From Oceanobacillus indicireducens (GTDB taxonomy: Bacteria > Bacillota > Bacilli > Bacillales > Amphibacillaceae): a DNA stretch of 64,000 nucleotides. The stretch spans positions 1 through 64,000 of the forward strand of contig NZ_BMOS01000019.1 of the NCBI RefSeq assembly GCF_014647195.1, read 5' to 3'. Below the pieces are notes generated by a model. The model saw only the letters and a program-made list of their open reading frames with translations, was not told the origin of the DNA and made no database searches. Shown piece by piece: positions 1-64,000 of this stretch. Position numbers and translations under genes: made by a program. Positions within the stretch are counted from its first letter, which is position 1. Each line of letters starts with the position of its first letter.

Positions 1-1
1 A

Positions 2-625
2 CCCGTTATTCCTTTAGTTATGTATCACGGAAACACAAGTTGGAATACTTCCGATATGCTTCGTAAGGCAATTGCAAATTATGATGACTTGCCGCGGGAA
101 ATACGTCAATTTATTCCCAACTACAAATTTTTGCTTTTTGATTTCACTAATTTTCCAGATGAAGAAATCAAGGGTGAAGCTCGTATCCGGATTTTAATTA
201 CGATGTTCCGCGATATTCGTAAGGCGGAATCGGTTCAAGAATTGCTTAGGATCCTTGAAAGAAGTATTTCTTATTTGCAGGAGTTGGATGATAAACAGAC
301 GGGTATGGAATACTTTGAGACGAAGCTGTACTATATTTTCAGCGCGGCGACGAATGTCACACTGGGAAATACGGATTAAATTACGGAAAAAATTAATAAC
401 AGTTATCCAGAAGGGAGCAAAATTATTATGAGCCTGGCTGATATGTTTCGTGAGGAAGGTAAAGAACTAGGTAAAGAGGAAGGTAAAAAACAAGGTAAAA
501 AGGAAATGGAAGAAATACTGGTTAAAAACTCGATAAAAAAAGGCTTAGATCCTCATATCATCGAAGAAATAACTGGTCTATCACAAGAAGAAATCCAAAA
601 AATCGCCAGCAATGTTAAAGAATAA
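2..625 (+). pseudogene. Rpn-family (PD-(D/E)XK nuclease/transposase_31) gene, 5' cut by window edge, interrupted by an in-frame stop
   Basis: The reading frame is open from the window edge and reads PVIPLVMYHG, the conserved core motif of Rpn/YhgA-like recombination-promoting nucleases. It runs to a TAA at 377-379. The same frame stays open immediately after that stop (ITEKINNSYPEG) and continues to 625 with the typical Rpn tail: a Lys/Glu/Gly-rich stretch (EEGKELGKEEGKKQGKK) followed by a helical IxEITGLSxEEI end. One nonsense codon therefore splits an otherwise intact frame, so this is a recent pseudogene, a sequence error or a readthrough product. A good ribosome site (GAAGGGAG, about 411-418) sits before the ATG at 428, so the tail could also be translated alone. 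Rpn proteins are DNA endonucleases that promote recombination and are often decayed. Confidence 0.8.
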
Positions 626-702
626 TTTTACTGCGTACCAAATGGTATGAAGCCGACCTGATCAAGCGTAACCAAGCGTTCCATACTATCTTAATCATAA
701 CT

Positions 703-786
703 GGGACACTTGCACTGACCCCGATGTCCCGCTCATAACTGGGACACTCGCTCTGACCCCAATGTCCCACCAACCCCAATGTCCCA
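703..786. repeat. 28-nt hairpin repeat cluster A (two full copies plus a half copy)
   Basis: Copies lie at 703-730 and 741-768, and a right half (CCCCAATGTCCC) at 775-786. Each copy starts GGGACA and ends TGTCCC. The outer nine bases pair (GGGACA.TTG with CAATGTCCC) around a CTCTGACCC-type loop. The same unit recurs at 46.8, 52.4, 53.6 and 54.8 kb, always between genes. Confidence 0.85.
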
Positions 787-875
787 GCGGAAACATGGAC
801 GATATTCTGTCCATGTTTTTTATGTATGATAGGTGGAAGTGTGCTAATATGATATATATTTGAAAGGGGATGGAT

Positions 876-1664
876 ATGATGAAAGTTGCTGTTTACCAAA
901 TGGAACTTGTACCAGGTTCCCCGCATGATAACAGGGAAAAGGTGAAGCGTTGGGTTGGATCAGAAGTAAAGAATGATAAGCCAGACATCATCCTATTGCC
1001 GGAAATGTGGACAACATCCTATGTGCTGGAAGAGCTCCAAACAATTGCAGATGATGCATTAGAGCCTACTAAATCTTTTTTAAGTGAATTGGCGAAGGAA
1101 TACAAGATTAATATTGTCGGTGGCTCGATTGCGAATAAAGTGGATGACAAATTATATAATACGAGTCTTGTTTTTGACCGCGCCGGCAACCTTGTTTATG
1201 AATATAGCAAGATGCACCTCGTACCGATGTTGAACGAACCAGCATACTTGACTGGTGGCAAGGAAAAAGTGCAAACTTTTGAACTCGATGGGATTCGGAT
1301 GGGTGTCATTATTTGCTATGACCTGCGTTTTCCAGAACTCACGCGCAAGTTGGCGTTAGACGGGGCGCAAGTATTATTTATCCCTGCCGAATGGCCGAAA
1401 CCGCGTACCAATCATTGGGTTAACCTGCAAATAGCCCGCGCAATTGAAAACCAAATGTATGTCGTATCTGCAAACAATGTCGGCACCCTGAATGAGGTTG
1501 AATACACCGGAACTTCTTTAATCGCAGACCCTTGGGGAGATGTTCTCGTAAAAGGTTCAGAAGATAAAGAAGAAACATTACGAGGCACAATCAATCCGGA
1601 CAGGGTAATTGAAGTCAGAAAAAGTGTCCCAATCTTTGAAAGCCGTGTCCCAGAGTTATATTAA
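876..1664 (+). CDS. mtnU: Carbon-nitrogen (nitrilase-superfamily) hydrolase, MtnU/YkrU-like omega-amidase
   Basis: This is a single-domain nitrilase-superfamily hydrolase of the size typical for omega-amidases (about 262 residues). The catalytic triad is visible, numbered from the ATG at 876: Glu43 (LLPEMWT), Lys112 (EYSKMHLVPM) and Cys147 (GVIICYDLRFPE). Omega-amidases hydrolyse 2-oxoglutaramate or 2-oxosuccinamate; in Bacillus methionine salvage MtnU removes the 2-oxoglutaramate formed when MtnE uses glutamine as amino donor. The aminotransferase gene follows 25 bp downstream, which fits that role. The AAAGGGG ribosome site abuts the ATG at 870, so 876 (spacing 6) or 879 (spacing 9) is the likelier start. 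The family is clear; the exact substrate is inferred from the neighbour. Confidence 0.85.
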   Translation: MMKVAVYQMELVPGSPHDNREKVKRWVGSEVKNDKPDIILLPEMWTTSYVLEELQTIADDALEPTKSFLSELAKEYKINIVGGSIANKVDDKLYNTSLVFDRAGNLVYEYSKMHLVPMLNEPAYLTGGKEKVQTFELDGIRMGVIICYDLRFPELTRKLALDGAQVLFIPAEWPKPRTNHWVNLQIARAIENQMYVVSANNVGTLNEVEYTGTSLIADPWGDVLVKGSEDKEETLRGTINPDRVIEVRKSVPIFESRVPELY

Positions 1665-1689
1665 ATATACAAATAAAGAGGTTATGTCA

Positions 1690-2856
1690 ATGGAATTTTC
1701 GAATCGCCTAAAGGAGTTGCCCGTTCAATTTTTTGCAACTCTCGTAGAAAAAGTGACAAAAGCATACGCAGAAGGTCGCGATGTCATTAATTTGGGGCAA
1801 GGGAACCCGGATCAACCAACTCCACCCAATATTGTGCAAGCTTTGCAAGAAGCTGCCGCAGACCCAAATTCACATAAATACTCGCCGTTTCGTGGCACAG
1901 CGGAATTGAAACGAGCAGCAGCCGATTTCTATAAGCGGGAATACAATGTCGATTTAGACCCGGAAGCGGAAGTAGCTGTTTTATTTGGGACGAAGATTGG
2001 CTTAGTCGAACTACCCCTCGCCTTAATGAACGAAGGCGACATGCTGTTACTGCCAGATCCAGGCTACCCGGACTATCTATCTGGCGTCAAGCTTGCGAAT
2101 GTTCGGCATGAAGTAATGCCATTACTTCGAGAAAATGCATTCTTACCAGACTATGACAAGCTCACGCCGAAACAATTAGAAGAAGCGAAATTACTTTACT
2201 TAAATTATCCGAATAATCCTACAGGAGCCATCGCTTCCAAAGAATTTTTCGAAGAGACGGCACAGTTAGGCAAGGAGCACGGTATCGGTATCGTCCATGA
2301 TATTGCTTACGGTGCAATAGGCTTTGACGGGAAAAAACCGGTTAGTTTCCTCGAGGTAGAGGGCGCTAAAGATATCGGGATCGAGCTTTATACCTTATCG
2401 AAAACATACAATATGGCCGGTTGGCGAGTAGGATTTGCTGTTGGGAACGCGAAAATGATTGAAGCGATCAATCTCCTGCAAGATCATTTATTCGTTAGTC
2501 TGTTCCCCGCAGTCCAACATGCGGCGGCTGTTGCCTTAACTGCAGAGCAATCAAGTGTGGAGGAATTAGTCGAGCTGTATGAAGGGCGCAGGAATGCATT
2601 AATCGCGGCATGTAAACGGATTGGTTGGGAAGTTGAAGCTCCTAGTGGCTCGTTCTTTGCATGGCTGCCGGTTCCGAGTGGGTATACAAGTGAGCAATTT
2701 GCTGATTTGCTACTGGAAAAGGCTGATGTTGCTGTCGCCGCCGGAAATGGCTTCGGGACGTACGGGGAAGGTTATATCCGGATCGGTTTACTAGTTGATG
2801 AAGCCCGTCTTGAAGAAGCAGTCGAACGGATTGAAAAACTTAAACTTTTCTCTTAG
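1690..2856 (+). CDS. mtnE: PLP-dependent aminotransferase, MtnE/YkrV-like (glutamine:4-methylthio-2-oxobutanoate)
   Basis: A fold-type I aminotransferase of about 388 residues. Visible motifs are the N-terminal NLGQGNPDQPTPP, the NYPNNPTGA loop and the PLP lysine Lys238 in LSKTYNMAGWR, followed by the C-terminal arginine region YIRIGLLVD. Sequence character and the adjacent omega-amidase gene match Bacillus MtnE/YkrV, which makes methionine from 4-methylthio-2-oxobutanoate in the last step of methionine salvage. The frame is open back to 1609, overlapping mtnU, but AAAGAGG at 1675-1681 places the start at ATG 1690 (ATG 1684 is only 2 nt from it). A general aromatic/aspartate aminotransferase role cannot be excluded. 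Confidence 0.85.
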   Translation: MEFSNRLKELPVQFFATLVEKVTKAYAEGRDVINLGQGNPDQPTPPNIVQALQEAAADPNSHKYSPFRGTAELKRAAADFYKREYNVDLDPEAEVAVLFGTKIGLVELPLALMNEGDMLLLPDPGYPDYLSGVKLANVRHEVMPLLRENAFLPDYDKLTPKQLEEAKLLYLNYPNNPTGAIASKEFFEETAQLGKEHGIGIVHDIAYGAIGFDGKKPVSFLEVEGAKDIGIELYTLSKTYNMAGWRVGFAVGNAKMIEAINLLQDHLFVSLFPAVQHAAAVALTAEQSSVEELVELYEGRRNALIAACKRIGWEVEAPSGSFFAWLPVPSGYTSEQFADLLLEKADVAVAAGNGFGTYGEGYIRIGLLVDEARLEEAVERIEKLKLFS

Positions 2857-2935
2857 TCTGAAAGATTACTAAAATAAGAGTTGACGACACGTAACTTTTG
2901 CTGTAGTCTATATCAATATAATTAAATAGTTTTAT

Positions 2936-3047
2936 CTCTTATCAAGAGTAGCTGAGGGACTGGCCCGATGAAGCTCGGCAACCTTTTTATGTCAACCATA
3001 AAAGAGGTGCTAATTCCAGCAAAACGTGATGTTTTGAAAGATAAGAG
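2936..3047 (+). promoter_or_regulatory. SAM-I riboswitch (S-box leader)
   Basis: The S-box core is recognisable: P1 5' strand CTCTTATC (2936-2943), AAGAGTAGCTGAGGGACTGG, GATGAAGCTCGGCAACC, GAGGTGCTAATTCCAGCA, and P1 3' strand GATAAGAG (3040-3047). The segment AAGAGAGG (3043-3050), which includes the P1 3' strand, is complementary to CCTCTCTT (3071-3078) in the following terminator. That is the standard anti-terminator design: SAM binding frees the terminator. A candidate -35 (TTGACG) lies at 2881-2886. The regulated operon (metN onward) begins only at 3505, after a repeat element. Confidence 0.95.
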
Positions 3048-3068
3048 AGGACCTCTGAATACATACAA

Positions 3069-3105
3069 AGCCTCTCTTTCTTTAGAAAAGAGAGGCTATT
3101 TTTAT
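3069..3105 (+). terminator. Intrinsic terminator of the S-box leader
   Basis: AGCCTCTCTTTC pairs with GAAAAGAGAGGCT across a short TTTA loop and is followed by ATTTTTATT. Its left arm can instead pair with the 3' strand of riboswitch P1, so it is the expression platform of the SAM riboswitch. Confidence 0.92.
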
Positions 3106-3148
3106 TGTATAAGCAACTATAAAGTAAAAGTGTTGTGATAACTTAGGT

Positions 3149-3444
3149 GTCCAGGGCCAGCCACGTCCGCTCTGCGCCCAGCAACTAGCAGATCTTTTGG
3201 TGGGACGAGCAGTGCGCATTCCCAAACTTCACACTCCTCCAATCGATAAGTCAACATCGGCTCAAAACTAAAGGAGGGCCGTTTAAATTCGGGCTAAAGC
3301 CCAACGGCGGGATACCGCTGAAGGAGCATGGTTCCTTTATCTCATTCCGGAGTGCTCCAGTTTGTACGTTGCTACGACGCACAGGATGTGCTAGTGCAGG
3401 TGTTGCGACAGGACGTCGCGTTTTTAACCTGCAAGGGCGCTTCC
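3149..3444. repeat. ~290-bp dispersed repeat, copy 1
   Basis: This segment contains blocks that occur in reverse complement at 15562-15849: CGCCCAGC.ACTAGC, CGATAAGTCAACATCG, TACGACGCACAGGATGTGCT, GGTGTTGCGA and TTTTTAACCTGCAAGGGCGC. It has no convincing reading frame. It lies between the S-box terminator and metN, so it is transcribed as part of the met operon leader. It also contains nested palindromes (CACAGGATGTG and others), like a non-autonomous structured element. Confidence 0.85.
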
Positions 3445-3504
3445 GCCTTTGTTTATACCAACTATTTCTTAATCTAAAGACGATTGGAAGGGAAAGGTAG
3501 ATAG

Positions 3505-4521
3505 ATGATCAAATTAGAGAACATCACGAAGGTATTCCCATCTAAAAATGGGAATGTTACAGCGGTAAACAATGTTAACCTTCATGTAAAAAAAGGTGAA
3601 ATCCACGGTGTCATTGGCTACAGTGGTGCTGGTAAAAGTACCTTAATCCGGCTCGTCAATTTACTGGAAAAGCCGAACAGTGGAACGGTAACAATCAATG
3701 GCACAGAGCTAACAGCCCTATCAAATGAAAATTTGCGGAAAATGAGACAGAAGATCGGAATGATTTTCCAGCATTTCAATCTCATGAAGACTGCAACCGT
3801 TTATGAGAACGTAGCAACACCACTAAGACTTCTAGGGCTTAACAAAACAGAAGTGAAAGAACGTGTAGAAAAATATTTGAAAATTGTTGATTTAGGAGAC
3901 AGAGAGGACAGCTATCCTTCTCAATTATCTGGTGGACAGAAGCAGCGGGTAGCCATTGCACGCGCATTATCACAGGAACCAGAAATCCTGCTGAGCGACG
4001 AGGCGACAAGTGCCCTTGACCCCGAAACAACTAATTCAATTCTTGATTTACTCCTTAAGATTAACAAAGAACTTGGGATAACCATCTTACTCATTACCCA
4101 CGAAATGAGTGTTATTCAGAAGATTTGTGACGACGTGTCGGTTCTTGAAAATGGAGAAATCGTTGAACAGCGCTCCAGTATCGAATTGTTCACCGATCCC
4201 CGTCATAAGACGACAAAGAAGTTTTTAGATACGATTTCCCAGCGTAAATTATCCGCATCACTCATCAACCAATTGAAACTAAATGGTACGGTGACAAGCC
4301 TGACCTTTATTGGAGAGAGTGCCGGGGAGCCTTTACTTGCACAAGTGATTGAGAAGTTTAAAGTGAAGCCGAATATTTTAACGGCGAATATTATGGAATT
4401 GAAAAACGGAATCGTCGGAAATCTGATCATTCATCTTGTTGGTGAACAGGATCAAATCAATGCCTCCTTAACGTTCTTAAACGATCAAGGGGTCGTAACA
4501 GAAGAAGTGGAGGGTGAATAA
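3505..4521 (+). CDS. metN: Methionine ABC transporter ATP-binding protein MetN
   Basis: A cytoplasmic ATPase of a methionine/methionine-sulfoxide importer. Walker A GYSGAGKS is at residues 38-45, the Q-loop in GMIFQHFN, the signature LSGGQ at 141-145, and a Walker B region (ILLSDEATSALDP) followed by the H-loop in ITHEM. The C-terminal ~95 residues form a NIL domain, which in MetN binds methionine and inhibits transport. The length (338) is that of full MetN. In Walker B the usual CDEAT reads SDEAT. The gene heads an operon with metP 5 bp downstream and is under the S-box leader at 2936-3105. A GGAAGGGAAAGG ribosome site precedes ATG 3505. Confidence 0.95.
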   Translation: MIKLENITKVFPSKNGNVTAVNNVNLHVKKGEIHGVIGYSGAGKSTLIRLVNLLEKPNSGTVTINGTELTALSNENLRKMRQKIGMIFQHFNLMKTATVYENVATPLRLLGLNKTEVKERVEKYLKIVDLGDREDSYPSQLSGGQKQRVAIARALSQEPEILLSDEATSALDPETTNSILDLLLKINKELGITILLITHEMSVIQKICDDVSVLENGEIVEQRSSIELFTDPRHKTTKKFLDTISQRKLSASLINQLKLNGTVTSLTFIGESAGEPLLAQVIEKFKVKPNILTANIMELKNGIVGNLIIHLVGEQDQINASLTFLNDQGVVTEEVEGE

Positions 4522-4526
4522 ATAAA

Positions 4527-5189
4527 ATGGAAAACTTTATCGAACAATGGCTGCCTATTATTGGCCAAGCTATCATTGAAACGTTTCAAATGGTCATCAT
4601 TTCCTTATTTTTTGCGATTTTGATTGGGGTGCCTTTAGGCATACTTGTTGTACTGACACGCCCGGGACAATCATTGGAAAATAAATTCGTCTATCAATTA
4701 TTGAATCTCGTTATAAACATAGTCCGCTCGATTCCGTTTATTATTCTATTATTCTTTATTCTGCCATTTACGAAATTCTTGGTCGGCACAACGATTGGCG
4801 TGCAAGGTGTTATCGTTCCACTCGTTATTTACACCGCACCATATCTTGCACGCTTACTGGAAAGTTCTCTACTCGAAGTGGATAGCGGAATTATTGAAGC
4901 ATATAAAGCAATGGGGATTAAAACACATAAAATCATCTGGAGTGTCATGCTTCGGGAAGCACGTCCATCCATCGTTTTAGGCTTAACAATTGTTACAATC
5001 AGCTTGATCGGTGCGACCGCAATGGCCGGTCTAGTCGGTGCAGGGGGACTCGGAGATCTTGCGTATCGTTTCGGACACTTACGTTATGAAGTAGATGTCA
5101 TGTATGCAACGGTCTTTATCTTAATCATCCTCGTCCAAGGAATCCAGTCCCTTGGTAACCGGATCGCTGCACGTTTGAAAAAGGATTAA
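4527..5189 (+). CDS. metP: Methionine ABC transporter permease MetP (MetI)
   Basis: A 220-residue membrane protein with five predicted hydrophobic segments. The permease coupling motif is EAYKAMGIKTHKIIWSVMLR, and the tail GLVGAGGLGDLAYRFG is typical of MetI-type permeases. It forms the transmembrane channel of the MetNPQ importer. It begins 5 bp after metN and is followed by two oxidoreductase genes before metQ, so the transporter genes are separated by enzymes. This order is unusual, since metNPQ genes are normally contiguous. Confidence 0.95.
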   Translation: MENFIEQWLPIIGQAIIETFQMVIISLFFAILIGVPLGILVVLTRPGQSLENKFVYQLLNLVINIVRSIPFIILLFFILPFTKFLVGTTIGVQGVIVPLVIYTAPYLARLLESSLLEVDSGIIEAYKAMGIKTHKIIWSVMLREARPSIVLGLTIVTISLIGATAMAGLVGAGGLGDLAYRFGHLRYEVDVMYATVFILIILVQGIQSLGNRIAARLKKD

Positions 5190-5222
5190 ACGGAAGAAAG
5201 CCAACTTTAGGAGGTAGAAGTC

Positions 5223-6365
5223 TTGACGACTACAAAGCCGAAAGATGCATTCATTACGAACCTAGAAACAACGGAGACTTTTCCTTTTCGTGTAGAAGAA
5301 TTAGAGGCAAAAGCGAAAGAAAAAATGTCGAAAAATGCATTTGGATACACCCGCTCAGGAGGCGGAGGGGAGGAGACGTTGCGGAAAAACACCGCTTCAT
5401 TCGAGAAATATTCTATTCTGCCCCAATATTTAAATGATGTCTCCAACGTGGATACAAGTATTGAGCTATTTGGTCATACGTACCGCCACCCATTTTTGCT
5501 CGCTCCGATCGGAATGCTGAAAACTACGCATGAAGAAGCGGAACTTGCGGTTGCAAAAGCAGCTGCGAAATTGGATGTACCTTATATACAAAGCACGGTT
5601 TCCAGTTACGCAATCGAGGAAGTGGCAGAGGTTTCAGAAGGTAGTCCAAAATGGTTCCAGTTGTACTGGTCCAATAACGAAAATATTTCCTTTAATATGG
5701 TAAAGCGTGCAGAAGAAGCAGGCTATCAAGCAATCGTCCTTACTATCGATACAACAATGTTCGGCTGGCGCGAGGAGGACATGACGAACCGATTCTCACC
5801 GCTGAAAGCAGGCTACGGAAAAGCGAATTATATTACAGATAGTGCCTTTCTATCCACATTAAAGCAGGACGACGAGGCATCTGTCGTAGAAGAAATTTTG
5901 CAAAACATTTACCATCCGAAGTTAAGCTGGAAGCATGTTGCTGAACTGAAGAAACGCACATCTCTCCCGGTTTTATTAAAAGGAATCCTACATCCGACAG
6001 ATGCAAGACTCGCGATTGAAAACGGGGTCGATGGCATTATCGTTTCCAACCATGGCGGTCGGCAGTTAGATGGTGTCATCTCTAGCATTGACGCGCTCCC
6101 AGCAGTTGTAGAAGAGGTTGGAGGGGAAGTCCCGATTTTAATCGATAGTGGCATTCGCCGCGGAGCAGATGTCGTTAAAGCACTTGCGCTAGGTGCCGAC
6201 GCGGTTTTACTCGGCAGACCTTACGCATATGGGCTAGCCCTCGCTGGACAAGCCGGTGTTGAAAAAGTACTCACAAACTTTATGCAGCAGACAAGATCCT
6301 CCCTTGCGCTTGCCGGAGCGTCGAGTGTCAAGGCAGCGCGAAATATTCATATTTTGAAAGATTAA
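5223..6365 (+). CDS. FMN-dependent alpha-hydroxy acid oxidase/dehydrogenase (lactate oxidase / lactate 2-monooxygenase-like)
   Basis: A TIM-barrel FMN enzyme of the glycolate oxidase/lactate oxidase family, 380 residues. Visible signatures are PIGMLKTTHEEAELAVAKAA, the WFQLYWSN substrate strand, LLKGILHPTDA, the catalytic His277 and Arg280 in VSNHGGRQLDG, and the FMN phosphate site DSGIRRGADVVKALALGADAV..GRPY. Enzymes of this family oxidise L-2-hydroxy acids to 2-oxo acids using O2 or another acceptor. It starts with TTG 5223 behind a strong AGGAGG (about 5210-5215) and sits inside an S-box-controlled methionine uptake operon. The likely substrate is therefore an L-2-hydroxy acid of sulfur metabolism, such as 2-hydroxy-4-methylthiobutanoate. 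Family call firm; substrate inferred from context. Confidence 0.88.
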   Translation: MTTTKPKDAFITNLETTETFPFRVEELEAKAKEKMSKNAFGYTRSGGGGEETLRKNTASFEKYSILPQYLNDVSNVDTSIELFGHTYRHPFLLAPIGMLKTTHEEAELAVAKAAAKLDVPYIQSTVSSYAIEEVAEVSEGSPKWFQLYWSNNENISFNMVKRAEEAGYQAIVLTIDTTMFGWREEDMTNRFSPLKAGYGKANYITDSAFLSTLKQDDEASVVEEILQNIYHPKLSWKHVAELKKRTSLPVLLKGILHPTDARLAIENGVDGIIVSNHGGRQLDGVISSIDALPAVVEEVGGEVPILIDSGIRRGADVVKALALGADAVLLGRPYAYGLALAGQAGVEKVLTNFMQQTRSSLALAGASSVKAARNIHILKD

Positions 6366-6395
6366 GCGAAGTAGGCGAAAAAAGGAGCACGTTAG

Positions 6396-7481
6396 ATGGC
6401 AACAGCAATTGTAAAAGGAGCACCAGGCCATTACCGGACCGGTTCCGGTGTTTTAAAAGAATTACCGACGCATCTGGCAGATTTAGGTGTAAAAAATATT
6501 CATATTGTAAGTGGCAGAAAGGCATGGCAAGCGACATCACCCTATCTTCCGGAAGAATTGGATCACCAAGCATTAACATTCGTCGATGGTCCTTGCACAT
6601 TAGAAACGAGCGAACAATTAGCAGCAATGTGCGAAAAAGAAAAAGCGGATGCTGTCATCGGTATCGGCGGAGGGACTGCACTCGATATTGCAAAAGCAGC
6701 AGCCGTCCAAGCTGGAATCAAGTCGGTTCTAATACCGACAATCGCAGCGACCTGTGCCGCCTGGACACCGCTTAGCGTATTCTATGAAGCGGACGGAACT
6801 CATTCCCACTATACCGAGTTCCCGGTAGCGAACACGCTCGTCCTGATTGAACCAGCAATCATTGCAGCTTCACCGATTCGATTTTTGAAGGCTGGGATCG
6901 GTGACACTTTGGCAAAATACTATGAAGCAGACGCGTTAGTTCGCAGTTTTTACAAGAATCAAGAATTCCCAGTTTGGTTGCAAGTTTCCCAGTTCGCTGC
7001 AAGAGCATGCCGCGATATTTTATTAAAAGACGGAAAAGCTGCACTTGAATCGGTTTCGAAGCAAGAAGTTACCGACGCACTTGCCCGCGTCATCGAAACG
7101 ATTATTATGACAGGCGGCATGGTCGGTGGCTTCGGTGAAAAAGCGGGCAGGATTGCCGGGGCCCACTCGGTTCATAACGGTTTAACGGAGGCACCTAGTG
7201 TCAAAGATTTCTTGCACGGATCGATTGTTGCTTACGGTACGTTAGTCCAACTTGCGATAGAAGGAAAAGAGGAAGAACTCGACAAACTGCTGCAGTTTTA
7301 TAAAGAATGGGAACTTCCAACATCATTAAAAGATTTATCCGTAGATGTAAAGGACACGGAATTACTAGGAAGGATCATTAAAAAGATTTTACTTCCACAA
7401 GAATCAATCCATTTAATGGAAGAAAAAGTGACAGAAGACATGTTAGAAAAAGCAATCTTCTATGTCGAAAATAAAATATGA
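6396..7481 (+). CDS. Iron-containing alcohol dehydrogenase, hydroxycarboxylate dehydrogenase-like (HcxA/GldA branch)
   Basis: A 361-residue group III, GldA-like dehydrogenase. The NAD(P) site is VIGIGGGTALDIAK, followed by IPTIAATCAAWTPLSV. Likely metal ligands are Asp170 (GIGDTLAKYYE), His257/His260 (AGAHSVHNGL) and His274 (FLHGSIVAYG). The loop and the HSVHNGL motif resemble E. coli HcxA/YbdH, which reduces 2-oxo acids and oxidises hydroxycarboxylates, more than true glycerol dehydrogenases. The gene lies 30 bp after the FMN oxidase and 18 bp before metQ, in the S-box operon. A role in interconverting 2-hydroxy- and 2-oxo-4-methylthiobutanoate is inferred. A glycerol dehydrogenase annotation would be the main alternative. 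Confidence 0.82.
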   Translation: MATAIVKGAPGHYRTGSGVLKELPTHLADLGVKNIHIVSGRKAWQATSPYLPEELDHQALTFVDGPCTLETSEQLAAMCEKEKADAVIGIGGGTALDIAKAAAVQAGIKSVLIPTIAATCAAWTPLSVFYEADGTHSHYTEFPVANTLVLIEPAIIAASPIRFLKAGIGDTLAKYYEADALVRSFYKNQEFPVWLQVSQFAARACRDILLKDGKAALESVSKQEVTDALARVIETIIMTGGMVGGFGEKAGRIAGAHSVHNGLTEAPSVKDFLHGSIVAYGTLVQLAIEGKEEELDKLLQFYKEWELPTSLKDLSVDVKDTELLGRIIKKILLPQESIHLMEEKVTEDMLEKAIFYVENKI

Positions 7482-7499
7482 AAGAATGAGGGGAAATAA

Positions 7500-8312
7500 A
7501 TGAAAAAGACATTATTAACAGCAATACTTGCAAGTGTATTAATTCTATTCGCTGCTTGTGGCGGCGGCTCGGATGAAGGGGAAGGACTGCTCGAAGATGG
7601 AAAACTCGTTGTTGGAGTAACAGCAGGACCGCATGAAGAAGTTTTAGAAAAAGTGAAAGAGCTTGCGGAAGAGGAAGACTTGACGATTGAAATTGTGTCA
7701 TTCAGTGATTATGTAATGCCGAACGTGAGTCTATCGGAAGGGGAACTCGATATCAACAGTTTCCAAACGGAGCCATTTTTTGATCATATGAATGAAGAAC
7801 GTGGCCTGGATTTAGTAAAAGTTGCCGATACGATTACTTTCCCAATGGGAATTTATTCTGAGAAAGTTACAGATATAGCTGATTTAGAAGACGGTGCAAG
7901 TATTGGTCTTCCAAGTGACCCGACAAATAGTGGACGTGCATTATTATTATTTGAACAAGCTGGCTTAATCACGCTAGAAGAAGGACTTGGCGTAAACGCT
8001 ACTGTCAATGATATCGCAGAAAATGAACATAACTATGAATTTATTGAGCTCGATTCTGCACAAATTCCGCGTCAGCTTGGTGAAGTGGATATCGCAGCAA
8101 TCAACTCGAACTTTGCAATGGAAGCAGGACTTGTACCTGGAGAAGACTCGATTTTCATTGAACAAGATTCCACTTTTGTTAACTTGATTGCGGTACGCAA
8201 AGAAAACGAAGACGATCCAGCCGTTCAACAGTTCATCGATATTTATCAATCGGATGAAGTGGAGCAATTTGTTGAAGAAACGTATGGAGGATCGATCATT
8301 CCTGGTTGGTAG
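7500..8312 (+). CDS. metQ: Methionine ABC transporter substrate-binding lipoprotein MetQ
   Basis: A NlpA/MetQ-family lipoprotein of 270 residues with a signal peptide ending in the lipobox LFAAC (lipid-modified Cys near residue 20). The mature protein carries the family motifs VGVTAGPHEEVLE, DINSFQTEPFFDH, ASIGLPSDPTNSGRALLLFEQAGLI and AAINSNFAMEAGL. It binds the substrate outside the membrane and delivers it to MetNP. It is the last gene of the S-box operon and is followed by a terminator. Its placement behind two hydroxy-acid enzymes suggests the ligand could include the hydroxy analogue of methionine as well as methionine. Confidence 0.95.
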   Translation: MKKTLLTAILASVLILFAACGGGSDEGEGLLEDGKLVVGVTAGPHEEVLEKVKELAEEEDLTIEIVSFSDYVMPNVSLSEGELDINSFQTEPFFDHMNEERGLDLVKVADTITFPMGIYSEKVTDIADLEDGASIGLPSDPTNSGRALLLFEQAGLITLEEGLGVNATVNDIAENEHNYEFIELDSAQIPRQLGEVDIAAINSNFAMEAGLVPGEDSIFIEQDSTFVNLIAVRKENEDDPAVQQFIDIYQSDEVEQFVEETYGGSIIPGW

Positions 8313-8341
8313 GTAGTTGGACAGAAATTGAATGTAAAAGT

Positions 8342-8387
8342 AGTGGGTAAGATCATCAAAATATGATTTTACCCGCTATTTTTTTGA
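8342..8387 (+). terminator. Intrinsic terminator after metQ
   Basis: AGTGGGTAAGATCAT pairs imperfectly with ATGATTTTACCCGCT, followed by ATTTTTTT. It ends the metN...metQ operon. Confidence 0.9.
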
Positions 8388-8768
8388 CAGTTTTTAAGTA
8401 TTGGAATTCTCAACGTCCGAAAGCTCCTTTCCCTAGTTCGGATATTGCCCCCTATATATAATCAACAATCAATTAAGTTGAACTTTTCAATCGCATGATC
8501 CATCCACAGTCTATTCTGTACTGGCATGAAGATTAGCCATTTTTCAATGCAAAGTTTTCTCAATATTATGTGATATCGTAACTCGATTTTCAAACTTGCA
8601 TGACCTTGTTATATTACTTATATTATATTTTCGACTTGTCGAATCTTTGGTTTTGCTTTTTTGAAAGAAATGTAACTAGTCAGGAACAAAGAAGCATACT
8701 AAAGATACTGACAAGTTTTTTATCATGCGCTGTATTTGACAAACAACTAGAAATTCAAGGAGGTCAAC
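8388..8768. other. Intergenic region, no gene supported
   Basis: About 380 bp of AT-rich DNA between the metQ terminator and the next gene. No S-box, T-box or strong inverted repeat was seen. A reading frame at 8600-8827 has no ribosome site and overlaps the next gene, so it was not called. The region presumably holds the promoter of the 8769 operon; AGGAGG at 8759-8764 serves that gene. Confidence 0.6.
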
Positions 8769-9995
8769 ATGTCAAATTTAAAACAAGAAAACACATTACT
8801 TTCCGTGAAGGATCAGAAGGCTCGTAGAAGATCCCTCATTGGAGCGGCGTTTTTAATGGCAACGTCTGCAGTGGGGCCGGGATTCCTCACACAAACAGCA
8901 GTATTCACAGAATCGCTTTTGGCAAGCTTCGGTTTTGTCATATTCATTTCGATTCTATTAGATATAGGTGCACAGCTTAATGTATGGCGTATTATTAGTG
9001 TTTCAGGACTGCGCGGTCAGGAAATTGCGAATAAAGTTTTGCCAGGGTTAGGGTTCGTTGTCGCCATCTTTATCGTTATTGGTGGTCTTGCCTTTAATAT
9101 CGGAAATATTGGCGGGGCAGGCTTAGGAGTTAACGTTGTACTAGGAATAGATCCAACAGTCGGAGCATTGATTTCTGCTGCATTTGCAATCTTCATATTC
9201 CTATCAAAAGAAGCTGGAGCGGCAATGGACAGGATTGTAAATGTTTTAGGAGCATTGTTAGTCCTTTTGATAGGTTATGTCATGTTCGTGAGTCAACCAC
9301 CGATGGGGGAAGCGATTTATCGGACGTTCGTTCCACTTGAGCTTGATGTGTACGCGATTATTACAATTGTTGGTGGTACGGTTGGTGGGTATATCACGTT
9401 TTCTGGAGGCCACCGGTTACTCGATGCAGGAATTAAAGGTAAGGAATCGATTCCCGAAGTGAAAAGAACGGCTGTACTCGGTATTAGTGTCGCTTCACTC
9501 GTCCGGATTTTACTTTTCCTAGCGGTGTTAGGAGTTGTTTCTCAAAGAGTTGCCCTTGATCCGAGCAATCCTGCAGCAACTGTTTTCCAATCAGCCGCTG
9601 GTGATATTGGTTACCGATTATTTGGGATCGTTCTATGGGTTGCGGGTATCACCTCCGTCATAGGAGCGGCATATACATCCGTATCCTTCTTGCGCACCTT
9701 CCATCCGGTCATTGATAAATTTCATAAATACTGGATCATCGCATTTATTATCATTTCAACATTCGTATTTGTGACGATTGGTGAAGCTACAACCTTGCTT
9801 GTTCTTGCGGGAGCGGTAAATGGCTTGATTCTGCCACTCGTATTAGGCTCTATGCTGCTTGCAGCCCATAACAAGAAGATTATAGGAGACTACAAACACC
9901 CGGTGTGGTTGACGATATTTGGAGCGCTCGTTGTCATCTTAACTACAATACTCGGAGTCCGCACATTGATTCAAATGATCCCACAGCTATTCTAA
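8769..9995 (+). CDS. NRAMP-related membrane transporter (YcsG-like)
   Basis: A 408-residue protein with about eleven hydrophobic segments and the overall NRAMP fold signature. Classical metal-transporting NRAMPs carry DPGN in helix 1 and MPH in helix 6. Here the helix 1 position reads SAVGPGFLTQTAVFTESL and the helix 6 region reads GGTVGGYITFSGGHRLLDAG, so the metal ligands are absent. It is directly followed by pxpB, pxpA and pxpC, the same association as Bacillus ycsG with ycsF/kipI/kipA. A role in importing 5-oxoproline or a related organic substrate, rather than Mn2+, is an inference from those two facts. Ribosome site AGGAGG, ATG 8769. Confidence 0.85.
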   Translation: MSNLKQENTLLSVKDQKARRRSLIGAAFLMATSAVGPGFLTQTAVFTESLLASFGFVIFISILLDIGAQLNVWRIISVSGLRGQEIANKVLPGLGFVVAIFIVIGGLAFNIGNIGGAGLGVNVVLGIDPTVGALISAAFAIFIFLSKEAGAAMDRIVNVLGALLVLLIGYVMFVSQPPMGEAIYRTFVPLELDVYAIITIVGGTVGGYITFSGGHRLLDAGIKGKESIPEVKRTAVLGISVASLVRILLFLAVLGVVSQRVALDPSNPAATVFQSAAGDIGYRLFGIVLWVAGITSVIGAAYTSVSFLRTFHPVIDKFHKYWIIAFIIISTFVFVTIGEATTLLVLAGAVNGLILPLVLGSMLLAAHNKKIIGDYKHPVWLTIFGALVVILTTILGVRTLIQMIPQLF

Positions 9996-10034
9996 TCATG
10001 ATAGAATAAGAATACACATGGTAAACGTGAAATC

Positions 10035-10781
10035 ATGACAGAAATGGTGAAAGCAATGTTTGAAATCAGTATGTACGGTGATAGGGGAATTCGAATCCAA
10101 CTAGGAACTGCGATTTCAAAAAAGACGAACGAGCGTATTCGTCATTTCTCTGTTCTCTTGGAGAAGGAAAATATTCCGGGAATCATCGAATGGATTCCAG
10201 CCTATACAGCATTGTCGATTTATTATGATCCATTTTTGATTTCATACGATTCCTTAGTGAATCGTATGAAATCCCTTTATGAAAAACATTCACTCGTCGA
10301 ATTGCCTCCACCGCTAGTTACGGAGATACCTGTCTACTATGGGGAGGAATATGGTCCCGACCTTGGATTTGTCGCTGAACATAATGGACTTACCACCAAA
10401 GAAGCAATTCAGATTCATACGGGTACCAATTATCTTATCTATATGATGGGATTCTCTCCGGGATTTCCATATCTTGGGGGGATGTCAAAAGAAATCGCTA
10501 CCCCACGGCATGCATCTCCCCGGGCAAAGGTTCCAGCAGGAGCTGTAGGGATAGCTGGTGCCCAAACGGGAATCTATTCAATGGAAAGCCCTGGAGGCTG
10601 GCGAATTATCGGAAGAACTCCAGTGAAATTATATAATCCATTCGATAGGCAACCCATTTTACTTCGAGCAGGGAATTATATTCGTTTCTCCTCTATAACA
10701 AAAACAGAATATGAGGAAATTCAGACAGCTGTATCACTTGGAACTTATGAGCCGAAAGTGGAACAATACAGAGGGGAGTGA
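10035..10781 (+). CDS. pxpB: 5-oxoprolinase subunit PxpB (KipI family)
   Basis: A 248-residue KipI-family protein (carboxyltransferase domain, subdomain C/D). Visible family features are GDRGIRIQLG near the start, the GTNYLIYMMGFSPGFPYLGG block, PRHASPRAKVPAGAVGIAGAQTGIYS and SPGGWRIIGRTP. With PxpA and PxpC it forms the ATP-dependent prokaryotic 5-oxoprolinase, which opens 5-oxo-L-proline to glutamate. The Bacillus homologue KipI also inhibits the sporulation kinase KinA, so regulatory action is possible. ATG 10056, preceded by GGTGA, is an alternative start matching the usual N-terminus. It overlaps or abuts pxpA, indicating coupling. Confidence 0.9.
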   Translation: MTEMVKAMFEISMYGDRGIRIQLGTAISKKTNERIRHFSVLLEKENIPGIIEWIPAYTALSIYYDPFLISYDSLVNRMKSLYEKHSLVELPPPLVTEIPVYYGEEYGPDLGFVAEHNGLTTKEAIQIHTGTNYLIYMMGFSPGFPYLGGMSKEIATPRHASPRAKVPAGAVGIAGAQTGIYSMESPGGWRIIGRTPVKLYNPFDRQPILLRAGNYIRFSSITKTEYEEIQTAVSLGTYEPKVEQYRGE

Positions 10782-10786
10782 AAGGC

Positions 10787-11554
10787 TTGGAAAAATATCT
10801 CGTCGATATAAATAGTGATTTAGGCGAAAGCTTTGGTGCGTACCAAATTGGTCAAGATGATGCAGTTATGAAATATATTACTTCAGCAAATATTGCAGCG
10901 GGCTTCCATGCAGGTGATCACAATGTGATTGCACGCGCTGTAAAAATGGCGGCCGAAAACAATGTCGGAATCGGTGTCCATCCTGGGTTCCAGGATTTGC
11001 AGGGATTTGGCAGACGCCTACTTCATGTGGACCCTAAAGAAATCTATAATCTTATCGTTTATCAGATTGGTGCCGTCCAGTCTTTTGCAAAGCTATTTGA
11101 TCAGGAATTGAGTCATGTGAAACCGCACGGGGCATTGTATAATCTTGCAGCGAAAGACTTCCAGCGGGCCCAGGCTATCGCTCATGCAGTTTATGATTTC
11201 GATCCGAATCTTATCCTGTTTGGACTTGCAGGCAGTGAGCTTGTGAAAGCAGGGGAAGCGGTTGGTCTCCAAGTTGCGAATGAAGTTTTTGCCGACCGCA
11301 CTTATCAGCCGGATGGGTCACTCACACCACGGAGGGAAGCAAATGCAATGATTGAAGATCCTAAACAAGCAGTGGATCGGGTAATCCGGATGGTGAAGGA
11401 TGGAAAAGTAGAAGCTGTAGATGGAAGTGATGTGTCAATCACCGCAGATACGATCTGTGTTCATGGCGATACAGATGCGGCACTTGCCTTTGTGATGGAA
11501 CTGCAACAAGGATTAGTCAAAAATGGGATTACGATAAAAAGAGTGGGGAAGTAA
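10787..11554 (+). CDS. pxpA: 5-oxoprolinase subunit PxpA (LamB/YcsF family)
   Basis: A LamB/YcsF family protein of about 255 residues. Visible motifs are DINSDLGESFGAY at the start, ANIAAGFHAGDH, GIGVHPGFQDLQGFGRR, HVKPHGALYN, EVFADRTYQPDGSLTPR and ICVHGDT; the conserved Asp/His positions form the probable active site. It is the hydrolytic subunit of 5-oxoprolinase. The frame is open from GTG 10778, which overlaps the pxpB stop, but GAGGGG at 10771-10776 is only 1 nt from that GTG and 10 nt from TTG 10787. TTG 10787 also gives the family-typical N-terminus. pxpC follows without a gap. Confidence 0.92.
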   Translation: MEKYLVDINSDLGESFGAYQIGQDDAVMKYITSANIAAGFHAGDHNVIARAVKMAAENNVGIGVHPGFQDLQGFGRRLLHVDPKEIYNLIVYQIGAVQSFAKLFDQELSHVKPHGALYNLAAKDFQRAQAIAHAVYDFDPNLILFGLAGSELVKAGEAVGLQVANEVFADRTYQPDGSLTPRREANAMIEDPKQAVDRVIRMVKDGKVEAVDGSDVSITADTICVHGDTDAALAFVMELQQGLVKNGITIKRVGK

Positions 11555-12514
11555 ATGGAAAAGAGAATGATTGAAGTGTTGAAGCCCGGTCTCGCAACAT
11601 CTGTGCAGGATTTAGGTCGGAGTGGTTATCAGCAACTGGGAATGGTAGTTGCAGGTGCCATGGATCACTTTGCTCTTCAGATTGGAAATATCCTTGTTGG
11701 GAACAGGCGAAGTGCAGCAGGTCTAGAAGTCGTGTTAATGGGACCGAAACTACGCTTTTTAAAAGACACGGTCATTGCAATTTGCGGTGCCGACCTGTCT
11801 CCAACAATTGACGGTAAAACGATTCAGTTGTGGAAATCATATCGCCTTTCTGAAGGACAAATCCTATCCTTTGGAAAACCTGTCACAGGTTCTTATGCTT
11901 ATATCGCAGTGAGTGGCGGCATACAAACACCAAGAATTATGGGAAGTCGCTCAACCTATGTCAAAGCAAAAATCGGTGGATTGGATGGCCAATATCTTGT
12001 AAAAGGTGACGTCCTTCCAACTGGGGATCCTGTTTTGGGATGTTCTGGAAGGCAGCTCCACCCTAATCTAGTACCAGATTATGATAAACCAAGGAGAATT
12101 CGCGTTATTCTTGGTCCCGACGACAAGTCCTTTACGAAGCAGGGAATACGCACATTTTTAACAGGAACCTACAAGAAGACGTCCCGTACAGACCGGATGG
12201 GTACTCGTCTAATTGGGCCGAAGATTACCCATGCGAAGGGAGCGGATATTATTTCAGATGCAACCTTCCCCGGAACAATCCAAGTACCGGCAAATGGCCA
12301 GCCCATCATCCTACTTGCTGACCGGCAGCCAACTGGCGGATACACAAGGATTGCCACGGTAATAACAGAAGACATACCAAGATTAGCCCAAATTCAGCCA
12401 GGAAAAGAATTGACTTTCGAAGCGGTCAGCCTGGGGCTCGCCCACAATTTATACATGCGCCGCGAACGAATGCTAAAATTACTTAGCCAAGTGGGACAAG
12501 GAGTCCATCCTTAA
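11555..12514 (+). CDS. pxpC: 5-oxoprolinase subunit PxpC (KipA family, biotin-dependent carboxyltransferase-like)
   Basis: A 319-residue KipA family protein with the subdomain A/B fold seen in urea amidolyase carboxyltransferases. Typical motifs are VLKPGLATSVQDLGRSGYQQLG, GAMDHFALQIGN, TDRMGTRLIGP, GTIQVPANGQPIILLADRQPTGGYTRIATV and the C-terminal arginine-rich end. It completes the PxpABC 5-oxoprolinase. It starts at the base after the pxpA stop codon. In Bacillus KipA also counteracts KipI, linking the operon to sporulation signalling. No terminator is obvious after it. Confidence 0.93.
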   Translation: MEKRMIEVLKPGLATSVQDLGRSGYQQLGMVVAGAMDHFALQIGNILVGNRRSAAGLEVVLMGPKLRFLKDTVIAICGADLSPTIDGKTIQLWKSYRLSEGQILSFGKPVTGSYAYIAVSGGIQTPRIMGSRSTYVKAKIGGLDGQYLVKGDVLPTGDPVLGCSGRQLHPNLVPDYDKPRRIRVILGPDDKSFTKQGIRTFLTGTYKKTSRTDRMGTRLIGPKITHAKGADIISDATFPGTIQVPANGQPIILLADRQPTGGYTRIATVITEDIPRLAQIQPGKELTFEAVSLGLAHNLYMRRERMLKLLSQVGQGVHP

Positions 12515-13066
12515 CGAACCGAGCAGGATAGACCCTTCGTCCCATTTCTCCAAATAATGCCTCTAATTTTGTTAACCTCATGTTCATGCTAAACAATGCT
12601 CTCATCTGGACTGCTCCAGATTTGGAACTCTGTTTAAGATTTCAGCGAAACACTCTCATGCAGAATGAAATCAATCAGCTTTTCATTAGAACTAATCTTT
12701 TGTCTAAACCATGTCTAGTTATACACGATGTTGACGGATCATGCTTGATAGGGATGAACTGCTTTAATGATTTAGGTGCCAAAGTTGAGTATAAGAGCAA
12801 AAATTGAATACAAAATATGACATAGACTAAAGGCGTAATCTATCTGGCTCACCAGCTACCCGCAAAGCAAAAATATTCCCTAAGCTGTAAACCGTGCCTT
12901 GAATCTTGAGTTTATTCGGAAGTACATCACATAGAAAAGGTTATGTCTTCGCCTCTTTGTGTATAAAGAATATGAATTTCATTTGTAATAGCATTGTAAT
13001 TATCGTAATGTGTAGATTTATGATAAAATAGTAAGGGTGTTTACTTGCGATTAGGAGCGTTCATTC
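12515..13066. other. Intergenic region with possible promoter for the polysaccharide cluster
   Basis: About 550 bp. No clear terminator, repeat or RNA motif was recognised. A small frame at 12580-12807 has no ribosome site or recognisable product and was not called. Just before the glycosyltransferase gene at 13067, TTGTAA (about 12988) and TATGAT (13018) are weak candidate promoter boxes with non-ideal spacing; TTAGGAGCG gives the ribosome site. Confidence 0.4.
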
Positions 13067-14260
13067 ATGTCAAAAAAAGTTTTACTCATGACCCAGAATT
13101 TCTATCCCGTCATCGGGAGCTCCGGCAATCGGATGAAGAACATTTATCAACTGCTGAATGAAAACGGCATTGATGCAGATGTATTAACGACCGAACCGGC
13201 TTACCCGAATAAGAATATGTACAAAGATAGCGAATTTTGGGATGAAGAATCATTAAACGAAGAAAAACATAAAATTATACGAGTTCCAATTAAAAATAAT
13301 CGATTTCAAAATCATATTTTAAGCAGATTATTTTTTTATTTGGAAATCATGTACCGCTTCTTGCTCGAACTATGGAAACTGAGAAAGAACGGCTACGATT
13401 ATATATTAGTAAGTACACCGCCAATCTTTATCGTATTCTCCGCTTTTATCGGGAAATACGTCTTAAAATCGAAACTGATTCTTGAAGTTCGTGATCTTTG
13501 GCCGGATAGTCTTATTGGAGTAAAGACTTTCCATAATAAACCGATCATTAAAATCTTCCGCTATCTTGAGAAGAAGATGTACAGAAAGGCAGACTCCATT
13601 GTGATCAATAGTATCGGCTTCTATGATCATATCAAAGTAAAACTCAAGGAAGACAAGCCGATCACGTATATGCCGAACGGCCCCCGCCAGTATGAAATTA
13701 CGGAAGAGAAACCGGGGACAAAGGAATTTCGTGTCGTCTATACAGGCAACCTCGGACTCGCCCAGGATATTGACCACCTCAAACAAGTGGCTAATTTGCT
13801 GCACGCGGAAGGAATCCGTTTTGATGTAATCGGTTATGGCGTTCGGACAGAAGAGTTTGTGAACTACTTAGCAGAAAATAATTTAAACACCGTCCACGTT
13901 CATAAACCGACAACGCGAAAGAAAAGTCTTGAACTTATTAAAAACAGCAATGTCGCAGTCGCTTTTCTCAATGATGAAGAAGTGTTTTCCACCGTCTTAC
14001 CAGGGAAGATCATCGATTATATGACATGCAAGACACCAATCATTGCCGGTGTGAAAGGAACAGCCGCCGATATGATCACAGAGAACGAAACCGGGTTCAC
14101 CTTCGATCAGGCAGATGTCGAGGGAATCGTTGCGAAAATTGTCGATTTAAAAAACGACAAAGTAACCGAACAGCAACTCGGGGAAAATGGTATCCGTACG
14201 GTCAAGGAATATTTTCTTTGGGAAAACAACATTAAGAAGTTAATTGATATTATTAAGTAA
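13067..14260 (+). CDS. Glycosyltransferase family 4 (WbuB-like)
   Basis: A 397-residue GT-B glycosyltransferase. The N-terminal acceptor half begins with LLMTQNFYPVIGSSGNRMKN and contains LEVRDLWPDSLIGV. The C-terminal donor half (from about residue 220) has VYTGNLGLAQDIDHL, the GT4 ..FSTVLPGKIIDYMTCKTPIIAG motif with the nucleotide-sugar-binding acidic/Pro-Gly-Lys segment, and GENGIRTVKEYFLW. It should transfer a sugar from an NDP-sugar to a lipid-linked or polymer acceptor at the cytoplasmic membrane face. It is the first gene of the surface-polysaccharide block; the next GT starts 14 bp later. Donor and acceptor cannot be read from sequence. Confidence 0.9.
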   Translation: MSKKVLLMTQNFYPVIGSSGNRMKNIYQLLNENGIDADVLTTEPAYPNKNMYKDSEFWDEESLNEEKHKIIRVPIKNNRFQNHILSRLFFYLEIMYRFLLELWKLRKNGYDYILVSTPPIFIVFSAFIGKYVLKSKLILEVRDLWPDSLIGVKTFHNKPIIKIFRYLEKKMYRKADSIVINSIGFYDHIKVKLKEDKPITYMPNGPRQYEITEEKPGTKEFRVVYTGNLGLAQDIDHLKQVANLLHAEGIRFDVIGYGVRTEEFVNYLAENNLNTVHVHKPTTRKKSLELIKNSNVAVAFLNDEEVFSTVLPGKIIDYMTCKTPIIAGVKGTAADMITENETGFTFDQADVEGIVAKIVDLKNDKVTEQQLGENGIRTVKEYFLWENNIKKLIDIIK

Positions 14261-14274
14261 TGAGGGAAAAATAA

Positions 14275-15555
14275 ATGAAACGTGTAGGAATGTTTGTATG
14301 GAATCATTTCACGAATGATGCAAGGGTGCTTCGGGAATGTACGACATTATCCCGGAATGGATATGACGTCGAACTCATCTGTATTGATGACCCGAATGAC
14401 CCGGACGTGAAGCAGTATGAAGAAGTGAATGAACATTTCCGTGTTCACCGGATGCGCAGATACCCAGTCACACTAGAACTGCTTCAGAAAGCATATCGCT
14501 TCACCGCAAAACATAAATGGCCAGCTCTTCCAATCCTAGCAGTCTGGGGTTTGATGCTTTATTTTATCCCAATAATCACGATTCTGCTAACAATTCTAGT
14601 TGGCCTATTATTAAAAACAAAAGTACGAGTCGTTTGGATCCGCGGGGCATTAATCCTGCGCATGATCATCAAAGGGCACCGTGGCAAATATGATATCTAT
14701 CACTCCAATGACTTGAATACTATGCCACAAGGTTATATTAGTGCGAAATGGCGTTTTAAAAAGAAGCCGCTCATTTACGACTCGCATGAGGTCCAAACGA
14801 GCAGAACAGGTTATGATAGTCCGTGGTATAAACGCTTCGAACAATTTTTCATTAATCGTATGGACAGTATGATAGTTGAAAACGACACCCGAGCGAAATT
14901 TAATGAAGAACTTTACGGTTTTTACCCGCATGTGTTGCACAATTATCCATCCCTTGAGATCCAGCAAGTGGATGGAAAAGTTGATTTGCATGGCATACTT
15001 GGGCTCCCTAAAGATGAGAAAATTCTCCTCTATCAAGGGGGAATTCAGGCAGGAAGGGGTCTAGAAAAGCTAGTTGATGCCTATCCGTTATTTAATGAAG
15101 GAACTCTTGTCTTCATCGGTGATGGTAAAATTAAAGACAGTCTTGTGCAAACAGTGAAAGAAAGGAACTTGGAAGATGGCATTCGTTTCATTCCAAAGGT
15201 TCCTGTAAGAGACCTGCCGAAATATACGAAAAATGCCTATCTCGCGTTCCAAGTGTTGAATAATATCAACTTCAACCACTGGTCCGCTTCATCGAATAAA
15301 TTATTCGAGTATATGATGAATGAAGTCCCGGTCGTCGCTTGTAACTTCCCAGAAATTGAAAAAGTCGTGGAAGAAAGTGAGGTTGGCGTCACAATCGACC
15401 CGCACAAACCGGAGGAAATCGCCAAAGGGGTAAACTATTTGCTTGAAAACCCTGATAAACGCTCTGAGTTTAGCGCTAATTGCAAAAATGCTCGAAAGAA
15501 GTATAATTGGGAGATAGAGCAAAAGTATCTGCTTGAAGTTTACGAGAAATACTAA
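14275..15555 (+). CDS. Glycosyltransferase family 4 with membrane segment
   Basis: A 426-residue GT-B enzyme. The N-terminus (GMFVWNHFTNDARVLREC) is typical of GT4 surface-polymer transferases. Residues about 85-125 are strongly hydrophobic (LPILAVWGLMLYFIPIITIL and beyond), which would anchor or reentrantly insert the enzyme in the membrane. The donor half includes LYQGGIQAGRGLEKLVDAYPLF, and SASSNKLFEYMMNEVPVVACNFPEIEKVVEE holds the conserved E-x7-E-like site. It follows the preceding GT by 14 bp and so is co-transcribed; downstream lies a ~290-bp repeat before the UDP-ManNAc dehydrogenase. Substrates unknown. Confidence 0.9.
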   Translation: MKRVGMFVWNHFTNDARVLRECTTLSRNGYDVELICIDDPNDPDVKQYEEVNEHFRVHRMRRYPVTLELLQKAYRFTAKHKWPALPILAVWGLMLYFIPIITILLTILVGLLLKTKVRVVWIRGALILRMIIKGHRGKYDIYHSNDLNTMPQGYISAKWRFKKKPLIYDSHEVQTSRTGYDSPWYKRFEQFFINRMDSMIVENDTRAKFNEELYGFYPHVLHNYPSLEIQQVDGKVDLHGILGLPKDEKILLYQGGIQAGRGLEKLVDAYPLFNEGTLVFIGDGKIKDSLVQTVKERNLEDGIRFIPKVPVRDLPKYTKNAYLAFQVLNNINFNHWSASSNKLFEYMMNEVPVVACNFPEIEKVVEESEVGVTIDPHKPEEIAKGVNYLLENPDKRSEFSANCKNARKKYNWEIEQKYLLEVYEKY

Positions 15556-15561
15556 TCAAAA

Positions 15562-15849
15562 GTGGAAGCGCCCTTGCAGGTTAAAAACGCGATTTGTTTC
15601 GCAACACCTGGGACTGCGATTACTCGTCCCACCGAAGGGCGTTTGCACTAGCACATCCTGTGCGTCGTAGCGACGTACGGACTTCCGATTTTACCCGTAG
15701 GAGATAAAGGAAACATGCCCCTTTAGGGGTAGACGTGAGTTGGGCCTTGTCCCGTTCTTAGTCGGCCTTCCTTTTCTCCTTGAGTCGATGTTGACTTATC
15801 GTACGAAGGTGAAGGAAGTCCGCTAGTCGCTGGGCGCTGGAGCTAGACG
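15562..15849. repeat. ~290-bp dispersed repeat, copy 2 (inverted relative to copy 1)
   Basis: Reverse-complement relative of 3149-3444. Shared blocks include GCGCCCTTGCAGGTTAAAAA, TCGCAACACC, AGCACATCCTGTGCGTCGTA, CGATGTTGACTTATCG and GCTGGGCGCTGG. This copy has an extra segment (GACTGCGATTACTCGTCCCACCGAAGG) lacking at the equivalent place in copy 1, although copy 1 has GGTGGGACGAGCAGTGCGCA elsewhere. It sits between two genes of the polysaccharide cluster. Confidence 0.85.
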
Positions 15850-15908
15850 TTGCTGAAACACGCAAAACTAACAAAAAATCTATACTAAAAAGAAAGAAGG
15901 AATTCATT

Positions 15909-17165
15909 GTGAAATTATGTACCATCGGATTAGGATATATTGGACTACCGACTTCCATTATGTTTGCGAACTATGGAGTAGAAACAATCGGCGTCGATGT
16001 GAAAAAAGAAGCAGTGGACATGTTGAATAATGGAACCATTCATATAGAAGAGCCAGGTTTACAAGAAGCATTAGAAGAAGCCATGGAAAAAGGAAACTTC
16101 CGTGCATCCTTAACACCGGAGCAAGCTGACGTATTTATTATCGCCGTTCCAACGCCAAATAAACCGGACGAGCACCGTTCAATGGATATCACGTATGTTA
16201 TGCAAGCAATCGACAACATGATTCCGGTTCTTGAAAAAGGAAATGTCGTTATCGTTGAATCAACAATCGCACCACGTACGATGGATGACTATGTAAAACC
16301 GCGCCTAGAAGAAGCGGGCTTCACAATCGGTGAAGATATCTATCTAGTACATTGCCCAGAGCGCGTACTTCCAGGTCAAATCATGCACGAACTTATATAC
16401 AACAACCGGATCGTCGGTGGAATCACCGAAGCTTGTACGGATAAAGGTGCCGACGTTTACAGTACATTTGTTAAAGGTGAACTCATCAAAACAAATGCTC
16501 GTACAGCAGAAATGTCCAAATTAATGGAAAACACATACCGTGACGTGAATATTGCTCTGGCAAACGAACTTGCGAAAGTATCGAACGAGCTTGGCATCAA
16601 CGCGCTAGAAGTAATTGAAATGGCGAACAAACATCCACGTGTTAATTTACACACACCTGGACCAGGAGTTGGCGGACACTGCCTTGCAGTCGATCCGTAC
16701 TTTATCATATCCAAAGCGCCAGAAGCTTCAAAAATCATCAGTCTTTCCCGTGACGTAAACAATTCCATGCCGGAATATGTAGTAAGTGCCGCAGAAAGTC
16801 TTGTGAAAAAACATAACGGTAAGAAAATCACAATCTTCGGCCTCACCTATAAAGGAAACGTCGATGATATCCGTGAAAGCCCAGCAATGGAAATCTATGA
16901 AATCTTAAACAAAAAATCAGAATATGAAGTGGTAGCCTACGATCCGCACGTTTCGTTGAGCTTCGTCGAACAAGACTTAGACAAAGCACTTGACGGATCC
17001 AACTTAGTCTTAATCCTAAGCGACCACAACCAATTCAAAGAACTAACAGACGAAGCATTCAACAAAATGAACAACAAACAAATATTCGACACCAAAAACA
17101 TCGTCCAAAAACACTCAGACGATATTGCCTACATTAACTACGGTAATTTATACGAGTATCTCTAA
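15909..17165 (+). CDS. UDP-N-acetyl-D-mannosamine dehydrogenase (nucleotide-sugar dehydrogenase)
   Basis: A 418-residue UDP-glucose/GDP-mannose dehydrogenase-family enzyme. It has an N-terminal Rossmann motif IGLGYIGLPTSIMFAN, the VPTPNKPDEHRSMDITYV block characteristic of UDP-ManNAc dehydrogenases (WecC type), the VHCPERVLPGQIMHEL segment and the catalytic Cys258 in GVGGHCLAVDPYF; the C-terminal domain begins with FGLTYKGNVDDIRESPA. It oxidises UDP-ManNAc twice to UDP-ManNAcA. The UDP-GlcNAc 2-epimerase that would supply its substrate is at 51250-52365 in this window. GTG start behind AAGAAGGAA. UDP-glucose dehydrogenase is less likely given the motif choice. Confidence 0.88.
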   Translation: MKLCTIGLGYIGLPTSIMFANYGVETIGVDVKKEAVDMLNNGTIHIEEPGLQEALEEAMEKGNFRASLTPEQADVFIIAVPTPNKPDEHRSMDITYVMQAIDNMIPVLEKGNVVIVESTIAPRTMDDYVKPRLEEAGFTIGEDIYLVHCPERVLPGQIMHELIYNNRIVGGITEACTDKGADVYSTFVKGELIKTNARTAEMSKLMENTYRDVNIALANELAKVSNELGINALEVIEMANKHPRVNLHTPGPGVGGHCLAVDPYFIISKAPEASKIISLSRDVNNSMPEYVVSAAESLVKKHNGKKITIFGLTYKGNVDDIRESPAMEIYEILNKKSEYEVVAYDPHVSLSFVEQDLDKALDGSNLVLILSDHNQFKELTDEAFNKMNNKQIFDTKNIVQKHSDDIAYINYGNLYEYL

Positions 17166-17227
17166 ATGCTTGAAGAAGTTGGGGGAGTTTTTAAAGAAAG
17201 CAATAGATTTGTTTTGTTTAACTAGAT

Positions 17228-17523
17228 GTAAATCCGAACAACGTCTTTATCAGCTCCGGGAATATACGGAGACTTCAGTGGGGGCCGGCATTGGTCACGT
17301 CCTGTGACCAATGCCGGCACTAGAACATCCTGTTTGTCGGACGGCCTAGGTGGTGAGACCTCGCAGAGCGCAAAGCGTGCGAGACAGGCTAAGAACACGC
17401 TTGTATGTGGGAACGTCTGCGTTAACTCGTCCTGTGCGTCGAGGAACACCAGCCGCCCACGGAAAGCGATGTATATTACCGGAGCAAGATAAGAGGCACC
17501 CAATATGTCTTGTTCGGATTTAC
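17228..17523. repeat. 296-bp palindromic element with 14-bp perfect terminal inverted repeats
   Basis: GTAAATCCGAACAA (17228-17241) is exactly repeated in inverse at 17510-17523. The inversion continues inward imperfectly: CTTTATCAGCTCCGGGAATATAC near the left end mirrors GTATATTACCGGAGCAAGAT near the right. Inside is a second perfect 15-bp hairpin (GCCGGCATTGGTCAC, 17284-17298, and its complement 17304-17318; 5-nt loop). It contains no convincing gene. Its architecture resembles a MITE or other non-autonomous element inserted between the dehydrogenase and tagG. Confidence 0.82.
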
Positions 17524-17596
17524 TTCTCAAGCTAGTATTGACTCCCAACCTTTGACTTTGATACACCACTATAAATTACAAAAATAAAGGAAGCTA

Positions 17597-18427
17597 ATGC
17601 ATATGTTTAATTCAGTAAGACAAGTAGTCAAGGAACAACTTGACCATAAAGATCTTATTTTCCGAATGGCCAGCTTTGAAATCAAAGGAATGTACCAACT
17701 ACATTACCTCGGATCACTCTGGCAAGTCATCAACCCAGCCATTCAAGTAAGCATTTACTGGTTTGTATTTGGCTTAGGAATCAGAGGGGGAGAACCGGTA
17801 CAAACATCAACCGGTGAAATTCCCTTTTTCCTGTGGATGCTAATGGGACTCATTCCTTGGTTCTTCATCAGCCCAGCCATTATCCAAGGCTCCAACAGTG
17901 TCTACCAGAAAGTGAACATGGTTTCCAAGATGAACTTCCCTGTCAGCTTACTTCCGACGATTCGGATTATCGGTAACAGCTTGCAGTTCTTCATCTTAAT
18001 GACACTTCTGATGATCGTACTATTTATTTACGGGTTCACCCCGACCATTTATTTCATACAAATCATCTATTATATCATTAGTATGTTCGCTTTCCTGTTT
18101 TCTTTTGCATTACTTAGTTCTACAATATCAACGCTAATACGGGACTATCAAATGTTGCTACAGTCGATGGTACGGATGGTTCTGTACTTATCACCAATCC
18201 TTTGGGACCCGTCAGCAGGCCGTGTTCCAGACTGGATGGCCGACGTCCTGCAATTGAACCCGATTTACTATATTATTGAAGGATTTAGGGATTCCTTCCT
18301 GGGGAGAGGCTGGTTCTTTGAAGATCCACTCTATCTTATCTACTTCTGGGCTTTAACCCTAACAATTTTAGTCATCGGTTCGAGCGTCCATTTGCAGTTC
18401 CGGAAGAATTTCGTAGATTATCTATAA
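17597..18427 (+). CDS. tagG: ABC-2 type polysaccharide/teichoic acid export permease TagG
   Basis: A 276-residue ABC-2 family permease with about six hydrophobic segments. Typical features are the amphipathic start (DLIFRMASFEIKGMYQLHYLGSLW), the WMLMGLIPWFFIS segment, and the VRMVLYLSPILWDP...LNPIYYIIEGFRDSFL region conserved in TagG and Wzm-type exporters. It forms the membrane channel that moves a completed lipid-linked polymer to the outside. The ATPase gene tagH follows 17 bp later. AAAGGAAG precedes; ATG 17603 is an alternative start at better spacing. The exported polymer is presumed to be made by the flanking glycosyltransferases. Confidence 0.92.
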   Translation: MHMFNSVRQVVKEQLDHKDLIFRMASFEIKGMYQLHYLGSLWQVINPAIQVSIYWFVFGLGIRGGEPVQTSTGEIPFFLWMLMGLIPWFFISPAIIQGSNSVYQKVNMVSKMNFPVSLLPTIRIIGNSLQFFILMTLLMIVLFIYGFTPTIYFIQIIYYIISMFAFLFSFALLSSTISTLIRDYQMLLQSMVRMVLYLSPILWDPSAGRVPDWMADVLQLNPIYYIIEGFRDSFLGRGWFFEDPLYLIYFWALTLTILVIGSSVHLQFRKNFVDYL

Positions 18428-18444
18428 TTAAATGAGGTTTTCTT

Positions 18445-19371
18445 ATGGAAAAGAAATTAAAAGTAGAATTTAAAAATGTATATAAATCATTCGAAATGCA
18501 TGCCAAGCAGAAAGAGAAACTAATGGAACTCTTTTCGATTAAGCGCAGGAAACAGCGAAAAGAATTCGTCGCTGTAAAAGACGTCTCCTTCAAAGTGTAT
18601 GAAGGAGAAAGTGTCGGGATTATCGGATTGAACGGTTCCGGGAAATCAACCATTTCGAATATGCTTGCCCGCGTTATCCAACCGACAAGCGGTGAAATTA
18701 CAATCAATGGAGAGACTTCCTTGATTGCTATTTCAGCAGGTTTAAACAATAACCTGACAGGTATTGAAAACATTCAGCTTAAATGTATGATGCACGGTTT
18801 AAAAGATGAAGAAATTGAACGTCTCACACCGGATATCATTGAATTCGCCGAAATTGGTGATTATATTAAGCAACCAGTGAAAAACTATTCAAGCGGGATG
18901 CGTTCCCGTCTCGGGTTTTCCATTTCCGTTCATACGGATCCTGACGTCCTTGTCATTGATGAAGCATTATCTGTCGGTGACTCTACCTATGCCCAGCGTA
19001 GTTTAGAGAAAATGAATGAATTTAGAAAGCGCGGCAAGACCATCTTCTTCATCAGCCACTCCGCTGCCCAAGTGAAGCAATTCTGTGATACAGCAATCTG
19101 GATTCACTACGGGGAAATGAAGATGATGGGCGACTCAGGAGACGTACAAAAAGAATACCAGCAGTTCATTAACTGGTTTAATAAATTAAGTCAGGAAGAA
19201 AAAGTAGCCTATAAAAATAAAATGCTCGCAAGCCAAACAAGTACACCAGACAATGAATTAGTTCCACAAAGAGAAAACATCAAAAAGAGAAACATCAGAA
19301 ACCTCGTCACAAGCGGGGTCATGCTATCGATTGTTGCAGTACTGGGGGTCCTCTTAGGATTAGGTTATTAG
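18445..19371 (+). CDS. tagH: Teichoic acid / polysaccharide export ABC ATPase TagH
   Basis: A 308-residue ABC ATPase of the TagH/Wzt type. The long N-terminal insert before Walker A (EMHAKQKEKLMELFSIKRRK) is typical of this subfamily. Walker A GLNGSGKST is at 61-69, the signature is YSSGMRSRLGFS, Walker B is VLVIDEALSVGD and the H-loop is FISHSAAQVKQF. After the ATPase domain a ~70-residue extension ends in a transmembrane helix (SGVMLSIVAVLGVLLGLGY), as in Bacillus TagH but shorter. It powers TagG-mediated export. Confidence 0.93.
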   Translation: MEKKLKVEFKNVYKSFEMHAKQKEKLMELFSIKRRKQRKEFVAVKDVSFKVYEGESVGIIGLNGSGKSTISNMLARVIQPTSGEITINGETSLIAISAGLNNNLTGIENIQLKCMMHGLKDEEIERLTPDIIEFAEIGDYIKQPVKNYSSGMRSRLGFSISVHTDPDVLVIDEALSVGDSTYAQRSLEKMNEFRKRGKTIFFISHSAAQVKQFCDTAIWIHYGEMKMMGDSGDVQKEYQQFINWFNKLSQEEKVAYKNKMLASQTSTPDNELVPQRENIKKRNIRNLVTSGVMLSIVAVLGVLLGLGY

Positions 19372-19397
19372 TTTTTAAATCAAAGGGGAGAGACGGC

Positions 19398-20693
19398 ATG
19401 AAATTTAATGAATCAACTTATCAGGGAAGTACAAAGGAAGTAACCTACACACTGGAGGAAGCGGAATATAACACAGATTATCTCATCATCGTTTTCTCCG
19501 GTTTTTCTCCAATAACTGCTGCGAACCAATACCGTTACAATTATGTTCGCACTCTAAGAAGAGTCGACGCACACAAACTGTTCATCCTAGACAAAGACGG
19601 ACCACGGGGCAGTTATTATTTAGGGAAAGAGATGAGCTTTGATTTTGAACAATCAGTCAGTGAACTAATCCATGACACGATTGATAGGCTCAAGGTAGAT
19701 AAAGAAAAAGTAATTACGGCGGGCACTTCAAAAGGGGGAAGTGCAGCCATTTACTATGCGTTGAAATATAAGTTGGGTCAAGCAATTGCAGGCGCCCCGC
19801 AAACAAAGATTGCAGATTACATTACACGATACGCCGAAGAAACCGCAGCCCATGTGATTGGAGAAACGAGTAAGGAAGAGAAGATCAAACAGCTCAACGC
19901 TCTGATTGTTGATGAACTTGCTAACAATAACGAAACACTCCTCACCATCTTAGGGAGCGTCCATGATAAACAATACCCAGATCATATCGTTCCCTTCGTA
20001 GAGGAGATGGAAAAAAGAAATCATCCTTATACCTTATTGTTGGATGAGAACATTAAAAGTCACGGCGATATAGCTAAACATTACCCGGATTTTATTGTCA
20101 ATAAACTGCTTGACCAGATAAATGGATTCACCGTCGAACCAGTCAGCTATCAATTTTCAGACGATGCATTTATGATTACGACAGACACGGTGCCACCACC
20201 CGGTTACAGTGCAAAAATCCGCTTTTACGATGGCGATAACGTCCTGCGGGAAATGGACTATGACAACGGCTGGCATACCTTTCCGTTGAACTTATCCAAG
20301 CCAACAATTATTACAGTTTCCTATTGCCTCGTAAAGAATTGCTCTGCTGCATTCCGTGACGATGTAGGAGAACATTTTATTAGCGATACGAACGTCATTT
20401 GCAATCCTACCATTGAACAAAAAGATGCTGCAATCCACTTTGCTTTGAACCTTGATACAGAACAGAATGTTAAATTTGCTTTTTACACCTATTATAATCG
20501 CAAAATTATTGATAAAATAATGTATCAAGAGAAGCAAACGATGACCTACACGCCACAAGAGCCGGGCAGATATTTTATAAAATACTTCATCATGCTGCCG
20601 TCCGGCGAGAAGGTCACCGGCAAATCAGATGAAATACATATAGGCGAGATTGGAGTTCTAGCACATGAAGAAAAATACGGATCGAGTAAGTGA
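19398..20693 (+). CDS. Alpha/beta-hydrolase-like polysaccharide protein (XcbB/CpsF - Asp2-like)
   Basis: A 431-residue cytoplasmic protein without a signal peptide. A nucleophile-elbow-like GTS111KGG motif follows a predicted beta strand (VITAGTSKGGSAAIYYALKY), and a conserved-looking His222 (IKSHGDIAKHYPD) follows about 110 residues later; both fit an alpha/beta-hydrolase. The C-terminal ~180 residues appear to be two beta-sandwich-like segments. The layout resembles XcbB/CpsF capsule proteins and accessory Sec Asp2, where the Ser-dependent activity is associated with acetylation of glycans. In this cluster, modification of the polymer is a plausible role. The downstream methyltransferase ORF begins inside its last 29 bases, so the two are translationally coupled. 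Function is not certain. Confidence 0.65.
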   Translation: MKFNESTYQGSTKEVTYTLEEAEYNTDYLIIVFSGFSPITAANQYRYNYVRTLRRVDAHKLFILDKDGPRGSYYLGKEMSFDFEQSVSELIHDTIDRLKVDKEKVITAGTSKGGSAAIYYALKYKLGQAIAGAPQTKIADYITRYAEETAAHVIGETSKEEKIKQLNALIVDELANNNETLLTILGSVHDKQYPDHIVPFVEEMEKRNHPYTLLLDENIKSHGDIAKHYPDFIVNKLLDQINGFTVEPVSYQFSDDAFMITTDTVPPPGYSAKIRFYDGDNVLREMDYDNGWHTFPLNLSKPTIITVSYCLVKNCSAAFRDDVGEHFISDTNVICNPTIEQKDAAIHFALNLDTEQNVKFAFYTYYNRKIIDKIMYQEKQTMTYTPQEPGRYFIKYFIMLPSGEKVTGKSDEIHIGEIGVLAHEEKYGSSK

Positions 20694-21573
20694 AGCATAT
20701 TATGATGAACTGGGATCGGAATTCGGTAAGAAGGTAAGAGACCGAATCCACTGGATTTTAGCCTCGAGTAAAGGGGAAACCATTCTTGACGTCGGCTGCT
20801 CCCAAGGTCTTGTTTCCATCCTGCTTGCCAGGGAAGGGAAGAAGGTCGTAGGTATCGACATGTTAGAAGATGCGATCGAATACGCCAAGGAACAACTCGA
20901 ACAAGAAGAAGAACCAACAAGAAGACATCTCGAATTAATCCATGATAATTTTGTAAGTCACAGCTTCAGCACGACCTTTGATTGTATCGTCATGGGGGAA
21001 ATTCTTGAACACCTATCTGATCCCGACCGTTTTATCACGAAGGCAATCAGCTTGCTGAATCCTGGAGGAAAGCTAATCATTACCGTACCATTCGGTATTA
21101 ATGATTACTTCGACCACAAACATACGTATTATATGAAAGATTTATTCGCGTTCCAGACGAATGAACTCCATCTATCCGAAGTGAAATTCCTGAATGGTTG
21201 GGTCGGCGCACTCTACCAGAAGGACGCCACATCAACAAATAAACCAATAGACGAGACAATGCTTACGGAACTAGAGGCGGCTCTCGTCCAACACGAACGG
21301 AAATATGTGAAGCAGCTGCTCGAATTAAAGGAAGAACGGGACGAGCTGAAAGACAGTGCAGAGGATAAATACCTTCAGGAAAAGATGGAAAAGGTAAGAG
21401 CCCAACAAGAGCTTTACCTGCAATACCAGGCCGAAGAAGAACTGCTCAAGAAAATCGATCAGTTGGAAGAACAATATAAGAGCCTGCGCATGAAATATAA
21501 TAACTTAAAGTCATCGAAGCTAGGAAAACTAACGACAAAATATTGGAAATGGCGAAGAAAAAGGAGTAATTAG
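20665..21573 (+). CDS. Class I SAM-dependent methyltransferase with C-terminal coiled coil
   Basis: A 302-residue protein. Residues about 1-190 are a class I methyltransferase: motif I ILDVGCSQG (40-48), the acidic end of strand 2 in VVGIDM, and the later GEILEHLSDPDRFI and GGKLIITVPFG motifs. Residues about 195-285 are Glu/Lys/Leu-rich heptads (coiled coil), ending in a basic tail (KYWKWRRKRSN). Such coiled-coil methyltransferases, like WbdD-type proteins, often cap and measure chain length of surface polysaccharides; that parallel is inference. It overlaps the preceding gene by 29 bp and abuts the 909-residue glycosyltransferase. Confidence 0.85.
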   Translation: MKKNTDRVSEAYYDELGSEFGKKVRDRIHWILASSKGETILDVGCSQGLVSILLAREGKKVVGIDMLEDAIEYAKEQLEQEEEPTRRHLELIHDNFVSHSFSTTFDCIVMGEILEHLSDPDRFITKAISLLNPGGKLIITVPFGINDYFDHKHTYYMKDLFAFQTNELHLSEVKFLNGWVGALYQKDATSTNKPIDETMLTELEAALVQHERKYVKQLLELKEERDELKDSAEDKYLQEKMEKVRAQQELYLQYQAEEELLKKIDQLEEQYKSLRMKYNNLKSSKLGKLTTKYWKWRRKRSN

Positions 21574-24303
21574 ATGTATTCCAATAAGACAAGACTAAAG
21601 ACAATTCAAGATAAGAAGAGGGAACTGCTGAACCGCATGCTGAAAGAAGTGAAAATGCTTCAAGATGCAGGAGTGGAGCTTGATCCTGGCTTACTGAAGC
21701 TCTCTGAAAAAGCTATTGAACAAATGAGTCCAGCAGAACTGGCGATGAGTTATCAACAGCTTAAGGATGAGAAGAGTGATGTCGATTTCTTAGAAAGAAT
21801 TCAACCAATCCTTGATACGATCCCTGTTACAAACGGCGGACGTTTCTATCAACCGATTGATTTAAAAATTGGAATCATTGCTGACGAATTTCTCTTTTAT
21901 TCTTACGAGAATGCCGCGAACATGGTTTATATCACGAGAGAGAATTACAAAGAACATGAAGACATTGACGTATTCATCGTCGCTTCTGCTTGGAAAGGCC
22001 TTGACCTCTCATGGAGAGGGTTAGGAAATCCGAATAACACGAACCTGCGGGAAGAATTATACGAAATGATTTCCTATTACCGGGCGAAGGATATTAAGAT
22101 TGTTTTCTATTCCAAAGAAGACCCAACGAATTATGATGCATTCGTCGATATCGCGAAGCACTGTGATTATATCTTCACAACCGCGAAAGAGAAAATAAAT
22201 GACTATAAAGAATACTGTAATAATGACAATGTCTTCGCCCTCGAATTCGGCTTTAACCCGATTTATAATAACCCGGTTGGAATGAAGCAGACGGAGAAAC
22301 TGGATGGGGCGATTTTTGCCGGGTCCTGGTATGAGAAATATCCGCACCGTAAAAAAGATACGAAAATGATTTTCGACGGGGTTATCCATGCGAATAAAGA
22401 ATTAAAGATCATTGACCGGAATTATCATCTGAACTTGAATCGACATTTCTTCCCAAGGGAATATATACGTCATCTATCACCAAGCATTGAGCACCAGACA
22501 TTACAGAAAGTGTTCAAGCTGTATAACTGGGTCATCAACCTGAATTCCGTCCAGAAGAGTGAGACGATGTTCGCCAACCGGGTGTACGAACTCCAGGCAA
22601 TGGGGAACTTGATCCTCTCAAACTATAGTCTCGGAATCAATAACCTATTCCCGAATATTTTCATCATCGACAGTACCGAGGAAATCAGTGACATTATGAA
22701 TAATGTGACGGATAAGGAACTGTACATGCATCAGATGGAAGGGGTACGGACGGTAATGAGACAACACACGACATTCCACAGGCTAAACGACTTACTGCAA
22801 AAAATCGGCTACGAGCGGTCCTTTATTAAGGACCGTAAAATCGCTGTCGTATTCGAGCCAGGTGATGACAAGGCGCAGGAGAATTTCCAACGTCAATCCT
22901 ACCCACATAAAACAATTGTGACGGCGGAATACGTGGCAGACTATTATGAAGAATTCGATTATATTACCTTCTTCCATCCCGATTATGAATACGGGGAATA
23001 CTACCTAGAGGACTTAATCAATGGCTTTAAATATACTGATTCCTCGTATGTTACGAAAGATGCCTACTACAACCATGGAGAACTGCAAGAAGGTGTAGAG
23101 CATGACTTCGTATCGACTGTAAACGATAAGTATAAAACTGTGTTTGATACAACTGATTTTACGTTAAAAGAATTGCTTGAGCTGGATGGTTCATTAGAGA
23201 GAGGGAATGGATACAGCATTGACTCCCTGGAGCTTGATGTGAACCCGGTAGTAGAGCGTGAAGATGATGCAGCATACAAACTATCCGTTATCATCCCAGT
23301 TTATAACAACGGCCGCCATCTCTATAGCAAATGCTTTATGAGTCTGAAACGCTCGTCCATTTTCCATGATATGGACATTATTCTCGTGGATGACGGATCG
23401 ACGGACAACGAAACATTGAAAATGGTTGACCGACTCGAGCGACTTTATCCGAATATCCAGACGTATAAATTCGATGACAATGGAAGTGGCAGTGCATCCC
23501 GACCAAGAAATAAAGGGTTTGAACTTGCGAAAGCGGATCTCATCACTTACCTTGATCCAGATAACGAGGCAGTGAATGACAGCTATGCGCATTTATTGAA
23601 AGAAATGGAAGAGAATCCATATCTCGACCTCGTCGTTGGGGATATTATCAAATACGATACCGAGCGAAAAGTCATGAACTACTCGAAAAATGCATTCAAA
23701 TGGGATAGTTCAGGTATCGTCTCAGATACTCGGGCGTTCTTACATGACTCGATGCTCCGTGCTCAAAGTATCCAAGCGCTAATTGTGAAGAAAAAAATCA
23801 TCGCAGACAACAATCTGCAAATGGTGGAAAGAGCAGTCGGCCAAGACACCTTGTTCTTCCAACAACTCATTTTGAACTGTAATACATTCAAGGCAGTCGA
23901 CCGTATTATTCATATTTACTACGCTGCTGTAACGACATCCGTAACGAACAGCATCTCAAAACGCTTCTTTGAGAAATATCTCATCTTGGAAAGAAAAAGA
24001 TATGAGTTTTTGGAGGAAGAAGGTTTGCTCGATCTCTATCTCACCAATCGATTCAACAGTTACTTTGTCGGCTGGTACCTCGTCCGGGTACCGCGCTTGA
24101 AAGAGGAGGAAGCAGAAGAAAGCTTGAAGATCCTCTATCAAATTTACGATATTTATCGCAAAAAGGTAATCGACAAAGCACCAATCATCGAGATGTTTGA
24201 AAAATCCATGCGTAAAGGCGAATACGAAGAGTTTATCAACTACTGCCGTGTTCACTTCAGCATGAAACGAGTAAAAGAGAAAAAATCTAAAGTAACAGCT
24301 TAA
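21574..24303 (+). CDS. Two-domain glycosyltransferase (CgeB/GT1-like plus GT2)
   Basis: A 909-residue protein. A ~75-residue helical N-terminus is followed by a CgeB/DUF3880-like GT-B domain (about 90-410; ..FAGSWYEKYPHRKKDTK.., VQKSETMFANRVYELQAMGNLILSNYS), a linker of about 140 residues, and a GT2 (GT-A) domain (about 570-800) beginning LSVIIPVYNNGRHLYSKC. The GT2 domain has the metal/nucleotide motif D606-D607-G-S-T-D and a second acidic motif TYLDPDNE. Two catalytic modules in one chain are typical of polymerases that alternate two sugars or a sugar and a polyol phosphate. The start codon directly follows the methyltransferase stop. It ends the cluster and is followed by a short terminator. 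Product unknown. Confidence 0.85.
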   Translation: MYSNKTRLKTIQDKKRELLNRMLKEVKMLQDAGVELDPGLLKLSEKAIEQMSPAELAMSYQQLKDEKSDVDFLERIQPILDTIPVTNGGRFYQPIDLKIGIIADEFLFYSYENAANMVYITRENYKEHEDIDVFIVASAWKGLDLSWRGLGNPNNTNLREELYEMISYYRAKDIKIVFYSKEDPTNYDAFVDIAKHCDYIFTTAKEKINDYKEYCNNDNVFALEFGFNPIYNNPVGMKQTEKLDGAIFAGSWYEKYPHRKKDTKMIFDGVIHANKELKIIDRNYHLNLNRHFFPREYIRHLSPSIEHQTLQKVFKLYNWVINLNSVQKSETMFANRVYELQAMGNLILSNYSLGINNLFPNIFIIDSTEEISDIMNNVTDKELYMHQMEGVRTVMRQHTTFHRLNDLLQKIGYERSFIKDRKIAVVFEPGDDKAQENFQRQSYPHKTIVTAEYVADYYEEFDYITFFHPDYEYGEYYLEDLINGFKYTDSSYVTKDAYYNHGELQEGVEHDFVSTVNDKYKTVFDTTDFTLKELLELDGSLERGNGYSIDSLELDVNPVVEREDDAAYKLSVIIPVYNNGRHLYSKCFMSLKRSSIFHDMDIILVDDGSTDNETLKMVDRLERLYPNIQTYKFDDNGSGSASRPRNKGFELAKADLITYLDPDNEAVNDSYAHLLKEMEENPYLDLVVGDIIKYDTERKVMNYSKNAFKWDSSGIVSDTRAFLHDSMLRAQSIQALIVKKKIIADNNLQMVERAVGQDTLFFQQLILNCNTFKAVDRIIHIYYAAVTTSVTNSISKRFFEKYLILERKRYEFLEEEGLLDLYLTNRFNSYFVGWYLVRVPRLKEEEAEESLKILYQIYDIYRKKVIDKAPIIEMFEKSMRKGEYEEFINYCRVHFSMKRVKEKKSKVTA

Positions 24304-24305
24304 AC

Positions 24306-24332
24306 GTGGGGATTAGACTTCCCCTCTTTTTT
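24306..24332 (+). terminator. Short intrinsic terminator of the polysaccharide operon
   Basis: GGGGA (24308-24312) pairs with TCCCC (24320-24324) across a 7-nt loop and is followed by TCTTTTTTG. The stem is short, so strength is uncertain. Confidence 0.6.
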
Positions 24333-24434
24333 GTTAGGGAAAATTTGTCTGAAAAATGTCAAAGCATGGTAGAAAAACCAATATCATTTATGGTATCTTT
24401 AAAGATAAAGAAACAATGAGGAGGAAACGGAGCA

Positions 24435-26840
24435 TTGAAGAAACAGGTTAACAAATTATTCGTTCTAGCCGTAGCAATCCTAGCATTAGGCCTACTTTCA
24501 TTCGAACAAGTGCATGCAGATGAGACCGGCGCAATCACCTTTGACTTCGGGAAAAACAATGTAGAGCTGACTGACACATTGTCGATTGAAGTAGTTAATG
24601 ACGAAGAAAATTCGACAATACGGATTATGGATTCAGGCGAGGAACTTTATCGGGAGGATCTCTCCCTCGTACAAGTCACGAACCTGTACCAAGTAAATGT
24701 TGAGAATGAGACTTATGGAATTATTACATATCGTTACGATGGTTCTGGAAACGGACTATACTTTGATGTAATGAAGCTATCCTCATCAGGCGTTGAAGAA
24801 GTATATACTTCTGAAGTGTTTGAACGGGCAACTTATGCCGTTACAGATGACGGAATTACCATCGAATACCCGGAATATGAGGAAGATGATGCGATGACAG
24901 AACCATCTGGACTTGTAGAGCAGCATTTTAAAATCAAAGGCAATCAAGTGGAAGCTGGGCAAGCCTCTCTATCCGATATTAGCTTGGAAAAGGATGCTTC
25001 CGCACAAGTAAACTATAAATATAAGAACCCATCCTATGCGGAAATCAACAAGATTTTAACAGAAGAAGCATTGAATGCAGGAATTGCTCCAGAGATTGTA
25101 AAAGCAATTGCCTATCAGGAAAGTAACTGGCAGCAGTTTTGGAACGAGGTACCAAGCCGTGTAAAAAATAATTGTAAGGTAACAGATGGTAAAAAACTAG
25201 CTTGGGACGGAACGAATGCCCTGCTCGGCTATGACTGTATCGGTATTGGTATTATGCAAGTTTCCAACCATATGTATAAGAAGGAAGGTCCGGAAAAAGA
25301 CCAATATATTAAGAAACTAAAAGAAGATATTCGCTTCAACATTAAAGAAGGAATTCGTATTTTACAAGATAAATGGAAATACAAAAATGGCAGTAATCCT
25401 ATTATTCCAACCGTGAATGATGGCGATCCGATGGTTATTGAAAACTGGTATTTCGCTATTATGGCTTATAACGGAATGCTACCGAGGAATAACCCATTAG
25501 CAAACCCATATACTGCTTATCAGGAAAATGTGTTTAAGAGATTACGAGATTTAACACTAATCGATATTACACCATTCCCGACACATACGCTTGAGCCATA
25601 CAAGCTAGCAAATGAACAATTGCGTTTCCGTTCGAACAAGTATGAAATGACTGGACCGCAGCACTATTCCAGCCAATCACTTAAAAAAGGTGATACAGCT
25701 TACACGAATACACGCTCGTTGAACTTACGTAAAGGACCGAGCACAGGCTCAGATGTCGTCGCAAGTCTACCTAAAGGAACGAAATTAACGGTTACAGGAG
25801 AATATAGAGGAAACAACTCACGGGTCAACCAATATGTCTGGTTGCCAGTTCGGACAAACTCTGGACAAACTGGCTGGGTATCATCCAGTTATGTGACTGC
25901 TGGAGATTATGTGGATGTTTATCCGCTGGAAGGACAGAACCGTTTTGAAACAAGTGTCGCCATCACAAACCATGGTTGGCACTGGGAGCAACCGGAATAT
26001 GCCGTTATCGGGCGCGGGGATTTACCGATTGACGCACTAACTGGAAGTGTGCTGGCATCAAGTTTAGATGGTCCATTATTACTAACGAGAAATGACCGCT
26101 TGACACCAGCTGTTGAGCAGGAGTTAAAACGAATCCAGCCGAAATATGTTTATATTCTCGGTGGTAAGGGTGCGATCTCCGCAAACGTCGAAAGTCAGCT
26201 GAAGAGTATGTTTAAAAATTCCCGAGTGGAACGACTGCAAGCAGACCTTCGATACGGAACAGCTGCCAAAGTGGCAGAAGTCATCGCTTCTAAAAATAAA
26301 GTAACGGAAGTCTTTGTAACAACTGGTGACGAGAAGTCATCCGACCCACTAGCGATCGCACCGTACGCAGGAGAGAAGAATATTCCAATCCTGCTTACGA
26401 ATAAGAAGAAATTAAGTGATGAAGCACGAAACTTTATTACGAAAAACAAGATTTCTAAAGTAACGATTATCGGTGGAAAGACAGCTGTTTCCGCTAATGT
26501 AGAAAATGAGCTGAAAAAGTTAGTTGGTAAAGTGGAACGCGTTTCTGGAAAGGCTCGCTTTGATACGGGTCTAGCTATTATCAACAAGTATTACAACAAG
26601 AACCAATTAGATGATATCTTTGTCGCACAGGGGATGGATATAGCAGACGCATTAAGCACCGCCCCACTTGCAGCGAAGAAAGGGAGCCCACTCGTGCTCA
26701 CACTATCCGATCAAGTACCGAAATCTGTAAATACTTGGTTGAAATCAAATACACCAACGAAGCCGGATATTTACTTCCTTGGTGGAAACAATGCAATTCA
26801 AAACAAAGTACGTAACAACATTATCAATCTAGTAAAATAG
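24435..26840 (+). CDS. Secreted lytic-transglycosylase-like protein with SH3b and three CWB2 repeats
   Basis: An 801-residue exported protein. A signal peptide ends near residue 28 (FEQVHA). Residues about 30-185 are of unknown fold. At about 199-375 lies a lysozyme/SLT-like domain with a candidate catalytic Glu in KAIAYQESNW (near residue 229) and GIGIMQVSNHMY. An SH3b domain follows at about 421-490 (TRSLNLRKGPSTGSDVV...GWVSSSYV), then three CWB2 repeats to the end (EGQNRFETSVAI..., ERLQADLRYGTAA..., ERVSGKARFDTGL...). It would cut peptidoglycan glycan strands while held on the wall polymer by CWB2. TTG start, GGAGGAAA ribosome site. It lies directly after the polysaccharide operon but has its own upstream region. 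Confidence 0.88.
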   Translation: MKKQVNKLFVLAVAILALGLLSFEQVHADETGAITFDFGKNNVELTDTLSIEVVNDEENSTIRIMDSGEELYREDLSLVQVTNLYQVNVENETYGIITYRYDGSGNGLYFDVMKLSSSGVEEVYTSEVFERATYAVTDDGITIEYPEYEEDDAMTEPSGLVEQHFKIKGNQVEAGQASLSDISLEKDASAQVNYKYKNPSYAEINKILTEEALNAGIAPEIVKAIAYQESNWQQFWNEVPSRVKNNCKVTDGKKLAWDGTNALLGYDCIGIGIMQVSNHMYKKEGPEKDQYIKKLKEDIRFNIKEGIRILQDKWKYKNGSNPIIPTVNDGDPMVIENWYFAIMAYNGMLPRNNPLANPYTAYQENVFKRLRDLTLIDITPFPTHTLEPYKLANEQLRFRSNKYEMTGPQHYSSQSLKKGDTAYTNTRSLNLRKGPSTGSDVVASLPKGTKLTVTGEYRGNNSRVNQYVWLPVRTNSGQTGWVSSSYVTAGDYVDVYPLEGQNRFETSVAITNHGWHWEQPEYAVIGRGDLPIDALTGSVLASSLDGPLLLTRNDRLTPAVEQELKRIQPKYVYILGGKGAISANVESQLKSMFKNSRVERLQADLRYGTAAKVAEVIASKNKVTEVFVTTGDEKSSDPLAIAPYAGEKNIPILLTNKKKLSDEARNFITKNKISKVTIIGGKTAVSANVENELKKLVGKVERVSGKARFDTGLAIINKYYNKNQLDDIFVAQGMDIADALSTAPLAAKKGSPLVLTLSDQVPKSVNTWLKSNTPTKPDIYFLGGNNAIQNKVRNNIINLVK

Positions 26841-26856
26841 GTATTAGATAAGAACA

Positions 26857-26899
26857 AAAAAGAGAAAATCCCTCAATTCATGAGGGATTTTCTCTTTTT
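26857..26899. terminator. Bidirectional intrinsic terminator
   Basis: A run of A residues, a perfect 15-bp stem AGAGAAAATCCCTCA / TGAGGGATTTTCTCT with a short loop, then TTTTTG. It lies between two convergent genes and can end both. Confidence 0.93.
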
Positions 26900-26906
26900 G
26901 TATAAC

Positions 26907-28901
26907 TTATTTTAACAGCGGTACAAGCTCTTCCCTTACAAAAGGAGCGAGTGTACTTGAATATGTTGCCGTAATATGATGACTATCCGTATAGACCAAT
27001 ACATTTCCGACAACAGCTTTACAGTAGTCGTCCTCACAGAATCGGTCGGTAAAGTCAACATAATGCACATTCTCCGGTGGATTGTTTAACTGATCCCACG
27101 GTGCATCAGCAGGGAGAATCTCCTCCCGTTCCACCGCACAATCTAAATTATCCGCACCGTTTTCTTCTACACAGGAAGGAACATCAAAGGTAAAACGCGG
27201 GTTATCCCGAACGGCAAAGACTGGAATATCATGTTCCTCTAAGATTTCCCAAGCCTCGACATATCCGTCAGGCACTTCTTGACGCTGGGTAACATCCGCC
27301 GTTGTAAATACAAGATCCGGCTCCAACTCTAAAATAACTTCCATTAAGTTTGTATTCCATTCTGTACAATCTTCCTCATCAAATTCCTCGGTAGAGAAAC
27401 GACAGCCACTCTTCGTATACGAGTTGATCTGTATTTTTTCCTCTTCTGCAAATCCTTGTAGGGCAGGTAGCCAGTGTGCAGAGTGCGAGCCGCCTACAAG
27501 TGCTACCGTATATTCAGGATTATCCGTTTCACCGTAAATACATTCAATAACTTCTGTCTCTCCAACAGCTTGGTGACAACCATCTGCATAAAGGTCTGGT
27601 TGGTCGTTCCGGGCTTGTACCGGAGTAGGGACAACCGGTTCACCCGTCTCACCGCTAACATCAGCAAAAGCTGTTACTGCCGCTCCTGGATAATCTTCTT
27701 CATTCACCACATCTGTCAGCTGGTCTTGCTGTTTAGCAATCGTCTGTGACCAGAATCCGGAGAGGACTAATACCGGAATCATGAAGAGAATAGCAATCGT
27801 CGCCGTCTTCCACTTCACGTTCAAGCTCTTTCTATTTCTGATTGGCTTCTCAACAAATTCTGTCGTCACATAAGCTAGGATGGCTGATAACAGCATAATG
27901 AGTAATCCTTCAAGCAGGCTAGCCGTTTCATTTCCTGTAATAAGGAAGTAAAAGATTAAGATTGGCCAATGCCAGAGGTAGAACCCGTAGGAAATGCCGC
28001 CGAATGTAACAAGTGGCTTCGAGCTAAGTAAGCCATAAGCACTATATTTACCACCCTGATTTCCAGCAATTAAAATGAACAGTGCACTGAGGACTGGCCA
28101 TAATGCCGCGTAACCTGGGAATATGGTTGAGACTTGTAAAATCAAGCCACAGCTTACTAACCCGAAAAGGCCGAGCCAGCTCAAGATAATACTAATTTGT
28201 TTATTCACTTTAATGTTCGTAATCAGTAAGGCGAGAATTCCACCTGCGCTGAATTCCCATACTCTTGTAAACGTGTCGAAATATGCCCAAGGTTGATTCA
28301 CATCTGTTTTATAAATCGAGTAACCAAGGGAAATAAAGAATACGACAATCAGTGTCCCGAGGAACACAGGTCTTACTTGCTTTTTGAAGATAAAACGAGC
28401 AAGCAGTATCGTTACAAGTAAGAGGAGCGGCCAAATAATATAGAACTGCCCCTGTAAAGACATTGCCCAGAAATGCTGGAATGGGCTAGCTTCATTATTC
28501 TGTGCTAGATAGTCTACTGAATTAATCGCGAGCTGCCAGTTCTCGAAATACAAGGCGGAAGCAAGTAATTCCTGAACGGTCTGATCCCATCTTACTTCCG
28601 GCAGCCAAATGATACAGGCAATCCCCGTAATAAATAGGACGGTAAAAGCAGCCGGGAACAATCGCTTCATCAACCTCAGAATAAAGCCGCTGAAATCAAT
28701 CTTGCCGTATCGCTCATATCGCCCAAGCAAGGAAGTTGTAATTAGAAATCCTGCCACAACGAAGAATACATCGACCCCACCGGAAACATTTCCGAGCCAG
28801 ATATGATAGACGGCAACGAGTATAGAAGCAACCGCCCGTAACCCTTCAATCTCCAGCCTAAACTTCCTGTCGGCTTTCTTGTATAAATCCATGTATCTCA
28901 C
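26907..28901 (-). CDS. OatA-like O-acyltransferase (acyltransferase-3 plus SGNH domain)
   Basis: A 664-residue membrane protein. The N-terminal ~350 residues are an acyltransferase-3 domain with about ten hydrophobic segments: LEIEGLRAVASILVAVYHIW (conserved Arg and His), GGVDVFFVVAGFLIT and RLMKRLFPAAFTV. The extracellular C-terminal SGNH-like esterase/transferase domain has VALVGGSHSAHWLP, and near the end YTDSHHITATYSS (Asp-x-x-His). The architecture matches peptidoglycan or wall-polymer O-acetyltransferases. Its substrate may be peptidoglycan or the polymer made by this locus. GTG 28901 has AAGGA at close spacing; ATG 28892 is an alternative start. It is transcribed opposite to the CWB2 genes. 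Confidence 0.9.
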   Translation of the reverse strand: MRYMDLYKKADRKFRLEIEGLRAVASILVAVYHIWLGNVSGGVDVFFVVAGFLITTSLLGRYERYGKIDFSGFILRLMKRLFPAAFTVLFITGIACIIWLPEVRWDQTVQELLASALYFENWQLAINSVDYLAQNNEASPFQHFWAMSLQGQFYIIWPLLLLVTILLARFIFKKQVRPVFLGTLIVVFFISLGYSIYKTDVNQPWAYFDTFTRVWEFSAGGILALLITNIKVNKQISIILSWLGLFGLVSCGLILQVSTIFPGYAALWPVLSALFILIAGNQGGKYSAYGLLSSKPLVTFGGISYGFYLWHWPILIFYFLITGNETASLLEGLLIMLLSAILAYVTTEFVEKPIRNRKSLNVKWKTATIAILFMIPVLVLSGFWSQTIAKQQDQLTDVVNEEDYPGAAVTAFADVSGETGEPVVPTPVQARNDQPDLYADGCHQAVGETEVIECIYGETDNPEYTVALVGGSHSAHWLPALQGFAEEEKIQINSYTKSGCRFSTEEFDEEDCTEWNTNLMEVILELEPDLVFTTADVTQRQEVPDGYVEAWEILEEHDIPVFAVRDNPRFTFDVPSCVEENGADNLDCAVEREEILPADAPWDQLNNPPENVHYVDFTDRFCEDDYCKAVVGNVLVYTDSHHITATYSSTLAPFVREELVPLLK

Positions 28902-28929
28902 GCTTTCCTTTTCATTGTTTATCGCAGTG

Positions 28930-29059
28930 TTACTGGCTACAGGACTCCCACCTCAAACGTTGGGGAACCCACCAATTAGAAATGGGATCTCCGCGCGATC
29001 AGTAACAGCCCGATTGGTTCCACTAACATTCAGTAGGGGAAGAAAAGCCCTACTGAATG
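28930..29059. repeat. CATTCAGT hairpin element, copy 1
   Basis: CATTCAGTAGGG (29027-29038) and CCCTACTGAATG (29048-29059) form a perfect 12-bp hairpin. Upstream within the element are a second weaker hairpin (AACGTTGGGGAACCCACCAAT) and a CACTAACATTCAGT junction that also occurs (inverted) at 38691-38810. No gene is supported between 28901 and 29166. Confidence 0.78.
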
Positions 29060-29166
29060 AAGGTTCCCTTTATGATGCTTTCATTCTATTAAACTTACGT
29101 ATTATGAATAAAGCACACCCTTAAGTTTACCGAATTACCGGTAACTTGTCTAATCCATATAATTCC

Positions 29167-29904
29167 TCAGCTTCCTTCATACTCGTGATAAGGACTGACC
29201 GGGTTCTCTTCCAGCGTAATAAAGTATTCCGGAACTGACTTCCAGCCGATCCCGTACATACCATTTGCAAAGTCTTCTTGCTTGTACGCGCGGCTCGCTT
29301 CAACAATGACATCTCGGTAATCTTCATCATAATTATCTTTTTTAATTTCCACATCTAGAGGAGTGAAATTATTCCCGAAGTAAAATGTCCCATCCTCAAT
29401 TACACCTTCATCCATTAAATTACGAAGCGCATGTCCAGCATTCGCGTGATCTTCATGCGGGTCATAATAGCTGAATGTTTTATGACTTGCATTCGGGTAG
29501 CGTCCTTCATATTCCCGGATAACCTCCTCAACTTCTTCAACCTTTAAGGCACCATCTGAATACCCGATTTTTTCGACATTATCTGGATCCACACCAAGTA
29601 TATCTACCGCAAGATCGAACTCCCGGTTCCTCGCGTCGGAAAATTCTTCTGGCGTTAAATCTAATTTCTCCCGGACAGCAGAATTCGCTCCGTCCGTTAA
29701 TAGAACGACATGCACATCTCGCCCCTTTACGACATGGTCATGGATCGATACGCCAAATGTAATGACCTCATCGTCCTGGTGGGGGATATAATAGATGACT
29801 TCATCTAAATCCTTATGTAAAATATCAGAACGGAAAAAGAATACGAGGATTAATGCAGCGGCAAGCACAATGGCTCCAGCTGTAATATACTTTCTTTTAT
29901 TCAT
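29167..29904 (-). CDS. Membrane-anchored PIG-L family N-deacetylase
   Basis: A 245-residue protein with a short basic N-terminus and one transmembrane helix (TAGAIVLAAALILVFFF), so the catalytic domain probably faces outside. PIG-L/LmbE zinc motifs are present: IPHQDDEVITFG (His-Gln-Asp-Asp-Glu) and, in the second half, DPHEDHANAG supplying the further His. PIG-L enzymes remove N-acetyl groups from GlcNAc-type sugars using Zn2+. The start is ATG 29904 behind a perfect AAAGGAGG; the open frame upstream to 29970 lacks a ribosome site. It is divergent from an acetyl-CoA:glucosaminide N-acetyltransferase-like gene, which would catalyse the reverse reaction. Substrate inferred as wall or polymer amino sugar. 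Confidence 0.87.
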   Translation of the reverse strand: MNKRKYITAGAIVLAAALILVFFFRSDILHKDLDEVIYYIPHQDDEVITFGVSIHDHVVKGRDVHVVLLTDGANSAVREKLDLTPEEFSDARNREFDLAVDILGVDPDNVEKIGYSDGALKVEEVEEVIREYEGRYPNASHKTFSYYDPHEDHANAGHALRNLMDEGVIEDGTFYFGNNFTPLDVEIKKDNYDEDYRDVIVEASRAYKQEDFANGMYGIGWKSVPEYFITLEENPVSPYHEYEGS

Positions 29905-30030
29905 CAAAGGACCTCCTTTCTCTGTTATTATATTACAATATTCGATACGAACAATTAAATTATGGTACAATTTTCTAAGGTTATAAGGAAAAGATGTTTT
30001 AAAAGTACTAGATTAGGGAATGTGATATCT

Positions 30031-31131
30031 ATGAACAAAGCTATTAAAAAGAAAAGCAGAATCTACTCGCTGGACGTTACGCGAGGGTTTATTGTTTTCT
30101 TATCTATCTTTACATTCAGTATCCCAGGGGTATTCAGTCATGCGCCTTGGTATGGGCTAACGCTGCTTGACACGATCTTTCCGGCTTTCGTCACGATCTT
30201 TGGAACGAGTATGGCCATTGCTTACCAGAGAGGAGTAAGTGCAAAGCGGATGACGACCCGCACATTACGGTTGGTTATCTTTGGGTTATTGTTTAACATG
30301 GTAGCCGCTTGGTCGCTGGATTTGTCTACACTGAGGTTCACCGGGGTATTGCAGTTATTTGCCGTGCTAGGTGTGCTCACTGTCATCATTACTAAATACA
30401 TTAAGCGAATCGGAGCTTTGATTGCGCTTAGCTTTATCATATTCGGCATTTACGGGGCTTCCTTGCTTATCGTAGGTACAGGATGTGAAGACGGGTTGCC
30501 ACAGATGGGCTGTAATCCATCCCATTTAATTGATCCGGTAATATTCGGGGAGAACCATACATATGCTGGGGGGGGACGTGGTCACGATCCAGAAGGAATA
30601 GCAACAATGTTTTCCGCACTAGGCAATGTGTTGCTTGGATTTGCAGCAGGGAAAATTCTTCTGGATAAAGGGAGGAACGTTGCAAAACGCTTATTTACCT
30701 TTTCGACTATCCTTATACTTATCTCACTTGCGGTCAATGTGATTATTCCATTCAATAAGCGATTATGGTCGCCATCGTTTGGAATCATTACTGCCGGATT
30801 AACGATATTTATCCTAGCAATCTGTTATTTACTATTTGATAGAAAAGAACCAGCCGAAGTACACCCGTTTAAAAAATCCGTGCATTGGGTACTAGAAGCA
30901 TATGGGAGAAACAGTTTCCTCGTTTACTTTGGGAAGTATGTCTTATATGCGGTTCTAATTAACACAAGTATCACGATTGGCGAACGTTCAGTCTTGCTAA
31001 ACACCCTTTTGATGGAATTCTCGGGCAGTTTCGGACTTCCAGCTGAAATAATATATTTCATTATTTACTTTGGACTTTGGTTATTCATCACCCTTTATGC
31101 TCATAAAAATAAAATATACGTCAAAATTTAG
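30031..31131 (+). CDS. HGSNAT-like transmembrane acetyltransferase (DUF1624/DUF5009 family)
   Basis: A 366-residue membrane protein with about ten hydrophobic segments. The family signature SLDVTRGFIVFLSIF is followed by FSHAPWYGLTLLDTIFPAFVTIFG, where the HAxWxGLTxxDxxFP motif with His37 corresponds to the active-site region of heparan-alpha-glucosaminide N-acetyltransferase. That enzyme moves acetyl groups from cytoplasmic acetyl-CoA across the membrane onto amino sugars on the far side. The extracellular loop between about residues 150 and 190 holds two cysteines (GCEDGLPQMGC). It is divergent from a PIG-L deacetylase with a ~126-bp shared upstream region. The bacterial substrate is unknown; wall polysaccharide is the obvious candidate. 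Confidence 0.85.
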   Translation: MNKAIKKKSRIYSLDVTRGFIVFLSIFTFSIPGVFSHAPWYGLTLLDTIFPAFVTIFGTSMAIAYQRGVSAKRMTTRTLRLVIFGLLFNMVAAWSLDLSTLRFTGVLQLFAVLGVLTVIITKYIKRIGALIALSFIIFGIYGASLLIVGTGCEDGLPQMGCNPSHLIDPVIFGENHTYAGGGRGHDPEGIATMFSALGNVLLGFAAGKILLDKGRNVAKRLFTFSTILILISLAVNVIIPFNKRLWSPSFGIITAGLTIFILAICYLLFDRKEPAEVHPFKKSVHWVLEAYGRNSFLVYFGKYVLYAVLINTSITIGERSVLLNTLLMEFSGSFGLPAEIIYFIIYFGLWLFITLYAHKNKIYVKI

Positions 31132-31412
31132 TCTTTATTCCTATAAGTCTATTAGTAAAAAAATATCAAACAATTAATCTAAAAGCTATGGTATAATAAC
31201 TTCCATAAGTTGCTATTTTGTTTACCAACAACAAAAAATCTATTATTCCTCCACAGAGCGGGTGACGTTTTACACGTTACGACATTACATAACAGATCCG
31301 ACACCTAGAACCTTCCGCTTACATGAGAAGAAAGGACGGTGAAAATCGTAGCTGATTTGTTTGTTGTTTGTAATATAATTGGAATCTGATTTCCATTTCA
31401 GGAGGGATTTTT

Positions 31413-33842
31413 GTGGTCACAAAAAGTAAGAAACGTTTCAGCTTACTTAGTATGTTCACTGCATTGATCATGGCAGTATCCTTGTTCTCGCCAATTTCAA
31501 TCTTTGCACAGACTAATTCAGCAGAGGGGAAACTTTCTAGTAATCTAATACAAGAATTTGAAGAAAACGATAAAGTATCTTTCGTTGTTGAATTCAACGA
31601 AAAGGCTAATACAGCCGCAGCAAAAAACAGTGTAAGCTTATCTGGACTTTCTGAAAAAGAAGCGGAAGTTCAGCAACGAGAAGCAGTAATTAGTGCTTTA
31701 CAGACAACTGCAGATAAAACTCAAGCAGATGTCTTAAGTTACTTAGAGAATAACACCGATGCGGAAGTAAAATCATTCTATATCGCAAACATTCTTATTG
31801 TAACAGCAACTCAGGAAGTAGCTGAAGAAGTTGCAGCATTCCCTGAAGTTAAAAGCGTTACAGCTAGCCCGGAAATCACATTAGTTGACCCGGTAAATAC
31901 TGAAAACGGCTTGAATGATATCATTGACGACTATCCATTTGGATGGAACGTTGATCATGTTAAAGCTCCAGAAGCTTGGGATAAAGGTTTTGACGGTGAA
32001 GGTATCGTAATTGGTAACATTGACTCTGGTGTTCAATGGGATCACCCAGCAATCCAAGATAGCTACCGTGGTTATAATGCAGAAACAGGCGAAGTTGATC
32101 ACTCTGCAAACTTCTATGATGCTATTAATGGCGAAAAAGAAGCATACGATGACAACGGACACGGTACACACGTAACTGGTACTACATCAGGTCAAAGCAT
32201 TGAGGCTGGAGATTACTCCGGTGCTTTAGGTGTTGCACCAGGTTCAACTTGGATTGCAGCTAAAGCTCTTAACTCAATCGGAAGCGGTCCACTAGATGCA
32301 TTTGTAGAGGCAGCAGAATGGATGTTAGCTCCAGGTGGAGATGCAGCTAATGCACCGGACATCATCAACAACTCATGGGGAGTTGATTCTGGTGGAGAAA
32401 CGTTTGATAATGAGTGGTTCCGTGATGTAATTGTTTCTTGGACAGATGCGAACATCTTCCCAGTATTTGCAGCAGGAAACCTAGATAACCCTGAAGAAGG
32501 ATCAATCTTTGTTCCAGCATTATACCCAGAAGCATTTACAGTAGGTGCAATTGATAAAGATAACAGCCTTGCTGATTTCTCAGCAAAAGGACCGTCACCA
32601 TATGGTGAAGTAAAACCTGAAGTTGTAGCTCCAGGTGTAAATGTTCCATCTTCATACCCAATTGACGATATTGCATGGGCTGGCGGTACTTCTATGGCAG
32701 CACCAGCAGTTGCAGGTGTTGTAGCACTTGCTAAACAAGCAAACGAAGACGCAACAATTGAAGATATTAGAAATGTTCTAACTGAAACAGCAACAAACTT
32801 AACGGACGATGAATTCACTGAAGAAGTTAACAATGGTTTCGGTCATGGATTGGTAAATGCTTTAAAAGTAGTTGAGGAAATTACTGAAGAAGAGCCGACT
32901 CCTGATCCAGATCCAGATCCAGATCCAGAACCAGAGCCAAAAGATCTTGAGCGTATCTTCGGTCAAAGCAGATACGACACGGCAATTGAGATTAGCCAAG
33001 CTTGGGAAGACGACTCTGTTGACACAGTAATCGTTGCCCGTGGTGATGACTACGCAGACGCCCTAGCTGGTGTTCCTTTAGCACACGTACTTGATACACC
33101 AATTCTTTTAACTACAGACAATGATAAGATCATTGAGAAGACATTAGCTGAAATTGAAAGACTTGGCGCTACTGAGGCAATCGTTCTTGGTGGAGAAGGT
33201 GCAATTGCTCCTACAACCTACAACAGATTAGCTTCAGCAGTTCCTGAGATCAATCGTTTATCTGGTGACACCCGTTTCGAAACTGCAGCAGAAATTGCAG
33301 AAGCATTCGCTGAAGTTAACGGTGGCGAACTGAATGAAGTTGTTGTAGCAAACGGCTTGAACTTCCCGGATGCACTGACAATTGGTTCATTCGCAGCTCA
33401 AACGGAAACTCCAATTGTATTAACATTGGATGACCGTGTACCAGAAGCAACACAAGAACTACTTGATAAGTACAATGTAGCTGAAACTACAGTAGTTGGT
33501 GGAGAAGCAGTTGTTAACGCTGATGTAGAAGCAGCTCTTCCATCTGCAACTCGTCTAGCTGGTAATGACCGTTACGGTACTAACGTTGCAATCTTAGATC
33601 ACTATGAGTCTGTAGACAGCGGTCTGTACATTGCAACAGGTAAAGATTATGCTGATGCTCTTACAGGAGCAGTTCTAGCAGCACAAAACGATACTGCGAT
33701 TCTGTTAGTTCATGATAAGATTCCAAAAGAAATCGCACCTTACCTCGATGCAAATGACGTTGACTTCTCTGCAATCTTTGGTGGTAAAAATGCAGTAGGT
33801 GACGATGTTAAACAAGCTCTAGAAGACTACCTGAACGAATAA
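31413..33842 (+). CDS. Secreted subtilisin-family (S8) serine protease with three CWB2 repeats
   Basis: An 809-residue exported protease. The signal peptide ends at about residue 32 (SIFAQ). Residues 40-150 are an I9-type propeptide. The S8 domain has the triad Asp204 (GNIDSGV), His250 (GHGTHVTG) and Ser427 (GGTSMAAPA), with oxyanion Asn in NNSWG/AAGN. The layout resembles bacillopeptidase F. A Pro-Asp/Glu linker (PTPDPDPDPDPEPEP, about 496-510), encoded by repeated GATCCA hexamers, leads to three CWB2 repeats (about 515-809). It should act on the wall surface. GTG start behind AGGAGGGA; TATAAT at about 31194 is a possible -10. It has the same length class and the same active-site Ser number as the subtilase at 38981, so the two are paralogues. 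Confidence 0.93.
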   Translation: MVTKSKKRFSLLSMFTALIMAVSLFSPISIFAQTNSAEGKLSSNLIQEFEENDKVSFVVEFNEKANTAAAKNSVSLSGLSEKEAEVQQREAVISALQTTADKTQADVLSYLENNTDAEVKSFYIANILIVTATQEVAEEVAAFPEVKSVTASPEITLVDPVNTENGLNDIIDDYPFGWNVDHVKAPEAWDKGFDGEGIVIGNIDSGVQWDHPAIQDSYRGYNAETGEVDHSANFYDAINGEKEAYDDNGHGTHVTGTTSGQSIEAGDYSGALGVAPGSTWIAAKALNSIGSGPLDAFVEAAEWMLAPGGDAANAPDIINNSWGVDSGGETFDNEWFRDVIVSWTDANIFPVFAAGNLDNPEEGSIFVPALYPEAFTVGAIDKDNSLADFSAKGPSPYGEVKPEVVAPGVNVPSSYPIDDIAWAGGTSMAAPAVAGVVALAKQANEDATIEDIRNVLTETATNLTDDEFTEEVNNGFGHGLVNALKVVEEITEEEPTPDPDPDPDPEPEPKDLERIFGQSRYDTAIEISQAWEDDSVDTVIVARGDDYADALAGVPLAHVLDTPILLTTDNDKIIEKTLAEIERLGATEAIVLGGEGAIAPTTYNRLASAVPEINRLSGDTRFETAAEIAEAFAEVNGGELNEVVVANGLNFPDALTIGSFAAQTETPIVLTLDDRVPEATQELLDKYNVAETTVVGGEAVVNADVEAALPSATRLAGNDRYGTNVAILDHYESVDSGLYIATGKDYADALTGAVLAAQNDTAILLVHDKIPKEIAPYLDANDVDFSAIFGGKNAVGDDVKQALEDYLNE

Positions 33843-33863
33843 GTTCGGTAGGAATCTACGAAA

Positions 33864-33906
33864 ACATCCTATAGAGTAGGCCAATACTCTGTAGGGTGTT
33901 TTTTGT
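33864..33906 (+). terminator. Intrinsic terminator after the first subtilase gene
   Basis: ACATCCTATAGAGTA pairs with TACTCTGTAGGGTGT across a 6-nt loop, followed by TTTTTTG. Confidence 0.9.
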
Positions 33907-34048
33907 TGTTTAATTTTACCCTGTAAGAGCTCATCAGCATAAACTCACATTGCAGTATATAAGCTATGCATATATTTGTCCAGTATAATATATCTATTTC
34001 GTTTATAATGGTTATGGGTAAAAAGTAACATATGGGTAGGGAAAATGA

Positions 34049-36913
34049 ATGAGTGGAAAGTTTAGTAGAATTACATATGGATTTATGGTGTTGATTTTGC
34101 TGTTGAATGTGGTTGCGCCGAGCTTAACCTTTGCGGCAGCTGACAGTAAACCACCTGTAATTGAAGATATTAAGGTGAGTCCAGATGAAGTTGGTGTAGG
34201 AAATCAGATTGAGGTATCTATGAAAGTGACCGATGATGATTCAGGTGTAGAATGGGTGTCTACTCACTTCGACTCTCCGGTCAATACCTCATCTATTATA
34301 ATCTATTTAGAAGAAAATGATGAAACTGGACTATGGGAAGGCAGTCATACGCTAGATTCCTATACACATGAAGGGGAATGGGAATTTTCCCATATTTGGG
34401 CTACAGACTATGCGGGTAATACTGCAAGCTTATATGCTCGAGATATTCCCGATATAAGTGATTTAAATTTTATTGTTAAACCAGAATTAGATGTCAATCA
34501 AGCTGAATTTCCTTATTATGTTACGGTAACGAATGAAAAATGGGGAAACAAAGTAATCGATAAAGATGTATACATCGGACCAGATTCCATTATTGAAATT
34601 GAAGGTAATGTAGAAATCACAGGAGATGTTTATATCTATGGAATAGTAAGAAATAACGGGAATTTAACAATCAATGGTACCCTTCATGCACATTCAGTAA
34701 ATGACAAGTTTGATTATTGGGAACCTGGAGCAATTGTATTCTCGGATGATTCCACGCAAAATATAAAAAATACCAATGAAAGCACAGAACCATACGATGT
34801 CCCATTTGAAATATTTAATGAAGATTTAACAAATGAAACGGGAACTATCGAGATTGAAGGAAAAACACTTCCTTTTGTTGATGTAACGATTAAAAATGAA
34901 GCATTATCGCTTGATTACCGCGGCTATTTCTCAACGACAATTGAGGATGTTTCATCAAATAAAATTCCATTTGAAGTAGTAGATGCTTTTGGAAATACAA
35001 TAGATAAATATGTTGAAGTTAAAGATGTAGTTACACCAGAAAAAGTAACTGACTTTAAAGTAATAGAGACTAATTCTGATTCCATCACCGTTAGCTGGAA
35101 TAGTGTGAAGGACACCGATTTAGCTAATTATATTTTATATGTAAACGATGAAAAAGTGGCTATAGCAAAGGCTGACGAAACAACACATATTTTCACAGAT
35201 TTGCAAGCAAATACGGAGTATAACTTATCCATTGTTGCAGCAGATGAGAGTGACAATGAAAGTGAGAAATCAACAATTAAAGCAACTACAAATCCAGAAA
35301 CTCCAAGTGTAGATGCTGTAACAGAGGAAGATGAAGTAATTACTGGAACATCCAGCCCGGCAGTCCAAATTATAGTAAACGCAAATGGAAAAGAGTTAGC
35401 AACTGGAAAAACGGATGAAAAAGGCAAATTCAGAATTACTATTCCGAAACAAACTCATGGAACTGAGTTGACTGTAGTGGCTGTTGGTAAGAACGAACAG
35501 GAAAGTAAAGCTACAAAAGTAACAGTAGCAGACACTACACCGCCAGCAGCTCCTGAAGTCAATGAAGTAACCGATCAATCAACGGAAATTACCGGTAAAG
35601 CAGAAGCTAATTCAACGGTCATTGCAAAAGTAGCGAATAAGGAAATTGGACAAGCTAAAGCAAATGCGAACGGTAATTTTACAATAAAAATCACTAAACA
35701 AACTGCTGAAACGGAAATCGCTGTGACAGCGACAGATAAAGCAGGAAATGTTAGTAAGGCAAGCAAAGTTGTTGTAAAAGACGTAACTGCTCCTGAAGCG
35801 CCTGCTGTTAACCAACTTACAGACCAATCAACAAAAATTACTGGAACAGCAGAAGCAGCATCCGTCGTAGTTGCAACAGCTAACAATAAACAAATCGGTC
35901 GAGTGACTGCTAAATTTGACGGTACATTCGAGATGCCGATTAAGAAACAAGCAGCTGACACAAAAGTTACAGTAACTGCAAAAGACAAAGCGGGAAATGA
36001 AAGTAAAGCAGCAACCATCATGGTGAAAAAACAAGTCGAGCGTATTTCTGGATATATGCGTTATGACACGGCAGTTGAAGCAAGTAAACAAGGCTGGGAT
36101 AAAGCCGATACGGTAATTATCGCGCGTGGCGATGATTTCGCAGATGCCCTTGCAGGTGTGCCACTAGCTCATAAGCTGGATGCACCCATTCTCATGACAC
36201 CAAGTGATAAACTTTGGAATAATAGTCTCGAGGAAATCAAACGCCTCGGTGCGAAGAATGCAATCATCCTCGGTGGAGAGGGTGCGGTAAGTAAAGCAGT
36301 ATCCACTGAATTAACAAAAGCTGGCTTGAAAGTCGAGCGGATTGAAGGAAAATCGCGCTTTGAAACAGCTGCATTAATCGCTAAGGAAATCGCACCAAAT
36401 GGAACGAAAAAGATAGTCGTAGCAAATGGTATGGATTTCCCTGATGCACTTTCCGTCGCATCTTATGCAGCAAAAGAAGGCATGCCAATTCTCTTAACAC
36501 TAGATGATCGCGTTGCAAAAGCAACAGAATCCACAGTAAAGTCACTCGATGTAAAAGAAACACTCGTTGTCGGTGGGGAAGCAGTAGTTTCCAAGAAAGT
36601 ACAACAAGCTTTGCCGAAAGCCAAGCGTTTAAGCGGTAATGACCGTTATGAAACAAACATTGCAATCGCGAAGCATTTTGGCGTAGACAGCAACCATATT
36701 TATATCGCAACTGGACGGAACTATGCTGACGCACTAACTGGTGGAGTACTTGCAGCTAAAGAAAACAGCGCAATCTTACTCGTCCACCACCGCGTCCCAG
36801 CATCCGTCTCCGGCTACATGAACAAGCAAAACTTCCAAAGTCTCTCCATCTTCGGGGGCACCGGAGCAGTTGATGACTCAATCAAAAATGATTTAACAAA
36901 ACGATTGAAATAA
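34049..36913 (+). CDS. Secreted Ig/Fn3-repeat protein with three CWB2 repeats
   Basis: A 954-residue exported protein with a signal peptide ending at about residue 30 (SLTFAAA). Residues 30-320 are beta-rich, including a possible Ig-like segment (PPVIEDIKVSPDEVGVGNQI) and a right-handed repeat-like segment (IEIEGNVEITGDVYIYGIV). About 326-420 is a fibronectin type III domain. About 420-660 holds three tandem bacterial Ig-like repeats with VTDQSTxITGxAEA and DKAGNxSKA signatures. From 663 to the end are three CWB2 repeats starting RISGYMRYDTAVEASKQGW. No catalytic domain is visible, so a structural, adhesin or scaffold role is likely. It has its own terminator; a ribosome site (TAGGGAAA) is close to ATG 34049. 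Confidence 0.88.
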   Translation: MSGKFSRITYGFMVLILLLNVVAPSLTFAAADSKPPVIEDIKVSPDEVGVGNQIEVSMKVTDDDSGVEWVSTHFDSPVNTSSIIIYLEENDETGLWEGSHTLDSYTHEGEWEFSHIWATDYAGNTASLYARDIPDISDLNFIVKPELDVNQAEFPYYVTVTNEKWGNKVIDKDVYIGPDSIIEIEGNVEITGDVYIYGIVRNNGNLTINGTLHAHSVNDKFDYWEPGAIVFSDDSTQNIKNTNESTEPYDVPFEIFNEDLTNETGTIEIEGKTLPFVDVTIKNEALSLDYRGYFSTTIEDVSSNKIPFEVVDAFGNTIDKYVEVKDVVTPEKVTDFKVIETNSDSITVSWNSVKDTDLANYILYVNDEKVAIAKADETTHIFTDLQANTEYNLSIVAADESDNESEKSTIKATTNPETPSVDAVTEEDEVITGTSSPAVQIIVNANGKELATGKTDEKGKFRITIPKQTHGTELTVVAVGKNEQESKATKVTVADTTPPAAPEVNEVTDQSTEITGKAEANSTVIAKVANKEIGQAKANANGNFTIKITKQTAETEIAVTATDKAGNVSKASKVVVKDVTAPEAPAVNQLTDQSTKITGTAEAASVVVATANNKQIGRVTAKFDGTFEMPIKKQAADTKVTVTAKDKAGNESKAATIMVKKQVERISGYMRYDTAVEASKQGWDKADTVIIARGDDFADALAGVPLAHKLDAPILMTPSDKLWNNSLEEIKRLGAKNAIILGGEGAVSKAVSTELTKAGLKVERIEGKSRFETAALIAKEIAPNGTKKIVVANGMDFPDALSVASYAAKEGMPILLTLDDRVAKATESTVKSLDVKETLVVGGEAVVSKKVQQALPKAKRLSGNDRYETNIAIAKHFGVDSNHIYIATGRNYADALTGGVLAAKENSAILLVHHRVPASVSGYMNKQNFQSLSIFGGTGAVDDSIKNDLTKRLK

Positions 36914-36922
36914 GTACAAATA

Positions 36923-36966
36923 ATCCCCTGTAAAAGTAGACAACCTACTCTACAGGGGATTTTTTC
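36923..36966 (+). terminator. Intrinsic terminator after the Ig-repeat gene
   Basis: ATCCCCTGTA ... TACAGGGGAT stem, then TTTTTT. Confidence 0.92.
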
Positions 36967-37069
36967 CTCTGCTAATTGGTGAAAAGTAAATTTCGGAAAA
37001 TTAACCGTTGACAGACACCTACCCTATATGTAGAATGATATTCAATTCTTACTAATCAAATATGAATTA

Positions 37070-37176
37070 CCTTTATCAAGAGTCGGGGTAGGAATCTGGT
37101 CCGTTGATCCCGCGGCAACCATTACGTTACGTAATAAGGTGCTAATTCCAGCAAGCAGATGCTTGAAAGATGAGGG
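37070..37176 (+). promoter_or_regulatory. SAM-I riboswitch (second S-box)
   Basis: Core elements in order: P1 5' strand CCTTTATC (37070-37077), AAGAGTCGGGGTAGGAATCTGG, GATCCCGCGGCAACC, AAGGTGCTAATTCCAGCAAGCAGATGCTTGAAAGATGAGG (broken here by length: the GGTGCTAATTCCAGCA block and the GAAAGATGAGG P1 3' strand). The GATGAGG end can pair with CCTCATC (37201-37207) in the following terminator loop, giving the anti-terminator. It controls the monooxygenase gene at 37309. Confidence 0.94.
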
Positions 37177-37192
37177 GGTGAAGCTATCGAAC

Positions 37193-37225
37193 AAACTCTT
37201 CCTCATCCTGGAAGAGTTTTTTTAT
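37193..37225 (+). terminator. Intrinsic terminator of the second S-box leader
   Basis: AAACTCTTCC (37193-37202) pairs with GGAAGAGTTT (37210-37219) and is followed by TTTTATT. Its loop CCTCATC is complementary to the riboswitch P1 3' strand. Confidence 0.92.
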
Positions 37226-37308
37226 TATCCCAAATCCTATTAAAAATATAGGAAAAGTATATTATGTGTTACCGAAACAAAAACAAAACAAAAAAGGAGT
37301 GGCTAAAA

Positions 37309-38685
37309 ATGAGTAACAAGAAACAAATTCATTTAAACGGTTTTGTACAAAATTCACCATCCCCACATTCTACTGGACTATGGAAACATGAGAAAGATGA
37401 AGGACTTAAGCATAATAGTCTCGAATACTGGACGGAAACAGCGAAAGTATTGGAACAAGGTAAATTTGATGCTGTATTTATCGCCGATGTGTTAGGAACC
37501 TATTCGGTCTATGGAAACAGTCACGATGCAGCAATCCGCCATGCCGTCCAATTGCCTGCCCATGATCCATTATTAATTATTTCTGCCATGGCACAGGTTA
37601 CCCGGCATATTGGCTTTGCACCAACCGTTTCAGCTACATATGCCCAACCCTATGCATTGGCACGTCAGTTGTCGACATTAGATCATTTGACGGAAGGCCG
37701 TCTTGCGTGGAATGTCGTTACTTCCTATTTGGAAAGTGAAGCGATCAACCTTGGCTTATCTGGTCGTCTGCCAAAGAGTCAGCGTTATGACCGGGCAGAT
37801 GAATTCTTAGAAGTCGTTTATAAGCTTTGGGAACATAGCTGGGAAGATGATGCAGTTGTGCACGATAGAGCGGGAGACCTATTTGCGGATCCCGAAAAGG
37901 TTCATGCCATCAATCATCACGGGGAGTTTTTCAACGTACCAGGAATTCATTTAACGGAACCGTCCCCACAGCGGACACCTGTCTTATTCCAAGCTGGTGC
38001 TTCTCCAAGAGGGCGGGATTTTGCAGCGAAACATGCGGAGGGCGTATTCACGAAAGGGCATTCCTTGGAAGCCCAGAAGAATTACTCTCAAGACTTACGT
38101 AAGCGGGTCGTCGAACAAGGAAGGAATGCTGATAGTGTCCGCATCTTCCCAATGGTCCTCCCGATTGTCGGTTCCACGGAAGAAGAAGCATATGCGAAAT
38201 ACGAGGATTTGAAGAACCATGTCAGTTATGAAGGAACTGCTGCACTGCTTTCCGGACATACAGGAATTGATTTCTCGAAATATAATCCGGATTAATACAT
38301 TGAAGATATTGAAACAGAGGCCGTTCAAGGAAATCTTGATATGTATACGAAGGACCCGATAAAGAAGTGGACATTGCGGGAATCCATCCAAAATCATGGC
38401 CTCGGTAATGGAACAGCGAAATTCATTGGAACACCAGAACAAATTGCAGATAAAATCGAGGAATGGGCAACAGAAGGAGACGTCGATGGATTCAATATCG
38501 CACAAAGCTATTCCTTGGAAACCTTTCGTGAGTTTGTCGATCATGTCGTACCGGAATTACAGAATCGTGGTATCTACCGGAAGGAATACACAGGAAAAAC
38601 ATTACGGGAAAGTCTGTTTGATACCGATTCCGCTCGTTTGCCCGCGAACCATCCGGCAAAAAGAGTATATACCCTAATAAAGTGA
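37309..38685 (+). pseudogene. NtaA/SnaA/DszA-family flavin monooxygenase, split by one in-frame TAA
   Basis: The first part (37309-38295) encodes 328 residues of an FMN-dependent bacterial luciferase-like monooxygenase of the NtaA/SnaA/DszA group: KQIHLNGFVQNSPSPHSTGLWKH would be the start, then TYSVYGNSHDAAIRHAVQLP, GRLAWNVVTSYLES and PVLFQAGASPRGRDFAAKHAEGVF. A TAA at 38293-38295 stops it after YNPD, yet the same frame continues without a gap (YIEDIETEAVQGN) into the normal C-terminal third (38296-38685). A single-base change explains the break. The gene follows the second S-box, so it belongs to sulfur metabolism; related enzymes oxidise organosulfur compounds such as S-methylcysteine derivatives. 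True start ATG 37309 has AAAGGAGTGG. Confidence 0.87.
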
Positions 38686-38690
38686 AACTT

Positions 38691-38810
38691 CATTCAGTAG
38701 GGGTTTCCTTATCGCCCCACTGAATGTTAGTTGAACAGAATCAGGTATTTACGGACTGTCTATCCCTCACCTTCACATGTTGGGCTTCCCCCATGTTTAG
38801 AGGAAGTGAT
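38691..38810. repeat. CATTCAGT hairpin element, copy 2
   Basis: CATTCAGTAGGGG (38691-38703) pairs with CCCCACTGAATG (38715-38726) with one bulged base. GTTAGTTGAACAGAATC follows, then a second hairpin ACATGTTGGGC / CCCCCATGTTT. Reverse complement of this segment matches 28930-29059 in layout and in the CTAACATTCAGT block. Confidence 0.78.
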
Positions 38811-38845
38811 ATAACAGACCGTTAATACGTGAAAAAAATGAGAAC

Positions 38846-38888
38846 ATACCCTATAAAGTTGATTTACTAACTTTATAGGGTATTTTTG
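38846..38888 (+). terminator. Intrinsic terminator before the second subtilase gene
   Basis: ATACCCTATAAAGT / ACTTTATAGGGTAT, a perfect 14-bp stem with a 10-nt loop, followed by TTTTTG. It probably ends transcription from the S-box monooxygenase unit. Confidence 0.92.
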
Positions 38889-38980
38889 ATTAATATCTAA
38901 TTTTCATAGAACTGGCAACTATGAAGTGTTAAAATGGTATCTATCATAGTTACATAGTTTATAAGTAAGGAGAATGAAGG

Positions 38981-41350
38981 ATGCAGAATAAATCGATAAA
39001 ATTGTTGTCTGTATTAGCGGTTGTTCTCGTCTTTTTGCAAAGCATTTTGCCAGGAGCAGCCTTTGCGGCGGATAAGACAGAACCTGCGGAGAGTGAGGGA
39101 AAGCTCTCAGCCGAACTTCTCAGTGAATTTAATGAGGATGAGCTCACCTCCTTTATCATCACATTTACGGAGAAACCAGATGTGGAGAAGGTTGCCATGG
39201 AAGCTGCTCAACAAGCAGATGCGACACTTTCCGAGGGCAATGTAAAAGAGTTACAGCGGGAAGCAGTTGTAACTGAATTGCAAAGAGCGGCTGAAACATC
39301 ACAAGCGGAAGTGATGCAGCTGCTAGAAGCAGAAGCGGAACAAGGAAATGCAGAAGAAATCAAACCATATTATGTTGCGAACACGGTAGCTGTAACGGCA
39401 ACAAAAGAAGTTGCGGAGAAAATCAATAATCTAGACGAAGTAGAAAAAATCGTACCAAATAAAGAAAAATACTTACATAACAAAACGAACGCAGAAAGAG
39501 CGGCACTCCCAACAAGTCCGGTATGGAATGTTGAACGTGTGAATGCACCAGATGTTTGGGAAAAAGGATATGATGGTACAGGAATAGTAGTGGCGACAAT
39601 TGATTCTGGGGCGGATTGGACACATCCGGCAATCAAGCAGAACTATCGTGGCTATAATGCAGCGACTGGTGAAGTGAATCATACTTACAACTGGTATGAC
39701 ATTACTGGCGATTCCAGTGAACCGGTCGATGTCGTTGACCATGGAACACATGTAACAGGAACAATCGTCGGCACAAATGGCGAGCAAGGTATTGGTGTTG
39801 CACCAGGTGCAGAATGGATTGCGGTCCGTGCTTTTGACAGTAATGGACGCGCATCTGACAGCGATTTACTGGAAGCAGCCGAATGGGTATTGAATCCGAC
39901 CGATGCAAATGGAGTAGAACGACCTGATCTTGCCCCAGATATCGTAAATAACTCTTGGGGCGGCGGTGGCGGTTATGAAGAATTTTACCGTGATATCGTC
40001 AAGGCTTGGGTAGCGGCAGGTATCGTTCCTATTTTCTCAACTGGAAATGATTATAATCAGACACCAGGATCTGTCGAAGCGCCAGCCAACTACCCGGAAT
40101 CAATCGCTGTCGGTGCGGTTGATCAAAATAATGAATTAGCACCATTTTCACTACTAGGCCCTTCTCCCTATGGTGAAATCAAGCCAGATGTTGTCGCACC
40201 GGGAGTAAATATTTATTCTTCGATACCAAATGGAAGATATGGAACGAAACTAGGCACATCGATGGCAAGCCCAGCAGTATCTGGAGTCGTAGCACTCATG
40301 AAGCAGGCACTTGCGAATTTATCTGTTCAAGATATCCAAGGCATTATCCGTTCATCTGCAACACCACTGACAGATGATGAATATACGAGTCATCCGAATA
40401 ATGGGTACGGATATGGATTACTCGACGCAACAGCTGCGATGGAGCAAACGTTAGTAGAGAAAGAAAAATCCGTACAACGAATCAGTGGCTACTTACGTTA
40501 TGACACCGCAATTGAGATTAGTAAAGAAGGGTGGGATCGTGCAGATACGGTCATTCTAGTAAGAGGAGATGACTTTGCTGACGCACTCACATCCGTCCCG
40601 CTTGCCTTTAAAGAAGATGCGCCGATTCTTTTAACTGGCTCTAGCAAACTATATGATAAGACATTGCGTGAGATCAAACGATTAAAGGCAAGGAATGTCG
40701 TGATTATTGGTGGAACTGGTGCAATCAGCAATAGTATTCAATCAACATTACAAAATGAAGGCTTAAATGTAAGAAGAATTAGCGGATCGAGTCGGACAGA
40801 TACAGCGCTTCTCATTGCGAAAGAAGTTAACCCGAGCGGATCAGATCAAGCTTTTGTCGTAAACGGGTATGATTTTCCAGATGCGTTATCGGTGGCACCA
40901 TACGCAGCGAAGAATGGCATCCCGATACTCGTCACACAGAAAGATAGAATCCCAGCCGCAACCACGAAGGCATTGAGCGATTTGAATGTCGGGAAAACGA
41001 TTGTTGTCGGTGGTGCAAGTGTTGTAACAAATGCGGTTAAGAACAAACTGCCACAAGCAAATCGAATCAGCGGAAATGATCGCTATAGTACAAACACATT
41101 GCTCGCTCAGCATTTCAATCCGGATGTTGAAAAGATGTACATTGCAACCGGAAGAAACTTTGCCGATTCGTTGGCAGGAGCGATGCTTGCAGCGAAGAAC
41201 AATACTGGAATTCTTTTAGTACACGACCGGGTCCCAGCAAGCGTCACGAAATTTATTACAGAAAAAGATGTTAAGAACCTAACCATTTTCGGTGGTAAAG
41301 GTGCCGTAAGTGAAGAGATAAGAGAAGAATTGCTTGATCTATTGAACTAA
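38981..41350 (+). CDS. Secreted subtilisin-family (S8) serine protease with three CWB2 repeats (paralogue)
   Basis: A 789-residue exported protease with a signal peptide ending at about residue 29 (PGAAFA). An I9-type propeptide occupies about 40-165. The S8 triad is Asp208 (ATIDSGADW), His254 (DHGTHVTG) and Ser427 (GTSMASPA), with NNSWGGGGG as oxyanion strand. Three CWB2 repeats run from about residue 495 (RISGYLRYDTAIEISKEGW) to the end, without the Pro-Asp linker of the 31413 paralogue. The Ser falls at residue 427 in both, indicating duplication from a common ancestor. AAGGAGAATGAAGG precedes ATG 38981. Expected to be wall-bound and to process surface proteins. Confidence 0.93.
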   Translation: MQNKSIKLLSVLAVVLVFLQSILPGAAFAADKTEPAESEGKLSAELLSEFNEDELTSFIITFTEKPDVEKVAMEAAQQADATLSEGNVKELQREAVVTELQRAAETSQAEVMQLLEAEAEQGNAEEIKPYYVANTVAVTATKEVAEKINNLDEVEKIVPNKEKYLHNKTNAERAALPTSPVWNVERVNAPDVWEKGYDGTGIVVATIDSGADWTHPAIKQNYRGYNAATGEVNHTYNWYDITGDSSEPVDVVDHGTHVTGTIVGTNGEQGIGVAPGAEWIAVRAFDSNGRASDSDLLEAAEWVLNPTDANGVERPDLAPDIVNNSWGGGGGYEEFYRDIVKAWVAAGIVPIFSTGNDYNQTPGSVEAPANYPESIAVGAVDQNNELAPFSLLGPSPYGEIKPDVVAPGVNIYSSIPNGRYGTKLGTSMASPAVSGVVALMKQALANLSVQDIQGIIRSSATPLTDDEYTSHPNNGYGYGLLDATAAMEQTLVEKEKSVQRISGYLRYDTAIEISKEGWDRADTVILVRGDDFADALTSVPLAFKEDAPILLTGSSKLYDKTLREIKRLKARNVVIIGGTGAISNSIQSTLQNEGLNVRRISGSSRTDTALLIAKEVNPSGSDQAFVVNGYDFPDALSVAPYAAKNGIPILVTQKDRIPAATTKALSDLNVGKTIVVGGASVVTNAVKNKLPQANRISGNDRYSTNTLLAQHFNPDVEKMYIATGRNFADSLAGAMLAAKNNTGILLVHDRVPASVTKFITEKDVKNLTIFGGKGAVSEEIREELLDLLN

Positions 41351-41356
41351 AAAATA

Positions 41357-41420
41357 AACCGGGGCATGACCGACTTGACTGCAGATTGTCTGCAAGGAAG
41401 AAAGTTATGTCCCGGTTTTC
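41357..41420 (+). terminator. Intrinsic terminator after the second subtilase gene
   Basis: AACCGGGGCATGAC pairs (with G-U pairs) with GTTATGTCCCGGTT; an inner hairpin GCAGA/TCTGC lies in the loop. The following T-run is short (TTTTC). Confidence 0.78.
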
Positions 41421-41447
41421 AGATTAAACTATTTTGAGGTGATTATG

Positions 41448-41966
41448 ATGAAGAAAATAGCCGGAATTCTTATCTTAATCGCAGCTCTGATTTTTACAGC
41501 TTGCCAGTCAACAGACGATGAAGCGGAGGAAGAGCTGCCTGCAGACAATGAGCAAGAGGAGCAGGAAGAAAATGAAACAGAAGAAGAAATCGAGGGAGAT
41601 GAAAAAGTGAATACTGAATTAACCTTTGCACTAAACGCAGAAGACGACAAGATGTTTTACACGGTAGAAAACGAAGGAGACGGTGTAGCAACATTAAAAT
41701 TCGCAACGAGTCAAAAGTATGAATATGAAATTAGTGATGAAACTGGCGTGATTTCGAAGTATTCGGAAGGGAGAGCTTTCCTGCAAGCAGTAGAAGAGAT
41801 TGATTTAGCAGCCGGTGACGAACAATCTTTTGAAGTCGAATTACCAAAACTTGAACCTGGTGAATATACGGTCAAAATCTATCTCACGGCAAGTGATCTT
41901 GCTGAAACATCCGAGATTAGCGAGAAATTTGAAGTAACTTCAGATAATTCCCTTAATATCAATTGA
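41448..41966 (+). CDS. BsuPI-type putative proteinase inhibitor lipoprotein
   Basis: A 172-residue lipoprotein. The signal peptide ends in the lipobox LIFTAC (Cys near residue 17). A very acidic Glu-rich linker (about 20-50) follows, then a BsuPI/IPI domain (about 52-160): FYTVENEGDGVATLKFATSQKYEYEI (key residues Y, N, F, Q, Y), the GRAFLQAVEEIDLAAGD turn and LEPGEYTVKIYL. BsuPI is the Bacillus intracellular proteinase inhibitor of serine proteases; here the fold is exported and lipid-anchored. The gene lies between two wall-bound subtilase genes (38981 and 42093). GAGGTGA gives ATG 41448; GTG 41439 is in frame but overlaps the ribosome site. Inhibitory activity is inferred from family and context. 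Confidence 0.83.
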   Translation: MKKIAGILILIAALIFTACQSTDDEAEEELPADNEQEEQEENETEEEIEGDEKVNTELTFALNAEDDKMFYTVENEGDGVATLKFATSQKYEYEISDETGVISKYSEGRAFLQAVEEIDLAAGDEQSFEVELPKLEPGEYTVKIYLTASDLAETSEISEKFEVTSDNSLNIN

Positions 41967-41971
41967 CTAAT

Positions 41972-42067
41972 AATTTCAGAACAAATATAATAATATGTAA
42001 ATCTTTGTAATCAGATTTTAATCTGATTGTTGAAAGGGGGACAGGGGGCTATATTTGTTCTGAAATT
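41972..42067. repeat. 18-bp perfect inverted repeat enclosing a second palindrome, upstream of the 1539-residue protease
   Basis: AATTTCAGAACAAATATA (41972-41989) is exactly inverted at 42050-42067. Between the arms is a 9-bp palindrome AATCAGATT / AATCTGATT (about 42009-42028) and a G-rich tract (AAAGGGGGACAGGGGG). The right arm ends 25 bp before the TTG start of the protease gene, just upstream of its ribosome site. It could be an operator, an attenuator or a short insertion element. Confidence 0.85.
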
Positions 42068-42092
42068 GATATCGAAAAGGGGAGGTTTTTAG

Positions 42093-45000
42093 TTGAGGAA
42101 GTTGAAGAAAAGTCTTATATTATTTGCCGCATTTCTATTAGTCTTTTCGAACATCACATTTGTAGCGGCTACACCTTCTAGCATCACTACGAAAGAGATC
42201 ACAAAAGAACTCGAACGGGCAGACAAAATCAGCAAGGACGAGCTTCAAGAACAGTTCAGTCCAGATGATGAAGTACGCGTTATTGTCGAAGTTGATGGGG
42301 ACCCTGCAATTCTCGCAGCAACTGCTAAGGGAAAGAAGTTCAGTGATCTGTCAGAATCAGAGAAGGTAGATTTACAATCTAAAAACATAGCAAAACAAGA
42401 CAAAGTGAAACAGACATTGAACAAAGAGAAAGTCGGAGTAGATTACAAACAATCCTTTGCGACCGTATTCAACGGGTTTAGTGGGATTGTGACATTTAAA
42501 GATATCGAAAAAATCGAAAAGGTATCCGGTGTTAAAAAAGTAACAATCAGTACAGAATATAAACGCCCTGAAGCGGAACCGGAGATGAAGTATAGTAAAG
42601 AGATCGTCGAAGCACAGAAGACATGGGATGAGTATGGTTATGACGGGGAAGGGATGATTGTTGGAGTAATCGACTCCGGAGCAGACCCGAATCACCGTGA
42701 CTTTATTCTTTCAGACGATACGGAAGCAGCACTATCCGAATCCCAGGTGAAAGAGTATATTTCAAAACATGACTTACCTGGTAGATATTTCAATGAGAAG
42801 GTCCCATACGGCTATAACTATATGGATGAAAATGATGTCATCCAGGACAAGGGTGCCGGTGCTTCCATGCATGGAATGCACGTATCCGGTACGGTTTTAG
42901 CGAATGGGGACGAAGATAATGGTGGATTGAAAGGGGTTGCACCAGAAGCCCAGCTTTTAACGATGAAAGTATTCGGAAATGATCCGAATATGGGCTCTAC
43001 TTGGGGTGACATTTACATTAAAGCGATTGATGATGCACTCGTTCTTGGCGCAGATGTCATCAACATGAGCCTTGGCTCTGTCGCTTCTTTTGTTGACCCG
43101 GAAAACCCAGAACAAGATGCTATTAGAAATGCAGTCGAAAATGGAATTCTTTTCTCTATCTCTGCAGGTAACTCTGCACACCTTGGTAATGGGTTCTTCA
43201 ATCCATATGTATCGAACCCGGATATTGGAGTAGTTGGTGCACCTGGTTTAACGTATGAATCCTTACAAGTAGCGGCTTTAGAAAACAGCCATATGGATAT
43301 GGATGCACTAAACTTTAATTATGGTGATAAAGAAGGACTCGCGCCATACTTATCTGCAAGCTCAGTCCATCCGAATGATCTCGAGGGTACATTTGAAATC
43401 GAGTATGTAGGGATTGGTGACGAAGAAGGCTTTGCAGGAAAAGATTTGACAGGTAAATTTGCCTTTGCAGTCCGTGGGAATGCCTTTGCTGAAACCGCCT
43501 TCAATGCCCAGGACGCAGGTGCAGAAGGTGTCATCGTCTATAACCACTCAGACGGCTGGGTGAGCATGCAGTCTGACCCGAAAATTACGATTCCGCAACT
43601 ATTTATGGCGAAAACAGATGGGGAAGAGTTAAAAGCGGCACTCGATGCCGGGGAAAACGTTACGATTTCCTTTAATGAAGAAACAAAGACAGTAGTGAAT
43701 GAACTTGCGGATTCCATGTCAGATTTTACATCTTGGGGGCTGACACCGAACTTGGACTTTAAGCCGGAAATAACAGCACCAGGCGGCAATATCTTATCGA
43801 CACTTGAAAACGATGAGTATGGCACGATGAGCGGTACGTCGATGGCAGCACCACACGTAGCTGGTGGTTCCGCGCTGATCTTAGAGCGTGTGGACGAGCT
43901 GTTTGATTTAGAAGGTGCAGAACGCGTACAAATGGCGAAGAATATTTTAATGAATACTGCGAAACCAGTAAGTGACAAAGGTGAATTCAATGAGGACTTC
44001 GGAGACGGTGAAATACCGTATTCACCTAGAAGACAAGGTGCTGGAATCATGCAGCTGCACGCAGCGGCGAGTACACCTGTTGTTGTAACTGAAAAGAATA
44101 CTGGGGAAGCTAAAGTTGCACTGAAAGAAGTCGATAATGAGTTCAGCTTTACACTAGTAGCAAGAAACACGAGCAATCAGGCTGTTTCTTATGACGTGAG
44201 TGCGAACTTGCAAACAGACCTCCAGATCTTCGGTTTACTTGGAAATGCCCATTATACAGGTGCGCTTGATGAACTTGAGGCAGTTGAAATTGTAGATGCC
44301 GATGTTACCATCAATAAGGGAAATACGTCCGTGAGTATTCCCGCAAACGGCATGATTCAAGTTAATGTCGATGTGGATCTAAGTAACGCAAAAGCATTAA
44401 CAGTTACAGATGATGGTGACGTAGACTACGTGGCCCCTAACGAAATTTTCCCTAACGGATATTTCGTTGAAGGTTTTGTCACATTTGCAAACGAAGCATA
44501 TCCAGAGCTATCCGTTCCATTCGTTGGATTTAATGGAGATTGGAATGCAGCTCCGATTTTAGATGAGTTTGTATATGACGGAAAGGATTCCTTCTATGAG
44601 CAAGCTGGATTCGTCTATGATGATAACAATGGTTCTTACAATTATCTAGGAATCGATCCAACGACTGATGAAGGCTCCGTGGAAAATCTAGCAATCTCAC
44701 CAAATGGTGATAACTCACATGATGAAATTATTCCAGTTCTATCTTTCTTACGTAATGCAAAATCTATTGAATATCGTGTCCTTGATAGTGATGGTAATAA
44801 GCTGCGGACAATACTCACAGATAAAAATATCACCAAGAATTACTATGATGGCGGAAGAGGACCAGCCTTCTACCTGAACCCGCAAGCAGCATGGGATGGA
44901 ACAGTGAAAAACAAGGTAGTTGCGGATGGGGAATATATAATCGAAATCGCTGCGACGATTGATTATGAAGGTAAAGATGCACAAGTAGTACAAGTACCTG

Positions 45001-46712
45001 TAAAAGTTGATACGGTTGCCCCAACATTAACCGCAACACTTAAAGATGACCGTGCGACACTACATGCAGCAGATGAATTGTCTGGTGTCTCCCATATCGA
45101 AGTCATTGTCGATGGTGATGTAGTAGACACAATCGCGGCTGACGTGAGTGAGTATACATTTGATAAACTATCGAAAGACAACCGGGTAACATTTGTAGCG
45201 GTAGACTACGCTGGTAATGAAACAGCAGTCGATGTTTCAACTGGAACAGACGAGGATATTCCAAATATCTATGTGGAAACGCCAGAAACATTTGAAGCGT
45301 TCAACACAAACGAAATCCGTATTGCCGGTACAGTGGAAGATAAATCAGAGATTGTTGAATTTACGATTTCTGGTAAGGATGTCGAATTAACGAAGGAATC
45401 CAAAGGAGTTTACAGCTTCGATACGGTTCAAGAGTTTGAAGATGGTGCGAACAAGCTTAAAGTCTACGCGAAGGATGAATTCGGTAATGAAGCTTCCTTA
45501 TCCAACAGTAGAACATTCTATGTCGACACAACTCCTGCAGTAATTAACGTTACGGCACCAGGACATGTGAAGCATGATGTTACCTCTGTTGAAATAGATA
45601 TCAATGTAAAAGATAACGCAGAAGGTCTTCGTCTCTACTTAGAGGACAGTGAAATTGCCTACTATGAAGAGACTGGCTATGATATGGTAGCGATTGATAA
45701 GACAGAAAGCGTTGAAGTTTCTTTAGAGCCTGGTCAGAATACGTTTGCAGTGAAAGCCGTCGACCTTGCCGGGAACGAAACGGTGGAAAAAGTGAAGATC
45801 TACCGTGCAACATCAGCAGACGATGAAGCGGTATCCCGTCTTTACGGAGATTCTCGTTACAAGACTGCAGTTGAATTGAGTAAAGATGGCTGGGATTCCG
45901 CGGATACTGTTGTCCTTGCACGTGGGGATGACTTTGCTGATGCCCTTGCAGGTGTACCACTTGCCCATAAATTCGATGCACCGTTACTATTAACACAAAC
46001 AGATCGTTATACACCTGTAACGAAAGAGGAAATCGAACGCCTCGGCGCATCCACTGTTTACTTACTAGGCGGTGTCGGAGCGATCGATAAAAAAGTCGAA
46101 AGTGAACTAAAAGCACAAGGAATTGAAGTAATCCGGGTATCCGGAGATTCCCGTGATAAGACAGCTGCAGAAATTGCAACGATTGTGACAGACGGTGAAG
46201 CAGTGGACGAAGTAGTCCTTGTGAACGGCTATAACTTCCCAGATGCTGTTTCCATTGCAGCATACGCAGCTGAAGAAGGAATGCCAATCCTCTTAACTCA
46301 GGATGCAAGACTTCCAGAAGCTACGCAAGCCGCCTTATATGACTTGAAAGCAACTGAAACGCTTGTCATCGGTGGTAAGACAGCAATCAATGACAATGTA
46401 CTGAAACAAGTACCGAAAGCTAACCGTGTATCTGGCGCGGACCGATTTGCCACATCGGTTGAAATCGCGAAACACTTTGACTTGGATACAAAAGAATATT
46501 ACGTCACTACTGGAATGGAGTTCCCTGACGCACTTGCAGCAGCAGCAATTGCAGCAAAAGACGATACTGGAGTAATTCTAGTAGGAAAATACGTCCATGA
46601 TTACATGGAAGACTTCATCACAGACAAAGATCTCGAAATCCTTACAATCGTCGGAGGTCAATCCGCAGTAAGCGACGACATCTTTAATGAATTAAAACGT
46701 CTTATCGACTAA
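42093..46712 (+). CDS. Large secreted subtilase (Vpr-like, PA domain) with three CWB2 repeats
   Basis: A 1539-residue exported protease with a signal peptide ending at about residue 27 (ITFVAA). An I9-like propeptide spans about 35-155. The S8 triad is Asp194 (VIDSGADPNH), His260 (MHGMHVSG) and Ser583 (SGTSMAAPHVAGG); a protease-associated (PA) domain is inserted between His and Ser (about 425-540), as in Vpr and lactocepins. Downstream are Fn3-like/beta-sandwich domains (about 660-1240), including a FlgD-like segment (NLAISPNGDNSHDEI) and Ig-like repeats (DLAGNET). Three CWB2 repeats start at about 1249 (RLYGDSRYKTAVELS). TTG 42093 behind AAAGGGGAGG. The architecture resembles lactococcal/streptococcal cell-envelope proteinases but with CWB2 instead of an LPXTG anchor. 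Confidence 0.92.
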   Translation: MRKLKKSLILFAAFLLVFSNITFVAATPSSITTKEITKELERADKISKDELQEQFSPDDEVRVIVEVDGDPAILAATAKGKKFSDLSESEKVDLQSKNIAKQDKVKQTLNKEKVGVDYKQSFATVFNGFSGIVTFKDIEKIEKVSGVKKVTISTEYKRPEAEPEMKYSKEIVEAQKTWDEYGYDGEGMIVGVIDSGADPNHRDFILSDDTEAALSESQVKEYISKHDLPGRYFNEKVPYGYNYMDENDVIQDKGAGASMHGMHVSGTVLANGDEDNGGLKGVAPEAQLLTMKVFGNDPNMGSTWGDIYIKAIDDALVLGADVINMSLGSVASFVDPENPEQDAIRNAVENGILFSISAGNSAHLGNGFFNPYVSNPDIGVVGAPGLTYESLQVAALENSHMDMDALNFNYGDKEGLAPYLSASSVHPNDLEGTFEIEYVGIGDEEGFAGKDLTGKFAFAVRGNAFAETAFNAQDAGAEGVIVYNHSDGWVSMQSDPKITIPQLFMAKTDGEELKAALDAGENVTISFNEETKTVVNELADSMSDFTSWGLTPNLDFKPEITAPGGNILSTLENDEYGTMSGTSMAAPHVAGGSALILERVDELFDLEGAERVQMAKNILMNTAKPVSDKGEFNEDFGDGEIPYSPRRQGAGIMQLHAAASTPVVVTEKNTGEAKVALKEVDNEFSFTLVARNTSNQAVSYDVSANLQTDLQIFGLLGNAHYTGALDELEAVEIVDADVTINKGNTSVSIPANGMIQVNVDVDLSNAKALTVTDDGDVDYVAPNEIFPNGYFVEGFVTFANEAYPELSVPFVGFNGDWNAAPILDEFVYDGKDSFYEQAGFVYDDNNGSYNYLGIDPTTDEGSVENLAISPNGDNSHDEIIPVLSFLRNAKSIEYRVLDSDGNKLRTILTDKNITKNYYDGGRGPAFYLNPQAAWDGTVKNKVVADGEYIIEIAATIDYEGKDAQVVQVPVKVDTVAPTLTATLKDDRATLHAADELSGVSHIEVIVDGDVVDTIAADVSEYTFDKLSKDNRVTFVAVDYAGNETAVDVSTGTDEDIPNIYVETPETFEAFNTNEIRIAGTVEDKSEIVEFTISGKDVELTKESKGVYSFDTVQEFEDGANKLKVYAKDEFGNEASLSNSRTFYVDTTPAVINVTAPGHVKHDVTSVEIDINVKDNAEGLRLYLEDSEIAYYEETGYDMVAIDKTESVEVSLEPGQNTFAVKAVDLAGNETVEKVKIYRATSADDEAVSRLYGDSRYKTAVELSKDGWDSADTVVLARGDDFADALAGVPLAHKFDAPLLLTQTDRYTPVTKEEIERLGASTVYLLGGVGAIDKKVESELKAQGIEVIRVSGDSRDKTAAEIATIVTDGEAVDEVVLVNGYNFPDAVSIAAYAAEEGMPILLTQDARLPEATQAALYDLKATETLVIGGKTAINDNVLKQVPKANRVSGADRFATSVEIAKHFDLDTKEYYVTTGMEFPDALAAAAIAAKDDTGVILVGKYVHDYMEDFITDKDLEILTIVGGQSAVSDDIFNELKRLID

Positions 46713-46729
46713 TCCATGAACGCAATCCA

Positions 46730-46767
46730 AATCTTCTCCGGCCCTAAAAAGCTGGAGAAGATTTTTT
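46730..46767 (+). terminator. Intrinsic terminator after the large subtilase gene
   Basis: AATCTTCTCC / GGAGAAGATT stem with a 13-nt loop, followed by TTTTTTG. Confidence 0.92.
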
Positions 46768-46774
46768 GTGGGAC

Positions 46775-46833
46775 GGGAGACTGGGGTCAGAGCATTTGTC
46801 CCAGTGGGACAAATGCTCTGACCCCAGTCTCCC
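46775..46833. repeat. 28-nt hairpin repeat cluster B: two units head-to-head as a perfect 28-bp palindrome
   Basis: GGGAGACTGGGGTCAGAGCA... (46775-46802) is exactly inverted at 46806-46833 around AGT. Each arm is one 28-nt repeat unit, with GGGAGACTG replacing GGGACATTG at the outer end in both arms. It follows a terminator and precedes the amidase gene by 166 bp. Confidence 0.9.
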
Positions 46834-46999
46834 ACCAAAAGTATCCATTATAACTAACAAATTCTGTTTATTTTTGGTATGATAGACTTAAACTGCCAAT
46901 CTATCGAACTAGAAAGCGTATAATGAATGAAATAAATAAGCATTAATGCATGGGTCTTAGTTGGTGGAAAACTTTAAGGTAAAATAATAGGAGGGAACT

Positions 47000-48739
47000 A
47001 TGAAGAAGAAGCTACATCTGCTCGCTGTTTATGCACTCATCCTGATGTTGTTAATTCCTGCACCTTTCGCTGTCCAAGCGGAAACAGGTGCAACAGAAGA
47101 AGGGGAAGAAGAGACTCGGGAGGAAGTGTACAACGCACACGGCATTAAGAAAGGCACCATCATCTACGGAGAAGACATCAGTGAACTCCCGGAAGAAGAA
47201 TTGCAGTACATACCAGAAGGCTGGCGGGCCGGTGAATTCGAAGAGCCGCACGGAGAAATTGATGAAGATTATGAACCAGAGGGAACCAAAGGCAAGCTGC
47301 AAAGCACGTATCCTGACGTCAATAGCTATATCGCGAATATGGAGCATGCCCAAATCGAATATCAGCACAAGCAACAATTTCCTCGTTTTCCTTATCGTTA
47401 TGGTGTAGGTAGACCAGAGGGGGTTGTCGCCCACGATACAGGGAACCCGAACAACGACAAGATTGAAAACGAAATTGCTTTTATGGAACGGAATTATAAA
47501 AACGCATTTGTTCATGCCTTTGTCGACCATAACCGGATTATTGAAATCCATCCACCAGACTACGGAGCATGGGGAGCAGGACGATATGGGAACCAGCGCT
47601 TCATCCATGTGGAATTAACCAACTTACGCAATTTTGATGACTTCGCAAAGTCGATCAATAACTATGCCTACTATATCGCAACACTTCTGAAAAACTATGA
47701 TTTAGGAGTGACAAGCGCTGAATTAAGCGGGAAAGGGACGCTTTGGTCACACTTGGCCGTGTCGAATCATCTCGGGGGAACAAGCTCGCCTGACCCACAT
47801 AAGTATTTTGAGAAGTGGGGTTATAGTTGGCAGGAATTTACACAACTTGTTACACAGAAATACGATGAGCTAGATGTTAAGAGAATCTCTGGCAGCAGCA
47901 GATATAAAACTGCAGCAAAAGTAAGCCAGACTGGTTGGGATCGCTCGAATACTGTCGTTCTAGCTCGCGGTGATGAATATGCCGACGCACTAGCAGGCGT
48001 TCCGCTCGCTGCAAAGCATGACGCACCATTACTCTTAAGCCAATCGAATAAATTAACAAAAGTGACGAAAGACGAAATTAATCGTCTCAATGCCAAAACG
48101 GTTTATATCCTTGGTGGGGAAAGTGCCCTGGATAAAACAGTCGAAAACGAACTGAAGAAACTTGGCGTCACTGTAAAACGAATTAGCGGTTCAACCCGAA
48201 TTGAAACAGCAACCGCAATCGCAAAGGAAATCGGCGGGAAAAAAGCAGTTATTGTAAATGGCTATAACTTCCCAGATGCTCTATCTGTTGCAGGCTATGC
48301 CGGTCAACTTGGCATGCCGATCCTACTTACACAGTCAGAGCGCTTGCCGGCAAAAACGGAACAAGCTCTCGCAAACTATTCCGAGACGATTGTCGTTGGT
48401 GGTAAAGGGGCTGTATCGAAAGAAGTCCTAAACAAGCTGCCAAAACCAACACGAATCGACGGGAATACCCGTTATGCAACAACCGCAGCAGTAGCAAGAC
48501 ATTTTAATTTGAATACGAAAGAATATTATATCGCAACTGGAACGGATTACCCAGATGCGCTCTCCAGTGCGGCCTTAGCTGCGAAAAATAAAACTGGGGT
48601 TCTACTCGTAAATAAAGGAGTACCTTGGCAAGTTCGTGAAGTATTGAAAGATCATAAGATTGAAGATGTCACGATTATCGGTGGACCAGCAAGTGTCGCA
48701 CCAGGTGTACAGCGAAAACTCGCAGAATATATCAATTAA
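47000..48739 (+). CDS. Secreted N-acetylmuramoyl-L-alanine amidase (amidase_2) with three CWB2 repeats
   Basis: A 579-residue exported protein with a signal peptide ending at about residue 28 (PFAVQA). An acidic region (30-110) precedes an amidase_2/PGRP-type zinc domain (about 130-285): GVVAHDTGNPNNDKIENEI (first His ligand near residue 144), HAFVDHNRIIEIHPPDYGAWGAG, FIHVELTN and the DPHKYFEKWGYSW end with a further His. Three CWB2 repeats run from about 294 (RISGSSRYKTAAKVS) to the end. It would cleave the bond between MurNAc and L-Ala while held on the wall polymer. TAGGAGGG ribosome site, ATG 47000. It is the last of the six CWB2 proteins and converges with the LCP gene. Confidence 0.92.
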   Translation: MKKKLHLLAVYALILMLLIPAPFAVQAETGATEEGEEETREEVYNAHGIKKGTIIYGEDISELPEEELQYIPEGWRAGEFEEPHGEIDEDYEPEGTKGKLQSTYPDVNSYIANMEHAQIEYQHKQQFPRFPYRYGVGRPEGVVAHDTGNPNNDKIENEIAFMERNYKNAFVHAFVDHNRIIEIHPPDYGAWGAGRYGNQRFIHVELTNLRNFDDFAKSINNYAYYIATLLKNYDLGVTSAELSGKGTLWSHLAVSNHLGGTSSPDPHKYFEKWGYSWQEFTQLVTQKYDELDVKRISGSSRYKTAAKVSQTGWDRSNTVVLARGDEYADALAGVPLAAKHDAPLLLSQSNKLTKVTKDEINRLNAKTVYILGGESALDKTVENELKKLGVTVKRISGSTRIETATAIAKEIGGKKAVIVNGYNFPDALSVAGYAGQLGMPILLTQSERLPAKTEQALANYSETIVVGGKGAVSKEVLNKLPKPTRIDGNTRYATTAAVARHFNLNTKEYYIATGTDYPDALSSAALAAKNKTGVLLVNKGVPWQVREVLKDHKIEDVTIIGGPASVAPGVQRKLAEYIN

Positions 48740-48779
48740 AAAAAGAGAGTCGGATGAAATATCATCTGACTCTCTTTTA
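48738..48779. terminator. Bidirectional intrinsic terminator
   Basis: AAAAGAGAGTCGGATGA / CATCTGACTCTCTTTT with a 5-nt loop, flanked by A- and T-runs, between two convergent genes. Confidence 0.92.
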
Positions 48780-48784
48780 CATTT

Positions 48785-49822
48785 TTATTCATAACCAGAT
48801 ACTTGCTCATAACTACTATTAACTGGCTCTTCTACTTGTTCATCTTGATCTTCACGTGATGCAATCTCCAAGTGATCCTTCAACTCCGCCTGAATCTCAT
48901 ATAATGAATCTTCATCTGGAATCTGGTAACTTACCCCATTAATCTTGGTTGGGTACGTTTTGACATTTAGCTTTTCAATATTGCTCGTACTAAAGCCGGC
49001 ATATTGTTTGGCAAAGCCGAGTCCTTCCCCAATTTTAAGGTTCGTTTCTACATTGTTACCAATCTCTTGTACAAGATCATCGACTTTTGTAATCGTACCT
49101 ACGGATAGAGCTTTATCGATAATCGATTCGATCACTTCTTGCTGACGTTCGTTTCTGCCGATATCGCCACGTGGGTCTTCATATCGCATACGTGCATAAG
49201 CAAGGGCATATCTACCATCCAGCTGCATTTCTCCTTCATAGAATTGAAGTTTCTCTGCTTTACGGTCATCACTATTTTGCTGGAAATCAAACGGTACATC
49301 GACCGTGATTCCGCCAAGAATATCTATTATATTTTTAAAAGCGTCAAAGTTTACTGTTGCATAGTAATCAATCGGGATGCCTAGGAAGTTCTCAACGGTA
49401 TCAATCGTCATTGTCTTCCCGCCGAATGCGTGGGCATGGTTGATCTTATCTTCATAGCCACGGCCAACGATTTCCACCATTGTGTCACGCGGAATACTGA
49501 CGAGTTTCAGCTTCTCATCATTTGGATTGAACGTTGCTACGATTAATGTATCGGTCCGGCCTAAATCTCCTTCCGACTGATAATCCTCGATACCCATTAA
49601 TAAAATGGAAACGGGATCATTACTAATCGAAACCGCTTCTTCACGCAGCTCCGATTTCTCTCTCCCAAGGTCATCATAGGATTCACTAGCAGCTTGCATC
49701 GTTTGTACTGCCAGATATCCACCGAAACCAACAATTCCTAGAAACAACAGCAAAACGATGAAAAGAAATACACGTAAACGTCTGACTTTTTTCTTTTTTC
49801 TTCTGACTACTCGTTTCCCCAT
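48785..49822 (-). CDS. LCP (LytR-CpsA-Psr) family wall polymer ligase 1
   Basis: A 345-residue type II membrane protein with a highly basic N-terminus (MGKRVVRRKKKKVRRLR) and one transmembrane helix. The LCP domain (about 70-250) is marked by SILLMGIEDYQSEGDLGRTDTLIVATFNP, KLVSIPRDTMVEI, INHAHAFGG, VNFDAFKNIIDILGGI and YARMRYEDPRGDIGRNERQQ, where the conserved Arg/Asp residues bind the polyprenyl pyrophosphate. LCP enzymes transfer lipid-linked teichoic acids or other polymers to peptidoglycan. The C-terminal ~90 residues end in an acidic tail. A second LCP gene lies 213 bp upstream on the same strand. Confidence 0.93.
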   Translation of the reverse strand: MGKRVVRRKKKKVRRLRVFLFIVLLLFLGIVGFGGYLAVQTMQAASESYDDLGREKSELREEAVSISNDPVSILLMGIEDYQSEGDLGRTDTLIVATFNPNDEKLKLVSIPRDTMVEIVGRGYEDKINHAHAFGGKTMTIDTVENFLGIPIDYYATVNFDAFKNIIDILGGITVDVPFDFQQNSDDRKAEKLQFYEGEMQLDGRYALAYARMRYEDPRGDIGRNERQQEVIESIIDKALSVGTITKVDDLVQEIGNNVETNLKIGEGLGFAKQYAGFSTSNIEKLNVKTYPTKINGVSYQIPDEDSLYEIQAELKDHLEIASREDQDEQVEEPVNSSYEQVSGYE

Positions 49823-50035
49823 GGTTTATACTCCTTTTAATGGTTATCCTCATTATTATAAATTCATTCTCGGAACATTGCAATCTTAATTTTTGGTAAT
49901 ACGCCCACTTCTTTCAATAGACTCGTTTATATTTACTTGCAAACCACTCTCTATTATAGACGAAATAAACCTATAAAAGGTTACAATATGGATACAAATT
50001 TCTTAGTTTCATAGAAAAAGTGTAATAAAATTGTA

Positions 50036-51034
50036 TTAATATGGAGATTGGAACGTTTCTTCGACAAATGGCTCCAGATCAAGATGTCTTCGCAGCATTT
50101 CTTGGATTTCCTGTCTACTTTCTTCATCGACTTGGAAGTACCAGACGCCGTCATCCATGTAATCGCCAATGCCGTCTAGATTTAATGTGTCGACCTTAAT
50201 ATCACCATCTAACGCGTAGGAGAAAAATCCGCGAATTTCCGGCATTTTCAGGTTTGTACTCATATTTTTTCCAACTGCTGTCATTACGTCATCGAGCTTC
50301 AATAGGGAAGAGGTAGATAGCACTTCATCGGCAATTGTCATAAGGATTTCCTGTTGCCTTCTGCCGCGCTGAAGATCACTGTCATGTTTCCGTGTACGTG
50401 CTAGCGCCAGTGTCTCTTCACCATCCAAATGCTGATAACCTGGATAGAGGTGAATCGAATCCCGTTTGTTCCCTGAGTTCGGTTCTGAGATTTCATAAGG
50501 CACGTTATACCAAATTCCGTCAATCGCTTCCACAAGATCAACAAAGGCATTGAAATTCACCCGGACATAATAATCAACCGGAACATTTAAAAATTCCTCG
50601 ACTGTTTCCACCGTTGCCCGGGCCCCGCCGAACGCATGGGCATGGTTAATTTTGGTGGAATAGCCGACCTCCGGGATATAAACATACGAATCCCGCGGGA
50701 TACTAAGGAGCTTCACGGTGTTCGAATCTTTATTGAACGTCGCAAGCAGGAGCGCATCCGACCGGCTCTTGTTATTCTCTATTTCCTCACCGCTATCGAC
50801 CCCGATGAACAGAATCGATACATGATCATCGACTGGATCGACATCTTTCGTTCTGAGGGTAGATTTTTCATTCTCTCGCCCAATATCCTCGTGAGCATCG
50901 GAGACAAGATTATTTGCTTCATTATATAAATAAGCTGCATAACCGACTATGGCGGTAAATGCGAGGCCGACAATTACAAGTAACGTAATGATGATTTTCT
51001 TTTTTCTGCTCAATGTTTTGACCCCTTTTGACAT
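50036..51034 (-). CDS. LCP (LytR-CpsA-Psr) family wall polymer ligase 2
   Basis: A 332-residue type II membrane protein: basic start, transmembrane helix (IIITLLVIVGLAFTAIVGYA), then the LCP domain with VSILFIGVDSGEEIENNKSRSD, LLSIPRDSYVYIPEVG, KINHAHAFGGARATVETVEE, VDYYVRVNFNAFVDLVEAI and LALARTRKHDSDLQRGRRQQEI. Same predicted reaction as the neighbouring LCP protein. The pair is followed on the other strand by mnaA, a precursor-supply gene for ManNAc/ManNAcA-containing polymers, so both ligases plausibly attach that polymer. Confidence 0.93.
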   Translation of the reverse strand: MSKGVKTLSRKKKIIITLLVIVGLAFTAIVGYAAYLYNEANNLVSDAHEDIGRENEKSTLRTKDVDPVDDHVSILFIGVDSGEEIENNKSRSDALLLATFNKDSNTVKLLSIPRDSYVYIPEVGYSTKINHAHAFGGARATVETVEEFLNVPVDYYVRVNFNAFVDLVEAIDGIWYNVPYEISEPNSGNKRDSIHLYPGYQHLDGEETLALARTRKHDSDLQRGRRQQEILMTIADEVLSTSSLLKLDDVMTAVGKNMSTNLKMPEIRGFFSYALDGDIKVDTLNLDGIGDYMDDGVWYFQVDEESRQEIQEMLRRHLDLEPFVEETFQSPY

Positions 51035-51249
51035 TCTTCTTCTAGTTTAACGCGAATCAGCCTACTGTCATAGTCTAAAATCGGATTTCTTCTATTATTA
51101 TGCATGATTTTTTCGCTTTTCATCCGAGGCTGGATCTGGAAACTTTCTCGAAAGTGTTGAGTTTCTTCTTATGTTTAAGGTATGATTGATTTGTTGTAAA
51201 GAGTAATAATACTATATACAAGAAAAGATAATAATTGGAGTGACATATA

Positions 51250-52365
51250 ATGACGAAACCAATACGAGTAATGACGATTTTCGGTACGAGGCCGGAAGCA
51301 ATCAAGATGGCCCCCCTCGTACTAGAACTTAAAAAACGTCCAGAAGAATTTGAAGCGATTGTAACCGTGACCGCTCAGCACCGGGAAATGCTGGACCAAG
51401 TACTAGAAATTTTCGGAATCACACCAGATTTCGACTTAAACATTATGAAGAAACAACAATCCCTCGCACAAATCACGACACGTGCGTTGGAAGGATTAGA
51501 TGAAGTGATGAAGAAGACACAGCCGGATATCGTACTCGTTCATGGTGACACGAGCACAACATTCGTAGCTGGACTTGCTGCATTCTATAACCAGATTGCA
51601 GTTGGACACGTTGAAGCGGGCCTCCGTACATGGGATAAATACTCCCCGTACCCGGAAGAAATGAACCGTCAGTTAACAGGTGTCATGGCTGATCTGCATT
51701 TCTCACCGACAGAAAAATCAAAGCAGAACCTACTCAATGAAAATAAACCAGAAGATGCGATTTCTGTTACAGGGAACACAGCGATTGACGCATTGAAAAC
51801 AACCGTTGATGAAAATTATTCCCACCCGATCTTGGATGAGATTGGTGACCGTCGTCTAGTATTGATGACTGCACACCGCCGGGAAAACCTAGGTGAGAAC
51901 ATGCACCAAATGTTCCGTGCCATCAAGCGTCTGGTTGAGACCCATGATGATATTCATGTTGTCTACCCGGTACACTTGAACCCAGTCGTTCAAGAAACAG
52001 CAAACGAAATTCTTGGAAATGACGACCGCATCCAATTAATCGAGCCACTTGATGTTGTCGATTTCCATAACTTCGCAGCTCGTTCATACTTAATCTTAAC
52101 CGACTCAGGAGGGGTGCAAGAAGAAGCACCATCACTCGGAGTACCAGTTCTTGTATTACGCGATACAACAGAGCGCCCAGAAGGAATCGAAGCAGGAACA
52201 TTGAAATTAGCTGGAACAGAAGAAGAAAATATCTTCCAATTGGCGAACGAATTGTTATCAGATGAAGCAGCACATGAGAAAATGGCTAAAGCCTCAAACC
52301 CGTACGGTGACGGAGAAGCCTCCCGCCGCATTGCAGACGCAATTACCGCCCACTTTAAAAAGTAG
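51250..52365 (+). CDS. mnaA: UDP-N-acetylglucosamine 2-epimerase, non-hydrolysing
   Basis: A 371-residue GT-B-fold epimerase. Motifs: MTIFGTRPEAIKMAPLV, VTAQHREMLDQVL, VHGDTSTTFVAGLAAFY, GHVEAGLRTWDKYSPYPEEMNR, MTAHRRENLGENM, LTDSGGVQEEAPSLGVPVLVLRDTTERPEGIEAG and NPYGDGEASRRI. It converts UDP-GlcNAc to UDP-ManNAc, which the dehydrogenase at 15909-17165 could oxidise to UDP-ManNAcA, or which serves teichoic acid linkage-unit synthesis (TagA). It starts at ATG 51250 behind TTGGAGTGA. Its stop codon is followed after one base by the 28-nt repeat pair, then a terminator. Confidence 0.95.
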   Translation: MTKPIRVMTIFGTRPEAIKMAPLVLELKKRPEEFEAIVTVTAQHREMLDQVLEIFGITPDFDLNIMKKQQSLAQITTRALEGLDEVMKKTQPDIVLVHGDTSTTFVAGLAAFYNQIAVGHVEAGLRTWDKYSPYPEEMNRQLTGVMADLHFSPTEKSKQNLLNENKPEDAISVTGNTAIDALKTTVDENYSHPILDEIGDRRLVLMTAHRRENLGENMHQMFRAIKRLVETHDDIHVVYPVHLNPVVQETANEILGNDDRIQLIEPLDVVDFHNFAARSYLILTDSGGVQEEAPSLGVPVLVLRDTTERPEGIEAGTLKLAGTEEENIFQLANELLSDEAAHEKMAKASNPYGDGEASRRIADAITAHFKK

Positions 52366-52366
52366 C

Positions 52367-52435
52367 GGGACATTGGGGTCAGAGCAACTGTCCCGCATTC
52401 TTGGACTGGGACATTGGGGTCAGAGCAGCTGTCCC
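52367..52435. repeat. 28-nt hairpin repeat cluster C (two direct copies)
   Basis: Copies at 52367-52394 and 52408-52435, both in the orientation GGGACATTGGGGTCAGAGCA...TGTCCC, separated by 13 nt. The first begins directly after the mnaA stop codon. Confidence 0.88.
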
Positions 52436-52488
52436 ACTTTCTCATCCTAATTTCTACACAGAAAAATAAATAATAGATAAGCGTCAAG

Positions 52489-52551
52489 AAGGCCTGTCAG
52501 CACCATTATCAACCATACCTGGGGTTGAGAAGGAACGGACAGGCCTTTTTG
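52489..52551 (+). terminator. Intrinsic terminator after mnaA and repeat cluster C
   Basis: AAGGCCTGTC (52489-52498) pairs with GACAGGCCTT (about 52538-52547), followed by TTTG. The long loop contains its own hairpin (CAACC/GGTTG). Confidence 0.82.
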
Positions 52552-52691
52552 AGCTAATTTTACATGGATTAATGCATCATATGGTAAGAAGATAATCTAA
52601 CTCATTTAAAAAAACTGTCTCACCAGGGAGGACATTATGGGGAAGTTACAACGTGCTCGATATTCATGCCAATAAAAGGAGATGATCGAGA

Positions 52692-53468
52692 ATGAAAGCG
52701 GTGGAAAACTTAAGAAAAAAGATCAGAACAGGAGGATGGGATAGACAGACGACAGGCCAAGTCCCAGGATATACGCAGACGAACCTCGTTATTTTACCGA
52801 AAAAGTATGCTTATGACTTTCTGCTTTTCTGTATGCGTAACCCAAAAACTTGTCCATTAATCGAAGTAACGGATGCTGGATCTCCAGTTCCGAAAAAATC
52901 AGCACCAACTGCGGACTTACGTACAGACCTTCCGAAATATCGCATTTATAAAAATGGAGAACGAACGGAGGAAGTAACAGACATCATAGCTTACTGGCAG
53001 GATGATTTCGTATCATTCTTAATTGGTTGTAGCTTTACATTTGAAAAACCTTTGTTGGAAAGTGGAATTCCGATTCGCTATATAGAGGAAGGTCGTAATG
53101 TTTCGATGTATACGACTAATATTCCGTGTGAATCTGCCGGTATCTTTCAAGGCCCCATGGTTGTCAGCATGCGTCCAATGAAGCCGGAAGAGGCGATTCG
53201 GGCAGTACAAATTACGTCAAGATTCCCATCCGTTCACGGTGCACCTGTCCATATCGGTGATCCCGCACAAATTGGAATCACGGATATAAACAACCCGGAT
53301 TTCGGAGACGCTGTTACGATTCATGAAGGAGAAGTTCCTGTATTCTGGGGTTGCGGGGTCACACCACAGGCGGCCGTAATGGCGAGTAAGCCAGAGCTAA
53401 TGATTACACATGCGCCTGGGCATATGTTTATTACTGATGTAAGGGAAGAGGAACATGCTGTGATTTAG
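52692..53468 (+). CDS. DUF1445 / YcsI-family putative hydro-lyase (D-glutamate cyclase-like)
   Basis: A 258-residue soluble protein of the DUF1445 (YcsI) family. Typical segments are GVxGYTQTNLVILPKKYAYDFLLFCxRNPKxCPL, SFLIGCSFTFEKPLLESGIPIRYIE, NVSMYTTNIPCESAGIFQGPMVVSMRP and GEVPVFWGCGVTPQAAVM...ITHAPGHMFITD. Members related to the mammalian D-glutamate cyclase convert D-glutamate to 5-oxo-D-proline. In Bacillus ycsI sits in the ycsFG-kipIA operon; here the relatives of those genes are 40 kb away (8769-12514). AAAGGAGATGATC precedes ATG 52692. Catalytic role inferred. Confidence 0.85.
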   Translation: MKAVENLRKKIRTGGWDRQTTGQVPGYTQTNLVILPKKYAYDFLLFCMRNPKTCPLIEVTDAGSPVPKKSAPTADLRTDLPKYRIYKNGERTEEVTDIIAYWQDDFVSFLIGCSFTFEKPLLESGIPIRYIEEGRNVSMYTTNIPCESAGIFQGPMVVSMRPMKPEEAIRAVQITSRFPSVHGAPVHIGDPAQIGITDINNPDFGDAVTIHEGEVPVFWGCGVTPQAAVMASKPELMITHAPGHMFITDVREEEHAVI

Positions 53469-53482
53469 GGTGCAGACAGTTC

Positions 53483-53620
53483 ATTTTGGGTTGAAATTAG
53501 GGCGCAGTGCTCACGTTCACAGTGGATATACTGAAGTTAACAAAAGAATTGCCGAAGTTCAAAATATATTCGCTGAAGTTCATAATTAAAGTGGGACAGT
53601 TGCTCTGACCCCAATGTCCC
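53483..53620. repeat. Left flanking repeat of the AbrB/PIN module plus hairpin repeat D
   Basis: The block TTTTGGGTTGAAATTAGGGCG (about 53485-53505, written here in two parts: TTTTGGGTTGAAA and TTAGGGCG) followed by a GTTCAC segment recurs in diverged form at 54672 onward. A 28-nt hairpin unit closes it (53593-53620). Three near-repeats of GAAGTTcA-A-A (53532-53588) lie between. Confidence 0.65.
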
Positions 53621-53747
53621 GCTATCCCTAACAAGGGAAAAAATCAAAAGAACAAAAAAGATAAGTATAGAAATGCAGGTATGAATTATAATAAAAGGTA
53701 TGATAAAATAATGAGTAAGAATTATAGTTATAAGAGAGGTGAATTCA

Positions 53748-54062
53748 ATGGCGTTGTTGGAGAGAGATTCTAAAAACAAGCGTCCGCCCGCTGAAGTAAT
53801 TTCCAGAGCGATTTCGGAGCGAGGACAGACGGTTATACCTAAAGAATTCCGGGAGTATTTGGAAATTCATGACGGGGATCAATTAGAATGGTCGGTGAAT
53901 GAAAAAGGAGAAGTCGTGGTCTCGGTGAAGAGGACAGAAGATATCATGGATTTGTATGGTTCCTTACCGGTGCAAGAGCAGCAAGAGCGTGATTTTGAAG
54001 AGATTTTAGAGGCATCGAAAAAAGAGCGGTTAGAAAAGAGAAGAAATGAGGGGAATATATAG
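53748..54062 (+). CDS. AbrB/MazE-like antitoxin (SpoVT-AbrB swapped-hairpin domain)
   Basis: A 104-residue protein. Residues about 18-65 form an AbrB-type DNA-binding fold (AISERGQTVIPKEFREYLEIHDGDQLEWSVNEKGEVVV); the C-terminal charged helix (EEILEASKKERLEKRRNEG) is the usual toxin-binding tail. The downstream PIN-domain gene overlaps by one base. Together they form a VapBC-type toxin-antitoxin module, in which the AbrB-like protein neutralises the PIN RNase and represses its own promoter. The ribosome site AGAGAGGTGA favours ATG 53748; GTG 53739 is in frame but within that site. Confidence 0.88.
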   Translation: MALLERDSKNKRPPAEVISRAISERGQTVIPKEFREYLEIHDGDQLEWSVNEKGEVVVSVKRTEDIMDLYGSLPVQEQQERDFEEILEASKKERLEKRRNEGNI

Positions 54063-54502
54063 TGGCGACGGAGATGTGGGTGGATACGAATGTCATTGTT
54101 CGTTTCTTAACGAATGACCACCCAAAACTCTCTCCCATTGCTAAAGGGATTATGCAGCAAGTGAAAGAAGGAAAACTCATTTTGCATGTTAATCCCTTTG
54201 TGATAGGGGAGTGTGTATTTGTTTTACAGGGGAAGGTATATGGATTTCGTCGGCAAGACATAGCCGAACGTCTCCAGCGATTTTTATCGGTCAAAGGAAT
54301 CGAGTGTAAAGATAAAACACCACTGATTCAAGCCTTAAAGAATTACGGCCGCACGAATGTGGATTTTGCAGATGCATACATACCTGCTTATGCGAAACAT
54401 ATGGGACCTGAAAAAGTCATGACATTTAATGTAAAGGACTTTAGAAAAGTGGATGCTGAAGTCTTTTCTCCGGAAGAGGTGTTGGGAAGTTTTGAAGAAT
54501 GA
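54062..54502 (+). CDS. PIN-domain toxin (VapC-like ribonuclease)
   Basis: A 146-residue PIN domain. The acidic metal-binding residues are visible: Asp8 (MWVDTNVIVRFL), Glu in VIGECVFVL, Asp in NVDFADAYIPA and the final Asp in TFNVKDFRKV. PIN toxins cleave RNA (tRNA, rRNA or mRNA). GTG 54062 overlaps the last base of the antitoxin stop codon, so the two are translationally coupled. The module is flanked by related repeat blocks (53483-53620, 54672-54818). Confidence 0.9.
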   Translation: MATEMWVDTNVIVRFLTNDHPKLSPIAKGIMQQVKEGKLILHVNPFVIGECVFVLQGKVYGFRRQDIAERLQRFLSVKGIECKDKTPLIQALKNYGRTNVDFADAYIPAYAKHMGPEKVMTFNVKDFRKVDAEVFSPEEVLGSFEE

Positions 54503-54671
54503 TTAGGTAATCATGTCAGAACGATAACATATCTTCCGGAATTAGGGCTATTTAGTCGAATAGCATGGTTATATCAATGATTATTTTTAGTAAACAATAA
54601 AATTAATCTATCCATTAGACCTGTCCGTGCTTAGTGATGGCGATATCTAGCTGTGAAGGGTGCTGAGAGGT

Positions 54672-54818
54672 CTTTTTGAGTTGAAACTAGGGTGATGCCC
54701 GTGTTCACGAAGCAGCTCAGGATCACAATAAAATGCTCCAAATTACAATTCTACTGGGACAGTTACTCTGACCCCAATGACCCTCAAACTGGGACACTTG
54801 CTCTGACCCCAATGTCCC
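54672..54818. repeat. Right flanking repeat of the AbrB/PIN module plus hairpin repeats E (two copies)
   Basis: TTTTTGAGTTGAAACTAGGG then TGATGCCCGTGTTCACG mirrors the block at 53483 in the same orientation. Hairpin units follow at 54756-54783 (degenerate right arm ATGACCC) and 54791-54818. An imperfect GACCTGTCCG...GAGAGGTCTTTTT hairpin at about 54618-54676 may be the terminator of the toxin operon. Confidence 0.7.
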
Positions 54819-54853
54819 ACCTTCACGTTTCATTTAACTAGGAGTTGGTTAAA

Positions 54854-55225
54854 ATGGAACTAAGGGAGGTTTTTCACATCGGATCATTTACGGTACTAGG
54901 TGCGATCGTTATACTTACCGGGTGGTTTGCGCTCGTGGAATACGATCAATATCCTGAATCAGAACGGAAAGAAATTGTAGACCGAATTAAAGGTAGTCCT
55001 GCAGCCATAATCGTTGTTGCTCTGATGCCTGTTGGGATTGTTGTCAATATGTTAGGAAACGCAGTCGGCTCTTTATGGATGGTTATTATCGGGGCAACGC
55101 TCATATTTGTGCAGAGTATCATCGTCTCCCTCTTGTTCTGGAAAAGAAAACGCTGGAAAAGTATTGTGCTGCTTATTGCCATGATTGTGCTGGGAATTTT
55201 CTTGTATATGCCGTTATTTATGTGA
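54854..55225 (+). CDS. Small integral membrane protein of unknown function
   Basis: A 123-residue protein with about four hydrophobic segments: GSFTVLGAIVILTGWFALV, AIIVVALMPVGIVVNMLGNAVG, LWMVIIGATLIFVQSIIVSLLF and VLLIAMIVLGIFLYMPLF. Short basic loops (KRKRWK) suggest orientation. No family was recognised. AGGAG at 54840-54844 sets the start at ATG 54854. It stands alone between a repeat cluster and the small-toxin locus. Confidence 0.75.
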   Translation: MELREVFHIGSFTVLGAIVILTGWFALVEYDQYPESERKEIVDRIKGSPAAIIVVALMPVGIVVNMLGNAVGSLWMVIIGATLIFVQSIIVSLLFWKRKRWKSIVLLIAMIVLGIFLYMPLFM

Positions 55226-55313
55226 AAATCATTTTTTAACGTGGTCATACCTTGGCAGCAGTTTGATGTGTTTTTTTAATCAGTTTAATGTACTTTTCAT
55301 TATACATCCATTG

Positions 55314-55400
55314 TTACTTTCGATTTTTAGATACAATTACTAAATTGATTACAGACACCACAAGAGCCACAAGTGAAATGATTAATGCAATCGTAACCAT
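55314..55400 (-). CDS. Small hydrophobic peptide, type I toxin-like (28 aa)
   Basis: A 28-residue ORF: one hydrophobic helix (MVTIALIISLVALVVSVINL) with a basic end SKNRK. AAAGG lies 9 nt upstream of ATG 55400; an in-frame ATG at 55409 is too close to it. The layout (short start, one helix, Lys/Arg tail) is that of TxpA/BsrG-type putative holin-like toxins in Bacilli. It lies downstream, on the same strand, of a second such peptide, and just outside the antisense RNA promoter. Membrane location inferred; toxicity not shown. Confidence 0.65.
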   Translation of the reverse strand: MVTIALIISLVALVVSVINLVIVSKNRK

Positions 55401-55417
55401 AATTTTCATCCTTTATG

Positions 55418-55446
55418 TTGATTTTTTTGAATAAAGAGGGTATGAT
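55418..55446 (+). promoter_or_regulatory. Sigma-A-type promoter for candidate antitoxin RNA
   Basis: TTGATT (55418-55423), 17-nt spacer, TATGAT (55441-55446). It drives rightward transcription into 55453-55536, where no protein start is present. Confidence 0.75.
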
Positions 55447-55452
55447 TAACAT

Positions 55453-55536
55453 AGAATTATGGGTAGGAGGAGATTTTACTCCCCTCCGTGGTGTTTAGAA
55501 CTCTAACGTTGCGATCGTTTAGAGTTCTTTTTCTTT
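55453..55536 (+). ncRNA. Candidate antisense antitoxin RNA of a type I toxin-antitoxin system
   Basis: The predicted transcript begins about 7 nt after the -10 box at 55446 and ends at a strong terminator: AGAACTCTAA (55497-55506) pairing perfectly with TTAGAGTTCT (55519-55528), then TTTTCTTTTT. It carries an internal hairpin (GGAGGAG / CTCCCCTCC, about 55464-55487). Its 3' third is complementary to the 3' end of the toxin ORF at 55503-55634. This convergent, 3'-overlapping arrangement is that of txpA/RatA and bsrG/SR4. Length about 84 nt. Confidence 0.7.
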
Positions 55537-55634
55537 TTACGTCTTTTGTGTCTGTCTAATACTATGACAATCAGATTAGTGATTGCTATTATCAGGTTGA
55601 CCACAGACGTAATCAGAATCAAAACCTGCTCCAT
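55503..55634 (-). CDS. Putative holin-like type I toxin peptide (43 aa)
   Basis: A 43-residue ORF with a hydrophobic helix (VLILITSVVNLIIAITNLIV) followed by a strongly basic tail (RHKRRKKKKNSKRSQR). GGGAGGG lies about 9 nt before ATG 55634. The message leader can fold TCCCTT against AAGGGA, placing part of the ribosome site in a stem, a common feature of type I toxin mRNAs. Its own promoter is at 55690-55718, and its last codons overlap the convergent RNA above. Too short for routine gene callers. The toxin role is inferred from architecture. Confidence 0.75.
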   Translation of the reverse strand: MEQVLILITSVVNLIIAITNLIVIVLDRHKRRKKKKNSKRSQR

Positions 55635-55689
55635 ACTTCTATGCCCTCCCTTCTATAAAGGGATGGAAGGTATCATACCCTCAAGTCTA

Positions 55690-55718
55690 AATATACATAA
55701 TTATTTACATTTACTCAA
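55690..55718 (-). promoter_or_regulatory. Sigma-A-type promoter for the small toxin mRNA
   Basis: On the minus strand, TTGAGT (55718-55713), 17-nt spacer, TATATT (55695-55690). The start would lie near 55683, giving a ~50-nt leader. Confidence 0.72.
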
Positions 55719-56059
55719 GTCACTCCAAGACTTTAAGGCCCATTTACAGTATATTTTCTTCGTGCATATCACAATATTGGTGAGGATCCTATGGGATTGA
55801 AATCTTGAATACCGGAGCGGTGGATCTGATAATGGAACTATCGCTTATTTTATTTGAGAAACCTCTCAAAATTGATTTCAATACTGGAATTTCCTTCTCT
55901 TCCTCTTTATTCATTGTTATTCCCTTCTATCTGAACGGTATTGGCTGGAATGATTATTTTTTCCACCCACAGAATAAACTATTTCCAAAAAAGTTTCGTC
56001 CCTCACACCCCCAATCCCCACCCCCCTTCGATTATAGAGTTGAAAGGGAGGTGAGGCAC

Positions 56060-56284
56060 ATGGCAGCACAAGACTTAACACAGTCGACACTGCAACTCGT
56101 TTTTCTGACAGGGGTTGACCCGGAATCGGGTAATTCCACGTACAAGAATAAGAGCTTTAACAACGTGAAAACGAGCGCAACGGCAGATCAGTTATATGAA
56201 ATCGCGATTGCGTTCGAAGGGTTGCAGCAGCACCCGCTCACGCAGATCAACCGTCGTGACAACTCCGAGATTCGCGAAGGCTAA
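56060..56284 (+). CDS. DUF1659 domain protein
   Basis: A 74-residue protein matching DUF1659: QSTLQLVFLTGVDPESGNSTYKNKSFNNVKTSATADQLYEIAIA (key features: LxFxxGxDxxxGxxxxKxKSFNNV). The reading frame is open from 55805, but that upstream part is low-complexity and AAAGGGAGGTGA directly before ATG 56060 sets the start. Followed by DUF2922 and YvrJ genes, a trio often kept together in Bacilli. Function unknown. Confidence 0.9.
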   Translation: MAAQDLTQSTLQLVFLTGVDPESGNSTYKNKSFNNVKTSATADQLYEIAIAFEGLQQHPLTQINRRDNSEIREG

Positions 56285-56342
56285 GCTCGAACACGGAGCC
56301 TAGCTCCAAGCGAACCAATCAACTACAGAGAGGAGGGGGACC

Positions 56343-56558
56343 ATGAAAAGGTTACAAATGCAATTTGAAAACCAAGAAGGAAAAGTCGTCACGTATACAC
56401 TGGATGACCCGGTTGAGCCAATCGACCATGAGGCAGTAAACGAGGCAATGGATACGGTTATTGCCCAGAACGCGTTCAATTCCAGTGGCGGTGAATTAGT
56501 TGCGAAACGAGGCGCTCGTGTCGTTGAACAGATAACAGAAGAAATCGAGATTTATTAA
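56343..56558 (+). CDS. DUF2922 domain protein
   Basis: A 71-residue protein typical of DUF2922: RLQMQFENQEGKVVTYTLDDP, then EAVNEAMDTVIAQNAF and GGELVAKRGARVVEQITEEIEIY. GAGAGGAGGGGG precedes ATG 56343. Middle gene of the DUF1659-DUF2922-YvrJ trio; no biochemical role known to me. Confidence 0.92.
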   Translation: MKRLQMQFENQEGKVVTYTLDDPVEPIDHEAVNEAMDTVIAQNAFNSSGGELVAKRGARVVEQITEEIEIY

Positions 56559-56661
56559 AATCTAGAGACTAGCGGGGCCCCAATTGTTCATCTGGACGAT
56601 TGGGGTCTTGCGCTATATTAAAGAAAATGAATCAATCACTTTCAAGAAGGAGGGATGAGAA

Positions 56662-56796
56662 ATGGATGCTTGGTATTCGTTTGTCGCGGAAGTTGGCTTC
56701 CCGATTGCGGTGACTTTTTATTTACTCTACCGGATCGAAGGGAAGCTCAACCTGCTCATCGATTCCATTCACCAGCTGCCGGATAAGATGAAATAA
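56662..56796 (+). CDS. YvrJ family small protein (44 aa)
   Basis: A 44-residue peptide with one membrane-like helix: AWYSFVAEVGFPIAVTFYLL then YRIEGKLNLLIDSIHQLPDKMK. The VGFPIAVTxYLLxRIEGKL motif is the YvrJ signature. AAGGAGGG precedes ATG 56662. Resembles small holin-like or membrane-regulatory peptides; function unknown. A terminator follows. Confidence 0.9.
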   Translation: MDAWYSFVAEVGFPIAVTFYLLYRIEGKLNLLIDSIHQLPDKMK

Positions 56797-56828
56797 TAGA
56801 TGATCATTCCAGTTTATTCTTGCATAAC

Positions 56829-56870
56829 AAAAAAACCTTATTCCGACAAATGAAGGAATAAGGTTTTTTG
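56829..56870 (+). terminator. Intrinsic terminator after the DUF1659/DUF2922/YvrJ trio
   Basis: AACCTTATTCC (56834-56844) / GGAATAAGGTT (56855-56865) with flanking A- and T-runs. Symmetric, so it may act in both directions. Confidence 0.92.
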
Positions 56871-57028
56871 GACTTTTTAGCAAGCTGCAACAGCTTGATG
56901 CGCCGTCTTGGCTGCACGTTATATTATTTCAAATCCAATTCCTAATATTCGAATTCCCCATGTGGTCAAATAAAGAAGTGGATCTACGTCAATATTTTGG
57001 ACATAAAAAAGTTAATTTATCTAAATTT

Positions 57029-57143
57029 AATGAATTTCATAATAGTATTTAATGCTTCGCCATCACCATATGTAGTTGAGTTGGTTCGTTCCCAACTACA
57101 TATGGTGATGGTGAAGCTGACTTTGGTAATTATGAAATTCATT
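57029..57143. repeat. Large imperfect palindrome (15-bp outer and 25-bp inner arms)
   Basis: Outer arms AATGAATTTCATAAT (57029-57043) and its exact complement (57129-57143). Inner arms of 25 bp at 57054-57078 and 57093-57117 with one mismatch, around a 14-nt loop. The minus-strand reading of the left arm includes TTYGDGEALNTIMKF, which resembles the C-terminal NPYGDGEAS motif of UDP-GlcNAc 2-epimerases; the right arm encodes TTYGDGEAD on the plus strand. The whole region 56871-57252 contains no supported intact gene. Confidence 0.75.
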
Positions 57144-57252
57144 CGAGTGATAAAAAATATCATGTATGTTCTAATTTAGTTAACGGAAGGGTGTACCTGT
57201 ACCTGCTTTCCAAGTACCCTTCAAAAGATAGGAAGAGTCGGGATTTTCTGTT

Positions 57253-58068
57253 TTAAAATGCCGGAACTGCTGATTCTCCTTCACGTTCCTCCAAAAACTC
57301 TCGTACTTCTTCACTTGTCATTGCTTCAGATAATTTTTGAATTAACTCTGAATCTACGTTATCTTCGCGGGCAACTAATGTAATAGCAAATTTATTGTCT
57401 TCTTTTTCAGTGATAAGCGCATCATCAGCCGGTGTTAAATCTAAATGACTCGCATGCGTTGGATTCATAATGACACCATCTACATCTTTGTATAAACGTG
57501 ATAACGAAGCAATTTCTGCTTGCTCAAAACTGTAGTTGTGTGAGTCATCTATGATATCTTCTAATCCATATTGCTCTCCGTCAATCTCACTTAACTCAAT
57601 TAAACCATGTGAATCCAATAAGCGTAAAGAGCGATCAACATTAGATGGATCATTGGCAATACCAATTGTTATGTCATCAGGTAATTCATCAATACTTTCA
57701 TATCCATCTGCATAAAGACCGAAGTTAGCAAAATAAATCGGTTGAACGTCAACTAAGTTACCATCTGCGTTTTCATTAAATTGTTGCATAAATGGTATGT
57801 GCTGTGAAAAGTTTGCATCAATCTCTTTATTTTTTAATGCTTCGTTTGGCTGAATATAATCGCCCATCTCCACAACTTCTAGCTCAATACCATCTTCAGC
57901 GAGAAGTTTTTTTGCAATTTCTACAACATCTGTCATCGGTGACTCTACAGCTGCAACTCTTAATGTTTGTGCGTTATTTTCTTCATTTGTATTATTATCT
58001 TGGTTATCACCACATGCAACGAGTAAAGTTACAAGTGCGGCGATCATTACGAAAAGTGATTTTTTCAT
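57253..58068 (-). CDS. MetQ/NlpA-family substrate-binding lipoprotein (second system)
   Basis: A 271-residue lipoprotein with lipobox LLVAC (Cys near residue 19) and a mature NlpA domain: VAAVESPMTDVVEIAKK, EMGDYIQPNEALKNKEIDANFSQHIPFMQQF, ITIGIANDPSNVDRSLRLLDSHGLIEL and GVIMNPTHASHLDL. It binds the substrate for the permease and ATPase encoded upstream on the same strand. It is diverged from MetQ at 7500-8312: the ligand-loop TEPFFDH becomes SQHIPFM. No S-box precedes this operon, so its ligand and control may differ (methionine, cysteine or derivatives). Confidence 0.9.
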   Translation of the reverse strand: MKKSLFVMIAALVTLLVACGDNQDNNTNEENNAQTLRVAAVESPMTDVVEIAKKLLAEDGIELEVVEMGDYIQPNEALKNKEIDANFSQHIPFMQQFNENADGNLVDVQPIYFANFGLYADGYESIDELPDDITIGIANDPSNVDRSLRLLDSHGLIELSEIDGEQYGLEDIIDDSHNYSFEQAEIASLSRLYKDVDGVIMNPTHASHLDLTPADDALITEKEDNKFAITLVAREDNVDSELIQKLSEAMTSEEVREFLEEREGESAVPAF

Positions 58069-58085
58069 AGATTGTTCCCTTCTTT

Positions 58086-58709
58086 CTATCGTTTATCTAT
58101 TTTTCTTGCTAAAGTGATTCCTGCATATTGGATCAGTTGTACAAATATTACGATAATGATAATGATATAAATCATTAAATCTGTGCGATATTGTAAATAA
58201 CCATAGCGAATGGCAAAGTCTCCAATTCCGCCACCACCGACAACCCCCATAATTGTTGAATAAGAAATAAAACTAATTGTAGATGTTGTCATACTTAGAA
58301 CGAGTGCAGAACGTGCTTCAACATATAAAAACTTAAAAATAATATCTTTGACGGATGCTCCCATTGAAACAGCTGCATGAATCACCCCCTTTGGTACGTC
58401 AAGAAGGGATTGCTCCACAAGACGTGAGTAGTGCGCAATTGCGATCACCATCATTGGAAGTGTTGCGGCAGCTGTGCCAATTGCTGTCCCCATAACAAAA
58501 CGAGTAAATGGAATCATAAAAATAACGAGCAATAAAAATGGGAATGATCGAATAATGTTCACGATTAAATTTAATGATGAAAAAACGAGTCTGTTCTCAA
58601 GCAATTGCCCTTTGCGACATAAAAATAAAAATGTTCCAATGGGTAGTCCAACTAACAATGCTGCTATTACTGAAAATCCTACCATAATAGATGATTCGCC
58701 AATCGCCAT
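58086..58709 (-). CDS. MetI-type ABC permease (second system), probably longer at the N-terminus
   Basis: A 207-residue permease from ATG 58709 with five hydrophobic segments, the coupling segment HAAVSMGASVKDIIFKFLYVEAR and the end IMGVVGGGGIGDFAIRYG. Family members start about 14 residues earlier with an (E)LW segment. Here the frame continues upstream through [13 protein letters not shown] without a stop and reaches an ATC codon at 58751-58749, placed 6 nt after GGGGGAG inside the end of the ATPase gene. No ATG, GTG or TTG exists in that stretch. Either initiation uses a non-standard codon or the protein is N-terminally short. Confidence 0.88.
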   Translation of the reverse strand: MAIGESSIMVGFSVIAALLVGLPIGTFLFLCRKGQLLENRLVFSSLNLIVNIIRSFPFLLLVIFMIPFTRFVMGTAIGTAAATLPMMVIAIAHYSRLVEQSLLDVPKGVIHAAVSMGASVKDIIFKFLYVEARSALVLSMTTSTISFISYSTIMGVVGGGGIGDFAIRYGYLQYRTDLMIYIIIIIVIFVQLIQYAGITLARKIDKR

Positions 58710-58740
58710 CCAAATCTCAGATTGATACTTAATTAATATA

Positions 58741-59490
58741 TCAGGAAAGATTGGTATCTCCCCCTGACTTCAGCTGTTCGACAAATGCTGCTGCACCTTT
58801 TTCAAATTTATTTACACCTGTCGGCTCTATGTCTACTACATCATAAATTTGACCATCTGCCATAACTGTCACTCGCTCAGCAAGGCTTCGAATGACTTCC
58901 AACTCATGGCTTACAATAACGATTGTTACGTTAAATTGCTGATTAATTTGTTTTAGTACCTCAAGTATTTCTGTTGTCGTTTTTGAATCAAGTGCTGATG
59001 TTGGTTCGTCACATAACAACACTTTAGGATTATTAACAATTGCGCGTGCAATAGCGACACGCTGTTTTTGTCCACCACTAAGTTGGCTAGGATATTGATC
59101 TTTATATGTTTCTAGACCGACGAAACGCAAGCTCTCCATAACGCGTTCTGTTCGGTCCTTCTTTGTTATTTTAGCTATTTCTAATGCCACAGCGACATTA
59201 TCAAAAACCGTTTTATTGCCAACTAAATGATATCCTTGAAAAATCATGCCTAACAACTGACGTATATGACGAATCTCTTTACCTTTTAAATGGTTGAGTT
59301 TTTTATTATTAATAATGACATCGCCTTCATCAGGCTTTTCAAGTAGATTCATCATACGTAACAGCGTTGATTTTCCTGCACCGCTTGCACCAATAATACC
59401 GTGAATTTCACCAGCCTTAATGTTTAATGATATTGACTGAATCGCTTTAAACGTGCCATATCGTTTGGTAACATTGTGAAGAGTAATCAT
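58741..59490 (-). CDS. MetN-like ABC ATPase lacking a NIL domain (second system)
   Basis: A 249-residue ATPase: Walker [10 protein letters not shown] (34-42), [16 protein letters not shown]-loop, signature [15 protein letters not shown], Walker [13 protein letters not shown] and VSHELEV H-loop. It ends soon after the ATPase domain, without the C-terminal NIL domain present in MetN at 3505, so it should lack methionine feedback inhibition. GGAG followed by 7 nt and ATG 59490 sets the start; TTG 59502 overlaps that site. First gene of the minus-strand ATPase-permease-binding protein operon. The upstream ~200 bp shows no S-box. Confidence 0.9.
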
Positions 59491-59699
59491 ATAAATCTCC
59501 AATCTTGACTAAAGTTCATTCGGTATATTTCTGTATTCATTTTCAGGTTGTTATAGTTTAATCTCTATGGTAAGTGTAACAGTTATGTTTTGCTTATTCA
59601 AGGGTTAAAAATCTGTTATAGTCAATTAAGGGGGCTGATTGTCGCGTTTGAATACCTCATACATATCCTCCTTATCCTTAAAATAGATATTACAGACTC

Positions 59700-60056
59700 T
59701 TGTTGTCCTTGATGTGCTTGATTATACACATGATGAATGTTTTTAAAGACCGAATCAAAAGTATAACCTTTAATCATGTCTATTATAATTACTCGTATAT
59801 CTCTTCTGATAAGAACTTTAAAGATTTAAGCTATTGGTTACAATCCCTTCGAAAAATGGAAAAAAGCTACACAGACCTTGAGTTTGGAGAATTGAAATTC
59901 AATTTGGAAGATTGGTATTATAAGATAGGTGGAAAAGAAATTACATACCATTATCACACCGACTATCTAATGACGCCTGGTCAGGCGGCTACAGAGCTTG
60001 GAATATCGAACTGTCCATTCAATATGTCAGTGTGTTTTTTCGTGTACATCCCATAA
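59700..60056 (+). pseudogene. C-terminally truncated protein with partial HTH (MerR/excisionase-like) motif
   Basis: A reading frame of up to 118 residues. After a charged region without recognised domain (KNFKDLSYWLQSLRKMEKSY, FNLEDWYYKIGGKEITYHYH) it contains YLMTPGQAATELGIS, the beginning of an excisionase/MerR helix-turn-helix. The recognition helix is missing: the sequence switches to NCPFNMSVCFFVYIP and stops. It lacks a good ribosome site, and start ATGs at 59700, 59730 and 59733 are equally weak. It is likely a remnant cut at its HTH by rearrangement. Confidence 0.5.
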
Positions 60057-60075
60057 CTTAACAATTACTTTTTCG

Positions 60076-60107
60076 TTGTCTACATAAGTAAATAATTATA
60101 TACTTAT
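60076..60107 (+). promoter_or_regulatory. ars promoter with ArsR operator-like inverted repeat
   Basis: TTGTCT (60076-60081), 17-nt spacer, TATACT (60099-60104). The inverted repeat ATAAGTA (60084-60090) / TACTTAT (60101-60107) covers the -10 box, a suitable place for repression by the downstream ArsR. Confidence 0.75.
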
Positions 60108-60141
60108 ATATCAACCCAACTAAAAAGGAGGAACAGCTATT

Positions 60142-60483
60142 TTGCAAACAACGATTGAAATAGATAAAGCATCTATTATTTTAAAACTGCTTGGCGACGA
60201 GACCCGTCTGACCATGTTGAAGTTAATGGATGAGCATGCTTGTTGTGTATGTGAGTTTGTAGAAATCTTTCAAATTAGTCAGCCGGCGATTAGTCAGCAC
60301 TTACGCAAGCTGAAAGATTTGGGGCTTGTAGAAGAAGAGCGACGGGGACAATGGATTTTTTATTCGATGAATAACAACCATGAATATTATGCTTTCATAC
60401 AATCCGTTTTGAAACAATTACCGAACCAAAATTATCGGATAAAAAAATTGGAAGAAGAAGGTACAAGAATTTCATGTTGTTAA
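60142..60483 (+). CDS. arsR: ArsR/SmtB-family arsenite-responsive repressor
   Basis: A 113-residue winged-helix repressor: LLGDETRLTMLKLM, the metal-binding ACCVCEF motif (cysteines matching ELCVCDL of ArsR), the recognition helix QISQPAISQHLRKLKDLGLV and the wing EERRGQWIFYSM. It ends in a further Cys pair (ISCC). It should leave the operator at 60084-60107 on binding As(III)/Sb(III). TTG start behind AAGGAGGAAC. First gene of arsRBC. Confidence 0.95.
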   Translation: MQTTIEIDKASIILKLLGDETRLTMLKLMDEHACCVCEFVEIFQISQPAISQHLRKLKDLGLVEEERRGQWIFYSMNNNHEYYAFIQSVLKQLPNQNYRIKKLEEEGTRISCC

Positions 60484-60495
60484 ATGGGAGGTATC

Positions 60496-61797
60496 ATGTT
60501 GCAGGCAACGCTCATACTCGCACTTTTAATATTTATAGCTACTCTCGTTCTGGTCATTTGGCAGCCTAGAGGATTAAACATCGGCTGGTCTGCGATGGGC
60601 GGGGCAGTTGTAGCTTTATTAGCAGGAGTTGTCGGATTTAGTGATGTAATGGCAGTAACGGAAATCGTATGGAACGCGACGCTTGCCTTTGTGGCTATTA
60701 TTCTAATATCCTTACTATTAGACGAGGTAGGATTGTTTGAGTGGGCTGCTTTACATATGGCGCGATTTGCAAAGGGAAATGGGATAAAAATGTTCGTCTA
60801 TATCAGTATATTAGGTGCGCTTGTTGCCGCCTTATTTGCGAATGATGGTGCTGCACTCATACTCACGCCGATTGTACTAGCGATGGTACGAAATTTACAG
60901 TTTAAAGAAAAAATGATCTTTCCCTTTATTATGGCAAGTGGATTTATTGCAGATACAACTTCCTTACCATTTGTTGTGAGTAATTTAGTGAATATCGTAT
61001 CAGCCGACTTCTTTGGTATTGGATTTGTTCAATATGCTTCACGCATGGTTATCCCAAACCTTTTCTCATTAGTTGCAACGATTTCCGTACTGCTCATCTA
61101 CTTTAAGAAAAATATCCCAAAGGCGTATGATGTTTCTAAATTGGATGAACCTAAAAAAGCAATTAGGGACGATAACATGTTTCGTCTATCATGGTATGTT
61201 CTTGGTTTATTAGGAATTGGCTACTTTACGAGCGAATTTATCCATGTACCTGTCTCCATTATTGCTGGAACGATTGCTATATTTTTCATTATAATGGGCA
61301 AACAAAGTCCTGCTGTCGATACAAAAAAAGCAATAAAGGGAGCACCATGGGATATTGTGTTCTTTTCCATCGGAATGTATGTCGTTGTATATGGGCTTGG
61401 AAATGCCGGTCTTACATCTGCACTGTCAAGCTTGATTGAGGCTACTGCTGAAAAGGGCTTGTTTGTTGCGACAATTGGAATGGGATTCATTGCTGCTTTC
61501 TTATCATCGATTATGAATAATATGCCGACTGTGATGATTGATGCGTTGGCAATTGCCGAAACGGATACTTCTGGTGTAGTAAGAGAAGCACTTGTCTATG
61601 CTAACGTTGTAGGATCTGACTTAGGGCCGAAAATTACGCCGATTGGTTCTTTGGCAACGTTAGTCTGGCTTCACGTATTATCGCAAAAAGGTATCAAAAT
61701 TTCTTGGGGAACCTATTTCAGGACTGGAATTATTTTAACGATACCAATCTTGTTTATCACCTTACTAGGTCTATATGTAACATTGATTATTTTTTAA
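60496..61797 (+). CDS. arsB: Arsenite efflux permease ArsB
   Basis: A 433-residue membrane transporter of the ArsB/NhaD ion-transporter superfamily with about twelve hydrophobic segments. Typical blocks are [80 protein letters not shown] and [21 protein letters not shown]. It exports As(OH)3 or Sb(OH)3. ATG 60484 directly follows the arsR stop, but GGGAGG lies inside it and points to ATG 60496. arsC follows 15 bp downstream; no arsA or arsD was seen. Confidence 0.95.
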
Positions 61798-61812
61798 AAA
61801 AGGAGCATTGAT

Positions 61813-62232
61813 ATGGATAAAAAAACAATCTATTTCTTATGTACTGGGAACTCTTGCAGAAGTCAGATGGCAGAAGGGTGGGCGAAGAAACTGCTTGGAG
61901 AAGAATGGGTGGTTAAGAGCGCTGGTATTGAAGCACACGGATTAAATCCCAATGCTGTTAAAGCCATGGATGAAGTAGGGATAGATATTTCGAACCAGCA
62001 ATCAGAATTAATTGATGTGGAGTTCCTTCATAATGCCACGTTAGCAGTGACCCTTTGTGGTGATGCAGCTGACCGTTGTCCAATGACACCGCCACATGTA
62101 AAAAGAGAACATTGGGGATTTGATGATCCAGCAAAGGCGGAGGGAACGTCTGAAGATAAATGGGCCGTATTTCAGCGTGTTCGGGATGAAATAGGAGAGC
62201 GTATTAAACGTTTTGCAGAAACTGGGGAGTAA
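61813..62232 (+). CDS. arsC: Arsenate reductase ArsC, thioredoxin-coupled (LMW-PTP fold)
   Basis: A 139-residue enzyme with the P-loop CTGNSCRSQ (Cys10, Cys15, Arg16) and the redox pair Cys82 and Cys89 in [20 protein letters not shown] supplies the catalytic Asp. It reduces As(V) to As(III) with thioredoxin as electron donor, feeding ArsB. AAAAAGGAGC precedes ATG 61813. Last gene of the operon. Confidence 0.96.
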
Positions 62233-62621
62233 AGATAGGTCATCTCTAGGGGCGAATAAACTATTTAAAATTCTCCTATCTACTATGTCTCGTTGTCGCA
62301 ATATGGGCCTACCTTCTTGTGACTGATTTCATGTACAATAATTGATAAGACCATAACATGATAGCGTAGTTAAAAGGAACCGAACGTAATATAATCAAAT
62401 TTTTCTCAACCCTTCTCATAATAGAGAAGGGTTGTTTTCATGCATTATAAAAAAATACCTCCAACCCGAAACCTTCAGCTAAACAATTCCGTATTACGAA
62501 TTAATATAAATAACAAAGAATGGTAAAATGCAATATAGGAACTAGATTAGAAGTCGAATGAAAAAGCAGAGCATTAACATATAAAGCTAAACAGATTGTA
62601 CGAGAACGGAGACCATACATA
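62233..62621. other. Intergenic region after ars operon
   Basis: About 390 bp. The only clear feature is the hairpin at 62408-62438 listed separately. No gene or further repeat could be supported. Confidence 0.55.
62408..62438 (+). terminator. Intrinsic terminator downstream of arsC
   Basis: AACCCTTCTC (62408-62417) / GAGAAGGGTT (62424-62433), short loop, then GTTTTC. It is 175 bp after arsC. Confidence 0.8.
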
Positions 62622-63299
62622 ATGCAATTAAAAAAATATATCCAAACAAACTTCCCAGGCCTAACGCTAAAACCAAACCTCAGCTCCGAATGGAAACCAA
62701 GTCTTCATCTTGAACTAGCCAAAGGGCTTTATCCATTCAAAGAGGGGAGTGACGAGCTAAATCCAGTTTATTTTCAAACCGTCTATCATCAAGCCATCTC
62801 CCTGTTTCACGACCTATTCTCAGCCGAAGATGAAATACTATTGGTAACGAATAGTTATCGGTATAAAAAGGAAAGGAGAAAGAAGAGAAGAAAGCTTGGG
62901 ATATATCTTCATTATATTAAAAGTAAAGATGTTCGCTCTCGTTTAACACAAGCAACCTTACCTTATATGTTTGAGGACGACGAGGAGAAGGAAGAAAAAT
63001 ATACATGCCAATTTTCTTTACGATGCCGTAAGCAAGACATCCGGTATTCTATTTTAATAAAGGCAATTTGCAATCAGGATTTTCCGTCATTGAAGCCAAG
63101 CATACATAATCCATCTAACTTGGAGGAGCCGGATATATTCTTTATGAACACGACGAGAAATATTATTTTTTACATGTATGATGATCGAGGGTGTGAGGTG
63201 ATCGCGAGGGATAGAGAAGCGATACGCCCTATTTATGAAAAATATGCGGATTGGTTGGATGAAAGCAATCGGGCAGAAATCGATCAATACTTTACATGA
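62622..63299 (+). CDS. DUF3885 domain protein
   Basis: A 225-residue soluble protein matching DUF3885: LELAKGLYPFKEGSDELNPVYFQTVYHQAISLFHDLF at the start (key residues RxEL.xG region), LLVTNSYRYKKERRKKRRKLG, CRKQDIRYSILIKAICNQDFP and FFMNTTRNIIFYMYDDRGCEVIARDREAIRPIYEKYADWLD near the end. Function unknown. ATG 62622 has only a weak ribosome site (AACGGAGA). Located next to a YrvL-family gene. Confidence 0.85.
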   Translation: MQLKKYIQTNFPGLTLKPNLSSEWKPSLHLELAKGLYPFKEGSDELNPVYFQTVYHQAISLFHDLFSAEDEILLVTNSYRYKKERRKKRRKLGIYLHYIKSKDVRSRLTQATLPYMFEDDEEKEEKYTCQFSLRCRKQDIRYSILIKAICNQDFPSLKPSIHNPSNLEEPDIFFMNTTRNIIFYMYDDRGCEVIARDREAIRPIYEKYADWLDESNRAEIDQYFT

Positions 63300-63414
63300 A
63301 GTTGGAAATGGGGAATACTCGAATGAGCGGCTGTCCTCACGTGAAACCGAGATTACCACTCCATTTAATATATACAGCATGAAGTTATAGAAAAACAAAA
63401 GGGGAAATACAGTT

Positions 63415-63876
63415 ATGCCAGAATCCAATGATGATTCATTTCGTAATATGAATAAAAAAGAAAAAGTCGCAACCGTTGTAGGAATAGGACTTCTCATACT
63501 GTTTGTCGCAGGTTTTATATTTGGACTTTATTTCTTTGGGCTTGCGGGTGTTTTTAAAGTGCTCGGTGTCCAGTATGATTCGGTCTGGTCGTTAGCTATT
63601 TTTGTTGTTAATTTGCTTGTGATCGGCCTTCTATTCGAGATATTTTCCAACGTGATATTTAAATTGTCCGTCCGGAATATGACGGGAAAAGCAAAAGTGC
63701 TCATGATCCGATTCCTTATCGAGGCAATCACGAACTGGGTTGTCATCTTTACAGTGGATGAGCTGATGAGGAGTATCACACTATCGCTTCAAACAGAGAT
63801 TATCATTGCATTGTTTATTGCCACACTCGAAATTGTTTTCGATGATAAAGATACGAAGAAAAACACCGCGGAGTGA
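63415..63876 (+). CDS. YrvL-family membrane regulatory protein
   Basis: A 153-residue membrane protein of the YrvL family: SFRNMNKKEKVATVVGIGLL, GLYFFGLAGVFKVLGVQYDSVWSL and ELMRSITLSLQTEIIIALFIA, with about four hydrophobic segments. Bacillus YrvL regulates induction of oxalate decarboxylase oxdC under acid stress through sigma(O)-related factors; that role is not assured here. AGGGGAAATACAGTT precedes ATG 63415. A small membrane-protein gene follows 28 bp later. Confidence 0.85.
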   Translation: MPESNDDSFRNMNKKEKVATVVGIGLLILFVAGFIFGLYFFGLAGVFKVLGVQYDSVWSLAIFVVNLLVIGLLFEIFSNVIFKLSVRNMTGKAKVLMIRFLIEAITNWVVIFTVDELMRSITLSLQTEIIIALFIATLEIVFDDKDTKKNTAE

Positions 63877-63903
63877 AAAGAAAAATAGAAGGGGAAATTA
63901 CAT

Positions 63904-64000
63904 ATGATTGGTTTGCTTAATGTTGGGAGTCTCGTACTTGGACTGATTGCTTGGATCCTGCCTGTCATCAGTCTATTGAAATATAGAAGCACTAATAATA
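63904..64000 (+). CDS. Small membrane protein, 3' end outside the window
   Basis: The frame begins at ATG 63904 behind GAAGGGGAAATT and reads a hydrophobic helix (GLLNVGSLVLGLIAWILPVI) then LKYRSTNN before the window ends. It is probably co-transcribed with the YrvL gene. No family assigned. Confidence 0.7.
   Translation, partial: MIGLLNVGSLVLGLIAWILPVISLLKYRSTNN

What the first reader, a model, noticed from the sequence alone, without database searches (positions are those of the whole stretch)
2936..8387. S-box operon joining a methionine importer to two hydroxy-acid redox enzymes: possible methionine hydroxy-analogue pathway
Seen: S-box leader, then metN-metP-(FMN 2-hydroxyacid oxidase)-(HcxA-like iron-type dehydrogenase)-metQ with tight spacing and one terminator after metQ. 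The two enzymes are placed between transporter subunits. Known: FMN 2-hydroxyacid oxidases make 2-oxo acids from L-hydroxy acids, HcxA-type dehydrogenases interconvert hydroxy and oxo acids, and MtnE (here 1690-2856) makes methionine from 4-methylthio-2-oxobutanoate with MtnU clearing the glutamine-derived by-product. Inference: the locus imports 2-hydroxy-4-methylthiobutanoate, oxidises it to the 2-oxo acid and transaminates it, all when SAM is low. I know of no described dedicated bacterial operon of this composition.
Basis: partly seen in the sequence, partly recalled or inferred. Interest (0 to 1): 0.8.

Follow-up and report, generated by a model that had tools for sequence, protein, structure and literature searches.

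The report
SAM-controlled hydroxy-methionine scavenging operon
A Bacillus relative carries a riboswitch-controlled gene set that probably takes up the hydroxy version of methionine and turns it into methionine when the cell is short of it, which would give functions to two enzymes whose role was unclear.

Summary
An S-box (2936-3047) and terminator precede metN-metP-hox-hcxA-metQ (3505-8312; gaps 5-33 nt), with a terminator after metQ. mtnU-mtnE lie just upstream; no S-box precedes them in the window. The link is not local. Over 57 hox-type oxidase loci (56 from 147 genomes, plus Oceanobacillus alkalisoli), 31 have metP/metQ nearby; 29 of 31 lie behind an S-box by script, against 1 of 26 others. 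HcxA-type dehydrogenases sit near metP, metQ, mtnE or mtnU in 40 of 42 copies examined. Gene orders are shuffled, once S-box-mtnE-hcxA-metQ-metN-metP-hox (L076). In 8 of 8 genomes whose S-box metNP-hox operon lacks metQ, a separate S-box operon holds hcxA-metQ. Of 30 sampled hox-linked genomes, 28 lack mtnK, mtnA and mtnD over cut-off, so MtnE needs another oxo-acid source. E. coli pairs hcxA with a methionine transaminase gene under MetJ. Best reading: uptake and oxidation of 2-hydroxy-4-methylthiobutanoate, then transamination to methionine. Substrate, stereochemistry and direction are unproven. CoA-type genes in 7 of 31 linked loci and a changed MetQ side-chain pocket leave room for another methionine-derived hydroxy acid.

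The parts
870..1664 (+). mtnU: nitrilase-family protein (CN_hydrolase), omega-amidase-like (function recalled)
   Evidence: recurs with mtnE and hcxA in relatives
1690..2856 (+). mtnE: class I aminotransferase (PRK08068 subfamily, 676 bits, over its 494 cut-off)
2936..3047 (+). S-box (SAM-I riboswitch) aptamer
   Evidence: RF00162, 99.7 bits; fold of 2936-3115 z -3.5
3069..3097 (+). intrinsic terminator of the S-box leader
3106..3490 (.). high-copy mosaic repeat between leader and metN; holds RF01690 Bacillaceae-1 RNA match 3378-3434 (-)
   Evidence: in O. alkalisoli S-box end to metN is 124 nt
3505..4521 (+). metN: ABC ATPase with NIL domain
4527..5189 (+). metP: MetI-type permease
5223..6365 (+). 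hox: FMN-dependent 2-hydroxyacid oxidase/dehydrogenase
6396..7481 (+). hcxA: iron-type alcohol dehydrogenase, HcxA/YbdH-like
7500..8312 (+). metQ: substrate-binding lipoprotein with FQTEP in place of FQHxP
8336..8383 (+). intrinsic terminator hairpin after metQ

Best explanation
This is an S-box-controlled operon for using the hydroxy analogue of methionine (2-hydroxy-4-methylthiobutanoate, HMTB/MTHB) as a methionine source. When SAM is low the leader reads through. MetN-MetP, served by a specialised MetQ, imports the hydroxy acid. The FMN oxidase oxidises its L form, and HcxA, with a nicotinamide cofactor, handles the other form or works reversibly, giving 4-methylthio-2-oxobutanoate (KMTB). 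MtnE (encoded next door) transaminates KMTB to methionine, probably from glutamine, and MtnU hydrolyses the by-product 2-oxoglutaramate. Shown by computation: gene content, S-box and terminators, recurrent linkage, split-operon complementarity, and absence of MTR-salvage genes. Inferred: substrate, stereochemical division of labour, direction, cofactor and amino donor.
For: (1) hox and met linkage: 31 of 57 hox copies have metP or metQ within 4 kb on the same strand; 29 of 31 are in an unbroken S-box-headed run by script (L045 also by eye), against 1 of 26 unlinked copies. Rfam found the S-box in 8 of 8 linked loci checked (4 hox, 4 hcxA loci) and in 0 of 7 unlinked loci checked. (2) The label follows the hox tree: 4 changes against a shuffled mean of 19.0, 0 of 500 shuffles as low; the window genome's second hox (C5) is in the unlinked clade. 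(3) hcxA: 40 of 42 examined copies at >=38.5% identity are within 3 kb of metP, metQ, mtnE or mtnU, and 28 of 42 are in an S-box run. Of these 42, 29 come from loci fetched for hcxA alone; 27 of 29 have such a neighbour. (4) Shuffled orders argue for function rather than inheritance: L076 S-box-mtnE-hcxA-metQ-metN-metP-hox; L075 and L091 mtnE<hcxA-mtnU-[S-box]-metQ-metN-metP-hox. (5) 8 of 8 genomes whose S-box metN-metP-hox operon lacks metQ hold a second S-box-hcxA-metQ operon. (6) Of 30 sampled genomes with linked hox, 28 lack mtnK, mtnA and mtnD over cut-off; the own genome has no match to any. (7) E. coli K-12 hcxA lies beside ybdL, annotated methionine transaminase. The pair shares MetJ sites and came together when the mtn cluster between them was lost (PMC3228920, passages). 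One E. coli methionine auxotroph showed no difference between methionine and its hydroxy analogue in growth (review PMC3274233, passages). (8) The genome holds a second S-box metNPQ with an FQH MetQ (L142), which suggests that this one is specialised.
Against: No biochemical evidence. MetQ keeps the Asn motifs that match the amino/carboxyl-binding residues of N. meningitidis MetQ but has Thr for a thioether-side His (matched by motif), which would suit a changed side chain more than a changed alpha group. 7 of 31 linked hox loci (L040-L043, L045, L047, L059) also carry an enoyl-CoA-hydratase-family gene and a CaiB/BaiF CoA-transferase, and 3 of 31 (L046, L051, L055) a 2-keto-4-pentenoate-hydratase-like gene. 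One unlinked hox locus (L061) has weaker relatives of both CoA-type genes, so that association does not depend on methionine genes. mtnE here has no S-box. Only 14 of 31 linked hox stretches hold hcxA and 24 of 31 hold mtnE. Window HcxA scores under the NCBIfam cut-off, and so do MetN, MetP and MetQ. Oxidase pocket positions do not separate linked from unlinked copies. The E. coli control genome (strain not stated) does match mtnK and mtnA, so the E. coli parallel rests on the paper, which says that 3 of 51 strains re-acquired these genes.
Confidence: 0.57

Rival explanations
1. Same logic, different substrate: the operon takes up another methionine-derived hydroxy acid, such as the sulfonium 4-dimethylsulfonio-2-hydroxybutanoate (DMSHB) of the DMSP pathway or an oxidised form, and processes the oxo acid further in species with the CoA-type genes.
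For: MetQ side-chain pocket changed, with a Glu present in all 19 FQT-type MetQ seen; enoyl-CoA-hydratase-family plus CoA-transferase genes in 7 of 31 linked loci, in two hox clades, and an oxo-enoate-hydratase-like gene in 3 of 31; MTHB and DMSHB are intermediates of the transamination route to DMSP (PMC10989797, passages).
Against: MtnE/MtnU and S-box linkage point to KMTB and methionine; 31 of 49 MetQ, among them all hox-clade-II ones, keep the His. E. coli HcxA is paired with a methionine transaminase gene without such genes beside it.
Confidence: 0.18
2. HcxA and Hox are a redox valve for KMTB: HcxA reduces surplus KMTB to HMTB, which Hox re-oxidises, so the pair buffers or racemises the pool rather than assimilating an outside compound.
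For: HcxA of E. coli is described (recalled, not from a call) as a reductase of 2-oxo acids; both enzymes could meet at the same oxo/hydroxy pair.
Against: Neither gene would need a dedicated importer, yet both recur in S-box transporter operons; 28 of 30 genomes lack the MTR genes tested, whose pathway would make KMTB.
Confidence: 0.12
3. Ordinary methionine importer operon that has picked up generic lactate/glycolate oxidase and glycerol-dehydrogenase-type genes with no methionine role.
For: Family-level similarity to lactate oxidase/monooxygenase and glycerol dehydrogenase.
Against: Recurrent linkage in shuffled orders over many genera, separate clades from the unlinked oxidase, and split-operon complementarity.
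Confidence: 0.05

Closest known systems
S-box metNPQ methionine ABC importer operon of Bacillales
   Same: S-box, terminator, MetN with NIL domain, MetI-type permease, NlpA/MetQ lipoprotein
   Different: two hydroxy-acid redox enzymes between permease and binding protein; MetQ with FQTEP instead of FQHxP; the genome also has a plain S-box metNPQ (L142)
E. coli hcxA (ybdH)-ybdL MetJ-regulated pair
   Same: HcxA-type dehydrogenase (40% identity to window HcxA) paired with a methionine transaminase gene under a SAM-sensing regulator, in a lineage that lost the mtn cluster (PMC3228920, passages)
   Different: no oxidase or transporter gene adjacent; transaminase of another subfamily (YbdL 26% to window MtnE); MetJ rather than a riboswitch
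MtnE-MtnU end of the MTR methionine salvage pathway
   Same: KMTB transaminase and omega-amidase (functions recalled; families)
   Different: mtnK, mtnA and mtnD not found in this genome
Animal L-2-hydroxyacid oxidase use of feed methionine hydroxy analogue (recalled)
   Same: FMN oxidase family (hydroxyacid oxidase 1 among PDB hits)
   Different: bacterial, riboswitch-controlled, next to a dedicated importer

Membership tests
SAM-I riboswitch (S-box) | match over Rfam gathering score with full aptamer | tested here: met
   99.7 bits, positions 1-108 of 108
SAM-I riboswitch (S-box) | terminator between aptamer and first gene | tested here: met
   3069-3097
MetNPQ importer | ATPase with NIL domain, MetI-type permease, NlpA lipoprotein | tested here: met
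   Pfam
MetNPQ importer | NCBIfam cut-offs for MetN, MetI and MetQ | tested here: not met
   MetN 369.6 of 499.7, MetI 205 of 212, MetQ/NlpA 226.7 of 228.85 bits; each is the best or near-best family
MetNPQ importer | methionine-contact residues of MetQ conserved | tested here: inconclusive
   Asn of FVNLI (E. coli N229, N. meningitidis N238) and INxN kept; H100-equivalent is Thr, Y103-equivalent is Phe (matched by motif)
MetNPQ importer | binds methionine or its hydroxy analogue | not testable with these tools
   needs a binding assay
FMN-dependent 2-hydroxyacid oxidase | FMN_dh domain with SNHGGRQ motif (catalytic role recalled) | tested here: met
   PF01070 422.5 bits; motif present
FMN-dependent 2-hydroxyacid oxidase | acts on HMTB | not testable with these tools
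   pocket positions uninformative
HcxA (YbdH) | NCBIfam PRK10586 score over cut-off | tested here: not met
   311.1 bits against 429, although it is the best-scoring family
HcxA (YbdH) | Fe-ADH D/H/H metal-ligand positions (recalled) and the TCAAWTPLSV motif of E. coli HcxA | tested here: met
MTR methionine salvage pathway | mtnK, mtnA and mtnD present | tested here: not met
   no match in the own genome
HMTB assimilation pathway | HMTB supports growth of a methionine auxotroph through these genes | not testable with these tools
   needs strain work

The most novel reading that the evidence does not exclude
Free hydroxy-methionine, and perhaps its sulfonium relative from DMSP synthesis, is a natural methionine currency for which Bacillales evolved a dedicated SAM-riboswitch-controlled import-and-oxidation pathway (Hox + HcxA + special MetQ + MtnE/MtnU). 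Enterobacteria have a MetJ-controlled counterpart (HcxA + YbdL) that persists where MTR salvage was lost.
Probability: 0.4. Interest if true: 0.78.

Novelty: new variant of a known kind. Interest (0 to 1): 0.62.

Why it matters
It gives a testable function to HcxA/YbdH, called a protein of unknown function that co-occurs with methionine salvage genes in PMC3228920 (passages), and to clades of lactate-oxidase-like enzymes. It would explain why genomes without the MTR-salvage genes tested keep MtnE and MtnU. It suggests that the hydroxy analogue, used as an animal feed additive, circulates in nature, where MTHB is an intermediate of DMSP synthesis (PMC10989797, passages). My searches of the held open-access library returned no paper that I recognised, from titles and abstract openings, as describing such a bacterial operon. 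The passages seen of a survey of SAM-riboswitch regulons (PMC3766115) name no oxidase or dehydrogenase. The most relevant older survey (Rodionov 2004, NAR) is not held, so prior mention cannot be excluded.

Tried and rejected
Oxidase pocket: I looked for a long-chain signature at the position of lactate oxidase Ala95 (recalled literature). Gly is there in 31 of 31 linked and 24 of 26 unlinked copies and in E. coli LldD, and no column separated the groups at the thresholds used, so it says nothing.

Spread beyond the order: 398 genomes drawn over the phylum gave 5 with a hox match at E <= 1e-95, the own genome included; the neighbourhoods of the other four were not examined.

HcxA matches were followed up by identity; most of the weakest, glycerol-dehydrogenase-like matches were not fetched, so 40 of 42 applies to the >=38.5% rows examined (13 of the 42 come from loci fetched for hox, from L039 or from the window itself; the G025 copy, L159, was fetched later and is not in the count).

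MetQ with FQTEP was sampled from hox or hcxA neighbourhoods, so its adjacency to them is partly by construction.

Fisher tests on MTR genes ignore kinship and are only descriptive. The mtnD list left out one partial over-cut-off match (G018, 27.5 bits, not a linked-hox genome). Several linked-hox genomes have short matches below cut-off, counted as absent.

A sigma-70 scan of 2860-3520 found no + strand promoter-like site. Structure prediction was not run, because stretches from the genome search are not among the inputs its rule lists.

They are in 7 of 31 linked loci, not 6, and weaker relatives lie near one unlinked hox. I lowered the main reading from 0.60 to 0.57 and raised the different-substrate rival from 0.15 to 0.18.
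Full report
OBSERVATION. The S-box at 2936-3047 scores 99.7 bits over the full model; 2936-3115 folds with z -3.5, and there is a terminator at 3069-3097. Then come metN, metP, an FMN hydroxyacid oxidase (hox), an HcxA-like iron-type dehydrogenase and metQ, separated by 5, 33, 30 and 18 nt (families), and a strong terminator hairpin (missed by the simple scan). One thing was missed: 3106-3490 is a mosaic repeat with 86 partial matches in the genome, itself included, between leader and metN. In Oceanobacillus alkalisoli (L039), which has the same gene order at 86-98% protein identity, metN follows the S-box after 124 nt. This nearest named relative suggests the genus Oceanobacillus; the genome itself is unnamed.

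LINKAGE OF THE OXIDASE. Of 147 related genomes (the own one included), 53 hold a hox match at E <= 1e-40, 56 matches in all. I read the neighbourhoods of all 56 (the window and 55 fetched stretches, some cut by contig ends) plus L039, 57 in all. 31 of 57 have metP or metQ within 4 kb on the same strand. A model built from nine S-boxes of this genome was run over the 56 loci other than the window. By script, 29 of 31 linked copies are in an unbroken run headed by an S-box. L045 fails only because its called metQ start overlaps the S-box; in L086 an opposite-strand ORF intervenes. Of 26 unlinked copies one is behind an S-box: L094, a 35% copy lacking the SNHGGRQ motif. Rfam found S-boxes in 8 of 8 linked loci checked (four hox, four hcxA loci) and in 0 of 7 unlinked loci checked. 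On the tree, linked copies form three well-separated groups apart from a large unlinked clade, which holds this genome's own second copy; 4 changes of label are needed against a shuffled mean of 19.0, 0 of 500 shuffles as low. Besides L094, four unlinked copies (L048, L056, L057, L058) fall outside that clade, among or beside the linked groups.

LINKAGE OF HCXA. 72 of 147 genomes hold an hcxA-like match at E <= 1e-30. I examined 51 copies: 14 from the window, L039 and the hox loci, 37 fetched for hcxA, chosen mainly by identity. Of 42 at >=38.5% identity, 40 lie within 3 kb of metP, metQ, mtnE or mtnU and 28 are in an S-box run. Of the nine weaker ones, one lies near such a gene and another is in an S-box run. 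Arrangements include S-box-hcxA-metQ, S-box-metN-metP-metQ-hcxA, and mtnE<>hcxA-mtnU. Window HcxA is 40% identical to E. coli HcxA, with its TCAAWTPLSV motif and the D/H/H positions.

THE SET BELONGS TOGETHER. The genes recur in scrambled orders: L076 has S-box-mtnE-hcxA-metQ-metN-metP-hox; L069, L075, L090 and L091 have mtnE divergent from hcxA-mtnU, then S-box-metQ-metN-metP-hox; L062 and L063 have mtnU-mtnE, hcxA on the other strand, and S-box-metN-metP-hox-metQ. Not every locus has all: within the stretches fetched, 24 of 31 linked hox loci hold mtnE, 14 hcxA, 11 mtnU and 23 metQ. In 8 of 8 genomes whose S-box metN-metP-hox operon lacks metQ (G006, G008, G009, G014, G015, G019, G020, G025), a separate S-box operon holds hcxA-metQ. 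The window's operon looks like these two modules fused.

WHY KMTB. Of 30 sampled genomes with linked hox, 28 lack mtnK, mtnA and mtnD over cut-off, and the own genome has no match to any. MtnE there is therefore unlikely to draw its oxo acid from MTR salvage. Oxidation of the 2-hydroxy acid gives the same oxo acid. E. coli is the parallel: hcxA and ybdL (annotated methionine transaminase) lie side by side in K-12, share MetJ sites and came together when the genes between them were lost (PMC3228920, passages). One E. coli methionine auxotroph used the hydroxy analogue as well as methionine (review PMC3274233, passages); the passages do not say which enzymes it used. The control E. coli genome does match mtnK and mtnA; the paper reports their re-acquisition in 3 of 51 strains, and the control's strain is not stated. 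The functions given here to MtnE and MtnU (glutamine as amino donor, omega-amidase) are recalled.

SPECIALISED UPTAKE. The genome has a second, plain S-box metNPQ (L142). In N. meningitidis MetQ, R156, N213 and N238 hold the amino and carboxyl groups, and Y81, F98, H100 and Y103 surround the thioether (PMC6739813, passages). Matching by motif, window MetQ keeps the Asn residues but has FQTEPF where the five PDB alignments shown (of 22 matched) have FQHxPY. The change is shared by 18 of 49 aligned MetQ plus L159, all next to hcxA or hox; the other 31 have His. This points to a different ligand, though to its side chain rather than its alpha group, and I count it as ambiguous.

WHAT DOES NOT FIT. 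7 of 31 linked hox loci (L040-L043, L045, L047 and, in another hox clade, L059) carry an enoyl-CoA-hydratase-family gene and a CaiB/BaiF CoA-transferase, and 3 of 31 (L046, L051, L055) a 2-keto-4-pentenoate-hydratase-like gene after hox (family searches on L040, L046 and L051; the rest by similarity to these). One unlinked hox locus (L061) has weaker relatives of both CoA-type genes. Nothing in an HMTB-to-methionine route needs them. mtnU-mtnE here is upstream of the S-box. Oxidase pocket positions were uninformative.

CONCLUSION. I put HMTB assimilation at 0.57, another methionine-derived hydroxy acid at 0.18, and a KMTB redox valve at 0.12. It is a new variant of a known kind: an S-box methionine importer operon extended by a probable further entry route to methionine.

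Noticed in passing
window 3106-3490 (RF01690 match 3378-3434 -): High-copy mosaic repeat, 86 partial matches in the genome, holding a Bacillaceae-1 RNA match; lies between S-box terminator and metN, with a terminator-like stem of its own at 3404-3420.
   Followed up: partly
window 37070-38295: Second S-box in the window, upstream of a luciferase-type flavin monooxygenase-like ORF (family by eye) that has an in-frame stop after 343 codons, with the frame open beyond it.
   Followed up: partly
L040-L043, L045, L047, L059; L046, L051, L055; also L061: Enoyl-CoA-hydratase-family and CaiB/BaiF genes, or a 2-keto-4-pentenoate-hydratase-like gene, with hox in S-box met operons, and weaker relatives near an unlinked hox; role unexplained.
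   Followed up: partly
L094:8992-9936: Degenerate oxidase copy (about 35% identity, SNHGGRQ motif missing) directly behind an S-box.
   Followed up: no
L144 and L145 (own genome, contigs C22 and C65): Two copies of one S-box region with neighbouring ORFs of the same lengths (339, 181 and 248 aa): recent duplication or assembly artefact.
   Followed up: no
window 8769-12514: Nramp-family transporter followed by ORFs that look like 5-oxoprolinase subunits (by eye; an order recalled from B. subtilis); reads as a separate unit after the metQ terminator.
   Followed up: no
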